Shown here piece after piece: positions 1-64,000 of a DNA stretch of 64,000 nt. Numbering within the stretch: the stretch's first letter is position 1; each line of letters starts with the position of its first letter. Source of the stretch: Hyphomicrobiales bacterium (lineage in GTDB: Bacteria > Pseudomonadota > Alphaproteobacteria > Rhizobiales > Rhizobiaceae); NCBI GenBank assembly GCA_900467685.1, contig UBQX01000012.1, positions 139,028 through 203,027 of the forward strand, given 5' to 3'. The notes beneath the pieces are model-generated. The model had not been told where the DNA came from. It saw only the letters and a list, made by a program, of their open reading frames with translations, and ran no database searches. The position numbers and the translations under genes are program-made.

Positions 1-1028
1 CGGTTCATCAGGCGCAGGCTGCAACGGCTCCGGCTAAGGGTCATACCAATATCCGTATGGTAAAGGGTGCAGACCCGATTTCGACTGGAACGGTTGCCGC
101 ATCGCAGCCGGCACAGGGCAAGCAGGTTGCATCTGTTGAGCCTAAGGCCGGTGAGCAGGTCAAGACCGCCCAGGCGCCGGGCAAGGTTCCGGTGCCGACG
201 AAGGGCCCGAAGCAGGAGGCGGTTCTGCCGTCTACGCCGCAGGCTGAAAAGAAGAAGGTTGCCACCGCTGAAGCCAAGGACGGCGCGAAGGGCAATACGC
301 ATAAGGTAGCCTCGGGCGAGAGCCTGATCGCCATCGCCAAGAAGAACGGCGTGTCCGTCGAAGCGCTGCGCGCCGCCAACGGGTTGACGAGCAACGCTGT
401 CCGCGCCGGTCAGGAACTCAAGATCCCGGCAACTTCAGCTACCAAGGTCGCCGAAAAGCCTGCGACCGAAAAGGTCACCGCCGACGACATGACGACGGCG
501 TCCGTATCCGGCAAGCCTGAGGCGCCCCTGAAGCCCAAGGCGACGCAGCCGGCTGCTGCCGCCGCAGCTCCCGCGGCCTCTGCAGACTCGAAGGAAAGCG
601 TATCTGCCGCCGCTGGCACGCAGGTCGCGTCCACCGCTCCGGCTGAAACCGGCATCGGCAAATATCGCTGGCCCGCAACGGGTGCCGTCATTGCTGCCTA
701 TGGCGCCAATGTCGATGGTCAGCGCAACGACGGGATCGACATCTCGGTGCCTGAAGGCACGCCGGTCAAGGCTGCCGAAAATGGCGTCGTCATCTATGCC
801 GGCAACGGTCTCGAAAAGCTCGGCAATACGGTTCTGATCCGTCACGCCGACGGCAAGGTCACGGTCTACGCGCACCTCAAGAGCATCGACGTCAATCGTG
901 GCGACAAGGTCAACCGTGGTCAGGTCGTTGCCGACTCAGGGATGTCCGGTAGCGCATCGCGTCCGAAGCTGCACTTCGAAGTGCGCAAGAACTCGGCGCC
1001 GATCAACCCGATGTCCTTCCTCGAATAG
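1..1028 (+). CDS. LysM and LytM (M23) domain envelope protein, NlpD-like; 5' end cut by window edge
   Basis: The reading frame is already open at base 3, so the start lies outside the window. The visible part has a low-complexity Ala/Pro/Lys region, one LysM peptidoglycan-binding motif (about 299-425, with 'HKVASGESLIAIAKKNG' and 'AGQELKIP'), a second Ala-rich linker, and a C-terminal M23/LytM fold ending with 'YAHL' and 'LHFEVR'. The usual first zinc ligand, in HxGxD, reads 'NDGID', so His is replaced by Asn while Asp, the 'YAH' His and the 'LHF' His remain. NlpD/DipM-type proteins with such degenerate sites activate cell-wall amidases rather than cut peptidoglycan. I infer an envelope amidase activator, but a working endopeptidase is not excluded. 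A hairpin follows at 1074-1097. Confidence 0.85.
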   Translation, partial: VHQAQAATAPAKGHTNIRMVKGADPISTGTVAASQPAQGKQVASVEPKAGEQVKTAQAPGKVPVPTKGPKQEAVLPSTPQAEKKKVATAEAKDGAKGNTHKVASGESLIAIAKKNGVSVEALRAANGLTSNAVRAGQELKIPATSATKVAEKPATEKVTADDMTTASVSGKPEAPLKPKATQPAAAAAAPAASADSKESVSAAAGTQVASTAPAETGIGKYRWPATGAVIAAYGANVDGQRNDGIDISVPEGTPVKAAENGVVIYAGNGLEKLGNTVLIRHADGKVTVYAHLKSIDVNRGDKVNRGQVVADSGMSGSASRPKLHFEVRKNSAPINPMSFLE

Positions 1029-1073
1029 TTCAGTCTTTCCCCGAATTGTATTGCGTCTCGGGGACTGCGTGAA

Positions 1074-1107
1074 GGGTCCGGCGGCAACGTCGGACCCTTT
1101 GCCGTTT
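1074..1107 (+). terminator. Likely rho-independent terminator of the LysM/LytM gene
   Basis: GGGTCCG (1074-1080) pairs with CGGACCC (1091-1097) around a 10-base loop and is followed by a T-rich stretch, TTTGCCGTTTT. It lies 46 bases after the stop codon. Confidence 0.65.
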
Positions 1108-1174
1108 TGATACAGCCCTGGCTCTCGAACTCTAGCGCCAAAGGGATTGAGTTTTTCGCCCTGAAACGAATGAA

Positions 1175-1283
1175 GCCGCCAGGTTGGGGGACCTGGCGGC
1201 TTGTCAGATGGGGCGCTGTTGGGGGCTGCGCCCTGAGGCTTGCGCCTCTCACGGCAGCGGTTTCGGTTGGGGGCATCCGCTGC
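1175..1283. repeat. Cluster of four consecutive inverted repeats before eno
   Basis: Four stem-loops follow one another: GCCGCCAGGT (1175-1184) with ACCTGGCGGC (1191-1200), perfect over 10 bp; GGGCGC (1211-1216) with GCGCCC (1228-1233); GAGGC (1235-1239) with GCCTC (1244-1248); and GCAGCGG (1254-1260) with CCGCTGC (1277-1283). None has a clear T-run on either strand, so simple termination is not the obvious role. A structured RNA or a repetitive extragenic element are alternatives. The rest of the 436-base gap shows no gene. A separate 14-bp dyad, TGCGA-attc-TCGCA, lies at 1332-1345. Confidence 0.6.
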
Positions 1284-1331
1284 ACAGGGAGCATCATGGC
1301 GACAAATGCATGAATTTGAGTAAACCGAATG

Positions 1332-1345
1332 TGCGAATTCTCGCA
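1332..1345. promoter_or_regulatory. Perfect dyad upstream of eno, operator-like
   Basis: TGCGA and TCGCA flank ATTC in an AT-richer patch about 120 bases before the eno start. Its shape and place fit a protein-binding site, but I do not recognise the regulator. Confidence 0.3.
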
Positions 1346-1425
1346 TAGGTCGAATATTATGTATTCCGGCTCCTGGCATTTCATCGTGTCCGGCAGCTTC
1401 CCTCTCTGGCGGCGATGTTCTATGA

Positions 1426-2739
<1,314 letters not shown>

Positions 2740-2765
2740 TCGGTTCAAACGAAACTGGAATGAAT

Positions 2766-2796
2766 GGCTGCGGCGAACCTGCCGCGGCCTTTTTTG
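2766..2796 (+). terminator. Rho-independent terminator after eno
   Basis: GGCTGCGGC (2766-2774) pairs with GCCGCGGCC (2781-2789, one wobble) and is followed directly by seven T, classic intrinsic form, 27 bases after the eno stop. Confidence 0.85.
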
Positions 2797-2879
2797 TGCG
2801 CTGCGTGACGTGGTCAACAGAGCGTTAATCTCTGCATTCTAATGTGGGTTCAAAGAGTATCGCGTTACGGGTTCCCTAG

Positions 2880-3188
2880 ATGTTGACCAAGCAGTACAGG
2901 AAGCGGCGGTTCGGCCGTTTCATCTTGCCGGCGATTACGGCTGCATTCCTGGCCTATTTCGGCTATCATTCCGTTCATGGCGAGTTCGGCCTGAAGGCAA
3001 CCGAGAAGTTTCTGCAGCAGAAGATTGAGCGCCAGCAGAAGCTGGCGGATCTCCAGCACCGGCGCAAGGCGCTGGAGCGGCAGGTTTCGGCACTCAGTGA
3101 CGGGTCGATCCAAAAGGATATGCTGGACGAGGAGGCGCGTGCGCAGCTCAACATGTCGCGTCCGGACGAAATCGTTATATTTCACTGA
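2880..3188 (+). CDS. ftsB: Septum formation initiator, FtsB/DivIC family
   Basis: A 102-residue bitopic membrane protein. It has a basic N-terminus (KQYRKRRFGRF), one hydrophobic segment at about 15-30, then a coiled coil (about 40-78, 'KIERQQKLADLQHRRKALE'). This order and length fit FtsB, which joins FtsL and FtsQ in the divisome and helps activate septal peptidoglycan synthesis. The location between eno and pdhA is common in Rhizobiaceae. The stop codon overlaps an 8-bp inverted repeat. Family assignment is secure from topology and neighbours; function is by homology. Confidence 0.88.
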   Translation: MLTKQYRKRRFGRFILPAITAAFLAYFGYHSVHGEFGLKATEKFLQQKIERQQKLADLQHRRKALERQVSALSDGSIQKDMLDEEARAQLNMSRPDEIVIFH

Positions 3189-3210
3189 TTTCGGCGATAT
3201 AACCGAAATC
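3187..3210. repeat. 8-bp inverted repeat overlapping the ftsB stop, before pdhA
   Basis: GATTTCGG (3187-3194) and CCGAAATC (3203-3210) flank an 8-base spacer. An AT-rich tail follows, so it could be a weak ftsB terminator. It also lies 15 bases upstream of the candidate pdhA promoter, so an operator is equally possible. Confidence 0.5.
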
Positions 3211-3224
3211 GGATTAATTTAATT

Positions 3225-3252
3225 TTGCCGTTTAATTTCATATAGTTATACT
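3225..3252 (+). promoter_or_regulatory. Candidate sigma-70 promoter for the pdh operon
   Basis: TTGCCG (3225-3230), a 16-base spacer and TATACT (3247-3252) lie in an unusually AT-rich stretch about 95 bases before the pdhA ATG. Confidence 0.45.
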
Positions 3253-3346
3253 GGATGCTAGCTATGCGTTTAGGGCATTGCTGTTTTCCCTGACTTTGCC
3301 TATGGTGTCTCCCAAGGAAAAACATCAAGCCTGGGGAGGTTACTGC

Positions 3347-4378
3347 ATGGCTCCGCGTAAACCCGCGTCTGCTGCTGCCCGCAAGTCCACCAAGTCCGAC
3401 ATTGCGGAAAAGATTTCCGAATTCAACAAAGAGCAGGAACTGAACGCGTATCGCGAGATGTTGCTCATCCGTCGTTTCGAAGAGAAGGCCGGCCAGCTTT
3501 ACGGCATGGGCTTCATCGGCGGTTTCTGTCACCTTTACATCGGCCAGGAAGCTGTCGTTGTCGGCATGCAGATGGCGCTGAAGGACGGCGACCAGGTCAT
3601 CACCGGTTACCGCGACCACGGCCACATGCTGGCCTGCGGCATGAGCGCCCGCGGCGTCATGGCCGAACTCACCGGTCGCGAAGGCGGTCTTTCCAAGGGG
3701 AAGGGCGGCTCGATGCACATGTTCTCCAAGGAAAAGAACTTCTACGGCGGCCACGGCATCGTCGGTGCGCAGGTGTCGCTCGGCACTGGCCTCGGCTTCG
3801 CCAACCACTATCGTGGCAATGACAACGTCTCGCTCGCCTATTTCGGCGACGGCGCTGCCAACCAGGGTCAGGTCTACGAGAGCTTCAACATGGCGGCTCT
3901 CTGGAGGTTGCCAGTCATCTACATCATCGAGAACAACCGCTACGCCATGGGCACCGCGGTCAACCGCGCTTCGTCGCAGACCGACTTCTCGCAGCGCGGC
4001 GCCTCGATCGGCATTCCGGGCCTGAAGGTCGACGGCATGGATGTTCGCGCCGTCAAGGCTGCTGCCGATTACGCAGTCGAGCATTGCCGCTCCGGCAACG
4101 GTCCGATCATCCTCGAGATGCAGACCTACCGTTATCGCGGCCACTCGATGTCCGACCCGGCCAAGTACCGCTCGAAGGACGAAGTGCAGAAGATGCGCTC
4201 CGAGCACGATCCGATCGAACAGGTCAAGGCACGCCTGATCGAGAAGGGCTGGGCCACCGAAGATTCGCTCAAGGACATCGACAAGGAAGTCCGCGAGATC
4301 GTCGCCGACGCTGCCGATTTCGCCCAGGCCAATCCGGAGCCGGCGGTTTCGGAACTCTACACCGATATCCTGCTTTGA
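3347..4378 (+). CDS. pdhA: Pyruvate dehydrogenase E1 component, alpha subunit
   Basis: PdhA pairs with PdhB to form the thiamine-diphosphate-dependent E1 enzyme that decarboxylates pyruvate and acetylates the E2 lipoyl arm. The protein has 343 residues, with the ThDP/Mg motif 'GDGAANQGQ' (about 167-175) ending at 'ENN' (about 197), and the phosphorylation-loop-like 'YRYRGHSMSDP' typical of alpha subunits. I chose the ATG at 3347, which follows GGGGAGG at good spacing; the frame is open 23 codons further upstream but without a ribosome site. It heads an operon with pdhB and pdhC. Confidence 0.97.
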   Translation: MAPRKPASAAARKSTKSDIAEKISEFNKEQELNAYREMLLIRRFEEKAGQLYGMGFIGGFCHLYIGQEAVVVGMQMALKDGDQVITGYRDHGHMLACGMSARGVMAELTGREGGLSKGKGGSMHMFSKEKNFYGGHGIVGAQVSLGTGLGFANHYRGNDNVSLAYFGDGAANQGQVYESFNMAALWRLPVIYIIENNRYAMGTAVNRASSQTDFSQRGASIGIPGLKVDGMDVRAVKAAADYAVEHCRSGNGPIILEMQTYRYRGHSMSDPAKYRSKDEVQKMRSEHDPIEQVKARLIEKGWATEDSLKDIDKEVREIVADAADFAQANPEPAVSELYTDILL

Positions 4379-4384
4379 CAGCGG

Positions 4385-4412
4385 GTCCCGCCTTCGGGAG
4401 TGAGGGCGGGAC
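4385..4412 (+). other. Intra-operon hairpin between pdhA and pdhB
   Basis: GTCCCGCC (4385-4392) and GGCGGGAC (4405-4412) form a perfect 8-bp stem with no T-run. Transcription probably continues; the stem could stabilise the upstream mRNA or act as an attenuator. Confidence 0.5.
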
Positions 4413-4495
4413 TATCGCATGCCGCGCGCCGCGATACGCTGGCGCTGATCAAGAATTTTTAAGGCCTAGCGCCTGAAACGAATTGGGTGAGGACC

Positions 4496-5905
4496 ATGCC
4501 GATTGACATCCTGATGCCTGCACTGTCTCCGACGATGGAGGAAGGCACGCTCTCCAAATGGCTCAAGAAGGAAGGCGACAAGGTCGTCTCCGGCGACGTG
4601 ATCGCCGAAATCGAAACCGATAAGGCAACCATGGAAGTGGAAGCCGTCGATGAAGGCGTGATCGGCAAGCTGCTGGTCGCTGCCGGCACCGAGAACGTGA
4701 AGGTCAATGCGCCGATCGCAGTTCTCCTGCAGGATGGCGAAAGCGCCTCCGACATCGGTTCGTCCGCTGCAGCTCCGAAGGCTGATGCCGATACGCCCGC
4801 CGCTACTGCAGGCGACGCAGGTGGCAAGGCCCGCGAAGCTTCTGAAGAAGCCCCCGCTGCGAAGGTTCCGGCCGCTCCGAAGGTTGAAGCCGCTTCCGAT
4901 CCGGCGATCCCGGCAGGCACGGAAATGGTGACGATGACGGTGCGCGAAGCGCTCCGCGACGCCATGGCCGAAGAAATGCGCGCCAACCCCGACGTCTTCG
5001 TCATGGGTGAAGAAGTCGCCGAATACCAGGGTGCCTACAAGGTCACGCAGGGCCTCCTGCAGGAGTTCGGCCCGAAGCGCGTCATCGACACGCCTATCAC
5101 CGAGCACGGCTTTGCCGGTATCGGCGTCGGCGCTGCCATGGCCGGCCTTCGCCCGATCGTCGAGTTCATGACCTTCAACTTCGCCATGCAGGCGATCGAC
5201 CAGATCGTCAACTCGGCCGCCAAGACGCTCTACATGTCCGGCGGCCAGATGGGCGCGCCGATCGTGTTCCGCGGCCCGAATGGCGCTGCCGCTCGCGTCG
5301 CCGCCCAGCACAGCCAGGACTATGCTGCCTGGTACAGCCACATTCCGGGCCTCAAGGTCATCCAGCCCTACACGGCGGCCGACTTCAAGGGCCTGCTCAA
5401 GGCCGCGATCCGCGATCCGAACCCGATCATCTTCCTCGAAAACGAAATCCTTTACGGCCAGACGTTTGAAGTGCCGAAGATGGACGACTTCGTCCTGCCG
5501 ATCGGCAAGGCTCGCATCCATCGCGCGGGTAATGACGTGACGCTCGTCTCCTGGGGCATCGGCATGACCTATGCTGTCAAGGCCGTGGACGAACTGACCA
5601 AGCTCGGTATCGACGTCGAACTGATCGACCTGCGCACCATCCGCCCGATGGACCTGCCGGCGATCATCGAATCGGTCAAGAAAACGGGCCGTCTCGTCAC
5701 CGTCGAGGAAGGCTACCCGCAGTCATCGGTCGGTGACTTCATCGCCAACCGCGTCAGCCGCGAAGCTTTCGACTATCTCGACGCCCCGGTCATCACGATC
5801 GCCGGCAAGGACGTGCCGATGCCGTATGCGGCCAACCTTGAGAAGCTGGCTCTGCCGAATGTCGGCGAAGTCGTCGATGCCGTGAAGGCCGTTTGCTACA
5901 AATAA
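4496..5905 (+). CDS. pdhB: Pyruvate dehydrogenase E1 component, beta subunit with N-terminal lipoyl domain
   Basis: 469 residues. Residues 1-77 form a biotinyl/lipoyl domain with the lipoylated lysine in '[11 protein letters not shown]' (Lys43). An Ala/Pro/Glu-rich linker follows, then the transketolase pyrimidine-binding and C-terminal domains from about 140 ('[16 protein letters not shown]'). A lipoyl domain on E1 beta is a known alphaproteobacterial feature, absent from most other E1 beta subunits. The ATG at 4496 gives the family's usual start '[12 protein letters not shown]'; a GTG nine bases upstream is possible but less likely. pdhC follows after 14 bases. Confidence 0.97.
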
Positions 5906-5919
5906 GGGAGGGCGAGGAC

Positions 5920-7275
5920 ATGCCGATCAATATCACGATGCCGGCCCTTTCGCCGACGATGGAAGAGGGCAACCTCGCCAAGTGGCTGGTCAAGGAAGGC
6001 GACACGATCAAGTCCGGCGATGTCATCGCCGAAATCGAAACCGACAAGGCGACGATGGAAGTCGAAGCCGTCGATGAAGGCACGATCGCCAAGATCGTCG
6101 TGCCCGCCGGCACCGAAGGCGTGAAGGTGAACAGCCTGATCGCCATCCTCGCCGCAGACGGCGAAGACGTGAAGGCTGCGGCCGCCGGCGGTGCATCTGC
6201 CGCGCCGGCCCCCAAGGCCGAGGCGGCTCCTGCCGCTGCTGCACCTGCCGCCGCACCGGCGCCTGCTGCTGCTCCGCCCGCCGCGCCCGCCGCTGCCGTT
6301 TCCTCGTCAGCACCTGCCGGTGACCGCCCGTTCTCCTCGCCACTCGCGCGTCGTCTCGCCAAGGAAGCCGGCCTCGATATCTCGGCAATCTCTGGCACGG
6401 GCCCACATGGCCGCGTCGTCAAGTCGGACGTCGAGAAGGCTGTTTCTTCCGGCACCGGCAAGGCAGCTCCTGCCGCCGCTGCTGCTCCGGCCGCCGCACC
6501 CGCTGCTGCCGCCTCGGCTGCGCCGCTCGCCAGGCAGGCCTCGGAAGAAGCCGTTCTCAAGCTCTTCGAACCGGGTTCCTACGAGCTCGTGCCGCATGAC
6601 GGCATGCGCAAGACGATTGCCAAGCGCCTCGTCGAATCCAAGCAGACGATCCCGCATTTCTATGTGACGGTCGATTGCGAACTCGACGCGCTTCTCGAAC
6701 TGCGCGGCCAGCTGAACCACTCGGCACCCCGCAAGGACGACCGCGCCGCCTACAAGCTCTCGGTCAACGACATGATCATCAAGGCGCTGGCGCTGGCGCT
6801 GCGTGACGTTCCGGACGCCAACGTGTCCTGGACCGACACCAACATGGTCAAGCACAAGCACGCGGACGTCGGCGTTGCCGTCTCGATCCCCGGTGGCCTG
6901 ATCACGCCGATCATCCGCCGCGCCGAAGAGAAGAGCCTGTCCACCATCTCCAACGAGATGAAGGATTACGGCAAGCGCGCCAAGGAACGGAAGCTGAAGC
7001 CCGAGGAATATCAGGGCGGCACGACCGCCGTGTCCAACATGGGCATGATGGGCGTCAAGCACTTCGCCGCCGTCGTCAACCCGCCGCATGCAACCATCTT
7101 GGCAGTCGGCGCGGGCGAACAGCGTGTTGTCGTCAAGAACGGCGAAATGGTCATCGCTCAGGTCATGACGGTCACGCTCTCCACCGACCATCGCTGCGTC
7201 GATGGCGCGCTGGGCGCGGAACTGCTGGCCGCCTTCAAGGGCTACATCGAAAACCCGATGTCGATGCTGGTTTGA
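5920..7275 (+). CDS. pdhC: Pyruvate dehydrogenase E2, dihydrolipoamide acetyltransferase
   Basis: E2 is the core of the complex and moves the acetyl group from lipoate to CoA. The 451 residues hold one lipoyl domain (1-77, Lys43 in 'ETDKATME'), an Ala/Pro-rich swinging linker, a peripheral subunit-binding domain (about 138-175, '[14 protein letters not shown]' to '[11 protein letters not shown]'), a second Ala-rich linker, and the catalytic domain (about 220-451) with '[11 protein letters not shown]' carrying the catalytic His424 and Asp428. Its lipoyl domain closely repeats that of PdhB. The ATG follows AGGGAGGGCGAGG. Confidence 0.97.
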
Positions 7276-7318
7276 TCTCGGCAGGTCTGCCTTTGAGGCG
7301 GACGTGACTTTGCGTCGG

Positions 7319-7345
7319 ATTGGCCCCATTTATAGAGGGGCCAAT
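7319..7345 (+). terminator. Hairpin after pdhC, possible partial terminator
   Basis: ATTGGCCCC (7319-7327) and GGGGCCAAT (7337-7345) form a perfect 9-bp stem, followed only by CATTT. It may end or attenuate the pdhABC message before the small downstream genes. Confidence 0.5.
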
Positions 7346-7368
7346 CATTTGACAGCGAGGGTGTGGCG

Positions 7369-7623
7369 ATGACGAAAGAACCAAGTGACATGATCCTGCC
7401 GATGCTGCGCGAAATGCGCAAGGAGACGCAGGAGGGTTTTGAGGACGTCCGTGGCGAGTTCAAGGATGTGCGCAAGCGTCTCGACAAGCTGGACGAGGGG
7501 CAGAAGAGTTTCCGCAATGCTCTTTCGGCTGACAGTCTGATGTCCAAGTTCGTCATCGGCGATTTCGAGGAGCGGCTTGCGGCTCTAGAGCGCAAGTTAG
7601 ACGATATCATGAAGGCGAAGTGA
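7369..7623 (+). CDS. Small coiled-coil protein of unknown function
   Basis: 84 residues, highly charged, predicted almost wholly helical with two heptad-like stretches ('FEDVRGEFKDVRKRLDKLDE' and 'FEERLAALERKLDDIMKA'). No signal peptide or membrane segment and no catalytic motif. The ATG at 7369 has GCGAGG eight bases upstream; a GTG two codons earlier is the alternative. It lies between pdhC and an esterase gene only seven bases downstream, so it is probably cotranscribed with that gene. Function unknown. Confidence 0.7.
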   Translation: MTKEPSDMILPMLREMRKETQEGFEDVRGEFKDVRKRLDKLDEGQKSFRNALSADSLMSKFVIGDFEERLAALERKLDDIMKAK

Positions 7624-7630
7624 CTAGAGC

Positions 7631-8269
7631 ATGAAAACCATCCTCGCCTACGGAGACAGCCTGACCTGGGGCCACGACGCGGAACGATTGGGCCGTCACG
7701 CCCATGAAGATCGCTGGCCCTCGGTTTTGCAAAAGGCGCTAGGACACGGCGTCCGCGTGATTCCGGAAGGGCTGGGCGGACGCACGACGGCCTATGAAGA
7801 TCAGTTGGCGGATTGCGACCGCAATGGCGCGCGCATTCTGCCCACGCTGCTTCACACGCATGCGCCGATCGATCTGGTGATCCTGATGCTCGGCACGAAC
7901 GATCTGAAGCCATTGGTCGCGGGCACCGCCCATGCGGCGGTCAAAGGGATGGCGCGTCTGGTGCAGCTCATTCGGCATCATGCCTGGCCGTTCGAATACG
8001 AAACGCCGGAAATCCTGATCGTCTCACCGCCGCTCGTGCGGGAGACGGCGAATTCCGATTACTCGGCAGCGTTTGCCGGCGCGATCGAACAGTCGAAGAT
8101 GATGGCGACCTTCTATCGCGACATGGCCGACGAGATGGGCTGTGGCTTTTTCGATGCGGCCTCGGTCGCGGTGGCGACACCGATCGATGGCGTGCATCTC
8201 GATGCCGAGAATACGCGGGCGATCGGACGGGCGCTTGAGCCAATCGTTCGAATGCAGCTCGGTATGTGA
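7631..8269 (+). CDS. SGNH/GDSL-family hydrolase (esterase or arylesterase)
   Basis: 212 residues without a signal peptide, so probably cytoplasmic. The four SGNH blocks are visible: block I 'YGDSLTWG' (catalytic Ser10), block II Gly in 'GLGGRTT', block III 'LGTNDLK', and block V 'DGVHLD' (catalytic Asp and His). The 'GDSLTWG' form and the length match the small oligomeric arylesterase/acyltransferase group known from Agrobacterium and mycobacteria. The physiological substrate cannot be read from sequence. It sits within the pdh-lpd gene cluster. Confidence 0.88.
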   Translation: MKTILAYGDSLTWGHDAERLGRHAHEDRWPSVLQKALGHGVRVIPEGLGGRTTAYEDQLADCDRNGARILPTLLHTHAPIDLVILMLGTNDLKPLVAGTAHAAVKGMARLVQLIRHHAWPFEYETPEILIVSPPLVRETANSDYSAAFAGAIEQSKMMATFYRDMADEMGCGFFDAASVAVATPIDGVHLDAENTRAIGRALEPIVRMQLGM

Positions 8270-8357
8270 ACCAGAAGGGGAGTTGATCAGGGTCAAGGTA
8301 CGGATCGGCGTTGCGGGTAGCCTGACAGTGTCAAAGTTTTCCTGAAGGGGGCCAGAC

Positions 8358-8618
8358 ATGTCGAACACACCGCACGAACTGCATGACGAATTCCCGGAAT
8401 ATGCCGCCAAGATCCGCCATCTGCGGGAAATCGACGGGCATTTCTATCGCATCTCGAACGAGTATCACGATGTGAACCGGGCTATTCATCGCGCCGAAAC
8501 CGATATCGAGCCTGCTGATGACTTCCATGTGGCTGAGATGCGCAAGAAGCGCATGCAGCTGAAAGATGAAATCTACGCGATGCTGGTGGGCCACGAACAG
8601 GTCGAACCCATCGTCTGA
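8358..8618 (+). CDS. DUF465 (YdcH-like) small helical protein
   Basis: 86 residues starting after a good AGGGGG ribosome site. The segment 'HFYRISNEYHDVNRAIHRAE' and the ending 'KKRMQLKDEIYAML' match the short two-helix DUF465/YdcH pattern. The family is widespread in Proteobacteria and its role is not established. It precedes lpdA by 49 bases and is probably cotranscribed with it. Confidence 0.75.
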   Translation: MSNTPHELHDEFPEYAAKIRHLREIDGHFYRISNEYHDVNRAIHRAETDIEPADDFHVAEMRKKRMQLKDEIYAMLVGHEQVEPIV

Positions 8619-8667
8619 GGCGGGCGGGATCTCCGCTGCCTCGACAAAAAGAGGAGTGGAGACGCCC

Positions 8668-10113
8668 ATGTCGAATGCATATGATCTGATCGTGATCGGT
8701 TCCGGCCCCGGCGGCTATATCGCCGCCATTCGGGCTTCCCAGTTGGGCATGAAGGTGGCCGTCGTCGAGCGGGAGCATCTGGCCGGCATCTGCTCCAACT
8801 GGGGCTGCATCCCGACCAAGGCGCTGCTGCGCACCGCCGACGTCATGCACACGGCAACACATGCTAAGGATTACGGCCTCGTGCTCGAAGGCGCGATGAA
8901 GCCGGACATCAAGGCCATCGTCGCCCGCTCGCGCGGCATCGCCGCCCGCATGAACAATGGCGTCGGCTTCCTGTTCAAGAAGAACAAGGTCGATATCATC
9001 TGGGGCGAAGCCAAGATTACCAAACCCGGCGAGATCGTTGTCGGCAAGAGCACCAAGCCGGTTGTTCAGCCGCAGGGTCCGGTGCCGAAGAACACGCTGG
9101 GCGAGGGCACCTACACCGCCAAGCATATCATCATCGCGACCGGCGCCCGCCCGCGCGCGCTGCCCGGCATCGAGCCCGATGGCAAGCTGATCTGGACCTA
9201 TTTCGAGGCCATGAAGCCGGAAGAAATGCCGAAGTCCCTGCTCGTCATGGGCTCGGGAGCCATCGGCATCGAGTTCGCCAGCTTCTACCGCACCATGGGC
9301 GTCGACGTGACCGTGGTCGAAATCATGAAGCAGGTCATGCCGGTCGAGGACGAGGAAATCTCCGCCTTCGCCAAGAAGCAGTTCGACAAGCAGGGCATGA
9401 AGATCCTGCTGGAAGCCAAGGTTGCCAAGGTCGAGAAGGGCGCGAACTCCATCACCGCCACCATCGAGAAGAAGGATGGCTCGGTCGAGAAGATCACCGC
9501 TGATCGCATGATCTCGGCTGTCGGCGTACAGGCGAACATTGAAGGCATTGGCCTTGAAGCTGTCGGCGTGAAGACCGATCGCGGCTTCATCGTCATCGAC
9601 GGTTACGGCAAGACGAATGTGCCGGGCATCTACGCCATCGGCGACGTCGCCGGCCCGCCGATGCTGGCTCACAAGGCCGAGCACGAAGCCGTCGTCTGTG
9701 TCGAGAAAATCGCCGGCGTTCCGAACGTCCATGCGACCGACAAGAACAAGATCCCGGGCTGCACCTATTGCAACCCGCAGGTCGCTTCGGTCGGCCTGAC
9801 GGAAGCCAAGGCCAAGGCGGAAGGCCGCGACATCCGCGTTGGCCGCTTCTCCTTCGCCGCCAACGGCAAGGCCGTGGCGCTCGGCGAAGACCAGGGGCTC
9901 GTCAAGACCATCTTCGACAAGAAGACCGGCGAGCTGATCGGCGCGCATATGGTCGGCGCGGAAGTGACCGAACTCATCCAGGGCTTCGTCGTCGCCATGA
10001 ACCTCGAGACGACCGAAGAAGACCTGATGCACACGATCTTCCCGCATCCGACCATTTCGGAAACGATGAAGGAAAGCGTGCTTGACGCCTACGGCAAGGT
10101 TCTGAATGCCTGA
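8668..10113 (+). CDS. lpdA: Dihydrolipoyl dehydrogenase (E3 of the pyruvate dehydrogenase complex)
   Basis: This FAD enzyme reoxidises dihydrolipoamide and reduces NAD+. The 481 residues contain the FAD motif 'GSGPGGYIAAIRASQ', the redox-active disulfide in 'GICSNWGCIPTKALLR', the NAD motif 'GSGAIGIEFASFY', the second FAD motif 'AIGDVAGPPMLAHKAEHE', and the C-terminal 'PHPTISETMKE' with the His-Glu pair. Location beside pdhABC and lipA argues that this copy serves pyruvate dehydrogenase. The ATG at 8668 gives the typical 'MSNAYDLIVIGSG' start after GAGGAGTGGAG; the longer open frame upstream overlaps the DUF465 gene. Confidence 0.96.
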   Translation: MSNAYDLIVIGSGPGGYIAAIRASQLGMKVAVVEREHLAGICSNWGCIPTKALLRTADVMHTATHAKDYGLVLEGAMKPDIKAIVARSRGIAARMNNGVGFLFKKNKVDIIWGEAKITKPGEIVVGKSTKPVVQPQGPVPKNTLGEGTYTAKHIIIATGARPRALPGIEPDGKLIWTYFEAMKPEEMPKSLLVMGSGAIGIEFASFYRTMGVDVTVVEIMKQVMPVEDEEISAFAKKQFDKQGMKILLEAKVAKVEKGANSITATIEKKDGSVEKITADRMISAVGVQANIEGIGLEAVGVKTDRGFIVIDGYGKTNVPGIYAIGDVAGPPMLAHKAEHEAVVCVEKIAGVPNVHATDKNKIPGCTYCNPQVASVGLTEAKAKAEGRDIRVGRFSFAANGKAVALGEDQGLVKTIFDKKTGELIGAHMVGAEVTELIQGFVVAMNLETTEEDLMHTIFPHPTISETMKESVLDAYGKVLNA

Positions 10114-10123
10114 TAAAGCGGGT

Positions 10124-10187
10124 CCCTCGTCGGTGACATGGGCGAGGGGCTTGGCAAGGCCCGGTTTTGCAACAATAAATGGCCGGG
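10124..10187 (+). other. Two hairpins in the lpdA to YeaQ-gene gap
   Basis: CCCTCG (10124-10129) pairs with CGAGGG (10142-10147), and GCCCGG (10158-10163) pairs with CCGGGC (10182-10187). Neither has a T-run. They may end or stabilise the lpdA message. Confidence 0.35.
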
Positions 10188-10257
10188 CTGGCCGTGGGTT
10201 CTTGAAAGAGCGCTGTCAGCCTATATGTCAGGTTGGAACAAACTCGGAGACGCAACA

Positions 10258-10515
10258 ATGCATGATGCATTCCAAGTCGGCTGGCTGATGGCCATCATCA
10301 TCGGCGGTATCGCAGGCTGGCTCGCCGGCAAGTTCATGAACATGCCGAGCGGCCTCTTCATGAACATCATTCTAGGCATTGTCGGCGCAGTTGTTGCCAA
10401 TGCCGTTCTCGGCGTCTTTGGCATCGTGATCTTCGGTGGCTGGCTCGCCTATCTGATTGCCGGCTTCATCGGGGCCTGCATTCTGCTCTTCGTGGTCAAA
10501 CTCATCCGGAGTTGA
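10258..10515 (+). CDS. GlsB/YeaQ/YmgE-family small membrane protein
   Basis: 85 residues with three hydrophobic, Gly-rich segments (about 9-22, 33-50 and 55-80) and repeated small-residue patterns such as 'IIGGIAGWLAGKFM' and 'ILGIVGAVVANAVLG'. This is the transglycosylase-associated/YeaQ family, often stress-linked but of unclear biochemical role. The ATG at 10258 follows CGGAGA; an upstream open stretch lacks family similarity. It lies 23 bases before lipA. Confidence 0.85.
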   Translation: MHDAFQVGWLMAIIIGGIAGWLAGKFMNMPSGLFMNIILGIVGAVVANAVLGVFGIVIFGGWLAYLIAGFIGACILLFVVKLIRS

Positions 10516-10538
10516 GTTCCGGAAAGGACTGAAATCTC

Positions 10539-11507
10539 ATGGTCACCATTCTCGACAACGTTGCTGGCGACGCAAAGCGCGTCCGCCACCCGGAAAAGGC
10601 GCACAAGCCGGATACCGAAATCCTGCGCAAGCCGGACTGGATCCGCGTCAAGGCGCCGGTGTCGAAGGGCTATCAGGAAACGCGCGAACTCGTGCGTTCC
10701 CACAAGCTGGTGACCGTGTGCGAGGAAGCCGGTTGTCCCAACATCGGTGAATGCTGGGACAAGAAGCACGCGACCTTCATGATCATGGGTGAAATCTGCA
10801 CCCGCGCCTGCGCCTTCTGCAACGTGGCGACCGGCCGTCCGCTGCCGCTCGACATGGAAGAGCCTGCAAACGTTGCCAAGGCCGTCAAGCAGATGGGCCT
10901 CAGCCACGTCGTCATCACCTCCGTTGACCGCGACGATCTGGAAGACGGCGGCGCCGAGCATTTCGAAAAGGTGATCTGGGCGATCCGCGAGGCCTCGCCC
11001 GAAACGACTATCGAAATCCTGACGCCCGACTTCCTGCGCAAGCCCGGCGCGCTGGAGCGGGTCGTGGCCGCCAAGCCCGATGTCTTCAACCACAATCTGG
11101 AAACCGTGCCGTCGAACTACCTCACGGTTCGTCCCGGCGCGCGCTATTTCCACTCGATCCGGCTGTTGCAGCGGGTCAAGGAACTCGACCCGACAATGTT
11201 CACCAAGTCGGGCATCATGGTGGGCCTTGGCGAAAACCGCAACGAAGTCCAGCAGCTGATGGACGACCTGCGCTCGGCGGACGTCGATTTCATCACCATC
11301 GGCCAGTACCTCCAGCCGACCCGCAAGCATCATCGCGTCGTTGAATTTGTTACGCCGGAAGACTTCAAGACCTATGAGACGATTGCCTACGCCAAGGGCT
11401 TCCTGATGGTCGCTTCTTCGCCGCTGACGCGCTCGTCGCATCATGCCGGTGATGATTTTGCGCGGTTGAGGGCAGCGCGGGAACGGAAGCTTCAGGCGGC
11501 GGAATAG
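10539..11507 (+). CDS. lipA: Lipoyl synthase
   Basis: A radical-SAM enzyme that inserts two sulfurs into protein-bound octanoyl groups to make lipoate, the cofactor of PdhB, PdhC and other 2-oxoacid dehydrogenases. The 322 residues have the auxiliary-cluster cysteines C61, C66 and C72 ('[12 protein letters not shown]') and the radical-SAM motif CxxxCxxC at C87, C91 and C94 ('CTRACAFC'). The C-terminal '[14 protein letters not shown]' is also typical. Its place in the pdh cluster ties enzyme and cofactor synthesis together. Confidence 0.97.
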
Positions 11508-11533
11508 GGCGCTTTGATTTTCGGATCTGTTTC

Positions 11534-11812
11534 ATGATACGATCCTTCAAGGATAAGCAGACCGGGAAGCTCTTCGAAAGCAACAGATCGCGCGGCTTGC
11601 CCGCAGACATCACGGATCGCGCGAGAAGAAAGCTGATGTCTTTGCATGCCGCGCAACTCGATGATTTGAGAGTGCCGCCGAGCAACCGACTGGAACGCTT
11701 GAAAGGCGATCGTGACGGAGAGTGTTCGATCAGGATCAATGATCAGTGGCGCATCTGCTTTCGCTTTGAAGACGGCGACGCATTCGACGTCGAGATTTGT
11801 GATTATCATTGA
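11534..11812 (+). CDS. higB: HigB-type toxin (RelE superfamily)
   Basis: 92 residues, matching HigB mRNA interferases in size and pattern: 'MIRSFKDKQTGKLFE', 'ARRKLMSLHAA', 'PPSNRLERLKGD' and 'SIRINDQWRICFRFEDGDA'. Such toxins cut mRNA on the ribosome. The toxin-first order, with the antitoxin eight bases after the stop, is the higBA arrangement. The pair sits between lipA and the RatA-like gene. Confidence 0.88.
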   Translation: MIRSFKDKQTGKLFESNRSRGLPADITDRARRKLMSLHAAQLDDLRVPPSNRLERLKGDRDGECSIRINDQWRICFRFEDGDAFDVEICDYH

Positions 11813-11820
11813 GGCTGCCA

Positions 11821-12117
11821 ATGCTGTTCGTTCCCATTGACCCCATTCACCCCGGAGAAATTCTGCGGGAAGAATTCATGGCGGATTACGAACTCAGCGC
11901 TGAGAAGCTGTCGCGCGAGATTGGGCTAGAGGAAGGTCGACTTTCTGCGGTTCTAAATGCTGAAGCAGCGATTAATGCGGACATGGCGCTGCGGCTTTCC
12001 CGATATTTTTCAAACTCTCCCGAATACTGGCTGAACCTTCAGCGGACCTACGATCTGGCTATCGCTCTCAAGCAGGCGAAAGACCTTGACGAGATTCGCC
12101 CGATTGAAGCGGCTTAA
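11821..12117 (+). CDS. higA: HigA-type antitoxin, XRE-family DNA-binding protein
   Basis: 98 residues. The opening 'PIDPIHPGEILREEFM', the helix-turn-helix 'LSAEKLSREIGLEEGRLSAVL' region (about 24-50) and 'YWLNLQRTYDLAIA' are diagnostic for HigA, which binds HigB and represses the shared promoter. The ATG at 11821 is preferred; a TTG at 11809 overlapping the toxin stop is an alternative. Confidence 0.9.
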   Translation: MLFVPIDPIHPGEILREEFMADYELSAEKLSREIGLEEGRLSAVLNAEAAINADMALRLSRYFSNSPEYWLNLQRTYDLAIALKQAKDLDEIRPIEAA

Positions 12118-12176
12118 GGCGCGTTTCTACCGCATGATCAGTTGATTTTCCCGGCACTCAACCGTATTTGCCGTTC

Positions 12177-12632
12177 ATGCCCCAGTTCGAAACCCGCCGT
12201 CCCGTTCCGCAATCGCCCGACCAGATGTTCGCGCTGGTGGCGGATGTGGAGAAATATCCGGAATTCCTGCCGCTCTGCGAAGGGCTGGTCGTCCGCAGCC
12301 GCAAGGAGCGCGATGGCAAGGCTTTGCTGGTGGCCGACATGACCGTGGGCTACAAGGCGATCCGCGAGACCTTTACGACGCAGGTGCTGCTCAATCAGGC
12401 AGAGCGCGGCATCGATGTGAAATATCTCGACGGGCCGTTCAAATATCTGGACAATCGCTGGCGCTTCAATGAACTGCCATCCGGCGGCTGCGAGGTCCAT
12501 TTCTTCATCGACTACGAATTCAAAAGCCGTATCCTCGGCGCCGTCATGGGCTCCATGTTCGACCGTGCCTTCCGGATGTTCTCGGAAGCTTTCGAGGAAC
12601 GGGCCAGGAAGATTTACGCCACGCCCGCCTGA
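12177..12632 (+). CDS. RatA/Coq10-family START-domain protein
   Basis: 151 residues forming a single SRPBCC (START-like) domain: 'FALVADVEKYPEFLPLCEGL', 'VGYKAIRETFTTQV', 'FKYLDNRWRFNEL', 'VHFFIDYEFKSRILG'. Family members include mitochondrial Coq10, which binds coenzyme Q, and E. coli RatA, reported to inhibit ribosome subunit joining. In alphaproteobacteria a quinone-related role is at least as likely as a toxin role. The ATG at 12177 is chosen over an upstream TTG. It usually follows lipA in rhizobia. Confidence 0.88.
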   Translation: MPQFETRRPVPQSPDQMFALVADVEKYPEFLPLCEGLVVRSRKERDGKALLVADMTVGYKAIRETFTTQVLLNQAERGIDVKYLDGPFKYLDNRWRFNELPSGGCEVHFFIDYEFKSRILGAVMGSMFDRAFRMFSEAFEERARKIYATPA

Positions 12633-12658
12633 CGGATGCGTGAACGAAAGGGAACGAC

Positions 12659-12982
12659 ATGAGCTTCTTCTCCAAAATCGCCGCGATCTTCGGCGGCGGA
12701 TCTTCTGCGGGCGAGGGCAAGGGCGCAGCGAAGGAACACATGCGCGAGATCGGTGGCCTGCGGGTCTTTGCAACCCCGCAGCGTGAAGGCGCGCAATATC
12801 GTCTCGCCGGCCGGATAGAGAAGGATCAGGACGGCGTGACGCTGACGCGCGAATTCGTCCGCGCAGACCTGTTCACTACGGAAGACGATGTCGTCGAAGT
12901 GACCTTCCGCAAGGCCGAGCAGATCATCAGCCAGAACGGCAAGTCGCTGTTCGCCGATGGCGCGCCAACCGGCCGCGCCTGA
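12659..12982 (+). CDS. HlyU-family protein
   Basis: 107 residues: 'MSFFSKIAAIFGGG', 'MREIGGLRVFATPQREGAQY', 'ITKD'-like 'RIEKDQDGVTLTREFVRAD' and 'EVTFRKAEQIISQNGKSLF'. This matches the HlyU family, named after a Vibrio regulator of haemolysin. In rhizobia the family is common and has no shown link to toxins, so the name should not be read as a virulence claim. The ATG follows AGGGAACGAC, 26 bases after the RatA-like gene. Confidence 0.75.
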   Translation: MSFFSKIAAIFGGGSSAGEGKGAAKEHMREIGGLRVFATPQREGAQYRLAGRIEKDQDGVTLTREFVRADLFTTEDDVVEVTFRKAEQIISQNGKSLFADGAPTGRA

Positions 12983-13173
12983 ATGCGCCGCTGAGAGGTG
13001 GCGCGCCAATTATCCTTGATAACAGGTCAGTGGCGTTTACGTATTTCTTACAAATGGCTGACTTCGCAAAGTTTTTTATGACTATTGCGATTAATGTCGC
13101 ATCAACGCCAACACAAAGTTAACCATGGAGACTTCATTCTCAGGCAATTGTACTGGCTCACTGGCAGGGCTGT

Positions 13174-16100
13174 ATGCGCAGGGGAACTCTACTCTTCATG
13201 CTTTTGATTGCATCTCTGGCGGCAACGCAAGTTTTCGCGCAAGAGGACCGTGTCGCCGATTTGCGGGTCGGCCTTGACCTCACCTGGATCATGACGGCCG
13301 GCGCGCTGGTCATGTTCATGCAGGTCGGCTTTCTCCTGCTGGAAGCGGGCATGGTCCGATCGAAAAACTCGATCAATGTCGCCCAGAAGAACATGCTCGA
13401 CTTCGTGTTTGCTGTCGTTGCTTTCGCCCTGGCCGGCTTCATGTTCGCCTTCGGCCGCTCTTCGACCCCTCTGCCGGGCTTCGATCTCAATTACGTCGCT
13501 CTCAACGGCCTCAATTCGTGGGAAGCCGGCTTCTTCATCTTCCAGATCATGTTCTGCGGCACAGCGGCGACGATCGTGTCGGGCGCCGTCGCGGAGCGGA
13601 TGCGTCTTTCAGCCTATATCTGGGGTTCGCTGTTCCTGTCGACGATCATCTATCCGGTCTTCGTGCACTGGGCCTGGGGTTCAGCGCTCGGCGAAAATCC
13701 CGGCGCCATTCTCGGCAATGCGGGTTTCATCGATTTCGCCGGCTCCACGGTCGTGCACGCGACGGGCGGCTGGGTTTCTCTTGCCGCCTGCATCATCATC
13801 GGCGCCCGTGAAGGCCGCTTTGATGAACAGGGGCGGCCTGTGCGGATGACCGGACACAGCCCGGTTCTGGCGACGACAGGTGCACTCATCCTCTTCATCG
13901 GCTGGATCGGCTTCAATGGCGGATCGACCCTGAAGGCGAATGCCGACATGGCGATGATCATCCTCAACACCGTTCTGGCGGGCGGTTTTGGCGCTGTTGC
14001 GGGCTACCTGATGACCAGCTGGGTGGATGGCGTCGTCCTGCCCGAGAAGTCGCTTTCCGGGATGCTGGGCGGGCTTGTGGCTGTCACGGCGGGATGTCAC
14101 GTCCTCACGCCTGCCGGGGCCTCGTTGATCGGTGTCCTGGGCGGCATCGTCGCGATCTGGGGCAACGATATCCTGGAGCGCCGTTTCAAGATAGACGATG
14201 CCGTCGGTGCCATCGGCGTCCATGCCTTTGCCGGCGTTCTGGGCACGATCGGTCTCGCCATTCTGGCTCCGTCCGAGCGCCTGCTGCATGGCAGTCGCTG
14301 GGATCAGCTGGAAATCCAGCTCCTCGGCTCTTTCGTCAATTTCGTCTGGGCCTTCGGTGTCGGCTACATCTTCTTCTGGCTTCTGAATCGTTTCCTCAAG
14401 CTGCGCGTCAGCCTGGAAACCGAGCGTGGGGGGCTCAATATCGCCGAGCATGGGACCCATATCGGCACAGGCCACGTCGAGGCGGCGTTGACGCAACTGA
14501 TTAGCGGCAACGCCGATTTCCGCATGCGCCTTCCCATGGATCGGGGCGGGGATGTCGAACTGTTGACCTCCCTCTTTAACCGGCTGATGGACAACCTTGA
14601 GGTCGAACACGCGGAACTCAATCAGCTCGAGGCGCTGAAGCGTCAGTCGGAAGAGGCCGAACGCGTTTCAGCCCTTTCCAACGCCACTTTCGAGGCAATC
14701 GTGATGCATCGTAACGGCGCGATCATCGATGGGAACGAGCGCTTCTCGGAACTCGTCGGCGTTGATCTCAATTCGCTGATCGGCCAAAATCTGATCGACT
14801 TCGTGGATGAACGGTTCCATGCAATGGTCAGCAAGCTGATCAGCGATGACAGCGAAAACGTGATCGAAGTCGACCTGATCGGTGCGGCGAATAAGAAGAT
14901 CCCCGTTGCCGCACGCGGAAAGAGCATCGAGTATCGCGGGGAACGGGTTCGCGTCGAATGCATCGTCGATCTGCGCGAGCGCAAGGCGCATGAGGAGCAG
15001 ATGTTCCGGCTCGCCAATCACGATCCCCTGACAGGCCTCGCGAACCGCAGCCTTTTCACCAAGAACCTGGAAAAGGCAATCGGTCTGTCGAGCAAGGGTT
15101 TCCCGTCAGCGCTGGTCATGGTCGATCTCGACCGCTTCAAGGCCGTCAATGACATCCACGGCCATCACGCAGGCGACATGGTGCTGCGCGAGGCCGCGAA
15201 CCGACTGACGGAGCTTGCAGGCAAGGGCGGCGTGGTGGCGCGCCTTGGCGGCGACGAATTCGCGATCATTCGGTATGGAGTCGAGTTCGAGAATCAGGCC
15301 GCTGATCTCGGCTTGAGAATTGTGAAGGCGATGTCGCGTCCGATCGATATCGGTGGCACTTATGTCACGATCGGGTCGAGCGTCGGGATCGCGATATGCC
15401 CGACCCATGGCGACAGCGCCGAGACGATCGCCTCGCGCGCCGATATCGCGCTTTATCATTCCAAGAAAACTGGCCGGAACACTTACAACATATTCAGGTC
15501 GGGTCTCGATGCGCTTTTGGAGAAACGTCGCAGTCTCGAGGCGGACATGGAGCGTGCCGTTTCGCGCGGCGAGTTCGAACTTTACTTCCAGCCTCGGGTG
15601 GCCGCGAAGAGCCTCACCGTCAAATCCTACGAAGCGTTGATCCGGTGGCATCATCCGACCAGGGGCATGATCAGCCCGGCCGACTTCATCCCCGTCGCCG
15701 AAGCCTGTGGACGGATCATCGAAATTGGGGAATGGGTTCTGACCGAAGCTGTCGCAGCCTTGCAGGGCCCGATCCAGGGCGCATCGGTCAGCATCAATGT
15801 CAGTCCCTACCAGTTCCAGCAGCGCAATTTCGTCGAAACCGTCGAACGCGCTCTGGAGTTCTGGAATGTCTCTCCGGAACGCGTCGAACTCGAGATCACC
15901 GAGAGCATGCTGATCGATGACGAGGGACGCGGCCAGGCCGTCATCAAGAAGCTCAAGGCGCTGGGCGTCCAGATCGCGCTCGATGACTTCGGGACCGGCT
16001 ATTCATCATTGTCCTATTTGAGCAAGTATCCCTTCGATACGATCAAGATCGACAAGGCCTTCGTCAATGCCCTTGAATCGGAGGAGAACGGAGCCTCTAT

Positions 16101-16359
16101 CCTCAACGCGATCATCAGCCTGGGTTCGAGCCTCGGCATGAAGATCGTCGCCGAAGGCGTCGAGACCGTGGACCAGGCGGTGTTCCTGATCGAGGCGGGC
16201 TGCGAGCAGCTGCAGGGCTATCTGTTCGGCCATCCCAAACCGTTGAAGTCGATTATCTCTGCCGTCGCGGACGATGTGCGCGAGCGGATCGATGCAGAGA
16301 TGGATGACCGCTTCGCTGAGCGGCAGGCCATCGCACTGCGGTCACTGGCGCGGGGCTGA
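13174..16359 (+). CDS. Ammonium channel (Amt) fused to PAS, GGDEF and EAL domains
   Basis: 1061 residues. Residues 1-22 look like a cleavable signal ('FMLLIASLAATQVFA'). About 30-410 is a full Amt/MEP/Rh channel with the conserved 'DFAGSTVVH' (His195) and the second pore histidine in 'AIGVHAFAGVLG' (His350), plus 'HWAWG'. A short linker with a HAMP-like/coiled-coil look (about 430-500) leads to a PAS-like region (about 500-610), a GGDEF domain with intact 'GGDEF' at 692-696, and an EAL domain with 'EAL' at 820-822 and 'DDFGTGYSS' from 937. All key motifs seem intact, so both synthesis and breakdown of c-di-GMP are possible. I infer an ammonium receptor or transporter controlling c-di-GMP. It stands alone, not beside glnK. 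Confidence 0.93.
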   Translation: MRRGTLLFMLLIASLAATQVFAQEDRVADLRVGLDLTWIMTAGALVMFMQVGFLLLEAGMVRSKNSINVAQKNMLDFVFAVVAFALAGFMFAFGRSSTPLPGFDLNYVALNGLNSWEAGFFIFQIMFCGTAATIVSGAVAERMRLSAYIWGSLFLSTIIYPVFVHWAWGSALGENPGAILGNAGFIDFAGSTVVHATGGWVSLAACIIIGAREGRFDEQGRPVRMTGHSPVLATTGALILFIGWIGFNGGSTLKANADMAMIILNTVLAGGFGAVAGYLMTSWVDGVVLPEKSLSGMLGGLVAVTAGCHVLTPAGASLIGVLGGIVAIWGNDILERRFKIDDAVGAIGVHAFAGVLGTIGLAILAPSERLLHGSRWDQLEIQLLGSFVNFVWAFGVGYIFFWLLNRFLKLRVSLETERGGLNIAEHGTHIGTGHVEAALTQLISGNADFRMRLPMDRGGDVELLTSLFNRLMDNLEVEHAELNQLEALKRQSEEAERVSALSNATFEAIVMHRNGAIIDGNERFSELVGVDLNSLIGQNLIDFVDERFHAMVSKLISDDSENVIEVDLIGAANKKIPVAARGKSIEYRGERVRVECIVDLRERKAHEEQMFRLANHDPLTGLANRSLFTKNLEKAIGLSSKGFPSALVMVDLDRFKAVNDIHGHHAGDMVLREAANRLTELAGKGGVVARLGGDEFAIIRYGVEFENQAADLGLRIVKAMSRPIDIGGTYVTIGSSVGIAICPTHGDSAETIASRADIALYHSKKTGRNTYNIFRSGLDALLEKRRSLEADMERAVSRGEFELYFQPRVAAKSLTVKSYEALIRWHHPTRGMISPADFIPVAEACGRIIEIGEWVLTEAVAALQGPIQGASVSINVSPYQFQQRNFVETVERALEFWNVSPERVELEITESMLIDDEGRGQAVIKKLKALGVQIALDDFGTGYSSLSYLSKYPFDTIKIDKAFVNALESEENGASILNAIISLGSSLGMKIVAEGVETVDQAVFLIEAGCEQLQGYLFGHPKPLKSIISAVADDVRERIDAEMDDRFAERQAIALRSLARG

Positions 16360-16374
16360 AGCTGTCAAAAAGAA

Positions 16375-16397
16375 AGCGGCGCCAAAGTGGCGCCGCT
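16375..16397 (-). terminator. Rho-independent terminator of the minus-strand cyclic phosphodiesterase gene
   Basis: AGCGGCGCC and GGCGCCGCT form a perfect 9-bp stem. Read on the minus strand it is followed by TTCTTTTTG, so it ends the leftward gene. The rightward Amt-fusion gene also stops 16 bases before it. Confidence 0.8.
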
Positions 16398-16430
16398 CGG
16401 TTGTCCTGGCTGAGTCGTGGCTATCCGCGA

Positions 16431-18419
16431 TTAAAGAACGAGCCGATACTTGGCGAAGCCGTTTTCGCCGGCGCCTGCTTCCTCGATCTTCGCACCCTTC
16501 ACGTCACCGGCAAACTGCTTGCCCTTCGGGCCCGTCTCGAAGACCGCCGTCGTGCCGGGCATGGCCTTGAAGCGCCAGTTGCCGTCGGCGGACGGGTTGA
16601 TCGTGCCTTCTTGGACGATATAGCGCACGATGACGTCGCGGTTCGTGTCCGGTGCCACGAAGACGATCTTGTCGCCGGTGATTTCCGGGAAGTTGCCGCC
16701 GCCGCCGGCGCGGTAGTTGTTCGTGGCAACCACGAATTTCTGCGCCGGATCGATCGGCTTGCCCTGGAACTGCAGGTTGACGATACGACCCGCGCTGTCG
16801 CCAACCTTCTTGCCGTCCTTGTCATACATGGCTGGCTGCGAGAGATCGATCTCGTAGGTCACGCCATCAATGACATCGTAATTGTACGACGGGAACTCGT
16901 TGTTCAGCAGCGGCGCGTCCTTCGAACCTTCCTTCACCTGGTTGAACATGCCCGCAGACATTTCCAGCCAGCCCTTGACCTGCGCGCCGGTGATGACGAC
17001 GGCGCGTACCGTGTTCGGATAGAGATAAAGGTCGGAGACGTTCTTGATGGCAATGTCACCGGCGGGGACATCCGTGTAATAGTCGGCGCCGTTGCGGCCG
17101 CCGGCCTTAAAGGGAGCGGCAGCGGAAAGCACCGGCAGATCCTTGTACGGCGTCTCCTTCAGCATGTCCTTGATGTACCAGGTCTGGGCATTCGAGACGA
17201 TCTGCACGGACGGATCGTCAGCGACCAGCGCGAAGTAGGAATAGAGCGGCGCGGAGGTCTTGCCGACGGGCGTGCGCACATACGCCAGCGTCGCCTCATG
17301 CTCTTCCTTCACGGCGGCGACGATTTCCGGCTTGTCCGCCACGTCGGCCACGATCTTCTTGTTCTCGTCGCGGTGAGAGATCGGACGTGCCTCGGTGGTG
17401 AAGTCGACGACCTTCCAGCCCTTGCCGTCCTTTTCGATCAGCAGGTCGATCAGACCCATATGCGAGCCCCAGAAACCGCCCATGACGGCCGGCTTGCCGA
17501 ACAGCGTGCCCTTGACGGCATCGACATTCTGCATGCCGTCCCAGGTCTTCGGACCAGGGAAGACGAGATGCTGGTGGCCGGTGAAGACGGCGTCGATACC
17601 GTCGACGGCCGCGACGTAAAGCGAGGCGTTTTCCATGCCGTCGGTCTGCTTGGCGGCGTCAATGCCTGAGTGGGACAGCGCAATGACGATGTCGGCACCC
17701 GCTTCCTTCATGGCGGGAACCCAGGCCTTCGCGGCGCTGACGATGTCCCGCGTCATGGCTTTGCCTTCGAGGTTCTTCTGGTCCCAGACCATGATCTGCG
17801 GGGGCACGAAGCCGATGAAGCCGACCTTGACCGTGCTTTCATTGCCCGCGCCGTCCTTGATCTTCTTGTCGAGGATCACATAGGGCTTGAAGAAAAGTTC
17901 GTCCTGCTTCGGATCGGAAGCGAGCTTGCCCTTGGTGAGGTTGGCGCAGACGATCGGGAAGTTTGCGCCGCCCAGCACGTTGAACATGAAGTCGAGGCCA
18001 TAGTTGAACTCGTGGTTCCCGAGCGTGCCCACATCGTATTTCAGCACATTCATGGCCTTCATGACCGGATGCATGTCGCCGGCCTTCATGCCCTTTTTGT
18101 AGGCCATGTAGTCGCCCATCGGGTTGCCCTGGAGAAGGTCGCCGTTGTCGATCAGCATGGAGTTGCCGGCTTCGGCGCGGATCTTGTCGATGATGGACGC
18201 AGTGCGCGTCAGGCCCATCGTGTCGTTGGGCTTATCCGCGTAATAGTCATACGGCATGATATTCACATGGATATCGGTCGTTTCCATGATGCGCAGATGC
18301 GCCTGGTTGGCGGCGGCGCGCGCTGCAAAGGGGTGCAGCATGATCATGGCCGCGCCAGCGGCGGCGCCACCGAGAAGCGAGCGGCGCGTCAGGGTGAATT
18401 TCGGGTGTTCGAGCGTCAT
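16431..18419 (-). CDS. cpdB: 2',3'-cyclic-nucleotide 2'-phosphodiesterase / 3'-nucleotidase, Tat-exported
   Basis: 662 residues. The N-terminus has a twin-arginine signal ('LTRRSLLGGAAAGAAM', ending near 'ARA-A'), so the folded enzyme should be exported to the periplasm. A calcineurin-like metallophosphatase domain follows ('METTDIHVNIMPYDYY', 'GNHEFNYG', 'TGHQHLVFPG'), then a 5'-nucleotidase C-terminal domain with 'NNYRAGGGGNFPE'. Members hydrolyse 2',3'-cyclic nucleotides and 3'-nucleotides to scavenge phosphate and nucleosides. The ATG at 18419 follows GGAGGA; the longer open frame upstream lacks a signal-like start. A perfect terminator lies just after it. Confidence 0.93.
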   Translation of the reverse strand: MTLEHPKFTLTRRSLLGGAAAGAAMIMLHPFAARAAANQAHLRIMETTDIHVNIMPYDYYADKPNDTMGLTRTASIIDKIRAEAGNSMLIDNGDLLQGNPMGDYMAYKKGMKAGDMHPVMKAMNVLKYDVGTLGNHEFNYGLDFMFNVLGGANFPIVCANLTKGKLASDPKQDELFFKPYVILDKKIKDGAGNESTVKVGFIGFVPPQIMVWDQKNLEGKAMTRDIVSAAKAWVPAMKEAGADIVIALSHSGIDAAKQTDGMENASLYVAAVDGIDAVFTGHQHLVFPGPKTWDGMQNVDAVKGTLFGKPAVMGGFWGSHMGLIDLLIEKDGKGWKVVDFTTEARPISHRDENKKIVADVADKPEIVAAVKEEHEATLAYVRTPVGKTSAPLYSYFALVADDPSVQIVSNAQTWYIKDMLKETPYKDLPVLSAAAPFKAGGRNGADYYTDVPAGDIAIKNVSDLYLYPNTVRAVVITGAQVKGWLEMSAGMFNQVKEGSKDAPLLNNEFPSYNYDVIDGVTYEIDLSQPAMYDKDGKKVGDSAGRIVNLQFQGKPIDPAQKFVVATNNYRAGGGGNFPEITGDKIVFVAPDTNRDVIVRYIVQEGTINPSADGNWRFKAMPGTTAVFETGPKGKQFAGDVKGAKIEEAGAGENGFAKYRLVL

Positions 18420-18574
18420 GGAAGTCCTCCAGTAATTGCGCGGGAGCGGTGTCGGAGTGCCCCCGATGCGCGCGCCTCTTGACGCGGCGCTGCATCTTGG
18501 CGGCGGTTGACGACAGCAAGATGTCAGCAATCCGAAAGTTTGACCAGATGGAAAATATGACAGCCTTATCGGCT

Positions 18575-19036
18575 TCAAAGCCCGGCATTCGGACGGTCAA
18601 TAATTTCCCTGAGCGCAAAAGAGGAGTTGATCTTCACGACATGGGGCAGGGCGGAGAGCCAATCCCGGTGAATACGCTCGTAGTCTTCCAGATCCTTCGC
18701 CGCGACCCGCAGGATGTAGTCGTATTCGCCCGACATGAGATAGCAGACGACAACGTTTGGACACCGCCGCACGGCCGCCTCGAATTCCGTCAGCGTCTTG
18801 GCGAACTGGCCGGAGAGCGAGATATGGACGATGACCATCATCTTGTAACCGATCGCCTTGTTGGAAAGGCGGGCGTGATAGCCGGAAATGACACCGGATT
18901 TTTCGAGGATGTCGAGGCGGCGGGAGCAGGCCGAGGCTGAAAGTCCGACCCGCTGTGCAAGATCGGCATTGGACATGCGACCGTCGCGCTGCAATTCCCG
19001 CAGAATCGCAGTATCGATGGTATCGAGATCGGACAA
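18575..19036 (-). CDS. Lrp/AsnC-family transcription regulator, probable regulator of alanine dehydrogenase
   Basis: 153 residues: winged helix-turn-helix ('TIDTAILRELQRDGRMSNADL' region, recognition helix 'SASACSRRLDILEKSG') and a C-terminal RAM ligand-binding domain (about 65-150, 'VVVCYLMSGEYDYILRVAA'). I place the start at a TTG (19036) because an AGGAG lies six bases upstream and the length then fits the family; an ATG at 19099 would add 21 unrelated residues. It is divergent from ald, the usual arrangement of an Lrp-type activator and its alanine dehydrogenase target. Confidence 0.9.
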   Translation of the reverse strand: MSDLDTIDTAILRELQRDGRMSNADLAQRVGLSASACSRRLDILEKSGVISGYHARLSNKAIGYKMMVIVHISLSGQFAKTLTEFEAAVRRCPNVVVCYLMSGEYDYILRVAAKDLEDYERIHRDWLSALPHVVKINSSFALREIIDRPNAGL

Positions 19037-19195
19037 CGCAAACTCCTTCGAATTTTGAGGTGATGACGCAAGATTATTCGAAAAATGTGTTTTCGACAAA
19101 GCCTCTTTGCACGGACCTTCGACCCGCTTTCCCCTTTAATCGACGCATTATCGACCCGTGTTCAGCGGGCAGGAAACAACTTGAGAGGAACAAGC

Positions 19196-20314
19196 ATGAT
19201 CGTCGGTTGCCCGAAGGAAATCAAAAATCACGAGTACCGCGTAGGTCTCACGCCCGGTGCTGCGCGCGAATATGTCGCCCATGGTCACCAGGTGTTGATC
19301 GAGACGGGTGCAGGCGTGGGCATCGGCGCTGATGACGCGGCTTACGAAGCCGTCGGCGCCAAGGTCGTCGCTACGGCTGCGGAGATTTTCGCCAAGGCCG
19401 ACATGGTCGTGAAGGTCAAGGAGCCGCAGCCTTCCGAATGGGCGCAGCTTCGTGAAGGCCAGATCCTCTATACCTATCTCCACCTTGCCCCCGATCCGGA
19501 ACAGACGAAGGGCCTGCTGGCATCCGGCGTTACCGGCGTTGCCTATGAGACCGTGACCGATGCCGCCGGCGCGCTGCCGCTGCTTGCGCCGATGTCGGAA
19601 GTTGCCGGTCGCCTCTCTATCCAGGCCGGTGCCACGGCGCTTCAGAAGGCGCATGGTGGGCGAGGGGTTCTGCTTGGCGGCGTGCCGGGCGTGCGTCCGG
19701 GCAAGGTTGTCGTCATCGGTGGCGGCGTCGTAGGCCTGCATGCCGCCAAGATGGCGGTTGGCCTCGGTGCGGATGTCACAGTTCTCGACCGTTCGCTGCC
19801 GCGCCTGCGCCAACTCGATGACATCTTCCACGGCTCGATCCACACGCTCTATTCGTCGATGGACAACCTCGAGCGCGAAGTCTTCTCCGCCGATCTCGTC
19901 GTTGGCGCGGTTCTCATCCCTGGCGCTGCTGCCCCCAAACTTGTCACCAAGGCCATGCTCTCCTCGATGAAGCCGGGCTCGGTGATCGTTGACGTGGCCA
20001 TCGACCAGGGCGGCTGCTTCGAGACCTCGCATGCGACGACCCATTCCGATCCAACCTATGTGGTGGACGGCGTCGTCCATTATTGCGTCGCCAACATGCC
20101 GGGTGCCGTGCCCTATACTTCGACTCACGCGCTCAACAACGCGACGCTGGTCCATGGTCTGGCGCTGGCAGACAAGGGGCTTAAGGCGATTGCCGAGGAT
20201 CCGCACCTACGCAATGGCCTGAATGTCCACAGGGGCAAGATCACCAACAAGGCGGTCGCTGAAAGCCTCAGCCTCGACCTGGTTTCGCCGGTCGATGCGC
20301 TGAAGGCAGCGTGA
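19196..20314 (+). CDS. ald: Alanine dehydrogenase
   Basis: 372 residues, the normal size. It converts L-alanine, NAD+ and water to pyruvate, ammonium and NADH, and the reverse. The start '[20 protein letters not shown]' holds the substrate-binding residues, with the proton-relay His in 'YTYLHLA', and the Rossmann motif is '[12 protein letters not shown]' (about 175-186). The ATG at 19196 follows GAGAGGA. The divergent Lrp-type gene probably regulates it, most likely in response to alanine. The gene ties nitrogen to the pyruvate pool used by the pdh genes nearby. Confidence 0.96.
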
Positions 20315-20450
20315 CGTTCACGTCTTAATCGAGATCATCTATCAAATCGTTCCGGCGTCCCCACATCCCTCTGGAAGTGGGCGGCGCCGGTTCCTATATG
20401 CGGCTCATCCGACAACGCATTGAACTCCCCGAGAGATTTGGCGGTCTGCT

Positions 20451-20466
20451 CCGGCTTCGAAGCCGG
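20451..20466. repeat. Perfect 16-bp palindrome
   Basis: CCGGCTTCGAAGCCGG reads the same on both strands; as RNA it can fold as a short stem with a UUCG-type loop. Flanking GCT and GAGC lengthen the pairing with a small bulge. No T-run follows, and it is 137 bases past the ald stop. Confidence 0.5.
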
Positions 20467-20599
20467 TGAGCGATGCCTTACGGCTGGGTTACCGGTGTCG
20501 GTTGCAGTTGCACGTTTCGACTTCACGAAGTTTTTATCGTGTTTCAATTGGCCTGTGGGCAGTTTGCTTTCGTAACGCCGTATTAAGGAGCAAGCGTCC

Positions 20600-20644
20600 A
20601 TGAAATTCGTCATTCTCCATGTGTGTCTTGAAGTTCGCCCTTAG
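20600..20644 (+). CDS. Possible 14-codon leader ORF upstream of clpP
   Basis: ATG at 20600 has AAGGAG nine bases upstream and runs 14 codons (MKFVILHVCLEVRP) to TAG. The candidate clpP promoter begins inside it, so it would be translated only from a more distant promoter. It may be chance; no family or regulatory codon run is evident. Confidence 0.2.
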   Translation: MKFVILHVCLEVRP

Positions 20645-20656
20645 GACACTCTATGT
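20628..20656 (+). promoter_or_regulatory. Candidate promoter of clpP
   Basis: CTTGAAG (TTGAAG at 20628-20633), a 17-base spacer and CTATGT (20651-20656) resemble the rhizobial housekeeping consensus CTTGAC-N17-CTATAT. CTTGAA is also shared with heat-shock promoters, so RpoH use is possible. Confidence 0.45.
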
Positions 20657-20725
20657 AGGAGATGAGAAATTTCGATGATTCCCGGATCAGCTGCGACGTC
20701 CGGACCCAACGTTTGAAGGTAGAAG

Positions 20726-21358
20726 ATGAGCAATCCTGTTGATACCGCAATGGCACTGATCCCGATGGTCGTCGAACAGACCAATCGTGGCGAGCGGTCC
20801 TATGACATCTACTCGCGGCTTCTGAAGGAACGCATCATCTTCCTCACGGGTCCGGTCGAGGATCACATGGCGACGCTGGTGTCGGCGCAGCTCCTGTTCC
20901 TCGAGGCCGAAAACCCGAAGAAGGAAATCGCACTCTACATCAATTCGCCGGGCGGCGTCGTCACTGCCGGCATGGCGATCTACGACACGATGCAGTTCAT
21001 CAAGCCTGCGGTCTCGACGCTCTGCATCGGTCAGGCCGCATCCATGGGCTCGCTGCTTCTCGCCGCCGGCCACAAGGACATGCGCATTGCCATGCCGAAC
21101 GCCCGCATCATGGTTCACCAGCCCTCCGGCGGTTTCCAGGGCCAGGCTTCCGACATCGAACGCCATGCTCGTGACATCATCAAGATGAAGCGTCGCCTGA
21201 ACGAGATTTACGTGAAGCACACGGGCCGCACCTACGAGGAAGTCGAAACGGCGCTTGACCGCGACAACTTCATGGACGCCCAGGAAGCGAAGAACTGGGG
21301 CCTGGTCGATCAGGTCTTCACGTCGCGCGAAGAGATTGAAGGTCCGGCAGGCGCGTAA
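20726..21358 (+). CDS. clpP: ATP-dependent Clp protease proteolytic subunit
   Basis: 210 residues. The serine protease core of ClpXP/ClpAP forms a double heptamer in the cytosol. The catalytic triad is visible as Ser106 ('[10 protein letters not shown]'), His131 ('MVHQPSGG') and Asp180 ('LDRDNF'). The N-terminus '[20 protein letters not shown]' includes the propeptide region usually removed. clpX follows 273 bases downstream with its own leader region, then lon, a common alphaproteobacterial order. ClpXP in this class also degrades cell-cycle regulators. Confidence 0.98.
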
Positions 21359-21430
21359 GCGCCCGGGAACTGCGCCATTCTTGACAAGGATCAAGGCCGG
21401 CGTCAGCCTGAAATGCAGGATATGGAATTA

Positions 21431-21460
21431 ATGCTATGTTGAATTTTTGTGACATAGCAT
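21431..21460. repeat. 9-bp perfect inverted repeat between clpP and clpX
   Basis: ATGCTATGT (21431-21439) and ACATAGCAT (21452-21460) flank a 12-base AT-rich spacer (TGAATTTTTGTG). No following T-run and low GC make a terminator unlikely; it looks more like a binding site for a dimeric protein near the clpX promoter. Confidence 0.55.
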
Positions 21461-21631
21461 CCAGTGAGACTGGGGGAAACGTTGCAAGCTGCCGGATAAA
21501 GTGATTTGTTCGACCAGCGAGTACCCCCGAAAACCCTTTCCGATGCGACACGAGGCGCAGATCCAAAGGGTGGAAAAAGTTCCGTGTATTCCCTGAGCGG
21601 GTAACGCCGGTATGCTTGGAAGGAAAGTGAC

Positions 21632-22909
21632 ATGAGCAAGGTCAGCGGTAGCAGCGGCGGTGACTCGAAGAATACCCTTTATTGCTCTTTCTGCGGCAAG
21701 AGCCAGCATGAAGTGCGCAAGCTGATCGCCGGACCGACGGTCTTCATCTGCGACGAATGCGTCGAACTCTGCATGGACATCATCCGTGAAGAGAACAAGA
21801 CCTCCATGGTCAAGTCGCGCGATGGCGTGCCGACCCCGCAGGAAATCATCAAGGTTCTGGACGAATACGTCATCGGCCAGCAGCAGGCGAAGCGCATCCT
21901 GTCGGTGGCTGTTCACAACCACTACAAGCGTCTGGCGCATGCCTCGAAGAACGGCGATGTCGAACTGGCGAAGTCCAACATTCTGCTCGTCGGCCCGACC
22001 GGCTGCGGCAAGACCTATCTTGCCCAGACGCTCGCCCGCATCATCGACGTGCCGTTCACCATGGCGGACGCCACGACGCTGACGGAAGCCGGCTATGTCG
22101 GTGAAGACGTCGAGAACATCATTCTGAAGCTGCTTCAGGCTGCGGATTACAATGTCGAGCGCGCCCAGCGCGGCATCGTCTATATCGACGAAGTCGACAA
22201 GATTTCCCGCAAGTCGGACAACCCGTCCATCACGCGCGACGTGTCGGGCGAGGGCGTTCAGCAGGCGCTTCTGAAGATCATGGAAGGCACGGTTGCTTCC
22301 GTACCGCCGCAGGGTGGCCGCAAGCATCCGCAGCAGGAATTCCTGCAGGTCGACACGACGAACATCCTGTTCATCTGCGGCGGCGCCTTCGCAGGCCTCG
22401 ACAAGCTGATCTCGGCACGCGGCGAAAAGACCTCGATCGGCTTCGCCGCGAGCGTCAAGTCGCCGGAAGATCGCCGCGTTGGCGAAGTCCTCCGCGAACT
22501 GGAGCCGGAAGACCTGGTCAAGTTCGGCCTCATTCCGGAATTCATCGGTCGTCTGCCGGTTCTGGCAACGCTCGAAGACCTGGATGAAGATGCACTGATT
22601 CAGATCCTGTCGGAGCCGAAGAACGCGCTGATCAAGCAGTATCAGCGCCTGTTCGAGATGGAAGATGTCGAACTGACCTTCCACGAGGACGCACTGCGCG
22701 CCATCGCCAAGCGGGCCATCGTCCGCAAGACGGGTGCACGCGGTCTCCGCTCGATTATGGAAAAGATCCTGCTCGACACGATGTTCGAACTTCCGGCGCT
22801 GGAAGGTGTTCGCGAAGTCGTGATTTCGGATGATGTCGTCGAAGGCAAGGCGCGACCGCTCTACATCTATTCGGAGCGTAGCGAAGAAAAGGCCAACGTA
22901 TCGGCGTAA
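21632..22909 (+). CDS. clpX: ATP-dependent Clp protease ATP-binding subunit ClpX
   Basis: 425 residues. This AAA+ unfoldase feeds substrates to ClpP. The zinc-binding dimerisation domain has C18, C21, C40 and C43 ('CSFCGK', 'CDEC'). The ATPase has Walker A 'GPTGCGKT', Walker B 'IVYIDEVDK', the ClpP-docking loop '[11 protein letters not shown]' region and the pore-loop 'AGYVGEDV'. The ATG has AAGGAAAG upstream. A terminator at 22938 ends the transcript. Confidence 0.98.
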
Positions 22910-22937
22910 TTGTCGAAATAGATCGTATGCAATTGAA

Positions 22938-22966
22938 AAGCTCGGGGCGCTGCCTCGGGCTTTTTT
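22938..22966 (+). terminator. Rho-independent terminator after clpX
   Basis: AAGCTCGGGG pairs with CCTCGGGCTT (two G-U pairs) and the T-run TTTTTT overlaps the stem end. It lies 29 bases after the clpX stop. Confidence 0.8.
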
Positions 22967-23169
22967 CATGGGTTTAACGTTGTTAAATCGTCGTAATCCG
23001 GGGCTTTTTAAGTTGCGTACTACGTTGAGTGTCGCGATAGTGGAGACCGAATCCGCGTGGGAATACGGCGTATCGCGGCACTGTTTTGAAACCCGGCAAG
23101 CCTCGCGACAGCAGAAGCGGGCAAGCTTGGCACCAAGGCGGGACAATGGGTTGGGCAGGCGTTGAACGT

Positions 23170-23200
23170 CTTGAAAAGGCGTCCGTCAGACTCCACTTAG
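23170..23200 (+). promoter_or_regulatory. Candidate heat-shock-type promoter for lon
   Basis: CTTGAAA (23170-23176) and, 16 bases on, CCACTTAG (23193-23200) loosely resemble RpoH promoters, and lon is a classic heat-shock gene. The -10 element is weak. The rest of the clpX-lon gap shows no gene. Confidence 0.3.
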
Positions 23201-23281
23201 AGAGCGGTAATGAGAAGCATCGGGGCTCCCCGCCCGGTGCAGAGGGTGGCCCAGACGGGCACCCGATGGAAAGGAACTCAC

Positions 23282-25699
<2,418 letters not shown>

Positions 25700-25746
25700 T
25701 GCGATCCGGCCTCAATTGCGCCGGAATGAACCTGATAAGAACGCGA

Positions 25747-25772
25747 GGCCGGCAGAAATGCCGGCCTTTTTT
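25747..25772 (+). terminator. Rho-independent terminator after lon
   Basis: GGCCGGC (25747-25753) pairs with GCCGGCC (25760-25766) and is followed by six T. Confidence 0.88.
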
Positions 25773-25825
25773 AACGAAAACAGCGCGCAAAGCCCTGCAA
25801 AACAAGGGATTGAGTGCATTTTCGG

Positions 25826-25853
25826 TTGCGGCGGACGCGCTCCTGCGTATTCT
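25826..25853 (+). promoter_or_regulatory. Candidate promoter of hupB
   Basis: TTGCGG (25826-25831), a 16-base spacer and TATTCT (25848-25853) sit about 50 bases before the hupB ATG. Confidence 0.45.
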
Positions 25854-25905
25854 GCCCGCGATAACCAATCGAATCGTTTCATACCAGTAAGAAAGGGGTG
25901 GAAAC

Positions 25906-26178
25906 ATGAACAAGAACGAGCTCGTATCCGCAGTTGCGGAAAAGGCCGGCCTGTCGAAGTCCGATGCTGCATCGGCTGTTGACGCTGTGTTCGAAGCAAT
26001 CCAGGGCGAACTGAAGAACGGCGGCGACGTCCGTCTCGTTGGCTTTGGCAACTTCTCCGTTTCGCGCCGCGAAGCCTCCACGGGCCGCAACCCGTCCACG
26101 GGCGCTGAAGTTGCAATCCCGGCCCGCAACGTGCCGAAGTTCTCGGCCGGCAAGGGTCTGAAGGACGCTGTCAACTAA
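25906..26178 (+). CDS. hupB: Histone-like DNA-binding protein HU
   Basis: 90 residues: 'MNKNELVSAVAEKAGLSKSD', the core 'DVRLVGFGNFSV', and the DNA-clasping arm with 'GRNPSTGAEVAIPA'. HU dimers bend DNA and organise the nucleoid. The gene after lon is a common order in bacteria. A good AAGGGG site precedes the ATG and an intrinsic terminator follows at 26238, so it is probably monocistronic. Confidence 0.97.
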   Translation: MNKNELVSAVAEKAGLSKSDAASAVDAVFEAIQGELKNGGDVRLVGFGNFSVSRREASTGRNPSTGAEVAIPARNVPKFSAGKGLKDAVN

Positions 26179-26237
26179 GACGCGCTTTTGCCTGCCACCC
26201 GCCAGTTTCGACTGGAACACGCAAGCAAGTTTTGGAA

Positions 26238-26268
26238 GGCCCGGTGCGAAACTCGCGCCGGGTCTTTT
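26238..26268 (+). terminator. Rho-independent terminator after hupB
   Basis: GGCCCGG pairs with CCGGGTC (one G-U pair), with an inner GCG/CGC pairing, then TTTT. Confidence 0.75.
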
Positions 26269-26361
26269 CATTTGTGATGACTGGCACCGGACGGAATATG
26301 CCAGCAATCTTGCCGCAATTGCGAAATGGTCCTATCAATGCTGTGTCGGCTCGTCCGACAT

Positions 26362-26507
26362 TCGTTCTCAGGGCGGGGTGAAACTCCCCACCGGCGGTAA
26401 CGGGGAAACCCGAAGCCCGCGAGCGCTGTGCCTCTTCGAAGGCTCAGGTCAGCAGATCCGGTTTAATTCCGGAGCCGACGGTCACAGTCCGGATGAAAGA
26501 GAATGAG
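26362..26507 (+). ncRNA. FMN riboswitch (RFN element)
   Basis: The conserved RFN blocks occur in order: 'TTCTCAGGGCGGGGTGAAA', 'CCCCACCGGCGGTAA', 'AGCCCGCGAGCG', 'GGTCAGCAGATCCGGT', 'GAGCCGACGGTCACAGTC' and 'GGATGAAAGAGAA'. The first and last blocks close the outer stem. It senses FMN and should lower expression of the transporter gene 96 bases downstream. A further hairpin (26524-26543) lies between riboswitch and gene and may be part of the switch. Confidence 0.96.
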
Positions 26508-26523
26508 GCCCGTGTCTGATCTT

Positions 26524-26543
26524 CGCTCGCTCCTTAGCGGGCG
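26524..26543 (+). promoter_or_regulatory. Hairpin downstream of the FMN riboswitch
   Basis: CGCTCGCT (26524-26531) pairs with AGCGGGCG (26536-26543, one wobble). No T-run follows, so control at translation start seems more likely than termination. Confidence 0.4.
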
Positions 26544-26602
26544 GCTGGAAGACGTGGTCTCTCATGCCCTGATTTGTGTTGGCCCTTAATGGGAAGATGG
26601 AC

Positions 26603-27511
26603 ATGAATCAGATTGGAAATCTCAGATTGAAATATCCGGCGGTAGCGGCCGCCGCCATCATGGTGCTGGCAGGCGTCGCCTTCGCCGCCATCAACGTTCT
26701 CACGCAATGGGTAACGATGAAGCTGGGCTTCGGCTCTGTCTCCACCGCCTTCTGGCAATATGCCATCGCGCTCCTGTTCTCGCTGCCCTATTTGTGGCGT
26801 GTTGGCATCCGCGCCATGCGCACAAACTATCCCACGAGCCACATTGTGCGGGTCGCTTTTTCCGTCTTCGGCGTTCAGGCCTGGGTCATGGGACTGGCGC
26901 ATGTCCCGATCTGGCAGGCGATCGCGCTGGTCATGACGTCGCCCTTCTTCATCATCCTCGGCGCTCGGGTATTTCTCGGCGAGCGGGTAGGGCCTGCGCG
27001 CTGGGCCGCGACCGCCACCGGTTTCGCCGGCGCGATGATCATCCTGCAACCGTGGTCAGACACCTTCACCTCGGCAGCACTCCTGCCGGTTCTGGCTGCA
27101 CTCCTCTGGGGCGCGACCTCGCTCTACACAAAGAGCCTCACCCACGACGAATCGCCTGAGACGATCACGGTCTGGCTGCTGCTTCTGCTGACGCCGGTCA
27201 ATGGTGCCTTCGCGCTCGCTTCGGGCTTCGAAATTCCCACCGGAGGGGCCCTGGCAGTTTTCGTGGCTCTGGGCCTGCTGACAGCGGTCGCGCAATATCT
27301 GCTGACGCTCGCCTATGCGACTGCCGATGCCGCCTATGTGCAGCCGTTCGACGATCTGAAGCTGCCGCTCAACGTCCTAGCCGGGTGGGTCGTCTTCGGT
27401 TACGCGCCGGCAGGCACGCTCTGGCTCGGTGCGGTGCTGATCCTCGGCGCCTCGCTGTTCATCATGACCTACGAATCGCGGCGGGAGAGGGCGGTTGCGA
27501 CATCTGCCTGA
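26603..27511 (+). CDS. ribN: EamA/DMT-family transporter, probable riboflavin importer RibN
   Basis: 302 residues with about ten hydrophobic segments in two EamA repeats ('AAIMVLAGVAFAAINVLTQW' begins the first). Under an FMN riboswitch this family is known as RibN, a riboflavin transporter described in Rhizobium leguminosarum and related bacteria. Substrate assignment rests on that riboswitch context. Two ATGs are possible, 26597 and 26603; GGGAAG fits the second. The next gene is convergent. Confidence 0.88.
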   Translation: MNQIGNLRLKYPAVAAAAIMVLAGVAFAAINVLTQWVTMKLGFGSVSTAFWQYAIALLFSLPYLWRVGIRAMRTNYPTSHIVRVAFSVFGVQAWVMGLAHVPIWQAIALVMTSPFFIILGARVFLGERVGPARWAATATGFAGAMIILQPWSDTFTSAALLPVLAALLWGATSLYTKSLTHDESPETITVWLLLLLTPVNGAFALASGFEIPTGGALAVFVALGLLTAVAQYLLTLAYATADAAYVQPFDDLKLPLNVLAGWVVFGYAPAGTLWLGAVLILGASLFIMTYESRRERAVATSA

Positions 27512-27537
27512 TGGTGTGCGGAGCCCGGCGGGGCGGC

Positions 27538-28335
27538 TCAGTCGTCTGCCGAGCCCGGCCGGGTCATGTTGGCATGCTGCTTTGCCAACATTTCCGCCGG
27601 CGTGACGTTGGCAACTGCAGACGTCATCTTGTTCTTCCAGCCGGCCACCACATCGCCTTCGCCTTCCATCATCGCCTCGAATCCGATGCGCGCGACGTCA
27701 GCCGGATCATCCTTGGAGCCTTGACCGACGGACGTGTCGAGCAGGCCGGCCCGCTCGAAGAAGTCCGTGTCTGTCGGTCCGGGCATGAGGCAGGTAACGG
27801 TGATGCCGGTCTCCTTCAACTCCTCCCGCAGCGCATGCGAAAAGGAATTGATGAAGGCCTTCGACCCGTTATAGACGGCCTGATAGGCCCCGGGAATGAA
27901 ACCGGCGATCGATCCGGTAAAGAGGATCCGTCCCGTGCCTCGCGTCCGCATCGCGTTGCCGAGACGATGGACGAGCAGCAGCGTTCCGCTGATGTTCGTA
28001 TCGACCACCGTCTGCGCTTCTTCCGGGTCCTGATCGAGGAACCCGTGGCCCAGTCCGCGTCCGACATTGGCCATCAGCAAATCAACCGGTCGACCGAGCG
28101 ACTCGACTGCGGCCACGAATTCACGAACGCCCCGTTGTGTACTCAGGTCCACCTGATACGCCATAGCGTCCACGGCGTTGCGCTTCAGTTCGTCTGCTGC
28201 GGCCTGAATATCAGGTCCATCCGCAGCGATGACGAGATCGTAACCCTGGATGGCGGCGCAGCGTGCCAGCTCCAGCCCGATTCCGCTCGATGCGCCGGTC
28301 ACCACGGCCAGTCCTTTTCCCGACAGTTCAGTCAT
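27538..28335 (-). CDS. Short-chain dehydrogenase/reductase (SDR)
   Basis: 265 residues. The cofactor motif is 'VVTGASSGIGLELA' (TGxxxGxG), and the catalytic Tyr-Lys pair is in 'YNGSKAF', with Ser in 'FTGSIAG'. The ATG at 28335 has AAGGAG seven bases upstream. An ATG at 28350 overlaps the stop of the alcohol dehydrogenase gene (ATGA), so the two are translationally coupled and probably act together. The substrate is not evident. Confidence 0.9.
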   Translation of the reverse strand: MTELSGKGLAVVTGASSGIGLELARCAAIQGYDLVIAADGPDIQAAADELKRNAVDAMAYQVDLSTQRGVREFVAAVESLGRPVDLLMANVGRGLGHGFLDQDPEEAQTVVDTNISGTLLLVHRLGNAMRTRGTGRILFTGSIAGFIPGAYQAVYNGSKAFINSFSHALREELKETGITVTCLMPGPTDTDFFERAGLLDTSVGQGSKDDPADVARIGFEAMMEGEGDVVAGWKNKMTSAVANVTPAEMLAKQHANMTRPGSADD

Positions 28336-28346
28336 GGGAATCTCCT

Positions 28347-29522
28347 TCATGTTCCGGGTTTCAGCACGACCTTGATGCAGCCGTCCTTCTTTTCGCGGAA
28401 AGTTTCATAAAGGGCCGGCCCCTCTTCGAGGCCGGCGCGATGGGTGATCACGAAGGAGGGGTCGATGTCGCCATTCTCGATTCGGCGCATCAGTTCGGGC
28501 AGGTAACGCTGCACGGGCGTCTGCGCCATCCGAAAGGTCAGCCCGCGGTTGATGGCCGAGCCCATGGGAATCTTGTCGAGAAAACCGCCATAGACGCCGA
28601 CGATGGAGACGGTTCCAAAATTCCGGCAGCAATGGATCGCCTGGCGCAGAACGTGCGGCCGGTCCGTTCCCATGAAGGTCGCGACCTTGATTCGGTCCCA
28701 GCGCGAATCCCAACTGGCCTGCGGGTCGGCCTCGGTCCCCACGGCGTCAATACAGGCATCCGCACCACGACCGCGTGTCAGCTCCATGATGCGGTCGTAA
28801 ATGTCCTCTTCGAGGTAATCGAGCGTGAAGGCACCTGCTTCCCGCGCCAGAGCCAACCGCTCCGGCACAGTGTCGATGGCCAGCACGCGTTCGGCACCGA
28901 GAAGGAAGGCTGAGCGAATCGCCATCTGCCCGACCGGTCCGCAGCCCCAGATCGCAATGGTGTCGCCTCGCTGTATGTTGCAGAATTCGGCGGCCATGTA
29001 GCCGGTCGGGAAAATGTCTGAAAGAAAGAGAGCCTGTTCGTCAGTCAATCCGTCCGGCACCTTGACCGGTCCCACATCGGCGAACGGCACACGAAGATAT
29101 TCGGCCTGTCCGCCCCGATAGCCGCCCAGCAGATGCGAGTAGCCGAAGAGGCCGGAGGGCGAATTGCCCCAGAGTTTGCTGACCTTGGCCGAATCGGGAT
29201 TGCTCCGCTCGCAACCGGAATAGAAACCGCGCTGGCAGAAGAAGCACTCGCCGCAGGAAATGGTGAAAGGCACAACCACGCGGTCGCCGACCTTCAATGC
29301 CTTGTTGTCCCGCCCGACCTCCACCACTTCGCCCATCGCCTCGTGGCCGATGACATCGTCGCTTTCCATTTCCGGGATCGAACCCTGATAGATATGGAGG
29401 TCCGAGCCGCAGATCGCGCAGGCGGTCACCTTGATGACCGCATCGCGCCCGTCTTCAATCGTCGGATCCGGAACGGTTTCGCAGCGGATGTCATGCTGGC
29501 CATGCCAGGTAAGAGCCTTCAT
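28347..29522 (-). CDS. Zinc-dependent alcohol dehydrogenase (MDR family)
   Basis: 391 residues. The catalytic zinc site is 'CAICGSDLH' plus 'GHEAMGEV', the structural zinc loop is '[15 protein letters not shown]' with four Cys, and the cofactor motif is '[15 protein letters not shown]'. The long form, with an insert after the structural zinc, resembles glutathione-independent formaldehyde dehydrogenase-like MDR proteins, but the substrate is open. Start at 29522 after GAGGAG; the longer open frame is not family-like. It overlaps the start of the SDR gene. Confidence 0.9.
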
Positions 29523-29547
29523 CTTCGTCTCCTCGGTTTCCGCTTTC

Positions 29548-29572
29548 GAACACCAACCCTTCGGTCGTGTTC
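29548..29572. repeat. Inverted repeat upstream of the alcohol dehydrogenase gene
   Basis: GAACAC (29548-29553) and GTGTTC (29567-29572) flank 13 bases, 26 bases upstream of the dehydrogenase start. It is operator-like; no regulator gene is adjacent. Confidence 0.35.
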
Positions 29573-29669
29573 CAAAAAGAAGCGAGAAACGGCGGGGCGC
29601 GTTTGCCTGAGGCGAGGGGAGGCTGCGGGGCGAATCCCCTCGCGGCACAGAAGTGTCTGCGCATCCGGG

Positions 29670-29695
29670 AAACGAAAACAGGGGCCGAAGCCCCC
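29670..29695 (-). terminator. Rho-independent terminator of the AsnC-domain gene
   Basis: On the minus strand GGGGC-TTCG-GCCCC is followed by TGTTTTCGTTT. It lies just after the stop of the leftward gene at 29722. Confidence 0.7.
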
Positions 29696-29721
29696 GTTGA
29701 TTTATTGATTGTCTGGCCGCG

Positions 29722-29958
29722 TCAGAACGCGTGGAACGTGATCGTCGTGAGCGTGCGCTCGACATCCGGTATGTCGACGAAAATGTCGTTCACATAGCGC
29801 CCGATATCCTGACCGTCCGGCACGTAGATTTTCGCGATGAGATCGTAGTCGCCGCTCGTCGAATAGAGCTCGGAAACGACTTCCTTCTCATAGATTTTAT
29901 CGGCAACTTCGTAGGTCTGGCCCGGTTTGCAGCGAACCTGGGTGAAAATGCAGCGCAT
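29722..29958 (-). CDS. Stand-alone Lrp/AsnC ligand-binding (RAM) domain protein
   Basis: 78 residues covering only the RAM domain: '[19 protein letters not shown]', '[16 protein letters not shown]', '[11 protein letters not shown]'. The DNA-binding helix-turn-helix of Lrp proteins is missing, and the short frame starts with its own ATG after GGAGGCAAC, so this is a true short form and not a truncated gene. Such proteins are known as stand-alone RAM proteins and may bind amino acids or join full Lrp proteins. Function is not established. Confidence 0.88.
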
Positions 29959-30227
29959 GTTGCCTCCATCTTTGTTGATTCTGCTCTTGGGCCAACATTA
30001 GCCAAAGCCCTCCGGCATTTGAAGAGTGAGCGATGCCACCCGGCGCAGCAGCGGACGATTCACCGGCGAAAGCCGACTGCGGCCACCCAATTGCGCCGTC
30101 GATACAGCGGCGCGCCGGATTTTGACGACGCGGAACACAGATTTAGCAGTGTCAGCAGAAAGGCAAACGCGAACCTCAGCAAAGATCAATGCTTTGCGAT
30201 GCGTTCTTCATGTTGTTTGGGAAAGAA

Positions 30228-30303
30228 TGGTGGGCGATGAGAGACTCGAACTCCCGACATCCTCGGTGTAAACGAGGCGCTCTACCAACTGAGCTAATCG
30301 CCC
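30228..30303 (-). tRNA. tRNA-Val (anticodon TAC)
   Basis: The minus strand folds as a full cloverleaf: acceptor GGGCGAT/ATCGCCC, D arm GCTC/GAGC, anticodon stem CCTCG/CGAGG with loop TTTACAC, T arm GGGAG-TTCGAGT-CTCTC, and an encoded CCA. It is 76 nt with CCA. Confidence 0.96.
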
Positions 30304-30451
30304 GCCGCGTTGGTGGGGGTGATCTATTCGCAAAGACCGTGGTCCGCAAGAGGGCCAGGAGCATTTTTCGCATTTTTTTTGGCAAAGTCCTGTCATTCAA
30401 AGCCTCTGTCAAAAAATTGTCGTTCGCGTGATTTTTTGTTTTGAAATCCGC

Positions 30452-30480
30452 TTGACACTCACCCGTCTACCCCTTAGACA
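30452..30480 (+). promoter_or_regulatory. Promoter of tRNA-Asp
   Basis: A perfect -35 TTGACA (30452-30457) is followed after 16-17 bases by TTAGAC/TAGACA (30474-30480), about 40 bases before the tRNA. Confidence 0.6.
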
Positions 30481-30521
30481 CCCGCTCACCGAACGAAGCG
30501 GCGACGCGGTTCGGGAAATGC

Positions 30522-30598
30522 GCGGGTGTAGCTCAGTCGGTTAGAGTGCCGGCCTGTCACGCCGGAGGTCGCGGGTTCGAGCCCCGTCACTCGCGCCA
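30522..30598 (+). tRNA. tRNA-Asp (anticodon GTC)
   Basis: Acceptor GCGGGTG/CACTCGC, D arm GCTC/GAGT, anticodon stem CCGGC/GCCGG with loop CTGTCAC, T arm GCGGG-TTCGAGC-CCCGT, discriminator G and encoded CCA; 77 nt. Confidence 0.97.
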
Positions 30599-30628
30599 TT
30601 CTCTTTCTTTACAAGTGGATGTGACGTT

Positions 30629-30651
30629 AAGCTCAAGTTGGTCTTGAGCTT
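30629..30651 (+). terminator. Hairpin after tRNA-Asp, probable terminator
   Basis: AAGCTCAAG (30629-30637) and CTTGAGCTT (30643-30651) form a perfect 9-bp stem. The downstream sequence, CATTCGTCC, is a poor T-run, so termination may be partial. Confidence 0.45.
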
Positions 30652-30908
30652 CATTCGTCCAGTCGAAGCGACGTTATGCCCAACATGGGCGACGTCGCGA
30701 CTCACCTGGAGCGGCATGGCTGCGCTCGGGGTGTTTGCCGGTTTTTTCTGACACACTTACTGTGGAATCGTATCGTTCCTGAGACGCTGATCGGACAATT
30801 CTCTCGAATTGATCGTCGTCATGTTGCGCTGCGAAAGGGTGTTGCGGCATCTGTGTCCTGAATTGGTAAAGTTCATGATGTTAATCGCGGTTTTGCGGTT
30901 CAAATCGC

Positions 30909-30936
30909 TTGCGCCGCAGGGCGGGCTGCGCTAGTC
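30909..30936 (+). promoter_or_regulatory. Candidate promoter of the nuo operon
   Basis: CTTGCGC (TTGCGC at 30909-30914), a 16-base spacer and CTAGTC (30931-30936) resemble the rhizobial housekeeping pattern, about 90 bases before nuoA. Confidence 0.3.
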
Positions 30937-31028
30937 ACGATGACGTTGCAACGAAGACCTACGCCCTGTCGGCATCGCCCGGCGCGCCCGACGCGACCGC
31001 ATCCCAAGGACAGGCAAGGACGGTTAGA

Positions 31029-31394
31029 ATGACAGATCTCCTCAGCTCCTATATCCCGATCGCGATCTTCATCGGTGTCTCGCTGGTTATCGGCGTCGCG
31101 CTCCTGATCGCGCCCTTCGCGCTTGCGTTCAAGGCGCCCGATTCGGAAAAGCTTTCCTCGTTCGAATGCGGCTTCAACGCCTTCGACGACGCGCGCATGA
31201 AGTTCGACATCCGCTTCTATCTTGTGTCGATCCTGTTCATCATCTTCGACCTGGAAGTCGCCTTCCTGTTCCCGTGGGCCGTGTCCTTCAGCAGCATCGG
31301 CTGGGTCGGTTTCTGGTCCATGATGGTCTTCCTGGGCGTTCTGACGATCGGCTTCATTTATGAATGGAAGAAGGGAGCACTCGAATGGGAGTGA
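31029..31394 (+). CDS. nuoA: NADH-quinone oxidoreductase subunit A
   Basis: 121 residues with three membrane segments; the conserved loop '[20 protein letters not shown]' contains the Cys that lines the quinone entry region. It is part of the membrane arm of complex I. The ATG at 31029 is 7 bases after AGGACGG; the upstream open frame overlaps the promoter region. It opens the 14-gene nuo operon; nuoB overlaps its end by 10 bases. Confidence 0.96.
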
Positions 31395-31969
31395 CATCCG
31401 GTAACACGACGCTCGTCGCACCGCAGCCCAAGGGGATCATCGATCCCTCGACCGGCAAGCCGGTTGGCGCGAATGACAAGTTTTTCGGCGAAATCAACAA
31501 CGAGCTGGCCGACAAGGGCTTTCTCGTGACTGCAACCGACGAGCTGATCACCTGGGCCCGCACGGGCTCGCTGATGTGGATGCAGTTCGGTCTCGCATGC
31601 TGCGCCGTTGAAGGCCTGATGCAGGCTTCCGGCCCGCGTTATGACATGGAACGCTTTGGCGTTGCTCCGCGCGCGTCACCGCGCCAGTCTGACGTCATGA
31701 TCGTCGCCGGCACGCTGACCAACAAGATGGCGCCTGCGCTCCGCAAGGTCTATGACCAGATGCCTGAGCCGCGTTACGTTATTTCGATGGGTTCCTGCGC
31801 CAACGGCGGCGGTTACTATCACTATTCCTATTCGGTCGTGCGCGGTTGTGACCGCGTCGTACCGGTAGACGTCTATGTTCCAGGCTGTCCCCCCACGGCC
31901 GAGGCTCTGCTCTACGGCGTGCTGCTTCTTCAGAAGAAGATCCGGCGCACCGGAACGATCGAGCGCTAA
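31385..31969 (+). CDS. nuoB: NADH-quinone oxidoreductase subunit B
   Basis: 194 residues. NuoB carries the terminal 4Fe-4S cluster N2 that passes electrons to quinone; the ligands are in '[11 protein letters not shown]', 'MGSCANGGG' and '[12 protein letters not shown]'. The start at 31385 has GGGAG upstream and overlaps nuoA, suggesting coupling. It joins the connecting module with NuoC, NuoD and NuoI. Confidence 0.97.
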
Positions 31970-31986
31970 GGCTGAAGGGTTAAGCA

Positions 31987-32589
31987 ATGAGCGAAGCACT
32001 GAACGAGCTTTCGGTCCGGGTTGGCGAACAGAAGGGTTCGCTGGTTCTGGCGTCGGAAGTTGCCCATGGCGAGCTGAGCATTACGGTGGCGCCGGAGAAC
32101 CTCATTGAGGTTCTGCGCTTCCTGCATGACGATTCCGCCTGTCGTTTCATCAATCTGACGGATATCTGCGGCGTCGATTACCCGGGTCGCGAAGAACGCT
32201 TCGAGGTGGTCTACCATCTGCTTTCGCCGTCGAAGAACCAGCGCATCCGCATCAAGGTTCCGACGAGCGAAGACAAGCCGGTTCCTTCCGCCTGCGACAT
32301 CTATCCCGGTGCAAACTGGTTCGAGCGCGAAACCTACGACATGTACGGCATCCTGTTCTCAGGGCACCCGGACCTGCGTCGCATCCTCACCGACTACGGT
32401 TTCGAGGGGTATCCGCTGCGCAAGGACTTCCCGATGACCGGCTATGTCGAAGTGCGCTATGACGACGAGGCAAAGCGGGTTGTTTACGAGCCCGTCCAAC
32501 TGCGCCAGGAGTTCCGCAATTTCGACTTCCTCTCGCCCTGGGAAGGCACGGATTACGTGCTGCCGGGCGATGAGAAGGCAGCGAAGTAA
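31987..32589 (+). CDS. nuoC: NADH-quinone oxidoreductase subunit C
   Basis: 200 residues with the family's '[20 protein letters not shown]' region and the signature '[22 protein letters not shown]'-type core ending '[12 protein letters not shown]'. It is a peripheral-arm subunit without cofactor. nuoC and nuoD are separate here, unlike the fused nuoCD of E. coli. Confidence 0.96.
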
Positions 32590-32601
32590 GGGGCGGAAGA
32601 C

Positions 32602-33801
32602 ATGACCATGACGAAAGAACATTCCGTCCGCAACTTTACGATCAACTTCGGCCCCGAGCATCCGTCCGCGCACGGCGTTCTGCGTCTCGTGCTCGAACTC
32701 GACGGCGAAATCGTTGAGCGCGCCGATCCGCATATCGGCCTGCTTCATCGCGGTACCGAAAAGCTGATCGAAGCCAAGACCTATCTGCAGGCCGTCCCTT
32801 ATTTCGACCGTCTCGACTACGTCGCGCCGATGAACCAGGAGCACGCCTATTGCCTCGCCATCGAGAAGCTTCTCGGCATCGAGGTTCCGAAGCGTGGCCA
32901 GCTGATCCGCGTTCTGTTTTCCGAAATCGGCCGCATCCTGTCGCACATCATGAACGTCACGACTCAAGCCATGGACGTCGGCGCAATGACGCCGCCGGTC
33001 TGGGGCTTCGAAGAGCGCGAAAAGCTGATGGTGTTCTATGAGCGTGCCTGCGGCGCGCGCATGCACGCAGCTTATTTCCGTCCGGGTGGCGTCCATCAGG
33101 ATATTCCGCAGAAGCTGGTGGAAGACATTGCCGCCTGGTGCGATCCGTTCCTCAAGGTTCTTGACGATATCGAAGGCCTTCTGACCGGAAACCGTATTTT
33201 CAAGCAGCGTAACGTCGACATCGGCGTCGTCTCGCTGGAGGATGCCTGGAAGTGGGGCTTCTCGGGCGTGATGGTTCGCGGTTCGGGCGCTGCCTGGGAC
33301 CTGCGCCGCGCGCAGCCCTACGAGTGCTATTCGGAGCTCGATTTCGATATCCCGGTCGGCAAGAATGGCGACTGCTACGATCGTTACCTCATCCGCATGA
33401 TCGAAATGCGCGAAGCCGTGAAGATCATGAAGCAGTGCTGCGCACGTCTGCTGACCAGCGAAAAGGTCGGCCCGGTCTCGGCACTTGACGGCAAGGTCGT
33501 TCCGCCGAAGCGTGGCGAGATGAAGCGCTCCATGGAAGCGCTGATCCACCACTTCAAGCTCTACACCGAAGGCTTCCACGTCCCGGCCGGCGAAGTCTAT
33601 GCCGCCGTCGAAGCCCCGAAGGGTGAGTTTGGCGTGTATCTCGTTTCGGACGGCTCCAACAAGCCGTATCGCTGCAAGATCCGCGCTCCGGGTTTCGTGC
33701 ATCTCCAGGCGATGGATTTCCTCAGCTCCGGCCACATGCTGGCCGACGTGACGGCAATCCTCGGCTCGCTCGACATCGTGTTCGGTGAGGTTGACAGATA
33801 A
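32602..33801 (+). CDS. nuoD: NADH-quinone oxidoreductase subunit D
   Basis: 399 residues, related to hydrogenase large subunits. It forms the quinone-binding pocket with NuoB: '[13 protein letters not shown]' carries the conserved His, and the end '[11 protein letters not shown]' is canonical. A second ATG lies two codons in. Its stop overlaps the start of the next small gene by one base (TAATG). Confidence 0.97.
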
Positions 33802-34058
33802 TGACTCGGATCGGTGTGGCTGCTTTCATCTTCGTTCTGGCGTCTGCGGTATCCGCCCAGACGTTGGTCGGTGGCAATACGGGCAAGAATGCGCCCCTGC
33901 CGCCGTCGACGATGAAAGACCTTCTTGCACAGGGTTACGAAATCAAGTCCGCCATCCCGAACGGCGACAAGTTCGTGGTATTTATGCAGAAAGAACAGTC
34001 GGCCTACGCTTGTGAATTCGTGTCCGTCACGAATACCAAATGCGGTGCCATCAACTGA
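33801..34058 (+). CDS. Small exported protein of unknown function within the nuo operon
   Basis: 85 residues with a clear signal peptide (about 1-19, 'AAFIFVLASAVSA', cut before Gln20). The mature part is about 66 residues with two cysteines (C71 and C81) that could form a disulfide, and the central 'MKDLLAQGYEIKSAI' followed by 'DKFVVFMQKEQSAYAC'. It starts on the last base of nuoD, so it is translationally coupled to complex I genes. It is not a known complex I subunit. A periplasmic location is inferred; function is unknown. Confidence 0.8.
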   Translation: MTRIGVAAFIFVLASAVSAQTLVGGNTGKNAPLPPSTMKDLLAQGYEIKSAIPNGDKFVVFMQKEQSAYACEFVSVTNTKCGAIN

Positions 34059-34074
34059 CAAGGCGTGAAAGAGA

Positions 34075-35103
34075 ATGTCCGTTCGACGACTAGCCGATGA
34101 TAACGTCCAGCCGCAGAGCTTCGCCTTCAACGAAGCCAATAGCGCATGGGCGGCCGAAACCATCAAGAAGTATCCCGCTGGTCGCCAGCAGTCCGCGGTC
34201 ATTCCGCTGCTGATGCGCGCTCAGGAACAGGATGGCTGGGTCACACGCGCGGCGATCGAAAAGATCGCCGACATGCTGGAAATGCCCTATATCCGCGTTC
34301 TCGAAGTTGCGACCTTCTACACGCAGTTCCAGATCAAGCCGGTCGGCACGCGCGCCCACGTTCAGGTCTGTGGCACAACGCCCTGCATGCTGCGCGGCGC
34401 TGAAGACCTGATTGCGGTTTGCAAGAAGAAGATCCATCACGACCCGCTTCACACCAACGAGAGCGGCACGCTGTCCTGGGAAGAAGTCGAATGTCAGGGC
34501 GCCTGCGTCAACGCGCCGATGGTTGTCATCTTCAAGGACACCTACGAGGACCTGACGCCGACGCAGCTCGAATACATCATCGACCGGTTCGAGGCAGGCA
34601 AGGGCGGCGACGTGACCCCCGGTCCGCAGATCGACCGTGTTCATTCGGCGCCCGCCGGCGGCCCGGTGACCCTGACGACGGACACGCCCGCCCACAGGTT
34701 TGCCGACCGAGCTGAGACACCGGCTCCTGCCGCTGCCCCGGCGCCGGTCGCGGCTGCGCCTGCGCCGGCTCCTGCCGCGCCTGTTGCGCCCGCTGCCAAG
34801 GCGGAGGCCAAGCCCTCGCTGGACGATCCGAACCGCCCGGCCGCCGTCGAAAAGCCGGCGACGCTCGACGACCTCAAGATGATCTCCGGCGTCGGTCCGG
34901 TCATGGAAGCCAAGCTTAATGATCTCGGCATCTACACCTTCGCCCAGATCGCCAAGTGGACCGAGAGGGAAATTGCCTGGGTCGACGGTTACCTGGCTTT
35001 CCGCGGTCGCATCCTTCGCGACGACTGGATCAAGCAGGCCGATGCGCTGGCGCGCGGCGGCGAAGAAGAATATGTGCGCGTTTTCGGCAAGAAGCCGCGT
35101 TGA
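34075..35103 (+). CDS. nuoE: NADH-quinone oxidoreductase subunit E with long C-terminal extension
   Basis: 342 residues, about twice the usual NuoE. Residues 1-190 are the thioredoxin-like NuoE core with the 2Fe-2S cluster N1a ligands in 'CGTTPC' and 'CQGAC'. Then comes an Ala/Pro linker (about 220-245) and a C-terminal domain (about 262-342) with a helix-hairpin-helix-like 'ISGVGPVMEAKLNDLG', 'TFAQIAKW' and 'GRILRDDWIKQA'. The same domain recurs in the gene after nuoF. The extension is known from alphaproteobacterial NuoE annotations but its role is unclear. Confidence 0.95.
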   Translation: MSVRRLADDNVQPQSFAFNEANSAWAAETIKKYPAGRQQSAVIPLLMRAQEQDGWVTRAAIEKIADMLEMPYIRVLEVATFYTQFQIKPVGTRAHVQVCGTTPCMLRGAEDLIAVCKKKIHHDPLHTNESGTLSWEEVECQGACVNAPMVVIFKDTYEDLTPTQLEYIIDRFEAGKGGDVTPGPQIDRVHSAPAGGPVTLTTDTPAHRFADRAETPAPAAAPAPVAAAPAPAPAAPVAPAAKAEAKPSLDDPNRPAAVEKPATLDDLKMISGVGPVMEAKLNDLGIYTFAQIAKWTEREIAWVDGYLAFRGRILRDDWIKQADALARGGEEEYVRVFGKKPR

Positions 35104-35113
35104 GAGGTGAGAC

Positions 35114-36418
35114 ATGCTTAGAGACGAAGATCGCATTTTCACCAACCTTTATGGTCTCAAGGACAAGTCCCTGAAGGGCGCGATGTCGCGCGGCCACTGG
35201 GACGGCACCAAGCAGATCATCGAAAAGGGTCGCGACTGGATCATCGACGAAATGAAGGCCTCCGGTCTTCGTGGGCGCGGTGGTGCCGGCTTCCCGACGG
35301 GTCTCAAGTGGTCGTTCATGCCCAAGCAGAGCGACGGTCGCCCGCATTACCTTGTCGTCAATGCCGACGAATCCGAGCCCGGCACGTGCAAGGACCGCGA
35401 CATCATGCGCCACGATCCGCATACGCTGATCGAAGGCTGCGTGATTGCCGGTTTCGCCATGGGCGCCAATACGGCCTATATCTACCTGCGCGGCGAATAC
35501 ATGCGCGAGCGTGAAGCTCTGCAGGCCGCCGTGGACGAGTGCTATGACGCCGGCCTTCTCGGCAAGAACAACAAGAACGGCTGGGACTTCGACGTCTACC
35601 TGCACCACGGTGCCGGCGCCTATATCTGTGGTGAAGAAACCGCGCTGCTCGAAAGCCTGGAAGGCAAGAAGGGCCAGCCGCGCCTGAAGCCGCCGTTCCC
35701 GGCCAACATGGGCCTCTATGGCTGCCCGACCACGGTCAACAACGTCGAATCCATCGCCGTTGCTCCGACCATCCTGCGTCGCGGCGCCTCCTGGTTCTCC
35801 GCAATCGGTCGTCCGAACAATGTCGGCACCAAGCTGTTCATGGTCTCCGGCCACGTCAACAAGCCCTGCACGTTCGAAGAAGCGATGGGCCTGTCCTTCC
35901 GCGAGATCATCGAGACGCATTGCGGTGGCATCCGCGGCGGCTGGGATAACCTGCTGGCCGTCATTCCGGGTGGCGCCTCGTGCCCCGTCGTCAAGGGCGA
36001 GGACATGAAGGACGCGATCATGGACTTCGACGGCATGCGCGAAGTGAAGTCCTCCTTCGGCACCGGCGGCATGATCGTCATGGACAAATCCACCGACATC
36101 ATCAAGGCCATCTGGCGCATTGCCGCCTTCTTCAAGCACGAAAGCTGCGGCCAGTGCACGCCCTGCCGTGAAGGCACGGGCTGGATGTCGCGCATTCTCG
36201 AGCGCATGGTGAAGGGTAACGCGCAGAAGCGCGAAATCGACATGCTGTTTGAAGTCTCTAAGCAGATCGAAGGTCACACGATCTGTGCATTGGGCGACGC
36301 TGCTGCCTGGCCGGTCCAGGGTCTCATCCGCAATTTCCGTCCGGAAATCGAAAAGCGGATCGACCAGTACACGGCCAACGCCATGGCGCACGGCGCGGTT
36401 CTGGAGGCTGCCGAGTAA
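35114..36418 (+). CDS. nuoF: NADH-quinone oxidoreductase subunit F
   Basis: 434 residues. NuoF binds NADH and FMN and holds the N3 4Fe-4S cluster. The NADH/FMN glycine-rich segment is '[10 protein letters not shown]', with a second at '[13 protein letters not shown]', and the cluster ligands are in '[14 protein letters not shown]'. It pairs with NuoE and NuoG in the electron-input module. Confidence 0.98.
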
Positions 36419-36424
36419 GCTTCC

Positions 36425-37129
36425 ATGAACGCCCAGCGCAACGATCATCGTGACGACATGTCCGCTCCGCATGATGCGGTAGCTAAACTTGTTCGAGCGA
36501 CGAACGAGGCGATGGAGGCATTCATGAAGACTGACTGGACGAAGGACGGTGAAAGGCAGGAAGGCGTTGCGCTCAATCCGCTGATGGCCAATCCGGCCAT
36601 CATGATGGCGGCGGCAACAGCTTACGGGATCCGGATGACGGGTCAGTGGGCAAGCCTCTTCCTCAATGCCATGCAGGATCAGGCCGTCCGCGCGAATGCG
36701 CAGCCAGCGGAGGCGGAAGCTGCTGAAGCGAAGCCTGTGGCCGAACCGGCCAAGGCAAAGGCCGCTGAACCGAATGTCGTTGCGGAAGCGCCTGCGCGCG
36801 AGCCTCAGTCGGTAGCGGCGGTGGCAGACGCGGTGATCGAAAAGCGGGCGCGCAAGGCGGTGAAGACTGCCAAGGCGCGGAAGTCGGCTGAAAAGGCCGC
36901 AACCGCAAAGGCGCCGGTTTCGGCCGGTGACGACTTGAAGCGGATTTCGGGCATAGGTCCGAAGCTGGCCAATGTGCTGACAGGTCACGGCGTGGTGACT
37001 TTCGCACAGCTGGCCGACATGGATGAAGCAGCGCTTGCTGCGCTCGATGCGGAGCTCGGTCTGGAAGGCCGGATACTGCGGGATGATTGGGCAGGGCAGG
37101 CGCGGAACATATTGGCGACCGGACACTGA
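36425..37129 (+). CDS. Unknown protein in the nuo operon sharing the NuoE C-terminal domain
   Basis: 234 residues in three parts: an N-terminal helical region (about 1-95) with 'NPLMANPAIMMAAATAYGIR', a long Ala/Lys/Glu linker (about 96-175), and a C-terminal helix-hairpin-helix-like domain ('LKRISGIGPKLANVLTGHG', 'TFAQLADM', 'GRILRDDWAGQA'). The last part matches the extension of NuoE almost word for word at 'TFAQ' and 'GRILRDDW'. It starts 6 bases after nuoF. No known complex I subunit matches; I infer an accessory or assembly role that involves the shared domain. Confidence 0.82.
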   Translation: MNAQRNDHRDDMSAPHDAVAKLVRATNEAMEAFMKTDWTKDGERQEGVALNPLMANPAIMMAAATAYGIRMTGQWASLFLNAMQDQAVRANAQPAEAEAAEAKPVAEPAKAKAAEPNVVAEAPAREPQSVAAVADAVIEKRARKAVKTAKARKSAEKAATAKAPVSAGDDLKRISGIGPKLANVLTGHGVVTFAQLADMDEAALAALDAELGLEGRILRDDWAGQARNILATGH

Positions 37130-37173
37130 GCCGCAAGGCAGGTTCATGGGCGTGAAATGAAATAGGCGAGGGC

Positions 37174-37196
37174 GGTCCGAAAGGACTTCCCGGACC
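37174..37196 (+). other. Intra-operon hairpin upstream of nuoG
   Basis: GGTCCG (37174-37179) and CGGACC (37191-37196) flank 11 bases in the 121-base gap before nuoG. No T-run; may tune nuoG expression or mRNA stability. Confidence 0.35.
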
Positions 37197-37250
37197 ACGA
37201 CAGAAACTCTGGCTTGATGCGCGATTGGGCGCGGAAGCGGGAAGGCGAAT

Positions 37251-39332
37251 ATGGCGAAGCTGAAAGTCGACGGTAAGGAAATCGAAGTTCCGGATCATTT
37301 CACGCTGTTGCAGGCGTGCGAGGAAGCCGGGGCCGAGGTGCCGCGCTTCTGTTTTCACGAGCGGCTGTCGGTTGCCGGCAACTGCCGCATGTGTCTGATC
37401 GAGGTCAAGGGCGGCCCGCCGAAGCCAGCTGCTTCCTGCGCCATGGGTGTACGCGACGTGCGCGGCGGCCCGAACGGCGAACTGCCGGAGATCTTCACCA
37501 ACACGCCGATGGTCAAGAAGGCCCGCGAAGGCGTGATGGAATTCCTGCTGATCAACCATCCGCTGGATTGCCCGATCTGTGACCAGGGTGGTGAATGCGA
37601 CCTGCAGGACCAGGCCATGGCGTTCGGCATGGACGGCACGCGCTACAATGAAAACAAGCGCGCCGTCGAAGACAAGTATATCGGTCCGCTCGTCAAGACC
37701 GTGATGAACCGCTGCATCCACTGCACGCGCTGCGTCCGCTTCACGACGGAAGTCGCCGGCATTTCCGAGCTTGGCCTCATCGGCCGTGGCGAAGACGCTG
37801 AAATCACCACCTATCTCGAGCAGGCGATGACCTCCGAACTGCAGGGCAACGTCGTTGACCTCTGCCCGGTCGGCGCACTGACCTCGAAGCCCTTCGCCTT
37901 CACGGCCCGTCCGTGGGAACTGAACAAGACCGAGACGATCGACGTCATGGACGCACTCGGCTCCGCCATCCGCGTCGATACCCGTGGTCGCGAAGTCATG
38001 CGCATCATGCCGCGCGTCAACGAAGACGTGAACGAGGAGTGGATCTCCGACAAGTCGCGCTTCGTCTGGGACGGCCTGCGCACGCAGCGCCTCGACCGGC
38101 CTTATGTCCGCAAGGATGGCCGTCTCGTTCCGGCAACTTGGGGCGAAGCCTTTGCCGCCATCAAGGATGCCGTGTCGAAGACCAATGGCTCGAAGATCGG
38201 CGCCATCGCGGGCGATCTGGCCTCCGTCGAGGAAATGTATGCCCTCGGCGAACTGATGGCCGCGCTTGGCTCCAAGAATGTGGACGCCCGTCAGGATGGC
38301 GCGTTCGCCGATCCGTCGCTCGGCCGCGCTTCTTACATCTTCAACCCGACAGTCGCCGGCATCGAAAAGGCAGACGCCTTCCTGCTCGTCGGTTCCAATC
38401 CACGCTTTGAAGCAGCTGTTCTTAACGCCCGCATCCGCAAGCGCTGGCGCCAGGGCGGCGTCGACATCGGTGTGATCGGCCAGGATGGCGAATTCCGCTA
38501 CGGCCACGAATATCTCGGCGCCGGCACGGATACGCTGGCCGCTGTAGCCGATGGCTCGAACGCCTTTGCGGAAAAGCTCAAGGCCGCCAAGAACCCAATG
38601 ATCATCGTCGGCCAGGGCGCGCTCAAGGGCGCAAACGGTGCGGCTGTTATCGCTGCTGCGGCAAAGATTGCTGCGGATTGCGGCGCAGTCACCGAGGAGT
38701 GGAATGGCTTCGCCGTTCTTCACACGGCCGCTTCGCGCGTCGGCGCACTCGACCTTGGCTTCGTGCCGGGTGAGGGCGGTGCTGATGCGGCCACGCAGCT
38801 TGCTTCTATGGACGTTCTCTTCCTGCTTGGCGCTGATGAACTTGATTTCGCTGCCAAGAAGGCTGGCTTCACCGTCTATATCGGTAGCCATGGGGATGCC
38901 GGCGCATCTGCCGCCGACGTCATCCTGCCGGGCGCTGCCTATACGGAAAAGTCTGGCACCTGGGTCAACACCGAAGGCCGCGTTCAGATGAGCGTACGCG
39001 CTGGCTTCGCACCTGGCGATGCCCGCGAAGACTGGGCAATCCTCCGCGCGCTGTCCGACGTTCTCGGCAAGAAACTGCCGTTTGATTCGCTGGGTGCTCT
39101 GCGGGCCAAGCTCTATGCGAGCCACCCGCACTTCGCCGAACTCGACGCGATCAAGCCGGGTGCAGCCACTGAAATTGCTGCACTGGCGAAAAAAACCGGT
39201 GCTCTGGAGAAATCCGCATTTGCAAGCGCGGTCAAAGACTTCTATTTGACGAACCCGATAGCGAGGGCGTCTGCCGTCATGGCTGAGTGCTCCGCGCTGG
39301 CGGCCAACAACTTCAAGGTTGCCGCGGAGTAA
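37251..39332 (+). CDS. nuoG: NADH-quinone oxidoreductase subunit G
   Basis: 693 residues. NuoG carries several iron-sulfur clusters: an N-terminal 2Fe-2S ferredoxin domain ('[15 protein letters not shown]'), the His-Cys cluster region '[18 protein letters not shown]', and '[10 protein letters not shown]' for a 4Fe-4S. The rest is a molybdopterin-oxidoreductase-like fold without a cofactor. It is the largest peripheral-arm subunit. Confidence 0.97.
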
Positions 39333-39343
39333 GGGCAGGGATC

Positions 39344-40387
39344 ATGGAACAGTTTTTCTTCACCTATGTCTTACCGGCGCTGATCATTGTAGGGCAGTCC
39401 CTGCTGCTGCTTGTCGCGCTGCTGCTCTTCATCGCCTATATCCTCCTCGCTGACCGCAAGATCTGGGCTGCCGTCCAGATGCGTCGCGGACCTAACGTGG
39501 TGGGTCCGTGGGGACTTTTCCAGTCCTTCGCCGACCTTTTGAAGTTCGTTCTGAAGGAACCGGTCATTCCGGCCGGCGCCAACAAGGGCGTGTTCCTTCT
39601 CGCGCCGCTTGTTGCCGTGACGCTGGCGCTTGCAACCTGGGCCGTCATTCCGCTGAATGCCGGTTGGGTGATTGCCAACATCAATGTCGGCATTCTTTAC
39701 GTCTTCGCGATCTCGTCGCTCGAAGTCTATGGCATCATCATGGGTGGCTGGGCTTCGAACTCGAAGTATCCTTTCCTCGGCGCACTTCGTTCCGCCGCGC
39801 AGATGGTGTCCTACGAAGTCTCGATCGGTTTCGTCATCGTCACGGTTCTCCTGACGGTTGGCTCGTTGAACCTCTCCGACATCGTCATGTCGCAGGCCGA
39901 CGGCCTCGGCACCAAGCTCGGCCTGCCGCCGTCGCTGATCGACTGGAACTGGCTCGCGCTTTTCCCGGTCTTCATCATCTTCTTCATCTCGGCGCTTGCT
40001 GAAACGAACCGTCCGCCCTTCGATCTTCCGGAAGCGGAATCGGAACTCGTGGCCGGCTTCATGGTCGAATATGGCTCGACGCCGTACATGATGTTCATGC
40101 TCGGCGAGTATGCCGCGATCGTTCTCATGTGCGCCCTGACGACGATCCTCTTCCTGGGTGGCTGGCTGCCTCCGGTTGACGTTTGGTTCCTGAACTGGGT
40201 TCCCGGCATCATCTGGTTCCTCCTCAAGGCTTCCATGGTCTTCTTCATGTTCGGCCTGGTGAAGGCATTCGTGCCCCGCTACCGTTACGACCAGCTGATG
40301 CGTCTCGGCTGGAAGGTCTTCCTTCCGCTGTCGCTCTTCTTCCTGATCGTGACCGCATTCGTACTCAAGCTGACGGGATGGGCGTGA
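39344..40387 (+). CDS. nuoH: NADH-quinone oxidoreductase subunit H
   Basis: 347 residues, about eight membrane segments. NuoH forms the quinone channel at the arm junction; '[20 protein letters not shown]' and '[20 protein letters not shown]' are its hallmarks. The ATG at 39344 follows AAGGGCAGGG; the longer frame overlaps nuoG. Confidence 0.97.
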
Positions 40388-40389
40388 CC

Positions 40390-40881
40390 ATGGCCTCTGC
40401 TACCCAATTCGTTAAGTCGCTTTTCCTGCGCGAATTCATCGGCGCCATCGGCCTGACCATGCGCTACTTCTTCGCGCCCAAGGCGACGGTGAACTATCCG
40501 TTTGAAAAGGGCCCGGTTTCTCCGCGCTTCCGCGGCGAACATGCCCTGCGCCGTTATCCGAATGGCGAAGAACGTTGCATCGCCTGCAAGCTCTGCGAGG
40601 CGATCTGTCCCGCTCAGGCCATCACCATCGAGGCCGGCCCGCGCCGCAATGACGGCACGCGCCGCACGGTGCGCTACGACATCGACATGGTGAAGTGCAT
40701 CTATTGCGGCTTCTGTCAGGAAGCCTGCCCGGTCGACGCCATCGTCGAAGGCCCGAATTTCGAATTCGCGACCGAAACGCGCGAAGAACTCTACTACGAC
40801 AAGGCCCGTCTTCTCGACAACGGCGACCGCTGGGAGCGGGAAATCGCGGCCAATATCGCCATGGACGCACCGTACCGGTGA
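40390..40881 (+). CDS. nuoI: NADH-quinone oxidoreductase subunit I
   Basis: 163 residues with two 4Fe-4S ferredoxin motifs: '[12 protein letters not shown]' and '[12 protein letters not shown]', clusters N6a and N6b. The N-terminal amphipathic part anchors it near the membrane. Start two bases after the nuoH stop. A 137-base gap with a small hairpin (40905-40921) separates it from nuoJ. Confidence 0.97.
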
Positions 40882-41018
40882 TCCGCATCTGACATGAAAC
40901 GTGTGCCGCCGCTTGGGCGGCCGCGCAAAAGGGGTATGGCGCACCGGCAACCGTTGCGTCTCACCGGATGGGCCGGCGACGGACCGTCGTCCTCCGGAAA
41001 GCTGAAAAAGGCATCGAC

Positions 41019-41633
41019 ATGGGTCTTCAGGCTCTATTCTTTTATCTGTTCGCCTTCATCGCCATCGCATCGGCGTTCATGGTGATTTCGGCGCGGAACC
41101 CGGTTCACTCGGTCCTGTTCCTGATCCTGACCTTCTTCAACGCGGCCGGGCTCTTCCTGCTGACCGGCGCCGAATTCCTGGCGATGATCCTACTCGTCGT
41201 CTATGTCGGCGCGGTTGCGGTTCTTTTCCTCTTCGTCGTCATGATGCTGGATGTCGATTTCGCGGCCCTTCGCACGAAGGCGCTGGAATATGCGCCGGTG
41301 GGCGCTTTGATCGGCATCATCCTGGCGCTCGAACTGATCTTCGTGATCGGCGGCTCGACGATTTCGCCCGAGATCGCCAAGAAGGCGGCCGTTCCGATCC
41401 CGGCGCTGACCGAGCGCTCCAACACGCAGGCGCTGGGTGACGTGCTCTACACGCACTACGTCTACTTCTTCCAGATCGCCGGCCTCGTTCTTCTCGTGGC
41501 CATGATCGGCGCAATCGTGCTGACGTTGAAGCATCGCACGAACGTCAAGCGACAGAACATTTCGGCCCAGGTGGCCCGCACACCCGAGACGGCGGTATCG
41601 ATCGTCAAGGTGAAGCCGGGGCAGGGCATCTAA
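41019..41633 (+). CDS. nuoJ: NADH-quinone oxidoreductase subunit J
   Basis: 204 residues, five membrane segments; 'FFNAAGLFLLTGAEFLAMIL' and 'VVYVGAVAVLFLFVVMML' are typical of the membrane arm. The ATG at 41019 gives 'MGLQALFFYLFAFIAI'; an earlier frame start adds a non-hydrophobic tail. Confidence 0.94.
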   Translation: MGLQALFFYLFAFIAIASAFMVISARNPVHSVLFLILTFFNAAGLFLLTGAEFLAMILLVVYVGAVAVLFLFVVMMLDVDFAALRTKALEYAPVGALIGIILALELIFVIGGSTISPEIAKKAAVPIPALTERSNTQALGDVLYTHYVYFFQIAGLVLLVAMIGAIVLTLKHRTNVKRQNISAQVARTPETAVSIVKVKPGQGI

Positions 41634-41666
41634 GGCAGGCGACCGGATATTCAAGGACAATAAATC

Positions 41667-41975
41667 ATGGAAATCGGCATTTCCCATTATCTCACGGTCA
41701 GCGCCATCCTCTTCGTGCTGGGTATCTTCGGGATTTTCCTGAACCGCAAGAACATCATCGTCATCCTGATGTCGGTCGAGCTCATCCTGCTCGCGGTCAA
41801 CATCAACATGGTGGCCTTCTCGACCTTCCTGCATGATATCGCAGGTCAGGTCTTCGCTCTGTTCATTCTGACCGTCGCGGCTGCGGAAGCCGCCATCGGT
41901 CTTGCAATTCTCGTCGTCTTCTACCGCAACCGCGGCTCCATTGCGGTCGATGACGTCAACGTCATGAAGGGCTGA
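41667..41975 (+). CDS. nuoK: NADH-quinone oxidoreductase subunit K
   Basis: 102 residues, three membrane helices, with conserved glutamates in '[17 protein letters not shown]' and '[11 protein letters not shown]' needed for proton transfer in the membrane arm. It precedes nuoL by seven bases. Confidence 0.97.
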
Positions 41976-41982
41976 TCGAACC

Positions 41983-43974
41983 ATGGACATGCTCTACAAA
42001 GCCATCGTCTTCCTTCCGCTGATCGGCTTCCTCATCGCAGGCCTCGGTGGCAGCACCATCGGCGCAAAAGCGTCCGAGTTCGTCACGACGAGCCTCATGG
42101 TCGTCGTTGCTGTCCTGTCGTGGGTCGTTTTCTTCAACGTGGCGCTCGGCCATCACGAGGAAGTCATCAAGGTGCAGGTCCTGCACTGGATCCAGTCCGG
42201 TGGTCTTGATGTTTCCTGGGCCTTCCGCATCGACACGCTGACTTCCGTCATGTTCGTGGTGGTCAACACCGTGTCGTGCCTCGTGCATCTCTACTCGATC
42301 GGCTACATGCACCACGATCCGCATCGGCCGCGCTTCTTCGCCTATCTCTCGCTCTTCACCTTCGCGATGCTCATGCTCATCACGTCGGACAACCTGCTGC
42401 AGATGTTCTTCGGCTGGGAAGGCGTGGGTCTGGCCTCGTATCTGCTGATCGGCTTCTGGTTCAAGAAGCCTTCGGCAAGTGCTGCCGCCATGAAGGCCTT
42501 CATCGTCAACCGCGTCGGCGACTTTGGATTCGTTCTCGGCATCTTCAGCGTCTTCGTGCTCTTCGGCTCGATCAACTTCGATACGATCTTTGCCGCTGCT
42601 CCGACCTACATTCCGGCCGAAGGGCAGGGCAAGGTGGTCATCAACCTCTTCGGCATGCAGCTCGACCAGGCGCACGCAATCACCGCGACCTGCCTGCTGC
42701 TGTTCCTTGGCGCGATGGGCAAGTCGGCGCAGTTCCTGCTGCACACCTGGCTCCCGGACGCCATGGAAGGCCCGACGCCAGTTTCGGCTCTCATCCATGC
42801 CGCAACCATGGTCACCGCCGGCGTCTTCCTCGTGGCCCGCATGTCGCCGCTGTTCGAACTGTCGCCGGATGCGCTGACCGTCGTCACCATCATTGGTGCG
42901 ATCACGGCCTTCTTCGCCGCGACTGTCGGTCTCGTCCAGAACGACATCAAGCGCGTCATTGCCTATTCGACCTGTTCGCAGCTTGGCTACATGTTCGCAG
43001 CTCTCGGCGTCGGCGCCTATGGCGCGGCCGTCTTCCACCTCTTCACGCACGCCTTTTTTAAGGCGCTCCTCTTCCTTGGCGCCGGCTCGGTCATCCATGC
43101 CGTCGATGGCGAACAGGACATGCGTTACATGGGTGGTCTGCGCAAGCACATCAAGATGACCTACTGGGCCATGATGATCGGCACGCTCGCTCTTACCGGC
43201 GTCGGCGTTCCCTTCACCGTCATCGGCACGGCCGGCTTCTTCTCGAAGGACGCCATCATCGAGGCGACCTATGCCGCGCACAGCGCATCCGGTCACTTCG
43301 CCTTCTGGCTCCTCGTCATCGCTGCCTTCTTCACGAGCTTCTACTCCTGGCGTCTGGTTCACATGACCTTCCACGGCAAGCCGCGTGCGTCGCAGGAGGT
43401 CATGCACCATGTGCATGAATCGCCGATGGTCATGCTGCTTCCGCTGCTGATCCTGTCGGTCGGCGCACTTCTGGCAGGTGTTCTCTTCCATGAACGCTTT
43501 TTCGGTGAGGAATATGCCGAGTTCTGGAAGGGCGCGCTCTTCACGCTGCCGACCAACGAGATCCTGCATCACGTCCACGAGGTGCCGGCGCTGGTCAAGC
43601 TCAGCCCGTTCATTGCCATGGTTCTCGGTTTCGTCCTGTCCTGGTGGATGTACATCGTATCGCCGAATGTCCCGAAGGTTCTGGCCCAGCAGCATCGCGT
43701 TCTCTACCAGTTCCTGCTGAACAAGTGGTACTTCGACGAACTCTATGACTTCCTGTTCGTCCGCTCGGCCAAGTGGCTCGGCAACTTCCTCTGGAAGGAG
43801 GGCGATGGCCGCGTGATCGATGGCTTCGGCCCGAACGGTGTTGCTGCCCGCGTCATGGATGTGACCGGCCGCGTTGTCCGGCTTCAGTCCGGTTACCTTT
43901 ACCATTACGCGTTCGCGATGCTGATCGGTATTGCTGCGCTTGTTACCTGGATGATGTTCGGGAGTGCCCTCTGA
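41983..43974 (+). CDS. nuoL: NADH-quinone oxidoreductase subunit L
   Basis: 663 residues, an antiporter-like proton-pumping subunit with the long C-terminal lateral helix. Core motifs are '[19 protein letters not shown]' and '[20 protein letters not shown]'. nuoM starts on its last base (TGATG), so the two are coupled. Confidence 0.98.
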
Positions 43975-45485
43975 TGACCGATTGGCCAATTCTGACCGTC
44001 GTCACCTTCCTGCCGCTGGTCGGCGTACTGCTGCTGCTTTTGACCCGCGACGACTCCCCGTCGGGCCGCCGGAATGTCCTGACCATTTCGCTGCTGACGA
44101 CGCTGGTCACCTTCGTCGTGTCGCTCTTCATATGGATCGGCTTTGACAATGCCAATCCCGGCTTCCAGATGGTCGAAAAGCATGCGTGGCTGAACACAGG
44201 CATCTCCTATGCTGTCGGCGTCGACGGCATTTCGATGCTCTTCGTCATCCTGACGACATTCCTCATGCCCTTCTGCGTGCTCGCCAGCTGGTTCGCCGTC
44301 GAGAAGCGCATCAAGGAATACATGATCGCCTTCCTGATCCTGGAAGTCCTGATGCTCGGCGTGTTCATCTCGCTCGACATCGTGCTCTTCTACGTATTCT
44401 TCGAAGCAGGCCTGATCCCGATGTTCATCATCATCGGTGTCTGGGGCGGCAAGGATCGCGTCTACGCATCCTACAAATTCTTCCTCTACACGCTGCTCGG
44501 CTCGGTGCTGATGCTGCTCGCCATCATGGCCATGTACTGGAACGCCGGCACGACCAGCATTCCGGAATTGCTCAGCCACAAGTTCCCGGCCGGCATGCAG
44601 ACCTGGCTCTGGCTCGCCTTCTTCGCCTCGTTTGCGGTGAAGATGCCGATGTGGCCGGTCCACACCTGGCTTCCCGACGCGCACGTTCAGGCCCCCACGG
44701 CGGGTTCGGTCATCCTGGCCGGCATCCTCCTGAAGCTCGGTGGCTATGGTTTCATCCGCTTCTCGCTGGCCATGTTCCCGGTCGCGTCAGACTACTTCGC
44801 ACCCTTCGTCTTCACGCTGTCGGTTCTGGCGATCATCTACACGTCGCTCGTCGCTCTCATGCAGACCGACATCAAGAAGCTGATCGCCTATTCGTCGATC
44901 GCGCACATGGGCTACGTGACCATGGGGATCTTCGCCGCCAACGTTCAGGGCCTGCAGGGTGCGATCTACCAGATGCTGTCGCACGGCATCGTGTCTGGCG
45001 CTCTCTTCCTCTGCGTCGGCGTGGTCTATGACCGTATGCATACTCGCGAAATCGCGGCCTATGGCGGTCTGGTCAACAACATGCCCAAATACGCCGTTGC
45101 CTTCATGATCTTCACGATGGCAAATGTCGGTCTTCCGGGCACGTCCGGCTTCGTCGGCGAATTCCTGACGCTGATGGGTGCATTCCGCGCCAACACCTTC
45201 GTGGCTCTCTTTGCTGCGACCGGTGTCATCCTTTCTGCCGCCTATGCGCTGTGGCTCTATCGCCGGGTTATCTTCGGTGCGCTGGACAAGGATACGCTGA
45301 AGATCCTTTTGGACCTCTCGGCACGCGAAAAGGTCATCCTTTATCCGTTGGCGATCCTCACCATCTTCTTCGGCGTCTATCCGGCTCCGGTCTTCAATGC
45401 GACCGCTGCGTCTGTAGACCTGCTGCTCAAGAACTATACTGCTGCAATCGAAGCCGCGCATTCTGTCGCGGTCACGATGAACTGA
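43974..45485 (+). CDS. nuoM: NADH-quinone oxidoreductase subunit M
   Basis: 503 residues, antiporter-like. '[20 protein letters not shown]' includes the conserved Glu, and '[20 protein letters not shown]' is the usual core. The ATG at 43974 overlaps the nuoL stop; a longer frame reading back into nuoL is a shadow. Confidence 0.98.
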
Positions 45486-45504
45486 CGACGGGATTAAAGA
45501 GATC

Positions 45505-46947
45505 ATGACCGCAGAAACGCTCATTGCCAGCCTGCAGCTTTCGCTCCCCGAACTGGTTCTCGCTGTCGGCGCGCTGATCCTTCTGATGATCGGCGTCTTT
45601 TCCGGCGACAAGTCTGTCGGCACCGTCACCGGGCTTTCGGTGCTGCTGCTAATTGCCGTCGGCGCGCTCGTCGTGTTCAAGGGTGTAGATGGGACCGCAT
45701 ACGCCGGCGCCTATCGTTCGGACGCATTCGTTCGCTTCATGAAGCTGCTGGCCCTTGCCGGCTCGATCGTTGCGCTCGTTCTTGCGATCGGCCACCGCCG
45801 GTCGGAGCCAGATATGCGCTTCGAATATCCGGTGCTGATGGTTCTTGCGACGCTCGGCATGATGCTGATGATTTCGGCCAACGACATCATCTCGCTCTAC
45901 CTGTCGCTCGAACTGCAGTCGCTGGCGCTCTACGTGGTCGCCGCGATCAACCGCGACAGCGTGAAGTCGACTGAAGCCGGACTCAAGTACTTCGTGCTGG
46001 GCGCTTTGTCTTCGGGCATGCTGCTCTACGGCATGTCGCTGGTCTATGGCTTCACCGGTCAGACAGGCTTCTCGGAAATCGCTGCAGCACTGACCGCCGA
46101 ACATCGTTCGCTGGGTCTGGTATTCGGCCTCGTCTTCGTGCTCGCCGGCATTGCCTTCAAGATCTCGGCCGTTCCGTTCCACATGTGGACGCCGGACGTG
46201 TATGAAGGCGCGCCGACCCCGGTCACGGCCTTCTTCTCGGCCGCACCGAAGGTTGCCGCCATGGCGATCCTCATCCACCTTGTTGCCGTAGCCTTCAAGC
46301 CGATCGTGCACGACTGGCAGCAGATCCTTGTGTTCATCTCCATTGCCTCGATGGCACTCGGCGCCTTCGCGGCGATCGGCCAGACGAACATCAAGCGACT
46401 GATGGCCTATTCTTCGATCGGTCACATGGGCTATGCACTGGTCGGCATTGCTGCCGGTAATCAGGAAGGCATCTCGGGCGTTCTGCTTTACCTCGCCATC
46501 TATTCGGTGATGTCGCTCGGCGCTTTCGCCTGCATCCTGGCCATGCGCCTCAAGGATGGCCGCGCCGTCGAGGGAACCGATGATCTGGCCGGTCTGTCCA
46601 AGACCAATCCGGTCATGGCGCTTGTCCTCACGCTGCTGATGTTCTCGCTCGCCGGCATTCCGCCGCTTGCCGGCTTCTTCGCCAAGTACTTTGTCTTCAT
46701 GGCTGCCATCAAGGCGAACCTCCTGACGCTCGCGATCCTCGGCGTTCTGTCCTCGGTTGTCGGCTGCTACTACTACCTGCGCATCGTCAAGGTCATGTGG
46801 TTCGACGATGCCAAACAGGAGTTCTCGCGCCCGGCCGGCGAGCTGAAGCTCATCTACGGCCTCTCCGGCCTCTTCGTGATCGGCTATCTGCTCATCGGTG
46901 GCCCGCTGGGTGCTGCGGCTGAAGCTGCTGCCCGTTCCTTCTACTGA
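45505..46947 (+). CDS. nuoN: NADH-quinone oxidoreductase subunit N
   Basis: 480 residues, the third antiporter-like subunit: '[16 protein letters not shown]', '[20 protein letters not shown]' and '[16 protein letters not shown]'. It closes the complex I set; the start of birA overlaps its stop. Confidence 0.97.
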
Positions 46948-47732
46948 TGGACGGGATGGAAATCAGCCGAAAGCCGGTCACCGGCTTTCGGCACATAGAA
47001 TTGAACGAGACGCAATCGACCAACCTCGAATGTCTCGAACGTGCGCGTGCCGGCGATCAGGGGCATCTCTGGATCACAGCTCGCAGGCAGACCGGCGGCC
47101 GTGCGCGCCGCGGTCGCTCTTGGGTGTCCGAGCCCGGCAATCTTTATGCGTCCCTGCTTCTGATCGACCCCGCGCCATTCGACCGTTTGGCAAGCCTACC
47201 GCTCGCCGTATCTCTTGCTGTCTATGACGCCGTTCGTCGCGAGCTTCCCGCAGATATCGATGTTCGGATCAAGTGGCCGAACGATGTTCTGGTCGAGGGC
47301 TGCAAGGTCAGCGGTATTCTGCTGGAAGGCGAATCCCTGAGAGATGGACACCACGCGCTCGTGATTGGCTGCGGCATCAATATCGGCCACAAGCCGGCAG
47401 AGACGCTTTATCCCGTGACATGTTTGGCCGAACGCGGCGCGACCTGCAGCCCAGAAATCCTGTTCGCGCGGCTATACGATTCGATGGAGCGGATGTTGGC
47501 GGTGTGGAACCGCGGTGAGGGGACTTCAATCCTCGTCGAGCAGTGGCGAGAGGTTGCCAAGGGCATTGGGCAGCCGGTCACCGTCAATCTTCCCGACCGC
47601 TCGCTGCAAGGTATTTTTTCGGGGATCGATGCACAGGGCATGCTATTGCTCGATCTACCCGACGGAACGCGCCAGGCAATCGCCGCCGGCGATGTGTTTT
47701 TCCTGGGCCATGAAGGCCAAGAAAGAAGTTGA
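46947..47732 (+). CDS. birA: Biotin-protein ligase (biotin-[acetyl-CoA-carboxylase] ligase)
   Basis: 261 residues, lacking the N-terminal DNA-binding domain of E. coli BirA, so it is a ligase and not a repressor. The biotinyl-AMP loop is 'GGRARRGRSW', with 'KWPNDVLVEGCKVSGILLE' and 'GCGINIGH'. It overlaps nuoN by one base and runs into rnj, so it belongs to the tail of the nuo transcript. Rhizobial gene maps often show nuoN-birA-rnj in this order. Confidence 0.93.
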   Translation: MDGMEISRKPVTGFRHIELNETQSTNLECLERARAGDQGHLWITARRQTGGRARRGRSWVSEPGNLYASLLLIDPAPFDRLASLPLAVSLAVYDAVRRELPADIDVRIKWPNDVLVEGCKVSGILLEGESLRDGHHALVIGCGINIGHKPAETLYPVTCLAERGATCSPEILFARLYDSMERMLAVWNRGEGTSILVEQWREVAKGIGQPVTVNLPDRSLQGIFSGIDAQGMLLLDLPDGTRQAIAAGDVFFLGHEGQERS

Positions 47733-47734
47733 TA

Positions 47735-49405
47735 ATGAGCAAGTCTGACGAACTGGTATTTCTGCCGCTGGGTGGCGTCGGCGAAATCGGCATGAACCTC
47801 GCGCTCTATGGTTTCGGCCCTTCGAACAAGCGTCAATGGATCATGGTCGATTGCGGCGTGACCTTTGCCGGTCCCGATCTTCCCGGGGCCGACCTCGTCC
47901 TGCCCGACATCGCCTTCATCAAGGAGCGTCGCACCGATCTCAAGGGCATCATCATCACGCATGCCCATGAAGACCATTATGGCGCCTTGTCGGATCTCTG
48001 GCGCGAGTTGAACGTCCCCGTTTATGCCTCGCCCTTCACAGCCGGCATGCTGGAGGCGAAGCGCGAATACGAGGCCAGCCGCGGCGAAGTGCCGGTCACC
48101 ATCTTCAAGGCTGGCGATCGGATCAATGTCGGCCCGTTCGAGATCGAGGCAGTCGCCGTGACCCACTCGATCCCCGAGCCCATGTCGCTCTTCATCCGCA
48201 CCCCGCTCGGCAATCTTGTCCATACGGGCGACTGGAAGATCGATATTCATCCGTCGGTCGGCCCGGTGACTGACGAGAACCGCTTCCGCGCCATTGGCGA
48301 CGAGGGCGTTCTGGCGCTGATGTGCGACAGCACGAATGCCATGCGTGAAGGCATCTCGCCGTCCGAGAAGGACGTGTCCGAAAGCCTGACGAAGATAATT
48401 GAGGAAGCCGAAGGCCGCGTCGCGATTACCACCTTCTCGTCCAACGTCGGCCGTATCCGCTCCATAGCGGAAGCTGCTGAACGCGCCGGGCGCGAAGTTC
48501 TCCTGCTTGGCAGTTCGATGAAGCGCGTCACCGATGTTGCCCGCGACTGCGGCCTCATGGAAGGCGTGAAGCCCTTCATTGGCGAGGACCAGTATGGCTA
48601 TATCCCGCGCGACAAGGTCGTTGTCATCCTGACGGGCAGCCAGGGCGAGGCGAGGGCGGCGCTCGCCAAGCTCTCGCGCGATGAAATGCGCAATGTCGCA
48701 CTCGCACCTGGCGACCTCGTCGTCTTCTCGTCCCGCACCATTCCCGGCAACGAAAAGCCGATCCTCGATATCTGCAACGGGCTGATAGACCAGGGCATCA
48801 AGATCATCGGTGACAGCGATGCGCTCGTCCACGTCTCCGGCCATCCGCGCCGCGCGGAACTGCGCCAGATGTATGAATGGGTCCGGCCGAAAATCCTTGT
48901 TCCGGTCCATGGAGAGGCCGCGCATCTGAATGCGCAAGCCGAGCTCGGCGCCAGCGCCGGCATCGAGACGGTCCAGCAGGTGCGCAACGGCGACATGCTG
49001 CGGCTCGCGCCAGGACCCGCCGTCATTCTCGAAAAGGTGCACTTCGGCCGCATCTACAAGGACGGCAATCTGATTGGCGACTTCGACGAAGTGGGAATTG
49101 GCGAACGGCGCAAACTCGCTTATGTCGGACACGTCGCAGTGAATGTTCTTCTCGACGCGCGCTATGACTTCGTTGACGATCCTGATGTCGTCAGCTTTGG
49201 CTTGCCCGCCTTTGACGATGAGGGCGACGCCATGGATGATGCCATCTACGACGCAGTGCTCGGCGCGGTCGAGAGTATCCCGCGCGCGCGCCGCAAGGAT
49301 CTTGAAGCGGTCAAGGAATCGGTGCGCCGCGCGGTGAGAGCAACGGTCAACCAGAGCTGGGGCAAGAAGCCGGTCGTCACCGTGTTTCTCAACAGGGTCA
49401 CCTGA
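47735..49405 (+). CDS. rnj: Ribonuclease J
   Basis: 556 residues. A metallo-beta-lactamase/beta-CASP nuclease with both 5'-3' exo- and endonuclease activity, used in mRNA decay and rRNA maturation. Zinc ligands are in 'HAHEDHYGAL' (from His76), with 'TGDWKIDI' and 'VSGHPRRAEL', and the beta-CASP 'FSSNVGRI'. The ATG at 47735 directly follows the birA stop. E. coli lacks this enzyme; alphaproteobacteria often have it beside RNase E. Confidence 0.95.
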   Translation: MSKSDELVFLPLGGVGEIGMNLALYGFGPSNKRQWIMVDCGVTFAGPDLPGADLVLPDIAFIKERRTDLKGIIITHAHEDHYGALSDLWRELNVPVYASPFTAGMLEAKREYEASRGEVPVTIFKAGDRINVGPFEIEAVAVTHSIPEPMSLFIRTPLGNLVHTGDWKIDIHPSVGPVTDENRFRAIGDEGVLALMCDSTNAMREGISPSEKDVSESLTKIIEEAEGRVAITTFSSNVGRIRSIAEAAERAGREVLLLGSSMKRVTDVARDCGLMEGVKPFIGEDQYGYIPRDKVVVILTGSQGEARAALAKLSRDEMRNVALAPGDLVVFSSRTIPGNEKPILDICNGLIDQGIKIIGDSDALVHVSGHPRRAELRQMYEWVRPKILVPVHGEAAHLNAQAELGASAGIETVQQVRNGDMLRLAPGPAVILEKVHFGRIYKDGNLIGDFDEVGIGERRKLAYVGHVAVNVLLDARYDFVDDPDVVSFGLPAFDDEGDAMDDAIYDAVLGAVESIPRARRKDLEAVKESVRRAVRATVNQSWGKKPVVTVFLNRVT

Positions 49406-49440
49406 GCCGGGCTATCGAAGCCGGAATTGAGGAGGAAGTC

Positions 49441-49845
49441 ATGCTGGGCAGGGTCAATCACATCGCCATCGCCGTTCCGGATCTGGCCGCCGCAACGGCA
49501 GTCTACCGGGATACGCTGGGCGCGAAAGTGTCTCAGGCGCAGGCGCTGCCCGAGCACGGCGTGACGGTCGTCTTTGTCGAACTTCCGAACACGAAGGTGG
49601 AGCTGCTGGAGCCGCTTGGCGAAGGCTCACCCATTGGAGCCTTCCTGGCGAAGAACGCTTCCGGCGGCATGCACCACATCTGTTACGAGGTCGAAGACAT
49701 CATCGCGGCACGCGACCAGCTGGCTGCCGGCGGCGCCCGCGTCCTCGGCGACGGCACGCCCAAGATCGGCGCGCATGGCAAGCCGGTTCTGTTCCTGCAT
49801 CCCAAGGATTTTCAGGGCACTCTGGTCGAACTCGAGCAGGTGTGA
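49441..49845 (+). CDS. mce: Methylmalonyl-CoA epimerase
   Basis: 134 residues of the glyoxalase/VOC fold: 'VNHIAIAVPDLAAA', 'VFVELPNTKVELLEPLGE' and 'GGMHHICYEVEDI' supply the metal ligands (His, Glu, His, Glu). It converts (S)- to (R)-methylmalonyl-CoA for propionate use. A good GGAGGAAG site precedes the ATG. The mutase genes are not in this window. Confidence 0.92.
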   Translation: MLGRVNHIAIAVPDLAAATAVYRDTLGAKVSQAQALPEHGVTVVFVELPNTKVELLEPLGEGSPIGAFLAKNASGGMHHICYEVEDIIAARDQLAAGGARVLGDGTPKIGAHGKPVLFLHPKDFQGTLVELEQV

Positions 49846-50003
49846 CGCTTTGGCGCAGCGCCAGCAGAAATCCTGCGGGCTCTAAGTCACTGATATTTAT
49901 CAAGGTGAGCTACGGCGCTCGCTGAGCCGCTCTATGCAGCTGCGAGGCTTCGGCGTAAATGGATTCTGCGGTCGCATGTTTCAGACGGCCGGGAGGATAA
50001 GGC

Positions 50004-50279
50004 GTGAACTGGTTCTTTGGCTTTGCCGTCTATTTCATCATCTGGTGGCTGACGCTGTTCCTTATCCTGCCCTTTGGCTTCCGCAGCCAGCAGGATGAAG
50101 GCGAGCGGGTTCTCGGGACGGTTGCGAGTGCACCTGCCCATCACCGCGCTTGGCGTACATTCCTGCTGACGACCATCGTTGCCGCTGCGATCTTCGCCGG
50201 CTGGTTCCTGGTCTCTATGTATTTCGGCTTCACCTTCGATTCCATTCCGCAGTTTTATCCGGATTACAGATCGCTCTGA
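50004..50279 (+). CDS. DUF1467 family membrane protein
   Basis: 91 residues with two membrane helices (about 5-24 and 55-75), the opening 'MNWFFGFAVYFIIWWLTLF' and 'LPFGFRSQQDEGERVLGT' being typical of DUF1467. Unknown function, found in alphaproteobacteria between mce and proS. Ribosome site GGGAGGATAAGG precedes it. Confidence 0.88.
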   Translation: MNWFFGFAVYFIIWWLTLFLILPFGFRSQQDEGERVLGTVASAPAHHRAWRTFLLTTIVAAAIFAGWFLVSMYFGFTFDSIPQFYPDYRSL

Positions 50280-50419
50280 AGCGCGCCCGGAGATGCGTTT
50301 GACGAGCGTCAGCAGCGGTTGTTCGGCCACCTGCCGGGCATGACCTATGGACAATTTTCAGAAAATATGGCCCGCGCGCGCAAGCGCGATTCAATTTCTC
50401 GCAGGGCTCTGGTGAAAGC

Positions 50420-50450
50420 AAAAAAAAACAAGGCCTTTTGAGCCTTGTTT
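50420..50450 (-). terminator. Terminator with long T-run on the minus strand
   Basis: AAACAAGGC (50426-50434) and GCCTTGTTT (50442-50450) form a perfect stem. Read leftwards it is followed by an uninterrupted T-run. On the plus strand the T's are only within the stem, so it may also end DUF1467 transcription. Confidence 0.6.
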
Positions 50451-50600
50451 CCAAATTCTTCGCGTGACCCTTAGCCGTTTCCGGCGGCAGCGACTGAGCG
50501 CGCCTACGATCTGATCCTCCCAAGACTTGACCGCGAAATTAGCAGAGTTTGTTGATCTCTGCCTGTTTTGTAGGCTGAACCTAGCGAATAGAATCCCCCT
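50426..50600 (-). ncRNA. Candidate small RNA of unknown class
   Basis: A strong leftward terminator has no leftward gene in front of it. The ~150 bases before it are GC-rich, unlike the AT-rich promoter region of proS to the right. The 5' end and promoter are not defined. An unsupported reading frame also crosses it. Confidence 0.25.
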
Positions 50601-50623
50601 TGTCATCAGGTTTTTTTGCATTT

Positions 50624-50652
50624 TTGACACAGTTGTCAGAATTTTTCCTATT
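50624..50652 (+). promoter_or_regulatory. Candidate promoter of the proS-lol transcript
   Basis: TTGACA (50624-50629), a 17-base spacer and CCTATT (50647-50652) match the rhizobial housekeeping pattern. The dyad TGACA-cagt-TGTCA (50625-50638) overlaps the -35. Confidence 0.5.
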
Positions 50653-50856
50653 GACAAAGATATTTCACATTCTCGTCATGCGGGTCACGCCGTTACGTAA
50701 GATGCCGTACGTAAGAACCCTCATGTGTGTCGTTCCGGTACGTTCTGCATGCCGGGTTTTCTTCCGGCCCGGAAGCGTTTAAGAACGCTCGCAATTCGAC
50801 AACCGCAAGCCCGATTCTCCAAGGCCTTGGAGACGGCTTTTCGTCTGGAAACCTTC

Positions 50857-52179
50857 ATGCGTCTCTCCCGTTTCTTTCTGCCCATCCTCAAGGAAAACCC
50901 TAAGGAGGCGGAAATCGTCTCCCACCGCCTCATGCTGCGCTCGGCCATGGTCCGGCAGCAGTCGGCCGGCATCTATTCATGGCTGCCGCTCGGCAAGCGT
51001 GTGCTCGACAAGGTCTGCAAGATCGTTCGCGAAGAGCAGAACCGCGCGGGCGCCATTGAGCTTCTGATGCCTACTTTGCAGTCAGCCGAGCTCTGGCAGG
51101 AAAGCGGACGTTATGACGACTATGGCAAGGAAATGCTGCGCATCAAGGACCGTCAGGACCGCGCCATGCTCTATGGTCCGACGAATGAGGAAATGATCAC
51201 GGACATCTTCCGGTCCTACATCAAGTCCTACAAGCATTTGCCGCTGAACCTCTATCACATCCAGCTGAAGTTCCGCGACGAGATCCGTCCGCGCTTCGGC
51301 ACGATGCGTTCGCGCGAATTCCTGATGAAGGATGCCTATTCCTTCGACCTGACGAAGGAAGGCGCGATCCACTCCTATAACAAGATGTTTGCCGCCTACC
51401 TGCGTACCTTCTCGCGCCTCGGCCTGCGCGCCATCCCGATGCGCGCCGACACCGGCCCCATCGGCGGCAACCACAGCCATGAATTCATCATCCTGGCCGA
51501 AACCGGCGAGTCGGAAGTTTTCTGCCACAAGGATTTCGTGAATTTCCATATCCCGGCGGAAAACACGGACTTCGACGATGTTGCTGGTCTGCAGGGCATT
51601 TTCGATCAGTGGACCTCGGCCTATGCCGCGACCTCCGAAATGCACGACGCGGCCGAGTTTGACGCGATCCCCGAAGGTGATCGACTGTCCGCGCGCGGCA
51701 TCGAAGTCGGCCACATCTTCTATTTTGGCACCAAGTATTCCGAACCGATGGGCGCCAAGGTTCTGGGTCCGGATGGCAAGGAGCACACTGTCCACATGGG
51801 TTCGTACGGTATCGGCCCAACGCGCCTCGTTCCCGCCATCATCGAAGCCTCCCATGACGAGAACGGAATCATCTGGCCGCGGTCCGTGGCACCCTTCGAC
51901 GCAATGATCATCAACATGAAAAGTGGTGATGCCGCCTGCGACGAGGCCTCTTCACGCATTTACGAAAGCCTCGCGAATGCCGGGAAGGACATACTGCTGG
52001 ATGACACGGATGAACGTGCAGGCTCCAAGTTCGCGACGGCGGACCTGATCGGTGTACCGGACCAGGTTATCGTCGGTCCGCGTTCGGTCGCCAGTGGCGA
52101 AGTGGAATTGAAGGACCGCAAGACCGGCGAGCGTCAGACCCTGACGATCGAGGCGGCGATCAACAAGCTCATCGGCTGA
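50857..52179 (+). CDS. proS: Prolyl-tRNA synthetase, short alphaproteobacterial form
   Basis: 440 residues, without the insertion (editing) domain of the E. coli enzyme, typical of alphaproteobacteria. Class II motifs are visible: '[17 protein letters not shown]', '[20 protein letters not shown]' and '[11 protein letters not shown]'. A C-terminal anticodon-binding domain closes it. The ATG at 50857 gives '[11 protein letters not shown]', the usual start; 44 upstream codons are open but not homologous. Confidence 0.96.
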
Positions 52180-52199
52180 CGGCCGATCAGGGAGAAGAC

Positions 52200-53504
52200 A
52201 TGGCGAAAGGCGATAGCGGCGCAAGCGCAACCGCAAACCGGATTACGAAAACGGGGCCGTTTTCCGCCTTCGAACGCATGGTGGCCTGGCGCTATCTGCG
52301 CGCCCGGCGCAAGGAAGCCTTCATTTCGGTCATCGCCGGCTTTTCCTTTGTCGGGATCATGCTCGGCGTGGCCACCCTCATCATCGTCATGGCGGTGATG
52401 AACGGTTTCCGGACCGAACTCATCTCCCGCATTCTTGGCGTCAATGGGCACATGATCGTGCAGCCCGTTGACATGCCGCTGAACAATTACAACGAGCTTG
52501 CGCAGAAATTCGCCGCCGTACCGGGCGTCAAGATGGCCATCCCGCTGGTGGAGGGGCAGACGCTTGCTTCCGGCAAGAATGGTGCTGGCTCCGGCGCGCT
52601 CGTGCGCGGCATCCGCGCCGAAGACATCACCAAGCTCAAATATGTTGCCGACAACATCAAGTCCGGCGACCTCGTCGGCTTTGCGGCGGGCGACGGTATT
52701 GCCATCGGCTCCCGTCTTGCGGCCACACTTGGCGTCGGGGTTGGGGACTCGGTGACGCTGATATCACCGGAAGGTGACGTGACGCCGATGGGCGTCAATC
52801 CGCGCGTCAAATCCTACAAGGTTTCCGCCGTTTTCGAGATTGGTATGTCTGAATACGACTCCACAATCATCTTCATGCCGCTGGAACAGGCGCAGCTCTA
52901 TTTTAACGCGGAAGGCATCGTGCAGTCGATCGAGCTTTTCGTGAACAACCCCGACAATATCGATGAACTGCGCGAGCCGATCGAGAAGGCCGCCGGTCGC
53001 CAGATCTTTATCACCGACTGGAGACAACGGAACTCGACCTTCTTCTCCGCCCTTCAGGTCGAGCGAAACGTGATGTTCATGATCCTGACGCTCATCGTTC
53101 TGGTGGCGGCGCTGAACATCATCTCCGGCCTGATCATGCTGGTGAAGGACAAGGGCCACGACATCGCCATCCTTCGCACGATGGGCGCCACGTCCGGCGC
53201 CGTGATGCGCATCTTCTTCATGACCGGGGCTGCCATCGGTACCGCCGGTACATTTGCCGGCGTGATCCTTGGCGTCATCGTCTGCCTGAATGTCGAGCGC
53301 ATCCGGGAGTTCTTCTCCTGGCTTTCCGGGACGACGCTCTTCAATCCGGAACTTTACTTCCTGAGCCAGCTGCCGGCCGAGATGAATCTGGGCGAGACGG
53401 TCTCGGTGATTGTCATGGCCCTCGCGCTCTCCTTCCTCGCCACGATCTTCCCGGCCTGGCGCGCCGCCAAGCTGGACCCCGTCCAGGCGCTGAGATACGA
53501 ATAA
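52200..53504 (+). CDS. lolC: Lipoprotein-releasing system permease (LolC/E family)
   Basis: 434 residues with one N-terminal membrane helix (about 38-60), a large periplasmic domain and three C-terminal helices, the FtsX/MacB topology. 'MVAWRYLRARRKEAFISVIAGFS' (split across the first helix) is the Lol signature. It partners LolD to extract lipoproteins from the inner membrane for transport by LolA. Only one permease gene is present, so it may work as a homodimer. It starts 20 bases after proS. Confidence 0.94.
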   Translation: MAKGDSGASATANRITKTGPFSAFERMVAWRYLRARRKEAFISVIAGFSFVGIMLGVATLIIVMAVMNGFRTELISRILGVNGHMIVQPVDMPLNNYNELAQKFAAVPGVKMAIPLVEGQTLASGKNGAGSGALVRGIRAEDITKLKYVADNIKSGDLVGFAAGDGIAIGSRLAATLGVGVGDSVTLISPEGDVTPMGVNPRVKSYKVSAVFEIGMSEYDSTIIFMPLEQAQLYFNAEGIVQSIELFVNNPDNIDELREPIEKAAGRQIFITDWRQRNSTFFSALQVERNVMFMILTLIVLVAALNIISGLIMLVKDKGHDIAILRTMGATSGAVMRIFFMTGAAIGTAGTFAGVILGVIVCLNVERIREFFSWLSGTTLFNPELYFLSQLPAEMNLGETVSVIVMALALSFLATIFPAWRAAKLDPVQALRYE

Positions 53505-53521
53505 GAAGGCTCTGAAACCCG

Positions 53522-54205
53522 ATGAAGCAGCAAGCAGTCCTGGAACTGAAGAACATCCGGCGCAGCTACGGGCAGGGCGATCAGGAGCTCGTGATCCTGA
53601 AGGGCGCCAATTTCACGCTGAGGAGCGGCGAGACCGTCGCGCTCGTGGCGCCTTCAGGCACCGGGAAATCGACCCTCCTGCACATTGCCGGGCTCCTTGA
53701 GCGGCCGAGCGAAGGCGACGTGATCGTCAGCGGCCATTCCTGCGCCGAGATGTCGGATGACGAACGCACGGCTGTCCGTCGAGCCGAGATCGGCTTCGTC
53801 TACCAGTTCCATCACCTCCTGCCGGAATTCAGCGCGCTGGAGAACATCATGATGCCGCAGCTCATCGCAGGTCTCGCGCGCAAGGATGCCGCCGAGCGTG
53901 CCGAGCAGCTGCTTGCCTATATGCGCATCGGCCATCGTGGCACGCACCGTCCCGCAGAACTTTCGGGCGGTGAGCAGCAGCGCGTGGCGATTGCCCGTGC
54001 CGTTGCCAATGCGCCCCAGGTCCTGCTGGCCGATGAACCGACCGGCAACCTCGACCCGGAAACCGCCGGCTACGTCTTCGATGCACTGACCGCGCTCGTT
54101 CGTCAGTCCGGGCTTGCGGCGATGATTGCGACCCATAACCACGAGCTTGCCTCAAGAATGGATCGCCGCATCACCCTCGACGAGGGCAGGATTCTCGAAT
54201 TCTGA
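53522..54205 (+). CDS. lolD: Lipoprotein-releasing system ATP-binding protein
   Basis: 227 residues, ABC ATPase: Walker A '[12 protein letters not shown]', signature '[14 protein letters not shown]', Walker B '[12 protein letters not shown]'. It powers the LolC partner, 17 bases upstream. Confidence 0.96.
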
Positions 54206-54333
54206 GAGCCTGAAAGCTCACACACCACTCCCCAGTTCCACGACTGATCTCCCGACCTCACAGCGCTTCGCCGGGCGGCGAGGTTAAGTTGTGCCGTCAT
54301 TTCAATCACTTCGAAAAATCTTGGCTGGGGCGC

Positions 54334-54369
54334 TTGACTCTTCGAACGTAATAAGAACATAGTGGGAAC
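54334..54369 (+). promoter_or_regulatory. Tandem SOS (LexA) boxes over a promoter
   Basis: Three GAAC half-sites (54344, 54355, 54366) are each 11 bases apart, giving two overlapping GAAC-N7-GAAC sites, the reverse complement of the alphaproteobacterial LexA box GTTC-N7-GTTC. TTGACT (54334-54339) and AACATA (about 54356-54361) form a promoter under the boxes, so LexA binding would block it. Confidence 0.85.
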
Positions 54370-54390
54370 ATAAGTGGAAAGGAGCCCGCT

Positions 54391-54477
54391 ATGACTGACA
54401 TCCTTCGTGATATCGCTGCATTCGCATCCATGACCATGTTCGTCGCCACCATGTCTCTCATCCTCATGGCCATGTGA
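54391..54477 (+). CDS. 28-residue predicted membrane protein with SOS promoter
   Basis: ATG at 54391 has AAGGAG six bases upstream (54379-54384) and runs 28 codons to TGA. The first seven residues (MTDILRD) are polar, the rest (about 8-28, 'IAAFASMTMFVATMSLILMAM' less one) is a single hydrophobic helix. It lies 22 bases after the last of three LexA half-sites and is not read through to another gene until dnaE (100 bases). This size, topology and control resemble SidA, the 29-residue SOS division inhibitor of Caulobacter; I see no sequence-level proof of homology. Function is inferred only from context. Confidence 0.75.
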   Translation: MTDILRDIAAFASMTMFVATMSLILMAM

Positions 54478-54576
54478 TTTTGGGGGACGCTGCCGCCCAA
54501 GCCGGCATTACGGCTGGACAGGACACCCGCTGATTTCCCACAATGCATTCTTGATTCAGGAATTGGAGAATGGGCG

Positions 54577-58080
<3,504 letters not shown>

Positions 58081-58084
58081 TGCA

Positions 58085-58108
58085 GTTGAGCCGGATTTCC
58101 GGCTCAAC
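58085..58108. terminator. Strong hairpin between convergent dnaE and the transpeptidase gene
   Basis: GTTGAGCCGG (58085-58094) and CCGGCTCAAC (58099-58108) form a perfect 10-bp stem with a 4-base loop. No T-run on either side, but placement between convergent genes fits a bidirectional terminator. Confidence 0.5.
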
Positions 58109-58118
58109 GCCTCGGAAA

Positions 58119-59396
58119 TCAGCTCTTCTGTAGTGTCTTGTCGGCCAGTTTGTTCGCCGGCTTGTCAAGCGGGTCGGTGAGCGTGATGAAGTTGGTGCCG
58201 AGGCCGGTCTCGCTCAGGCTCTCCACATCGGTCAACGTGATCGATGAGCCTTCAGCCAGCAATTCGCCGAGCTTCTGCTTGGCATCATCACTCATGTGGA
58301 CGCGATCAAGGGCTGTCGATACGCTTTCCGCCGTGGCAGGATCGGCATCTTCCGTGATGCCAAGCCGCTTCTTCGCAGCATCCGGGATGCGATTGGAGAG
58401 GCTGAAACCATACCATTCCGCAAAACCGGTTCGGGTGTCGACATTGCGTGCCTCGACGAAATGCGTGCCGATTGCCTTGGGATCGTTGTCGAGCGTCACC
58501 GGCGCGCGATAGATTTCCGAAAAATTTCGCCTGATCACCATGATGCCGTTCTGCGGCAGAGGACGTCCGGCCTTGGCAAAAAGGGCTGCGACCAGCGCGT
58601 CATCGGCCATCGTGCCGTCGGGCAGGCCGCTATCCTTGCGGAACTTCGCAATCGCTGCATTGGTCTGCGCGCCGGCAGCGCCGTCAACCGGTCCAGCATC
58701 GTAACCGAACTGGTTCAGCAGTTCCTGCACATCCGGCATGACGCTGCGATGATCGGCGCGCGTGATCAGAACATAGATCGGGTCGCGCGGCTTGTCCGGG
58801 CGCAGGCTCGGCTTCGACTGCAGCGTCGCATCGTTCATCGCGAGCTGCGTCCCCGCAACCGTGCTCTGGACCGGCAGTGGCGCCATGGCGACGTCGCTCA
58901 TGAAGGTCGGGCCGGCAGGCGTGGAGACGGGACGCGGGAGCGTAGCACTGCGGATGCGCCGAGGTTCGACGGGAGCGTCGGTGATGATCACATGCACCCC
59001 GCGTTCCGTCATTTTGAAGAGTTCCTGGGCAAAGGCAGCAGGCAGGCGCACGCAGCCATGCGAGGCGGGGTAGTTTGGCACGCTGTTTGATTCGTGCAGC
59101 GCCACCCCCGACCAGGTGATGCGTTGCATCCACGGCATCGGCGCGTCGGAATATTTGTTGGAGCGGTGGAATTTCTGCTTTTCAAGGACCGAGAAAATGC
59201 CGGTCGGCGTCTCGTGGCCGGGCTTGCCGGTCGAAACCTTGGAACTCGCAACAACCTTTTCGCCGTCAAAGACCTTGAGCGACTGCAGGTCGCGCGAGAC
59301 GACGATCTGCAGGACCTGCCCGTCGCCCGCCATGGCATGGCCAGCCCCGAAGGCAGCGATGAAGACACCTATGGAAAGAATGCGCCCTTTGAGCAT
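58119..59396 (-). CDS. L,D-transpeptidase (YkuD) with peptidoglycan-binding domain
   Basis: 425 residues. Signal peptide (1-23, cut after 'AMA'), YkuD domain with the catalytic 'SHGCVRL' (His113, Cys115), then a peptidoglycan-binding domain (about 225-275, 'VQELLNQFGYDAGPVDGAAG'). It forms 3-3 peptidoglycan cross-links or attaches proteins to the wall in the periplasm; Rhizobiales have many such enzymes, tied to polar growth. It is convergent with dnaE. Confidence 0.92.
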   Translation of the reverse strand: MLKGRILSIGVFIAAFGAGHAMAGDGQVLQIVVSRDLQSLKVFDGEKVVASSKVSTGKPGHETPTGIFSVLEKQKFHRSNKYSDAPMPWMQRITWSGVALHESNSVPNYPASHGCVRLPAAFAQELFKMTERGVHVIITDAPVEPRRIRSATLPRPVSTPAGPTFMSDVAMAPLPVQSTVAGTQLAMNDATLQSKPSLRPDKPRDPIYVLITRADHRSVMPDVQELLNQFGYDAGPVDGAAGAQTNAAIAKFRKDSGLPDGTMADDALVAALFAKAGRPLPQNGIMVIRRNFSEIYRAPVTLDNDPKAIGTHFVEARNVDTRTGFAEWYGFSLSNRIPDAAKKRLGITEDADPATAESVSTALDRVHMSDDAKQKLGELLAEGSSITLTDVESLSETGLGTNFITLTDPLDKPANKLADKTLQKS

Positions 59397-59479
59397 GATG
59401 CAGCGTCCAAAATCTTGAGTGATTGCCGAATGCTAATCCAATAGTCCTTAAAGAATGCTGTCCTGACGTAGGCAACTTG

Positions 59480-60775
59480 TCAGCGTGAGCGGCCGTCCGT
59501 CGGGCGGAATGTGTAGCCTGTCTCCACGCTGCGATTGCCGAACTTGTCGCGCAGAATGTCGATTGCCGCCTCCGCCTTGGCGCGCCGAGCCGCCTGCTGG
59601 TCCACCAGATCCTGCGGATCGGCCAGCGTCGTTTCGCCCAGGGACGTCACGCCGATACCGATCAGGCGAAATTTCGCACTGCCGACCTCCTTTTCGAGCA
59701 TCGAAATCCCGGTGCGGAATATGCGGTCGGCCAGTTGCGTGGGGCTGTCCAGGCTGAAATTGCGTGACCGCGTCTTGAAGTCCTGTGTCTTCAGCTTCAG
59801 AACCACGGTCTGGCCCGCCAGGCCACTGCGTTTCAGGCGGCGCGAGACCTTCTCCGAGAGCGCGCGCAAATGCGCAGCCAGCGCCTCGAAATCTGAAATA
59901 TCCTCGAAAAATGTGGTCTCGGCCGAAACGCTCTTGGCTTCGCCATCGCTGTGGACCTGCCTCTCGTCCTCGCCACGGGAGAGCCTGAAAAGCCGCTGCC
60001 CCATCGTGCCGTAGCGTCGTATCAGCGTGGCTTCGTCCATCTGCTGGAGCTGACCGATCTCGCGAATGCCGTCCTGCGCCAGCTTCTCGGCAAAGGCCCG
60101 GCCCACACCCCATATCAGGGTCACGGGTTTCGGCGCGAGAAACGAGATCGCCTCCTCGCGGCCGATCACGCTGAAGCCCCGCGGCTTGCGCATGTCCGAG
60201 GCAACCTTGGCGAGGAACTTGCAGTAGGAAAGCCCGACCGAGACTGTCACGCCGATCTCGTCCTCCACCCGCCGGGCGAAGCGGGCCAGAAGTCTGGCAG
60301 GGGGCTCATGGTGGTGGATGAGTTCGGTGCCCTTGAGGTCCAGAAAAGCCTCGTCGATCGACAGCGGCTCGACCAGTGGCGTCAGGTCCTGCATCATCTG
60401 GCGTATCTGGCGGCCGACACGGCTATATTTCTCCATGTCCGGCTTTATGACAACGGCTTCGGGACAGGCCTCCAGCGCCTTGAACATGGGCATGGCGGAA
60501 CGCACGCCGCGGATGCGTGCGATGTAGCAGCAGGTGGAAACGACGCCGCGCTTGCCGCCGCCGACGATGACAGGCTTGTCAGCCAGTTCGGGATTGTCGC
60601 GCTTTTCCACCGAGGCATAGAAGGCGTCGCAGTCGATATGCGCGAGGTGAAGCGCGTTCAGCTCACCGTGCCGGACGAGGCGGGGACTGCCACATGCCTT
60701 GCAACGCTCCGCACGGCCCGGAACCACCTGAAAGCAGTCGCGGCAAAAGCCCGGCAGAGTGTCGATGCCCGTCAT
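59480..60775 (-). CDS. dinB: DNA polymerase IV (DinB) with N-terminal zinc-ribbon-like extension
   Basis: 431 residues. Y-family translesion polymerase: '[19 protein letters not shown]' and 'SIDEAFLDL' supply the catalytic acids, and '[15 protein letters not shown]' a helix-hairpin-helix. Before the polymerase, residues 11-28 read 'CRDC...CKAC', four cysteines spaced as a zinc ribbon, which E. coli DinB lacks. The ATG at 60775 starts just downstream of an SOS box (60785-60799), so the gene should be induced by DNA damage. Confidence 0.94.
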
Positions 60776-60784
60776 GAGTCTCTG

Positions 60785-60834
60785 GAACAAAGATTGAACA
60801 TCGTCACAGTAGGCGAATTTGCGGGCGGGCTCAA
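60785..60834 (-). promoter_or_regulatory. SOS box and promoter of dinB
   Basis: On the minus strand GTTC-AATCTTT-GTTC (60785-60799) matches the alphaproteobacterial LexA box. A promoter with TTGAGC (60829-60834), a 17-base spacer and TACTGT (60806-60811) places the transcript start at the box. Confidence 0.8.
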
Positions 60835-61466
60835 GAGCCTGAGAAATGCGTTCTAATGATCGGAGCGGCCTCGGCCCAGTCGCGCACAACGCGTGCGGTT
60901 TCCGGCGGTTTTGGAGCCATGGCGTGGACCTCGGATGGCGGCGCGAGACTGAGCAGCAGGCAGTCCGGCATGTGCTCGGCGACCGAGGCAAGATTATGCG
61001 CCATGTCGTCCAGGAACACGACGGGCGCGGTGTACTGATCGCGGATCATGGAGGCAATCGGCCCCTTGGCGGTCTCGACGGCAACCATCGGAAAATGAAG
61101 GCCCAACTCGTCCAGGAGCATACGACGTTTCCCGGTAAACTTCGGCGGCATGGCGGTGAGGAAGACGACGTCCGCTTCTTCGGCCAGCGCCGGCAGTGCG
61201 GTCATGACGTGCTCGAAGGGTGTCTGCCAGGCATGCTGCTCGTCGAAGAAGTCGTGCAGCGATTGCTGAACCACCGCCTCGCTGACGGGCGTTTCGTCGC
61301 CCACCCGGACGACATTGCCGGTCAGGCGGAAGGATCGTGGCAGGAATTTCAGTCCGCGCGCATTGAGAAAGCGCTGATAGGGTGCGATGAATTCGAGGAT
61401 GACATCGTCTACATCGCTGATGATCAGCGGCCGGCCGGTCAGGCGGATGTGGCTGAGGTCGGTCAT
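60831..61466 (-). CDS. HAD-like phosphatase-family protein of unknown substrate
   Basis: 211 residues. The nucleophile motif is 'ISDVDDVI' (DxD), followed by '[11 protein letters not shown]' and '[12 protein letters not shown]', the HAD blocks. The start at 61466 follows GGGAG and lies one base after the DUF3572 stop, so they are an operon. Its end overlaps the dinB promoter region, so dinB may also be reached by readthrough. Substrate unknown. Confidence 0.82.
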
Positions 61467-61467
61467 G

Positions 61468-61776
61468 TCAGGCTCCCGTTCCGCCATAATAGGGCCCGCT
61501 GAGCTTCTGCCATGCGGCCGCGACGACGTCCGGTGCGATGCCCGAGCGAGCGCTGAAGGCCATGAGGCTTGGCTCATGGCCCATCACGAATTCCATCAGC
61601 GCAGCGGCAAAGCCCGGTGAGCTGGAGAACTGCCGGAGCGATGATGCATCGACGCCGCTCAGCGACAGAAAACGCGTCAGCATGTCCGGCTCCTCGCCCA
61701 GCCACGTGAGAATGGCCACTGCAATCTCCTGTGCATCGGGCGTGTTGCCGGCGGTCTTCTCGGGCTTCAGGCGCAT
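61468..61776 (-). CDS. DUF3572 family protein
   Basis: 102 residues, mainly helical: 'AQEIAVAILTWLGEEPDML', 'RFLSLSGVDASSLRQFSSSP', 'FVMGHEPSLMAF'. This is the DUF3572 pattern, an alphaproteobacterial family without known function. It is divergent from divK and leads the HAD-like gene. Confidence 0.85.
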   Translation of the reverse strand: MRLKPEKTAGNTPDAQEIAVAILTWLGEEPDMLTRFLSLSGVDASSLRQFSSSPGFAAALMEFVMGHEPSLMAFSARSGIAPDVVAAAWQKLSGPYYGGTGA

Positions 61777-61994
61777 TTTCTACCCCGGGTTACGAATTAT
61801 TCAAACAAATCTGACTAGTGTTCTCGGGAACAACTTCAGGAATCGTGACGTTCGCGATGGACTGCCCGTTTCTATCGCAGTCTGCAGGCGACGGAAACAG
61901 TGTCCAGCGCAATCTCCAGGGGCGAGGCCTGTAATCGACCGGCGTGCCGCCTGTCCGGCGCCTGAGGTTCGAATGAAAGGCGACGGATAGAAGC
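61777..61994. promoter_or_regulatory. Divergent control region of DUF3572 gene and divK
   Basis: 218 bases without a gene. It has a dyad GTTC-tcgg-GAAC (61820-61831) and one GAATC (61840-61844), a GANTC site of the cell-cycle methylase CcrM, which often marks cell-cycle promoters in this class. Confidence 0.35.
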
Positions 61995-62366
61995 ATGGTC
62001 AAACGCGTGATGATCGTCGAGGATAACGAGCTCAACATGAAGCTCTTCCGAGACCTTATAGAGGCATCGGGATATCAGACGATCCAGACCCGCAACGGTA
62101 TGGAAGCGCTCGACCTTGCGCGCCAGCACAAGCCCGACTTGATCCTGATGGATATCCAGCTGCCGGAGGTCTCGGGCCTCGATGTGACGCGCTGGCTCAA
62201 GGAAGATCCGGAGCTGCATCCGATCCCGGTGATCGCGGTCACAGCCTTCGCGATGAAGGGGGACGAGGAGCGCATCAGGCAGGGCGGCTGCGAGGCCTAC
62301 GTCTCAAAGCCGATTTCGGTGCCGAAATTCATCGAAACGATCAAGACCTACCTGGGCGACGCGTAA
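61995..62366 (+). CDS. divK: Cell-cycle response regulator DivK
   Basis: 123 residues, a single receiver domain: acidic '[11 protein letters not shown]' (Glu9, Asp10), phospho-acceptor Asp53 ('[10 protein letters not shown]'), Thr in '[11 protein letters not shown]' and Lys in 'YVSKPIS'. DivK works with PleC, DivJ and DivL to control CtrA and asymmetric division. pleD follows 11 bases after it, the same order as in Caulobacter. Confidence 0.96.
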
Positions 62367-62377
62367 GGGGTGCGGAT

Positions 62378-63751
62378 ATGACGGCGCGCATTCTGGTCGT
62401 TGACGACATTCCGGCCAATGTGAAGATGCTCGAAGCGCGGCTGCTTGCCGAGTATTTCGACGTGATCACGGCCGAGAACGGTTTCGCCGCGCTGGAACTG
62501 TGCGAGAAGACGCAGGTCGATCTCATCCTTCTCGACATCATGATGCCCGGCATTGACGGTTTCACCGTTTGTGAACGGCTCAAGGCCAGCCCGCGGACGG
62601 CGCACATCCCGGTCGTGATGGTGACCGCGCTCGATCAGCCCTCCGACCGTGTTCGCGGGCTGAAGTCCGGTGCCGATGACTTCCTGACCAAGCCGGTCAA
62701 CGACATGCAGCTCATGTCCCGCGTCAAGAGCCTGCTGCGTCTCAAGGCGCTCTCCGATGAACTCAGGGTGAGGGCGGAGACCGCGCGCAAATTCGGCATG
62801 GTCGTCGACGACATGGCCCTCGAAAACGAAGCGAGCGAGCCTGGCCAGGTCCTTCTGGTCGATGCACGCGCCACGTCGCAGGATCGCGTGGTCAAGGCGC
62901 TACGACCGATTGCCGAGGTCACGGCCATTTCCGATCCGCAGGCCGCGCTGTTCTACGCGGCAGAAAATCCCACCGAACTCGTCATCGTCAACTCCAACCT
63001 GGAAGACTACGATCCGTTGCGGCTTTGCTCGCAGCTCCGCTCGCTGGAGCGCACCCGCTTCATACCCGTACTGTTGATGGCAGATCAGGAAGCGGATGGC
63101 GTCATTGTCCGTGCGCTCGAACTGGGCGTGAATGACTACATCATGCGCCCCGTCGACCCGAACGAACTCGTCGCGCGCTGCCTGACGCAGATCAGGCGCA
63201 AACGCTATAATGATCGGCTGAGCGCGAGCGTGGAGCACACGATCGAACTGGCGGTCACGGACGGCCTCACCGGCCTCAACAATCGCCGTTATCTCGACAA
63301 TCATCTCAAGCTGCTTTTCGATCGCGCGAACGCGCGCGGCCGGTCGCTTTCGGTGTGCCTGACGGACATCGATCGCTTCAAGGCAATCAACGACACCTAC
63401 GGCCACGATGCCGGCGACGAAGTGCTCAAGGAGCTTGCAGCCCGCATCCGATCCACGGTGCGTGGCGCCGATCTGGCCTGCCGCTATGGCGGCGAGGAAT
63501 TTGTGGTTGTCATGCCCGACACCTCTCTGGACATGGCGGCCACGATCGCGGAGCGTCTGCGCGCGGCGATCGAAGGCAAGCCATTCCATCTTCAAGTCGC
63601 GGGCCTCGACCTGAACGTGACTGCCTCGCTTGGAATTTCCTCCCTGTCGCAATCGGTTGAAAATCCTGCCCAGCTCATGAAAGCGGCAGACCAGGCGCTT
63701 TACGAGGCAAAGAACGCGGGCCGCAATCGCGTCGTGGCCGCCGCAGCCTGA
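62378..63751 (+). CDS. pleD: Diguanylate cyclase response regulator PleD
   Basis: 457 residues: receiver 1 with Asp53 ('LILLDIMMPG'), receiver 2 (about 155-270, adaptor, with no clear phospho-Asp), and a GGDEF domain with 'GGEEF' at 371-375. The inhibitory I-site is 'RGADLACRYGGEEF', as in Caulobacter PleD. It makes c-di-GMP in development. With the Amt-fusion protein this is the second c-di-GMP enzyme of the window. Confidence 0.96.
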   Translation: MTARILVVDDIPANVKMLEARLLAEYFDVITAENGFAALELCEKTQVDLILLDIMMPGIDGFTVCERLKASPRTAHIPVVMVTALDQPSDRVRGLKSGADDFLTKPVNDMQLMSRVKSLLRLKALSDELRVRAETARKFGMVVDDMALENEASEPGQVLLVDARATSQDRVVKALRPIAEVTAISDPQAALFYAAENPTELVIVNSNLEDYDPLRLCSQLRSLERTRFIPVLLMADQEADGVIVRALELGVNDYIMRPVDPNELVARCLTQIRRKRYNDRLSASVEHTIELAVTDGLTGLNNRRYLDNHLKLLFDRANARGRSLSVCLTDIDRFKAINDTYGHDAGDEVLKELAARIRSTVRGADLACRYGGEEFVVVMPDTSLDMAATIAERLRAAIEGKPFHLQVAGLDLNVTASLGISSLSQSVENPAQLMKAADQALYEAKNAGRNRVVAAAA

Positions 63752-64000
63752 GACTGTCCACAACTTTCGATTCCGGCTGCGGTCAGGGTGACGTAAGGTA
63801 ATGCAACCTTAGAACTGCAGAGCTGCGGGAAAGCGCCATCGCAGTAATCCCATTTCAATGGCCGAGATAAGTCTCTGTTTTGGATGGAGAAATTTTCAGG
63901 GCGCAAAAGGATTTTAGTCAGGTCGTATCATTGTCATCCAGTATAAATATTCTAATTTCGCTGGATTTCTTTCGATCTGATCATGGTTTTTCAACACGAA
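63752..64000. other. Region after pleD to window end
   Basis: No complete gene. A 6-bp inverted repeat (TAAGGT at 63794-63799 with ACCTTA at 63806-63811) follows pleD. The last ~100 bases are AT-rich. An ATG at 63983 could open a new gene, but only six codons are visible. Confidence 0.4.

What the first reader, a model, noticed from the sequence alone, without database searches (positions are those of the whole stretch)
54334..54477. SOS-controlled 28-residue membrane protein, a possible SidA-like division inhibitor
Seen: three GAAC half-sites exactly 11 bases apart over a promoter, then AAGGAG and a 28-codon ORF ending in one hydrophobic helix. Known: the alphaproteobacterial LexA box is GTTC-N7-GTTC, and Caulobacter SidA is a 29-residue, SOS-induced inner-membrane inhibitor of division. 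Inference: this gene, small enough to be missed by gene finders, may stop division after DNA damage. The double box suggests tight repression.
Basis: partly seen in the sequence, partly recalled or inferred. Interest (0 to 1): 0.88.

Follow-up and report, generated by a model that had tools for sequence, protein, structure and literature searches.

The report
Likely SidA-type SOS membrane peptide
A 28-residue, probably membrane-bound protein sits behind a DNA-damage (LexA) switch beside the replicative polymerase gene, and looks like a distant relative of the Caulobacter division brake SidA, which makes it a likely damage-induced division brake of rhizobia.

Summary
Window 54391-54477 encodes a conserved 28-residue, single-helix protein behind a sigma-70-like promoter whose spacer holds a GAAC-N7-GAAC LexA-type box, plus a third half-site. 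A protein-profile search found it in at least 126 of 199 sampled family genomes; 119 of those 126 loci carry the exact box (0.41 expected), and pN/pS is 0.19. In the window it lies between lolD and dnaE. A genome over the cut-off of the curated SidA model (NF033228) has its SidA gene in the same gap behind a LexA box. The two profiles align in register (hhalign E 3e-6; 0 of 400 permuted controls as high in each of two schemes), and LexA-boxed hydrophobic ORFs before dnaE in other alphaproteobacterial families match both. In 56 of 126 loci no dnaE follows, yet 55 of these keep the box: not merely a dnaE leader. It fails the NF033228 cut-off, so I call it a divergent SidA homologue. Division inhibition, presumably via FtsW, is inferred and untested. 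The paper searches listed found no description in rhizobia; an S. meliloti Ribo-seq paper mentions a translated "sORF25" in the dnaE1 5'-UTR, probably this gene.

The parts
53522..54205 (+). lolD (lipoprotein-export ABC ATPase), upstream neighbour
   Evidence: ORF; gene name recalled; relatives found by tblastn upstream of the small gene in 95 of 126 loci and 74 of 80 named loci
54334..54363 (+). sigma-70-like promoter TTGACT-18-CATAGT
   Evidence: TTGAC within 12 nt before the box in 85 of the 119 boxed homologous loci
54344..54369 (+). LexA-type operator: GAAC half-sites at 54344, 54355 and 54366 (two overlapping GAAC-N7-GAAC boxes)
   Evidence: two-half-site box in 119 of 126 homologues, exact third half-site in 30
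54379..54384 (+). ribosome-binding site AAGGAG
   Evidence: sequence
54391..54477 (+). 28-codon SidA-like gene (MTDILRDIAAFASMTMFVATMSLILMAM)
54577..58080 (+). dnaE (DNA polymerase III alpha), next gene; no terminator-like site found in between
   Evidence: (PF07733 match)

Best explanation
The ORF is a divergent SidA-type SOS division inhibitor. LexA bound between and over the -35 and -10 regions keeps it off. After DNA damage RecA-triggered LexA cleavage releases it, and the 28-residue single-helix peptide inserts in the inner membrane. There it most likely packs against FtsW (or the FtsW/FtsI/FtsN complex) and holds septal wall synthesis inactive until repair is done. Shown here by computation: a real, selected protein gene; a conserved LexA-type operator in its promoter; homology and common genomic position with the SidA family. 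Inferred: LexA binding, induction, membrane insertion, FtsW as target, division arrest.
For: Protein length 28 in 122 of 130 profile-matched stretches and in 79 of 80 named loci. pN/pS 0.19 in frame against 1.15 and 5.4 in the other frames. Exact box in 119 of 126 loci. A genome over the NF033228 SidA cut-off (G498, 41.9 bits) has lolD - LexA-type box - SidA - dnaE. In 30 of 30 fetched loci of that genome's family, found with a 29-aa query, dnaE begins within 230 nt of the end of the matched part. Profile-profile match to 21 such sequences: columns 1-20 in register, E 3e-6, probability 88%; 0 of 400 column permutations as good in each of two schemes; stable without box-picked seeds and doubtful rows. 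LexA-boxed small hydrophobic ORFs before dnaE in other families match both groups. SidA as a 29-aa inner-membrane protein acting on FtsW: PMC4211646 (passages).
Against: The window protein and two relatives give no hit to NF033228 even at E 10, and the window genome gives none at E 0.1. SidA's conserved W19-M20 is absent. Permutation of a simpler ungapped column score is less extreme (10 of 20,000 overall; 91 of 20,000 when N-terminus and helix are permuted apart; 779 of 20,000 for columns 8-28 alone), so homology rests mainly on the N-terminal part. A helical periodicity of conservation, which a binding face might give, is not significant (0.19). Profile A2 finds only 5 of 387 class genomes. 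Nothing measured shows induction or any effect on division.
Confidence: 0.7

Rival explanations
1. It is a leader peptide or upstream ORF that tunes translation or transcription of dnaE, not a protein with its own function.
For: It ends about 100 nt before dnaE with no terminator-like site found between. S. meliloti sORF25 is described as lying in the dnaE1 5'-UTR, and 5'-UTR sORFs as possible uORFs (PMC10117765, passages).
Against: In 56 of 126 loci no dnaE is found in the 1.5-2.1 kb downstream, and 55 of these 56 keep the exact box. Of 30 such genomes tested, 29 have dnaE elsewhere and one gave no match at the limit used. The first recognised downstream neighbour points the other way in 42 of 56. 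Amino-acid-level selection acts on the peptide.
Confidence: 0.07
2. It is an SOS-induced membrane toxin of the TisB/DinQ sort that depolarises the membrane or favours persistence.
For: Same size class, same SOS logic, one hydrophobic helix (TisB recalled; DinQ from the abstract start in a search listing, PMC3567139).
Against: No charged residue in positions 8-28 in 105 of 106 distinct sequences, unlike TisB's polar face (recalled). No Rfam match around the gene. Homology and common position with SidA.
Confidence: 0.1
3. It is an SOS peptide with another envelope partner, for example the LolCDE exporter encoded next door.
For: lolD is upstream in 40 of the 56 loci that lack dnaE downstream.
Against: It has its own LexA-type promoter, and the studied relative in the same gap, SidA, acts on FtsW (PMC4211646, passages). 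16 of the 56 have no lolD in the stretch held.
Confidence: 0.1
4. The ORF is chance and the boxes serve only dnaE.
For: Small size; no Pfam or NCBIfam match.
Against: pN/pS 0.19, constant length, and persistence without dnaE.
Confidence: 0.01

Closest known systems
SidA of Caulobacter (NCBIfam NF033228, CCNA_02004)
   Same: 28 against 29 residues, one hydrophobic helix, basic (or Gln) then acidic residue at 6-7, A/S10, L/F11, S13, F17, LexA-type box, often with repeated half-sites, lolD/dnaE neighbourhood
   Different: Below the NF033228 cut-off; lacks W19-M20; columns after 20 not aligned by hhalign; no experiment on function
S. meliloti sORF25 (PMC10117765)
   Same: A small ORF with translation evidence in the 5'-UTR of dnaE1, the place this gene occupies; probably the same gene
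   Different: Its sequence and coordinates were not seen (supplements not readable); the paper mentions 5'-UTR sORFs as possible uORFs; 'SOS' and 'SidA' do not occur in its main text
TisB / DinQ (E. coli SOS membrane peptides)
   Same: Tiny SOS-controlled hydrophobic peptides (TisB recalled; DinQ from a search listing)
   Different: No polar helix face and no known antisense RNA family found here
DidA of Caulobacter
   Same: Damage-induced single-helix division inhibitor (PMC4211646, passages)
   Different: 71 residues, SOS-independent

Membership tests
SidA (NCBIfam NF033228 equivalog) | Score of at least 35 bits against the model | tested here: not met
   No hit at E 10 for three Rhizobiaceae proteins; own genome no match at E 0.1
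SidA (wider homologous family) | Sequence homology to SidA proteins | tested here: met
   hhalign E 3e-6, in register; 0 of 400 in each of two permutation schemes; a simpler score is less extreme; linking group E 3.8e-8 and 7.2e-8
SidA (wider homologous family) | Same genomic position as an NF033228-positive SidA | tested here: met
   lolD-SidA-dnaE in L289, genome G498 over the cut-off; lolD-x-dnaE in the window
SidA (wider homologous family) | About 29 residues with one membrane helix | tested here: met
   28 aa; mean hydropathy of residues 8-28 is 2.0; helix by hydropathy only, no topology experiment
SidA (wider homologous family) | Repressed by LexA, induced by damage | tested here: inconclusive
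   Operator motif in 119 of 126; binding and induction not measured
SidA (wider homologous family) | Binds FtsW and blocks division | not testable with these tools
   needs experiment
TisB-type SOS toxin | Charged or polar residues along the membrane helix | tested here: not met
   0 charged residues in positions 8-28 in 105 of 106 distinct sequences; the TisB feature is recalled
TisB-type SOS toxin | Antisense RNA antitoxin beside the gene | tested here: inconclusive
   No Rfam match at E 1 in 53800-55000; an undescribed RNA is not excluded

The most novel reading that the evidence does not exclude
SidA is not a Caulobacter speciality but the ancestral SOS division brake of Alphaproteobacteria. 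It is carried at an old lolD-sidA-dnaE locus, has diverged so far that the curated model sees only the Caulobacter end, and has been borrowed by some prophages. Where the operon is intact, the same LexA promoter may also raise dnaE, coupling division arrest to replicative polymerase supply.
Probability: 0.45. Interest if true: 0.8.

Novelty: new variant of a known kind. Interest (0 to 1): 0.68.

Why it matters
The paper searches made here turned up no SOS division inhibitor named for rhizobia. This offers a concrete gene at a mostly fixed place, with its operator, that Pfam and NCBIfam do not recognise. It would widen a checkpoint studied in Caulobacter to a family (at least 126 of 199 sampled genomes) and probably to a class, and it suggests what the S. 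meliloti sORF25 is. The test is a single gene deletion.

Tried and rejected
Leader peptide of dnaE: considered because of the S. meliloti paper and the missing terminator. Rejected as a general explanation because the gene persists in 56 of 126 loci without dnaE downstream, 55 of them with the exact box.

Third half-site as an essential feature: not supported (GAAC in 30 and AAAC in 45 of 119).

Conserved helix face as sign of a binding partner: not significant (0.19, or 0.36 for columns 8-28). The fold of the gap RNA is unremarkable (z -0.59). Rfam: nothing. Phage and viral collections: no relative of the queries tried. PHROGs: no family for the three small proteins given. Plasmid collection: one Shinella record matches the stretch from the third half-site to the stop codon at 75% DNA identity, without annotation there; five other records match a different part at E 0.03, taken as chance.

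Class-wide profile search with A2: 5 of 387 genomes match at E 0.01, two of them of the own family. Of the other three, L166 has a LexA-type box, a similar small ORF and a dnaE-like frame after it; L165 (E 2.7e-6) and L167 show no box in the stretch held, and I did not pursue them. Sequence search alone would have said 'family-restricted'; reading the dnaE upstream region changed this.

Not done: structure prediction (28 residues, below the stated minimum of 30 for a single protein), FtsW comparison, the twelfth genome search.

Full report
Observation. The sequence is as described: TTGACT at 54334, GAAC at 54344, 54355 and 54366, AAGGAG at 54379, ATG at 54391, TGA ending at 54477. The triple is the only one in the 5.05-Mb genome. 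GAAC-N7-GAAC itself occurs 146 times on both strands, against 110 for the reversed pattern, so one pair alone means little. The genome's lexA has the same kind of box in front, and one such box lies about 3.2 kb before the second dnaE-type gene on contig 15; that this is an imuA-imuB-dnaE2 operon is my inference.

The gene is real. Six 28-mers that followed triple boxes made a first profile, A1. With it, 185 of 199 sampled family genomes have a match at E 1, many of those weak, and 14 have none. I fetched every listed match down to E 1.3e-6: 130 loci (30, 100); weaker ones were not fetched. Three were set aside as second copies elsewhere (L108, L140, L161) and one as a contig-end duplicate (L121), leaving 126 loci in 126 genomes. 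Length is 28 residues in 122 of all 130 matched stretches as called, and in 123 of 127 after start correction. Over 80 nearest-neighbour pairs pN/pS is 0.19 in frame, against 1.15 and 5.4 in the two other frames. Of 80 named loci from GTDB contigs (Rhizobium, Neorhizobium, Agrobacterium, Ciceribacter and others; the best 80 of 225 found, with a query close to the window), 79 are 28 aa, 74 have lolD upstream, 80 have dnaE downstream, and 64 have the exact box, 4 of them triple.

The operator is conserved. The profile search did not ask for the box, although its six seeds were picked by it. 119 of 126 loci have GAAC-N7-GAAC in the 75 nt before the start, with 0.41 expected from shuffles. In 85 of those 119 TTGAC lies within 12 nt before the box. 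At the third position 30 have GAAC and 45 AAAC.

Neighbourhood. Of the 126, 70 have dnaE downstream and 56 do not within the 1.5-2.1 kb held; 95 have lolD upstream in the stretch held, 54 have both. Of the 56, 40 have lolD upstream and 55 keep the exact box. In 30 of these 56 genomes I looked for dnaE: 29 have it elsewhere and one gave no match at E 1e-40. Searched with five neighbour proteins, the first recognised gene downstream is on the other strand in 42 of 56, on the same strand in 11, and unrecognised in 3 (the names LipB-like and gamma-glutamyltransferase-like are recalled). The gene is therefore a unit of its own there, not a dnaE leader.

Link to SidA. A class-wide search with profile A2 (40 rows) matched only 5 of 387 genomes, so I read the DNA upstream of dnaE instead. 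dnaE was found in 135 of 143 class genomes including the own one; I examined 89 of the other 134: the 29 best matches and 60 picked by hand, mostly larger genomes. Seventeen of 89 have the box within 900 nt (1.02 expected by shuffling; 7 have it in the other orientation). All 17 are followed by a small hydrophobic ORF. A strict version (ATG, ribosome site, 25-50 aa) holds in 16 of 17, against 0.25% at random positions of the other genomes; the loose version holds at 17% of random positions. The other 72 have no exact box there. Ten ORFs were scanned: one, a 29-mer, hit NCBIfam NF033228, cell division inhibitor SidA, below its cut-off (20.5 bits, E 3.5e-4); Pfam gave two hits far below cut-off, taken as noise. 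A class search with that model rang in 27 of 385 genomes, most of them weakly, and only one was over the cut-off: G498, 41.9 bits, of the same family (f55) as the 29-mer's genome. Caulobacter vibrioides is among four control genomes that ring, one of them over the cut-off, which one is not said. That f55 is Caulobacteraceae is my inference. In G498 the order is lolD, LexA-type box, SidA, dnaE. Across that family 49 of 60 genomes match the 29-mer at E 1. Of the 30 loci fetched, 20 have at least one exact box and 11 have two, and dnaE begins within 230 nt of the end of the matched part in all 30. Published locus numbers fit: sidA is CCNA_02004 (PMC10769358, one passage) and dnaE is CC1926 (PMC1839093, table row); the offset between the two numberings is recalled.

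Profile comparison: Rhizobiaceae (A2) against SidA (A3, 21 rows), probability 88%, E 3e-6, columns 1-20 without gaps; 0 of 400 and 0 of 400 column-permuted SidA alignments score as high. A simpler ungapped score is less extreme: 10 of 20,000 overall, 91 of 20,000 with the two parts permuted apart, 779 of 20,000 for columns 8-28 alone. Eleven ORFs of other families (A5) match both groups (E 3.8e-8 and 7.2e-8; no permutation control was run for these two). Leaving out doubtful rows and box-picked seeds changes little. The shared core is a basic (or Gln) then acidic residue at 6-7, Ala/Ser 10, Leu/Phe 11, Ser 13 and Phe 17. SidA's Trp19-Met20 and the C-terminal part are not shared.

Membership. 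The protein is not an NF033228 equivalog: no hit at E 10. It is a homologue at the same place with the same type of operator. I file it as a divergent variant of the SidA kind.

How it likely works. LexA sits in the promoter spacer and damage lifts it. The peptide enters the membrane and, by analogy with SidA, which acts on FtsW (PMC4211646, passages), stops septal wall synthesis. Only the DNA-level steps have evidence here. With no terminator-like site found before dnaE in the window, read-through into dnaE is likely there; a second weak promoter-like match lies at 54515-54544. The S. meliloti Ribo-seq paper lists sORF25 in the dnaE1 5'-UTR and mentions 5'-UTR sORFs as possible uORFs (PMC10117765, passages); I think it is this gene but did not see its sequence.

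Novelty. Searches of open-access papers gave no listing that describes a SidA relative in rhizobia; only listings and the named passages were read. The original SidA paper is not held, so what it says of distribution is unknown to me.

Noticed in passing
window 60785-60799: A further LexA-type box (GTTC-N7-GTTC on the minus strand) lies about 10 nt before the likely dinB start at 60775. DinB might then be SOS-controlled here, whereas a Caulobacter paper reports no evidence that DinB is (PMC1839093, passage).
   Followed up: partly
L108:2038-2133, L140 and L161 (genomes G016, G189, G050): Second SidA-like ORFs of 29-33 aa without an exact LexA box in the 75 nt shown. L108 has an exonuclease VIII-type protein downstream (phrog_412), L140 a near-identical neighbour, and L161 a repressor-like protein (phrog_4). 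They look like prophage copies; the phage search (L108 query) and the viral scan (query A4) found no relative.
   Followed up: partly
L170, L179, L184, L190, L206, L207, L210, L213, L216, L220, L221, L225, L228, L248, L251, L252, L253: Seventeen of 89 alphaproteobacterial dnaE upstream regions hold a LexA-boxed small hydrophobic ORF. Ten were scanned: one weak match to SidA in NCBIfam and two below-cut-off Pfam matches.
   Followed up: partly
Loci of genomes such as G064, G104, G165: In 56 of 126 loci of the family dnaE does not follow the small SOS gene, while lolD is upstream in 40 of these 56.
   Followed up: yes
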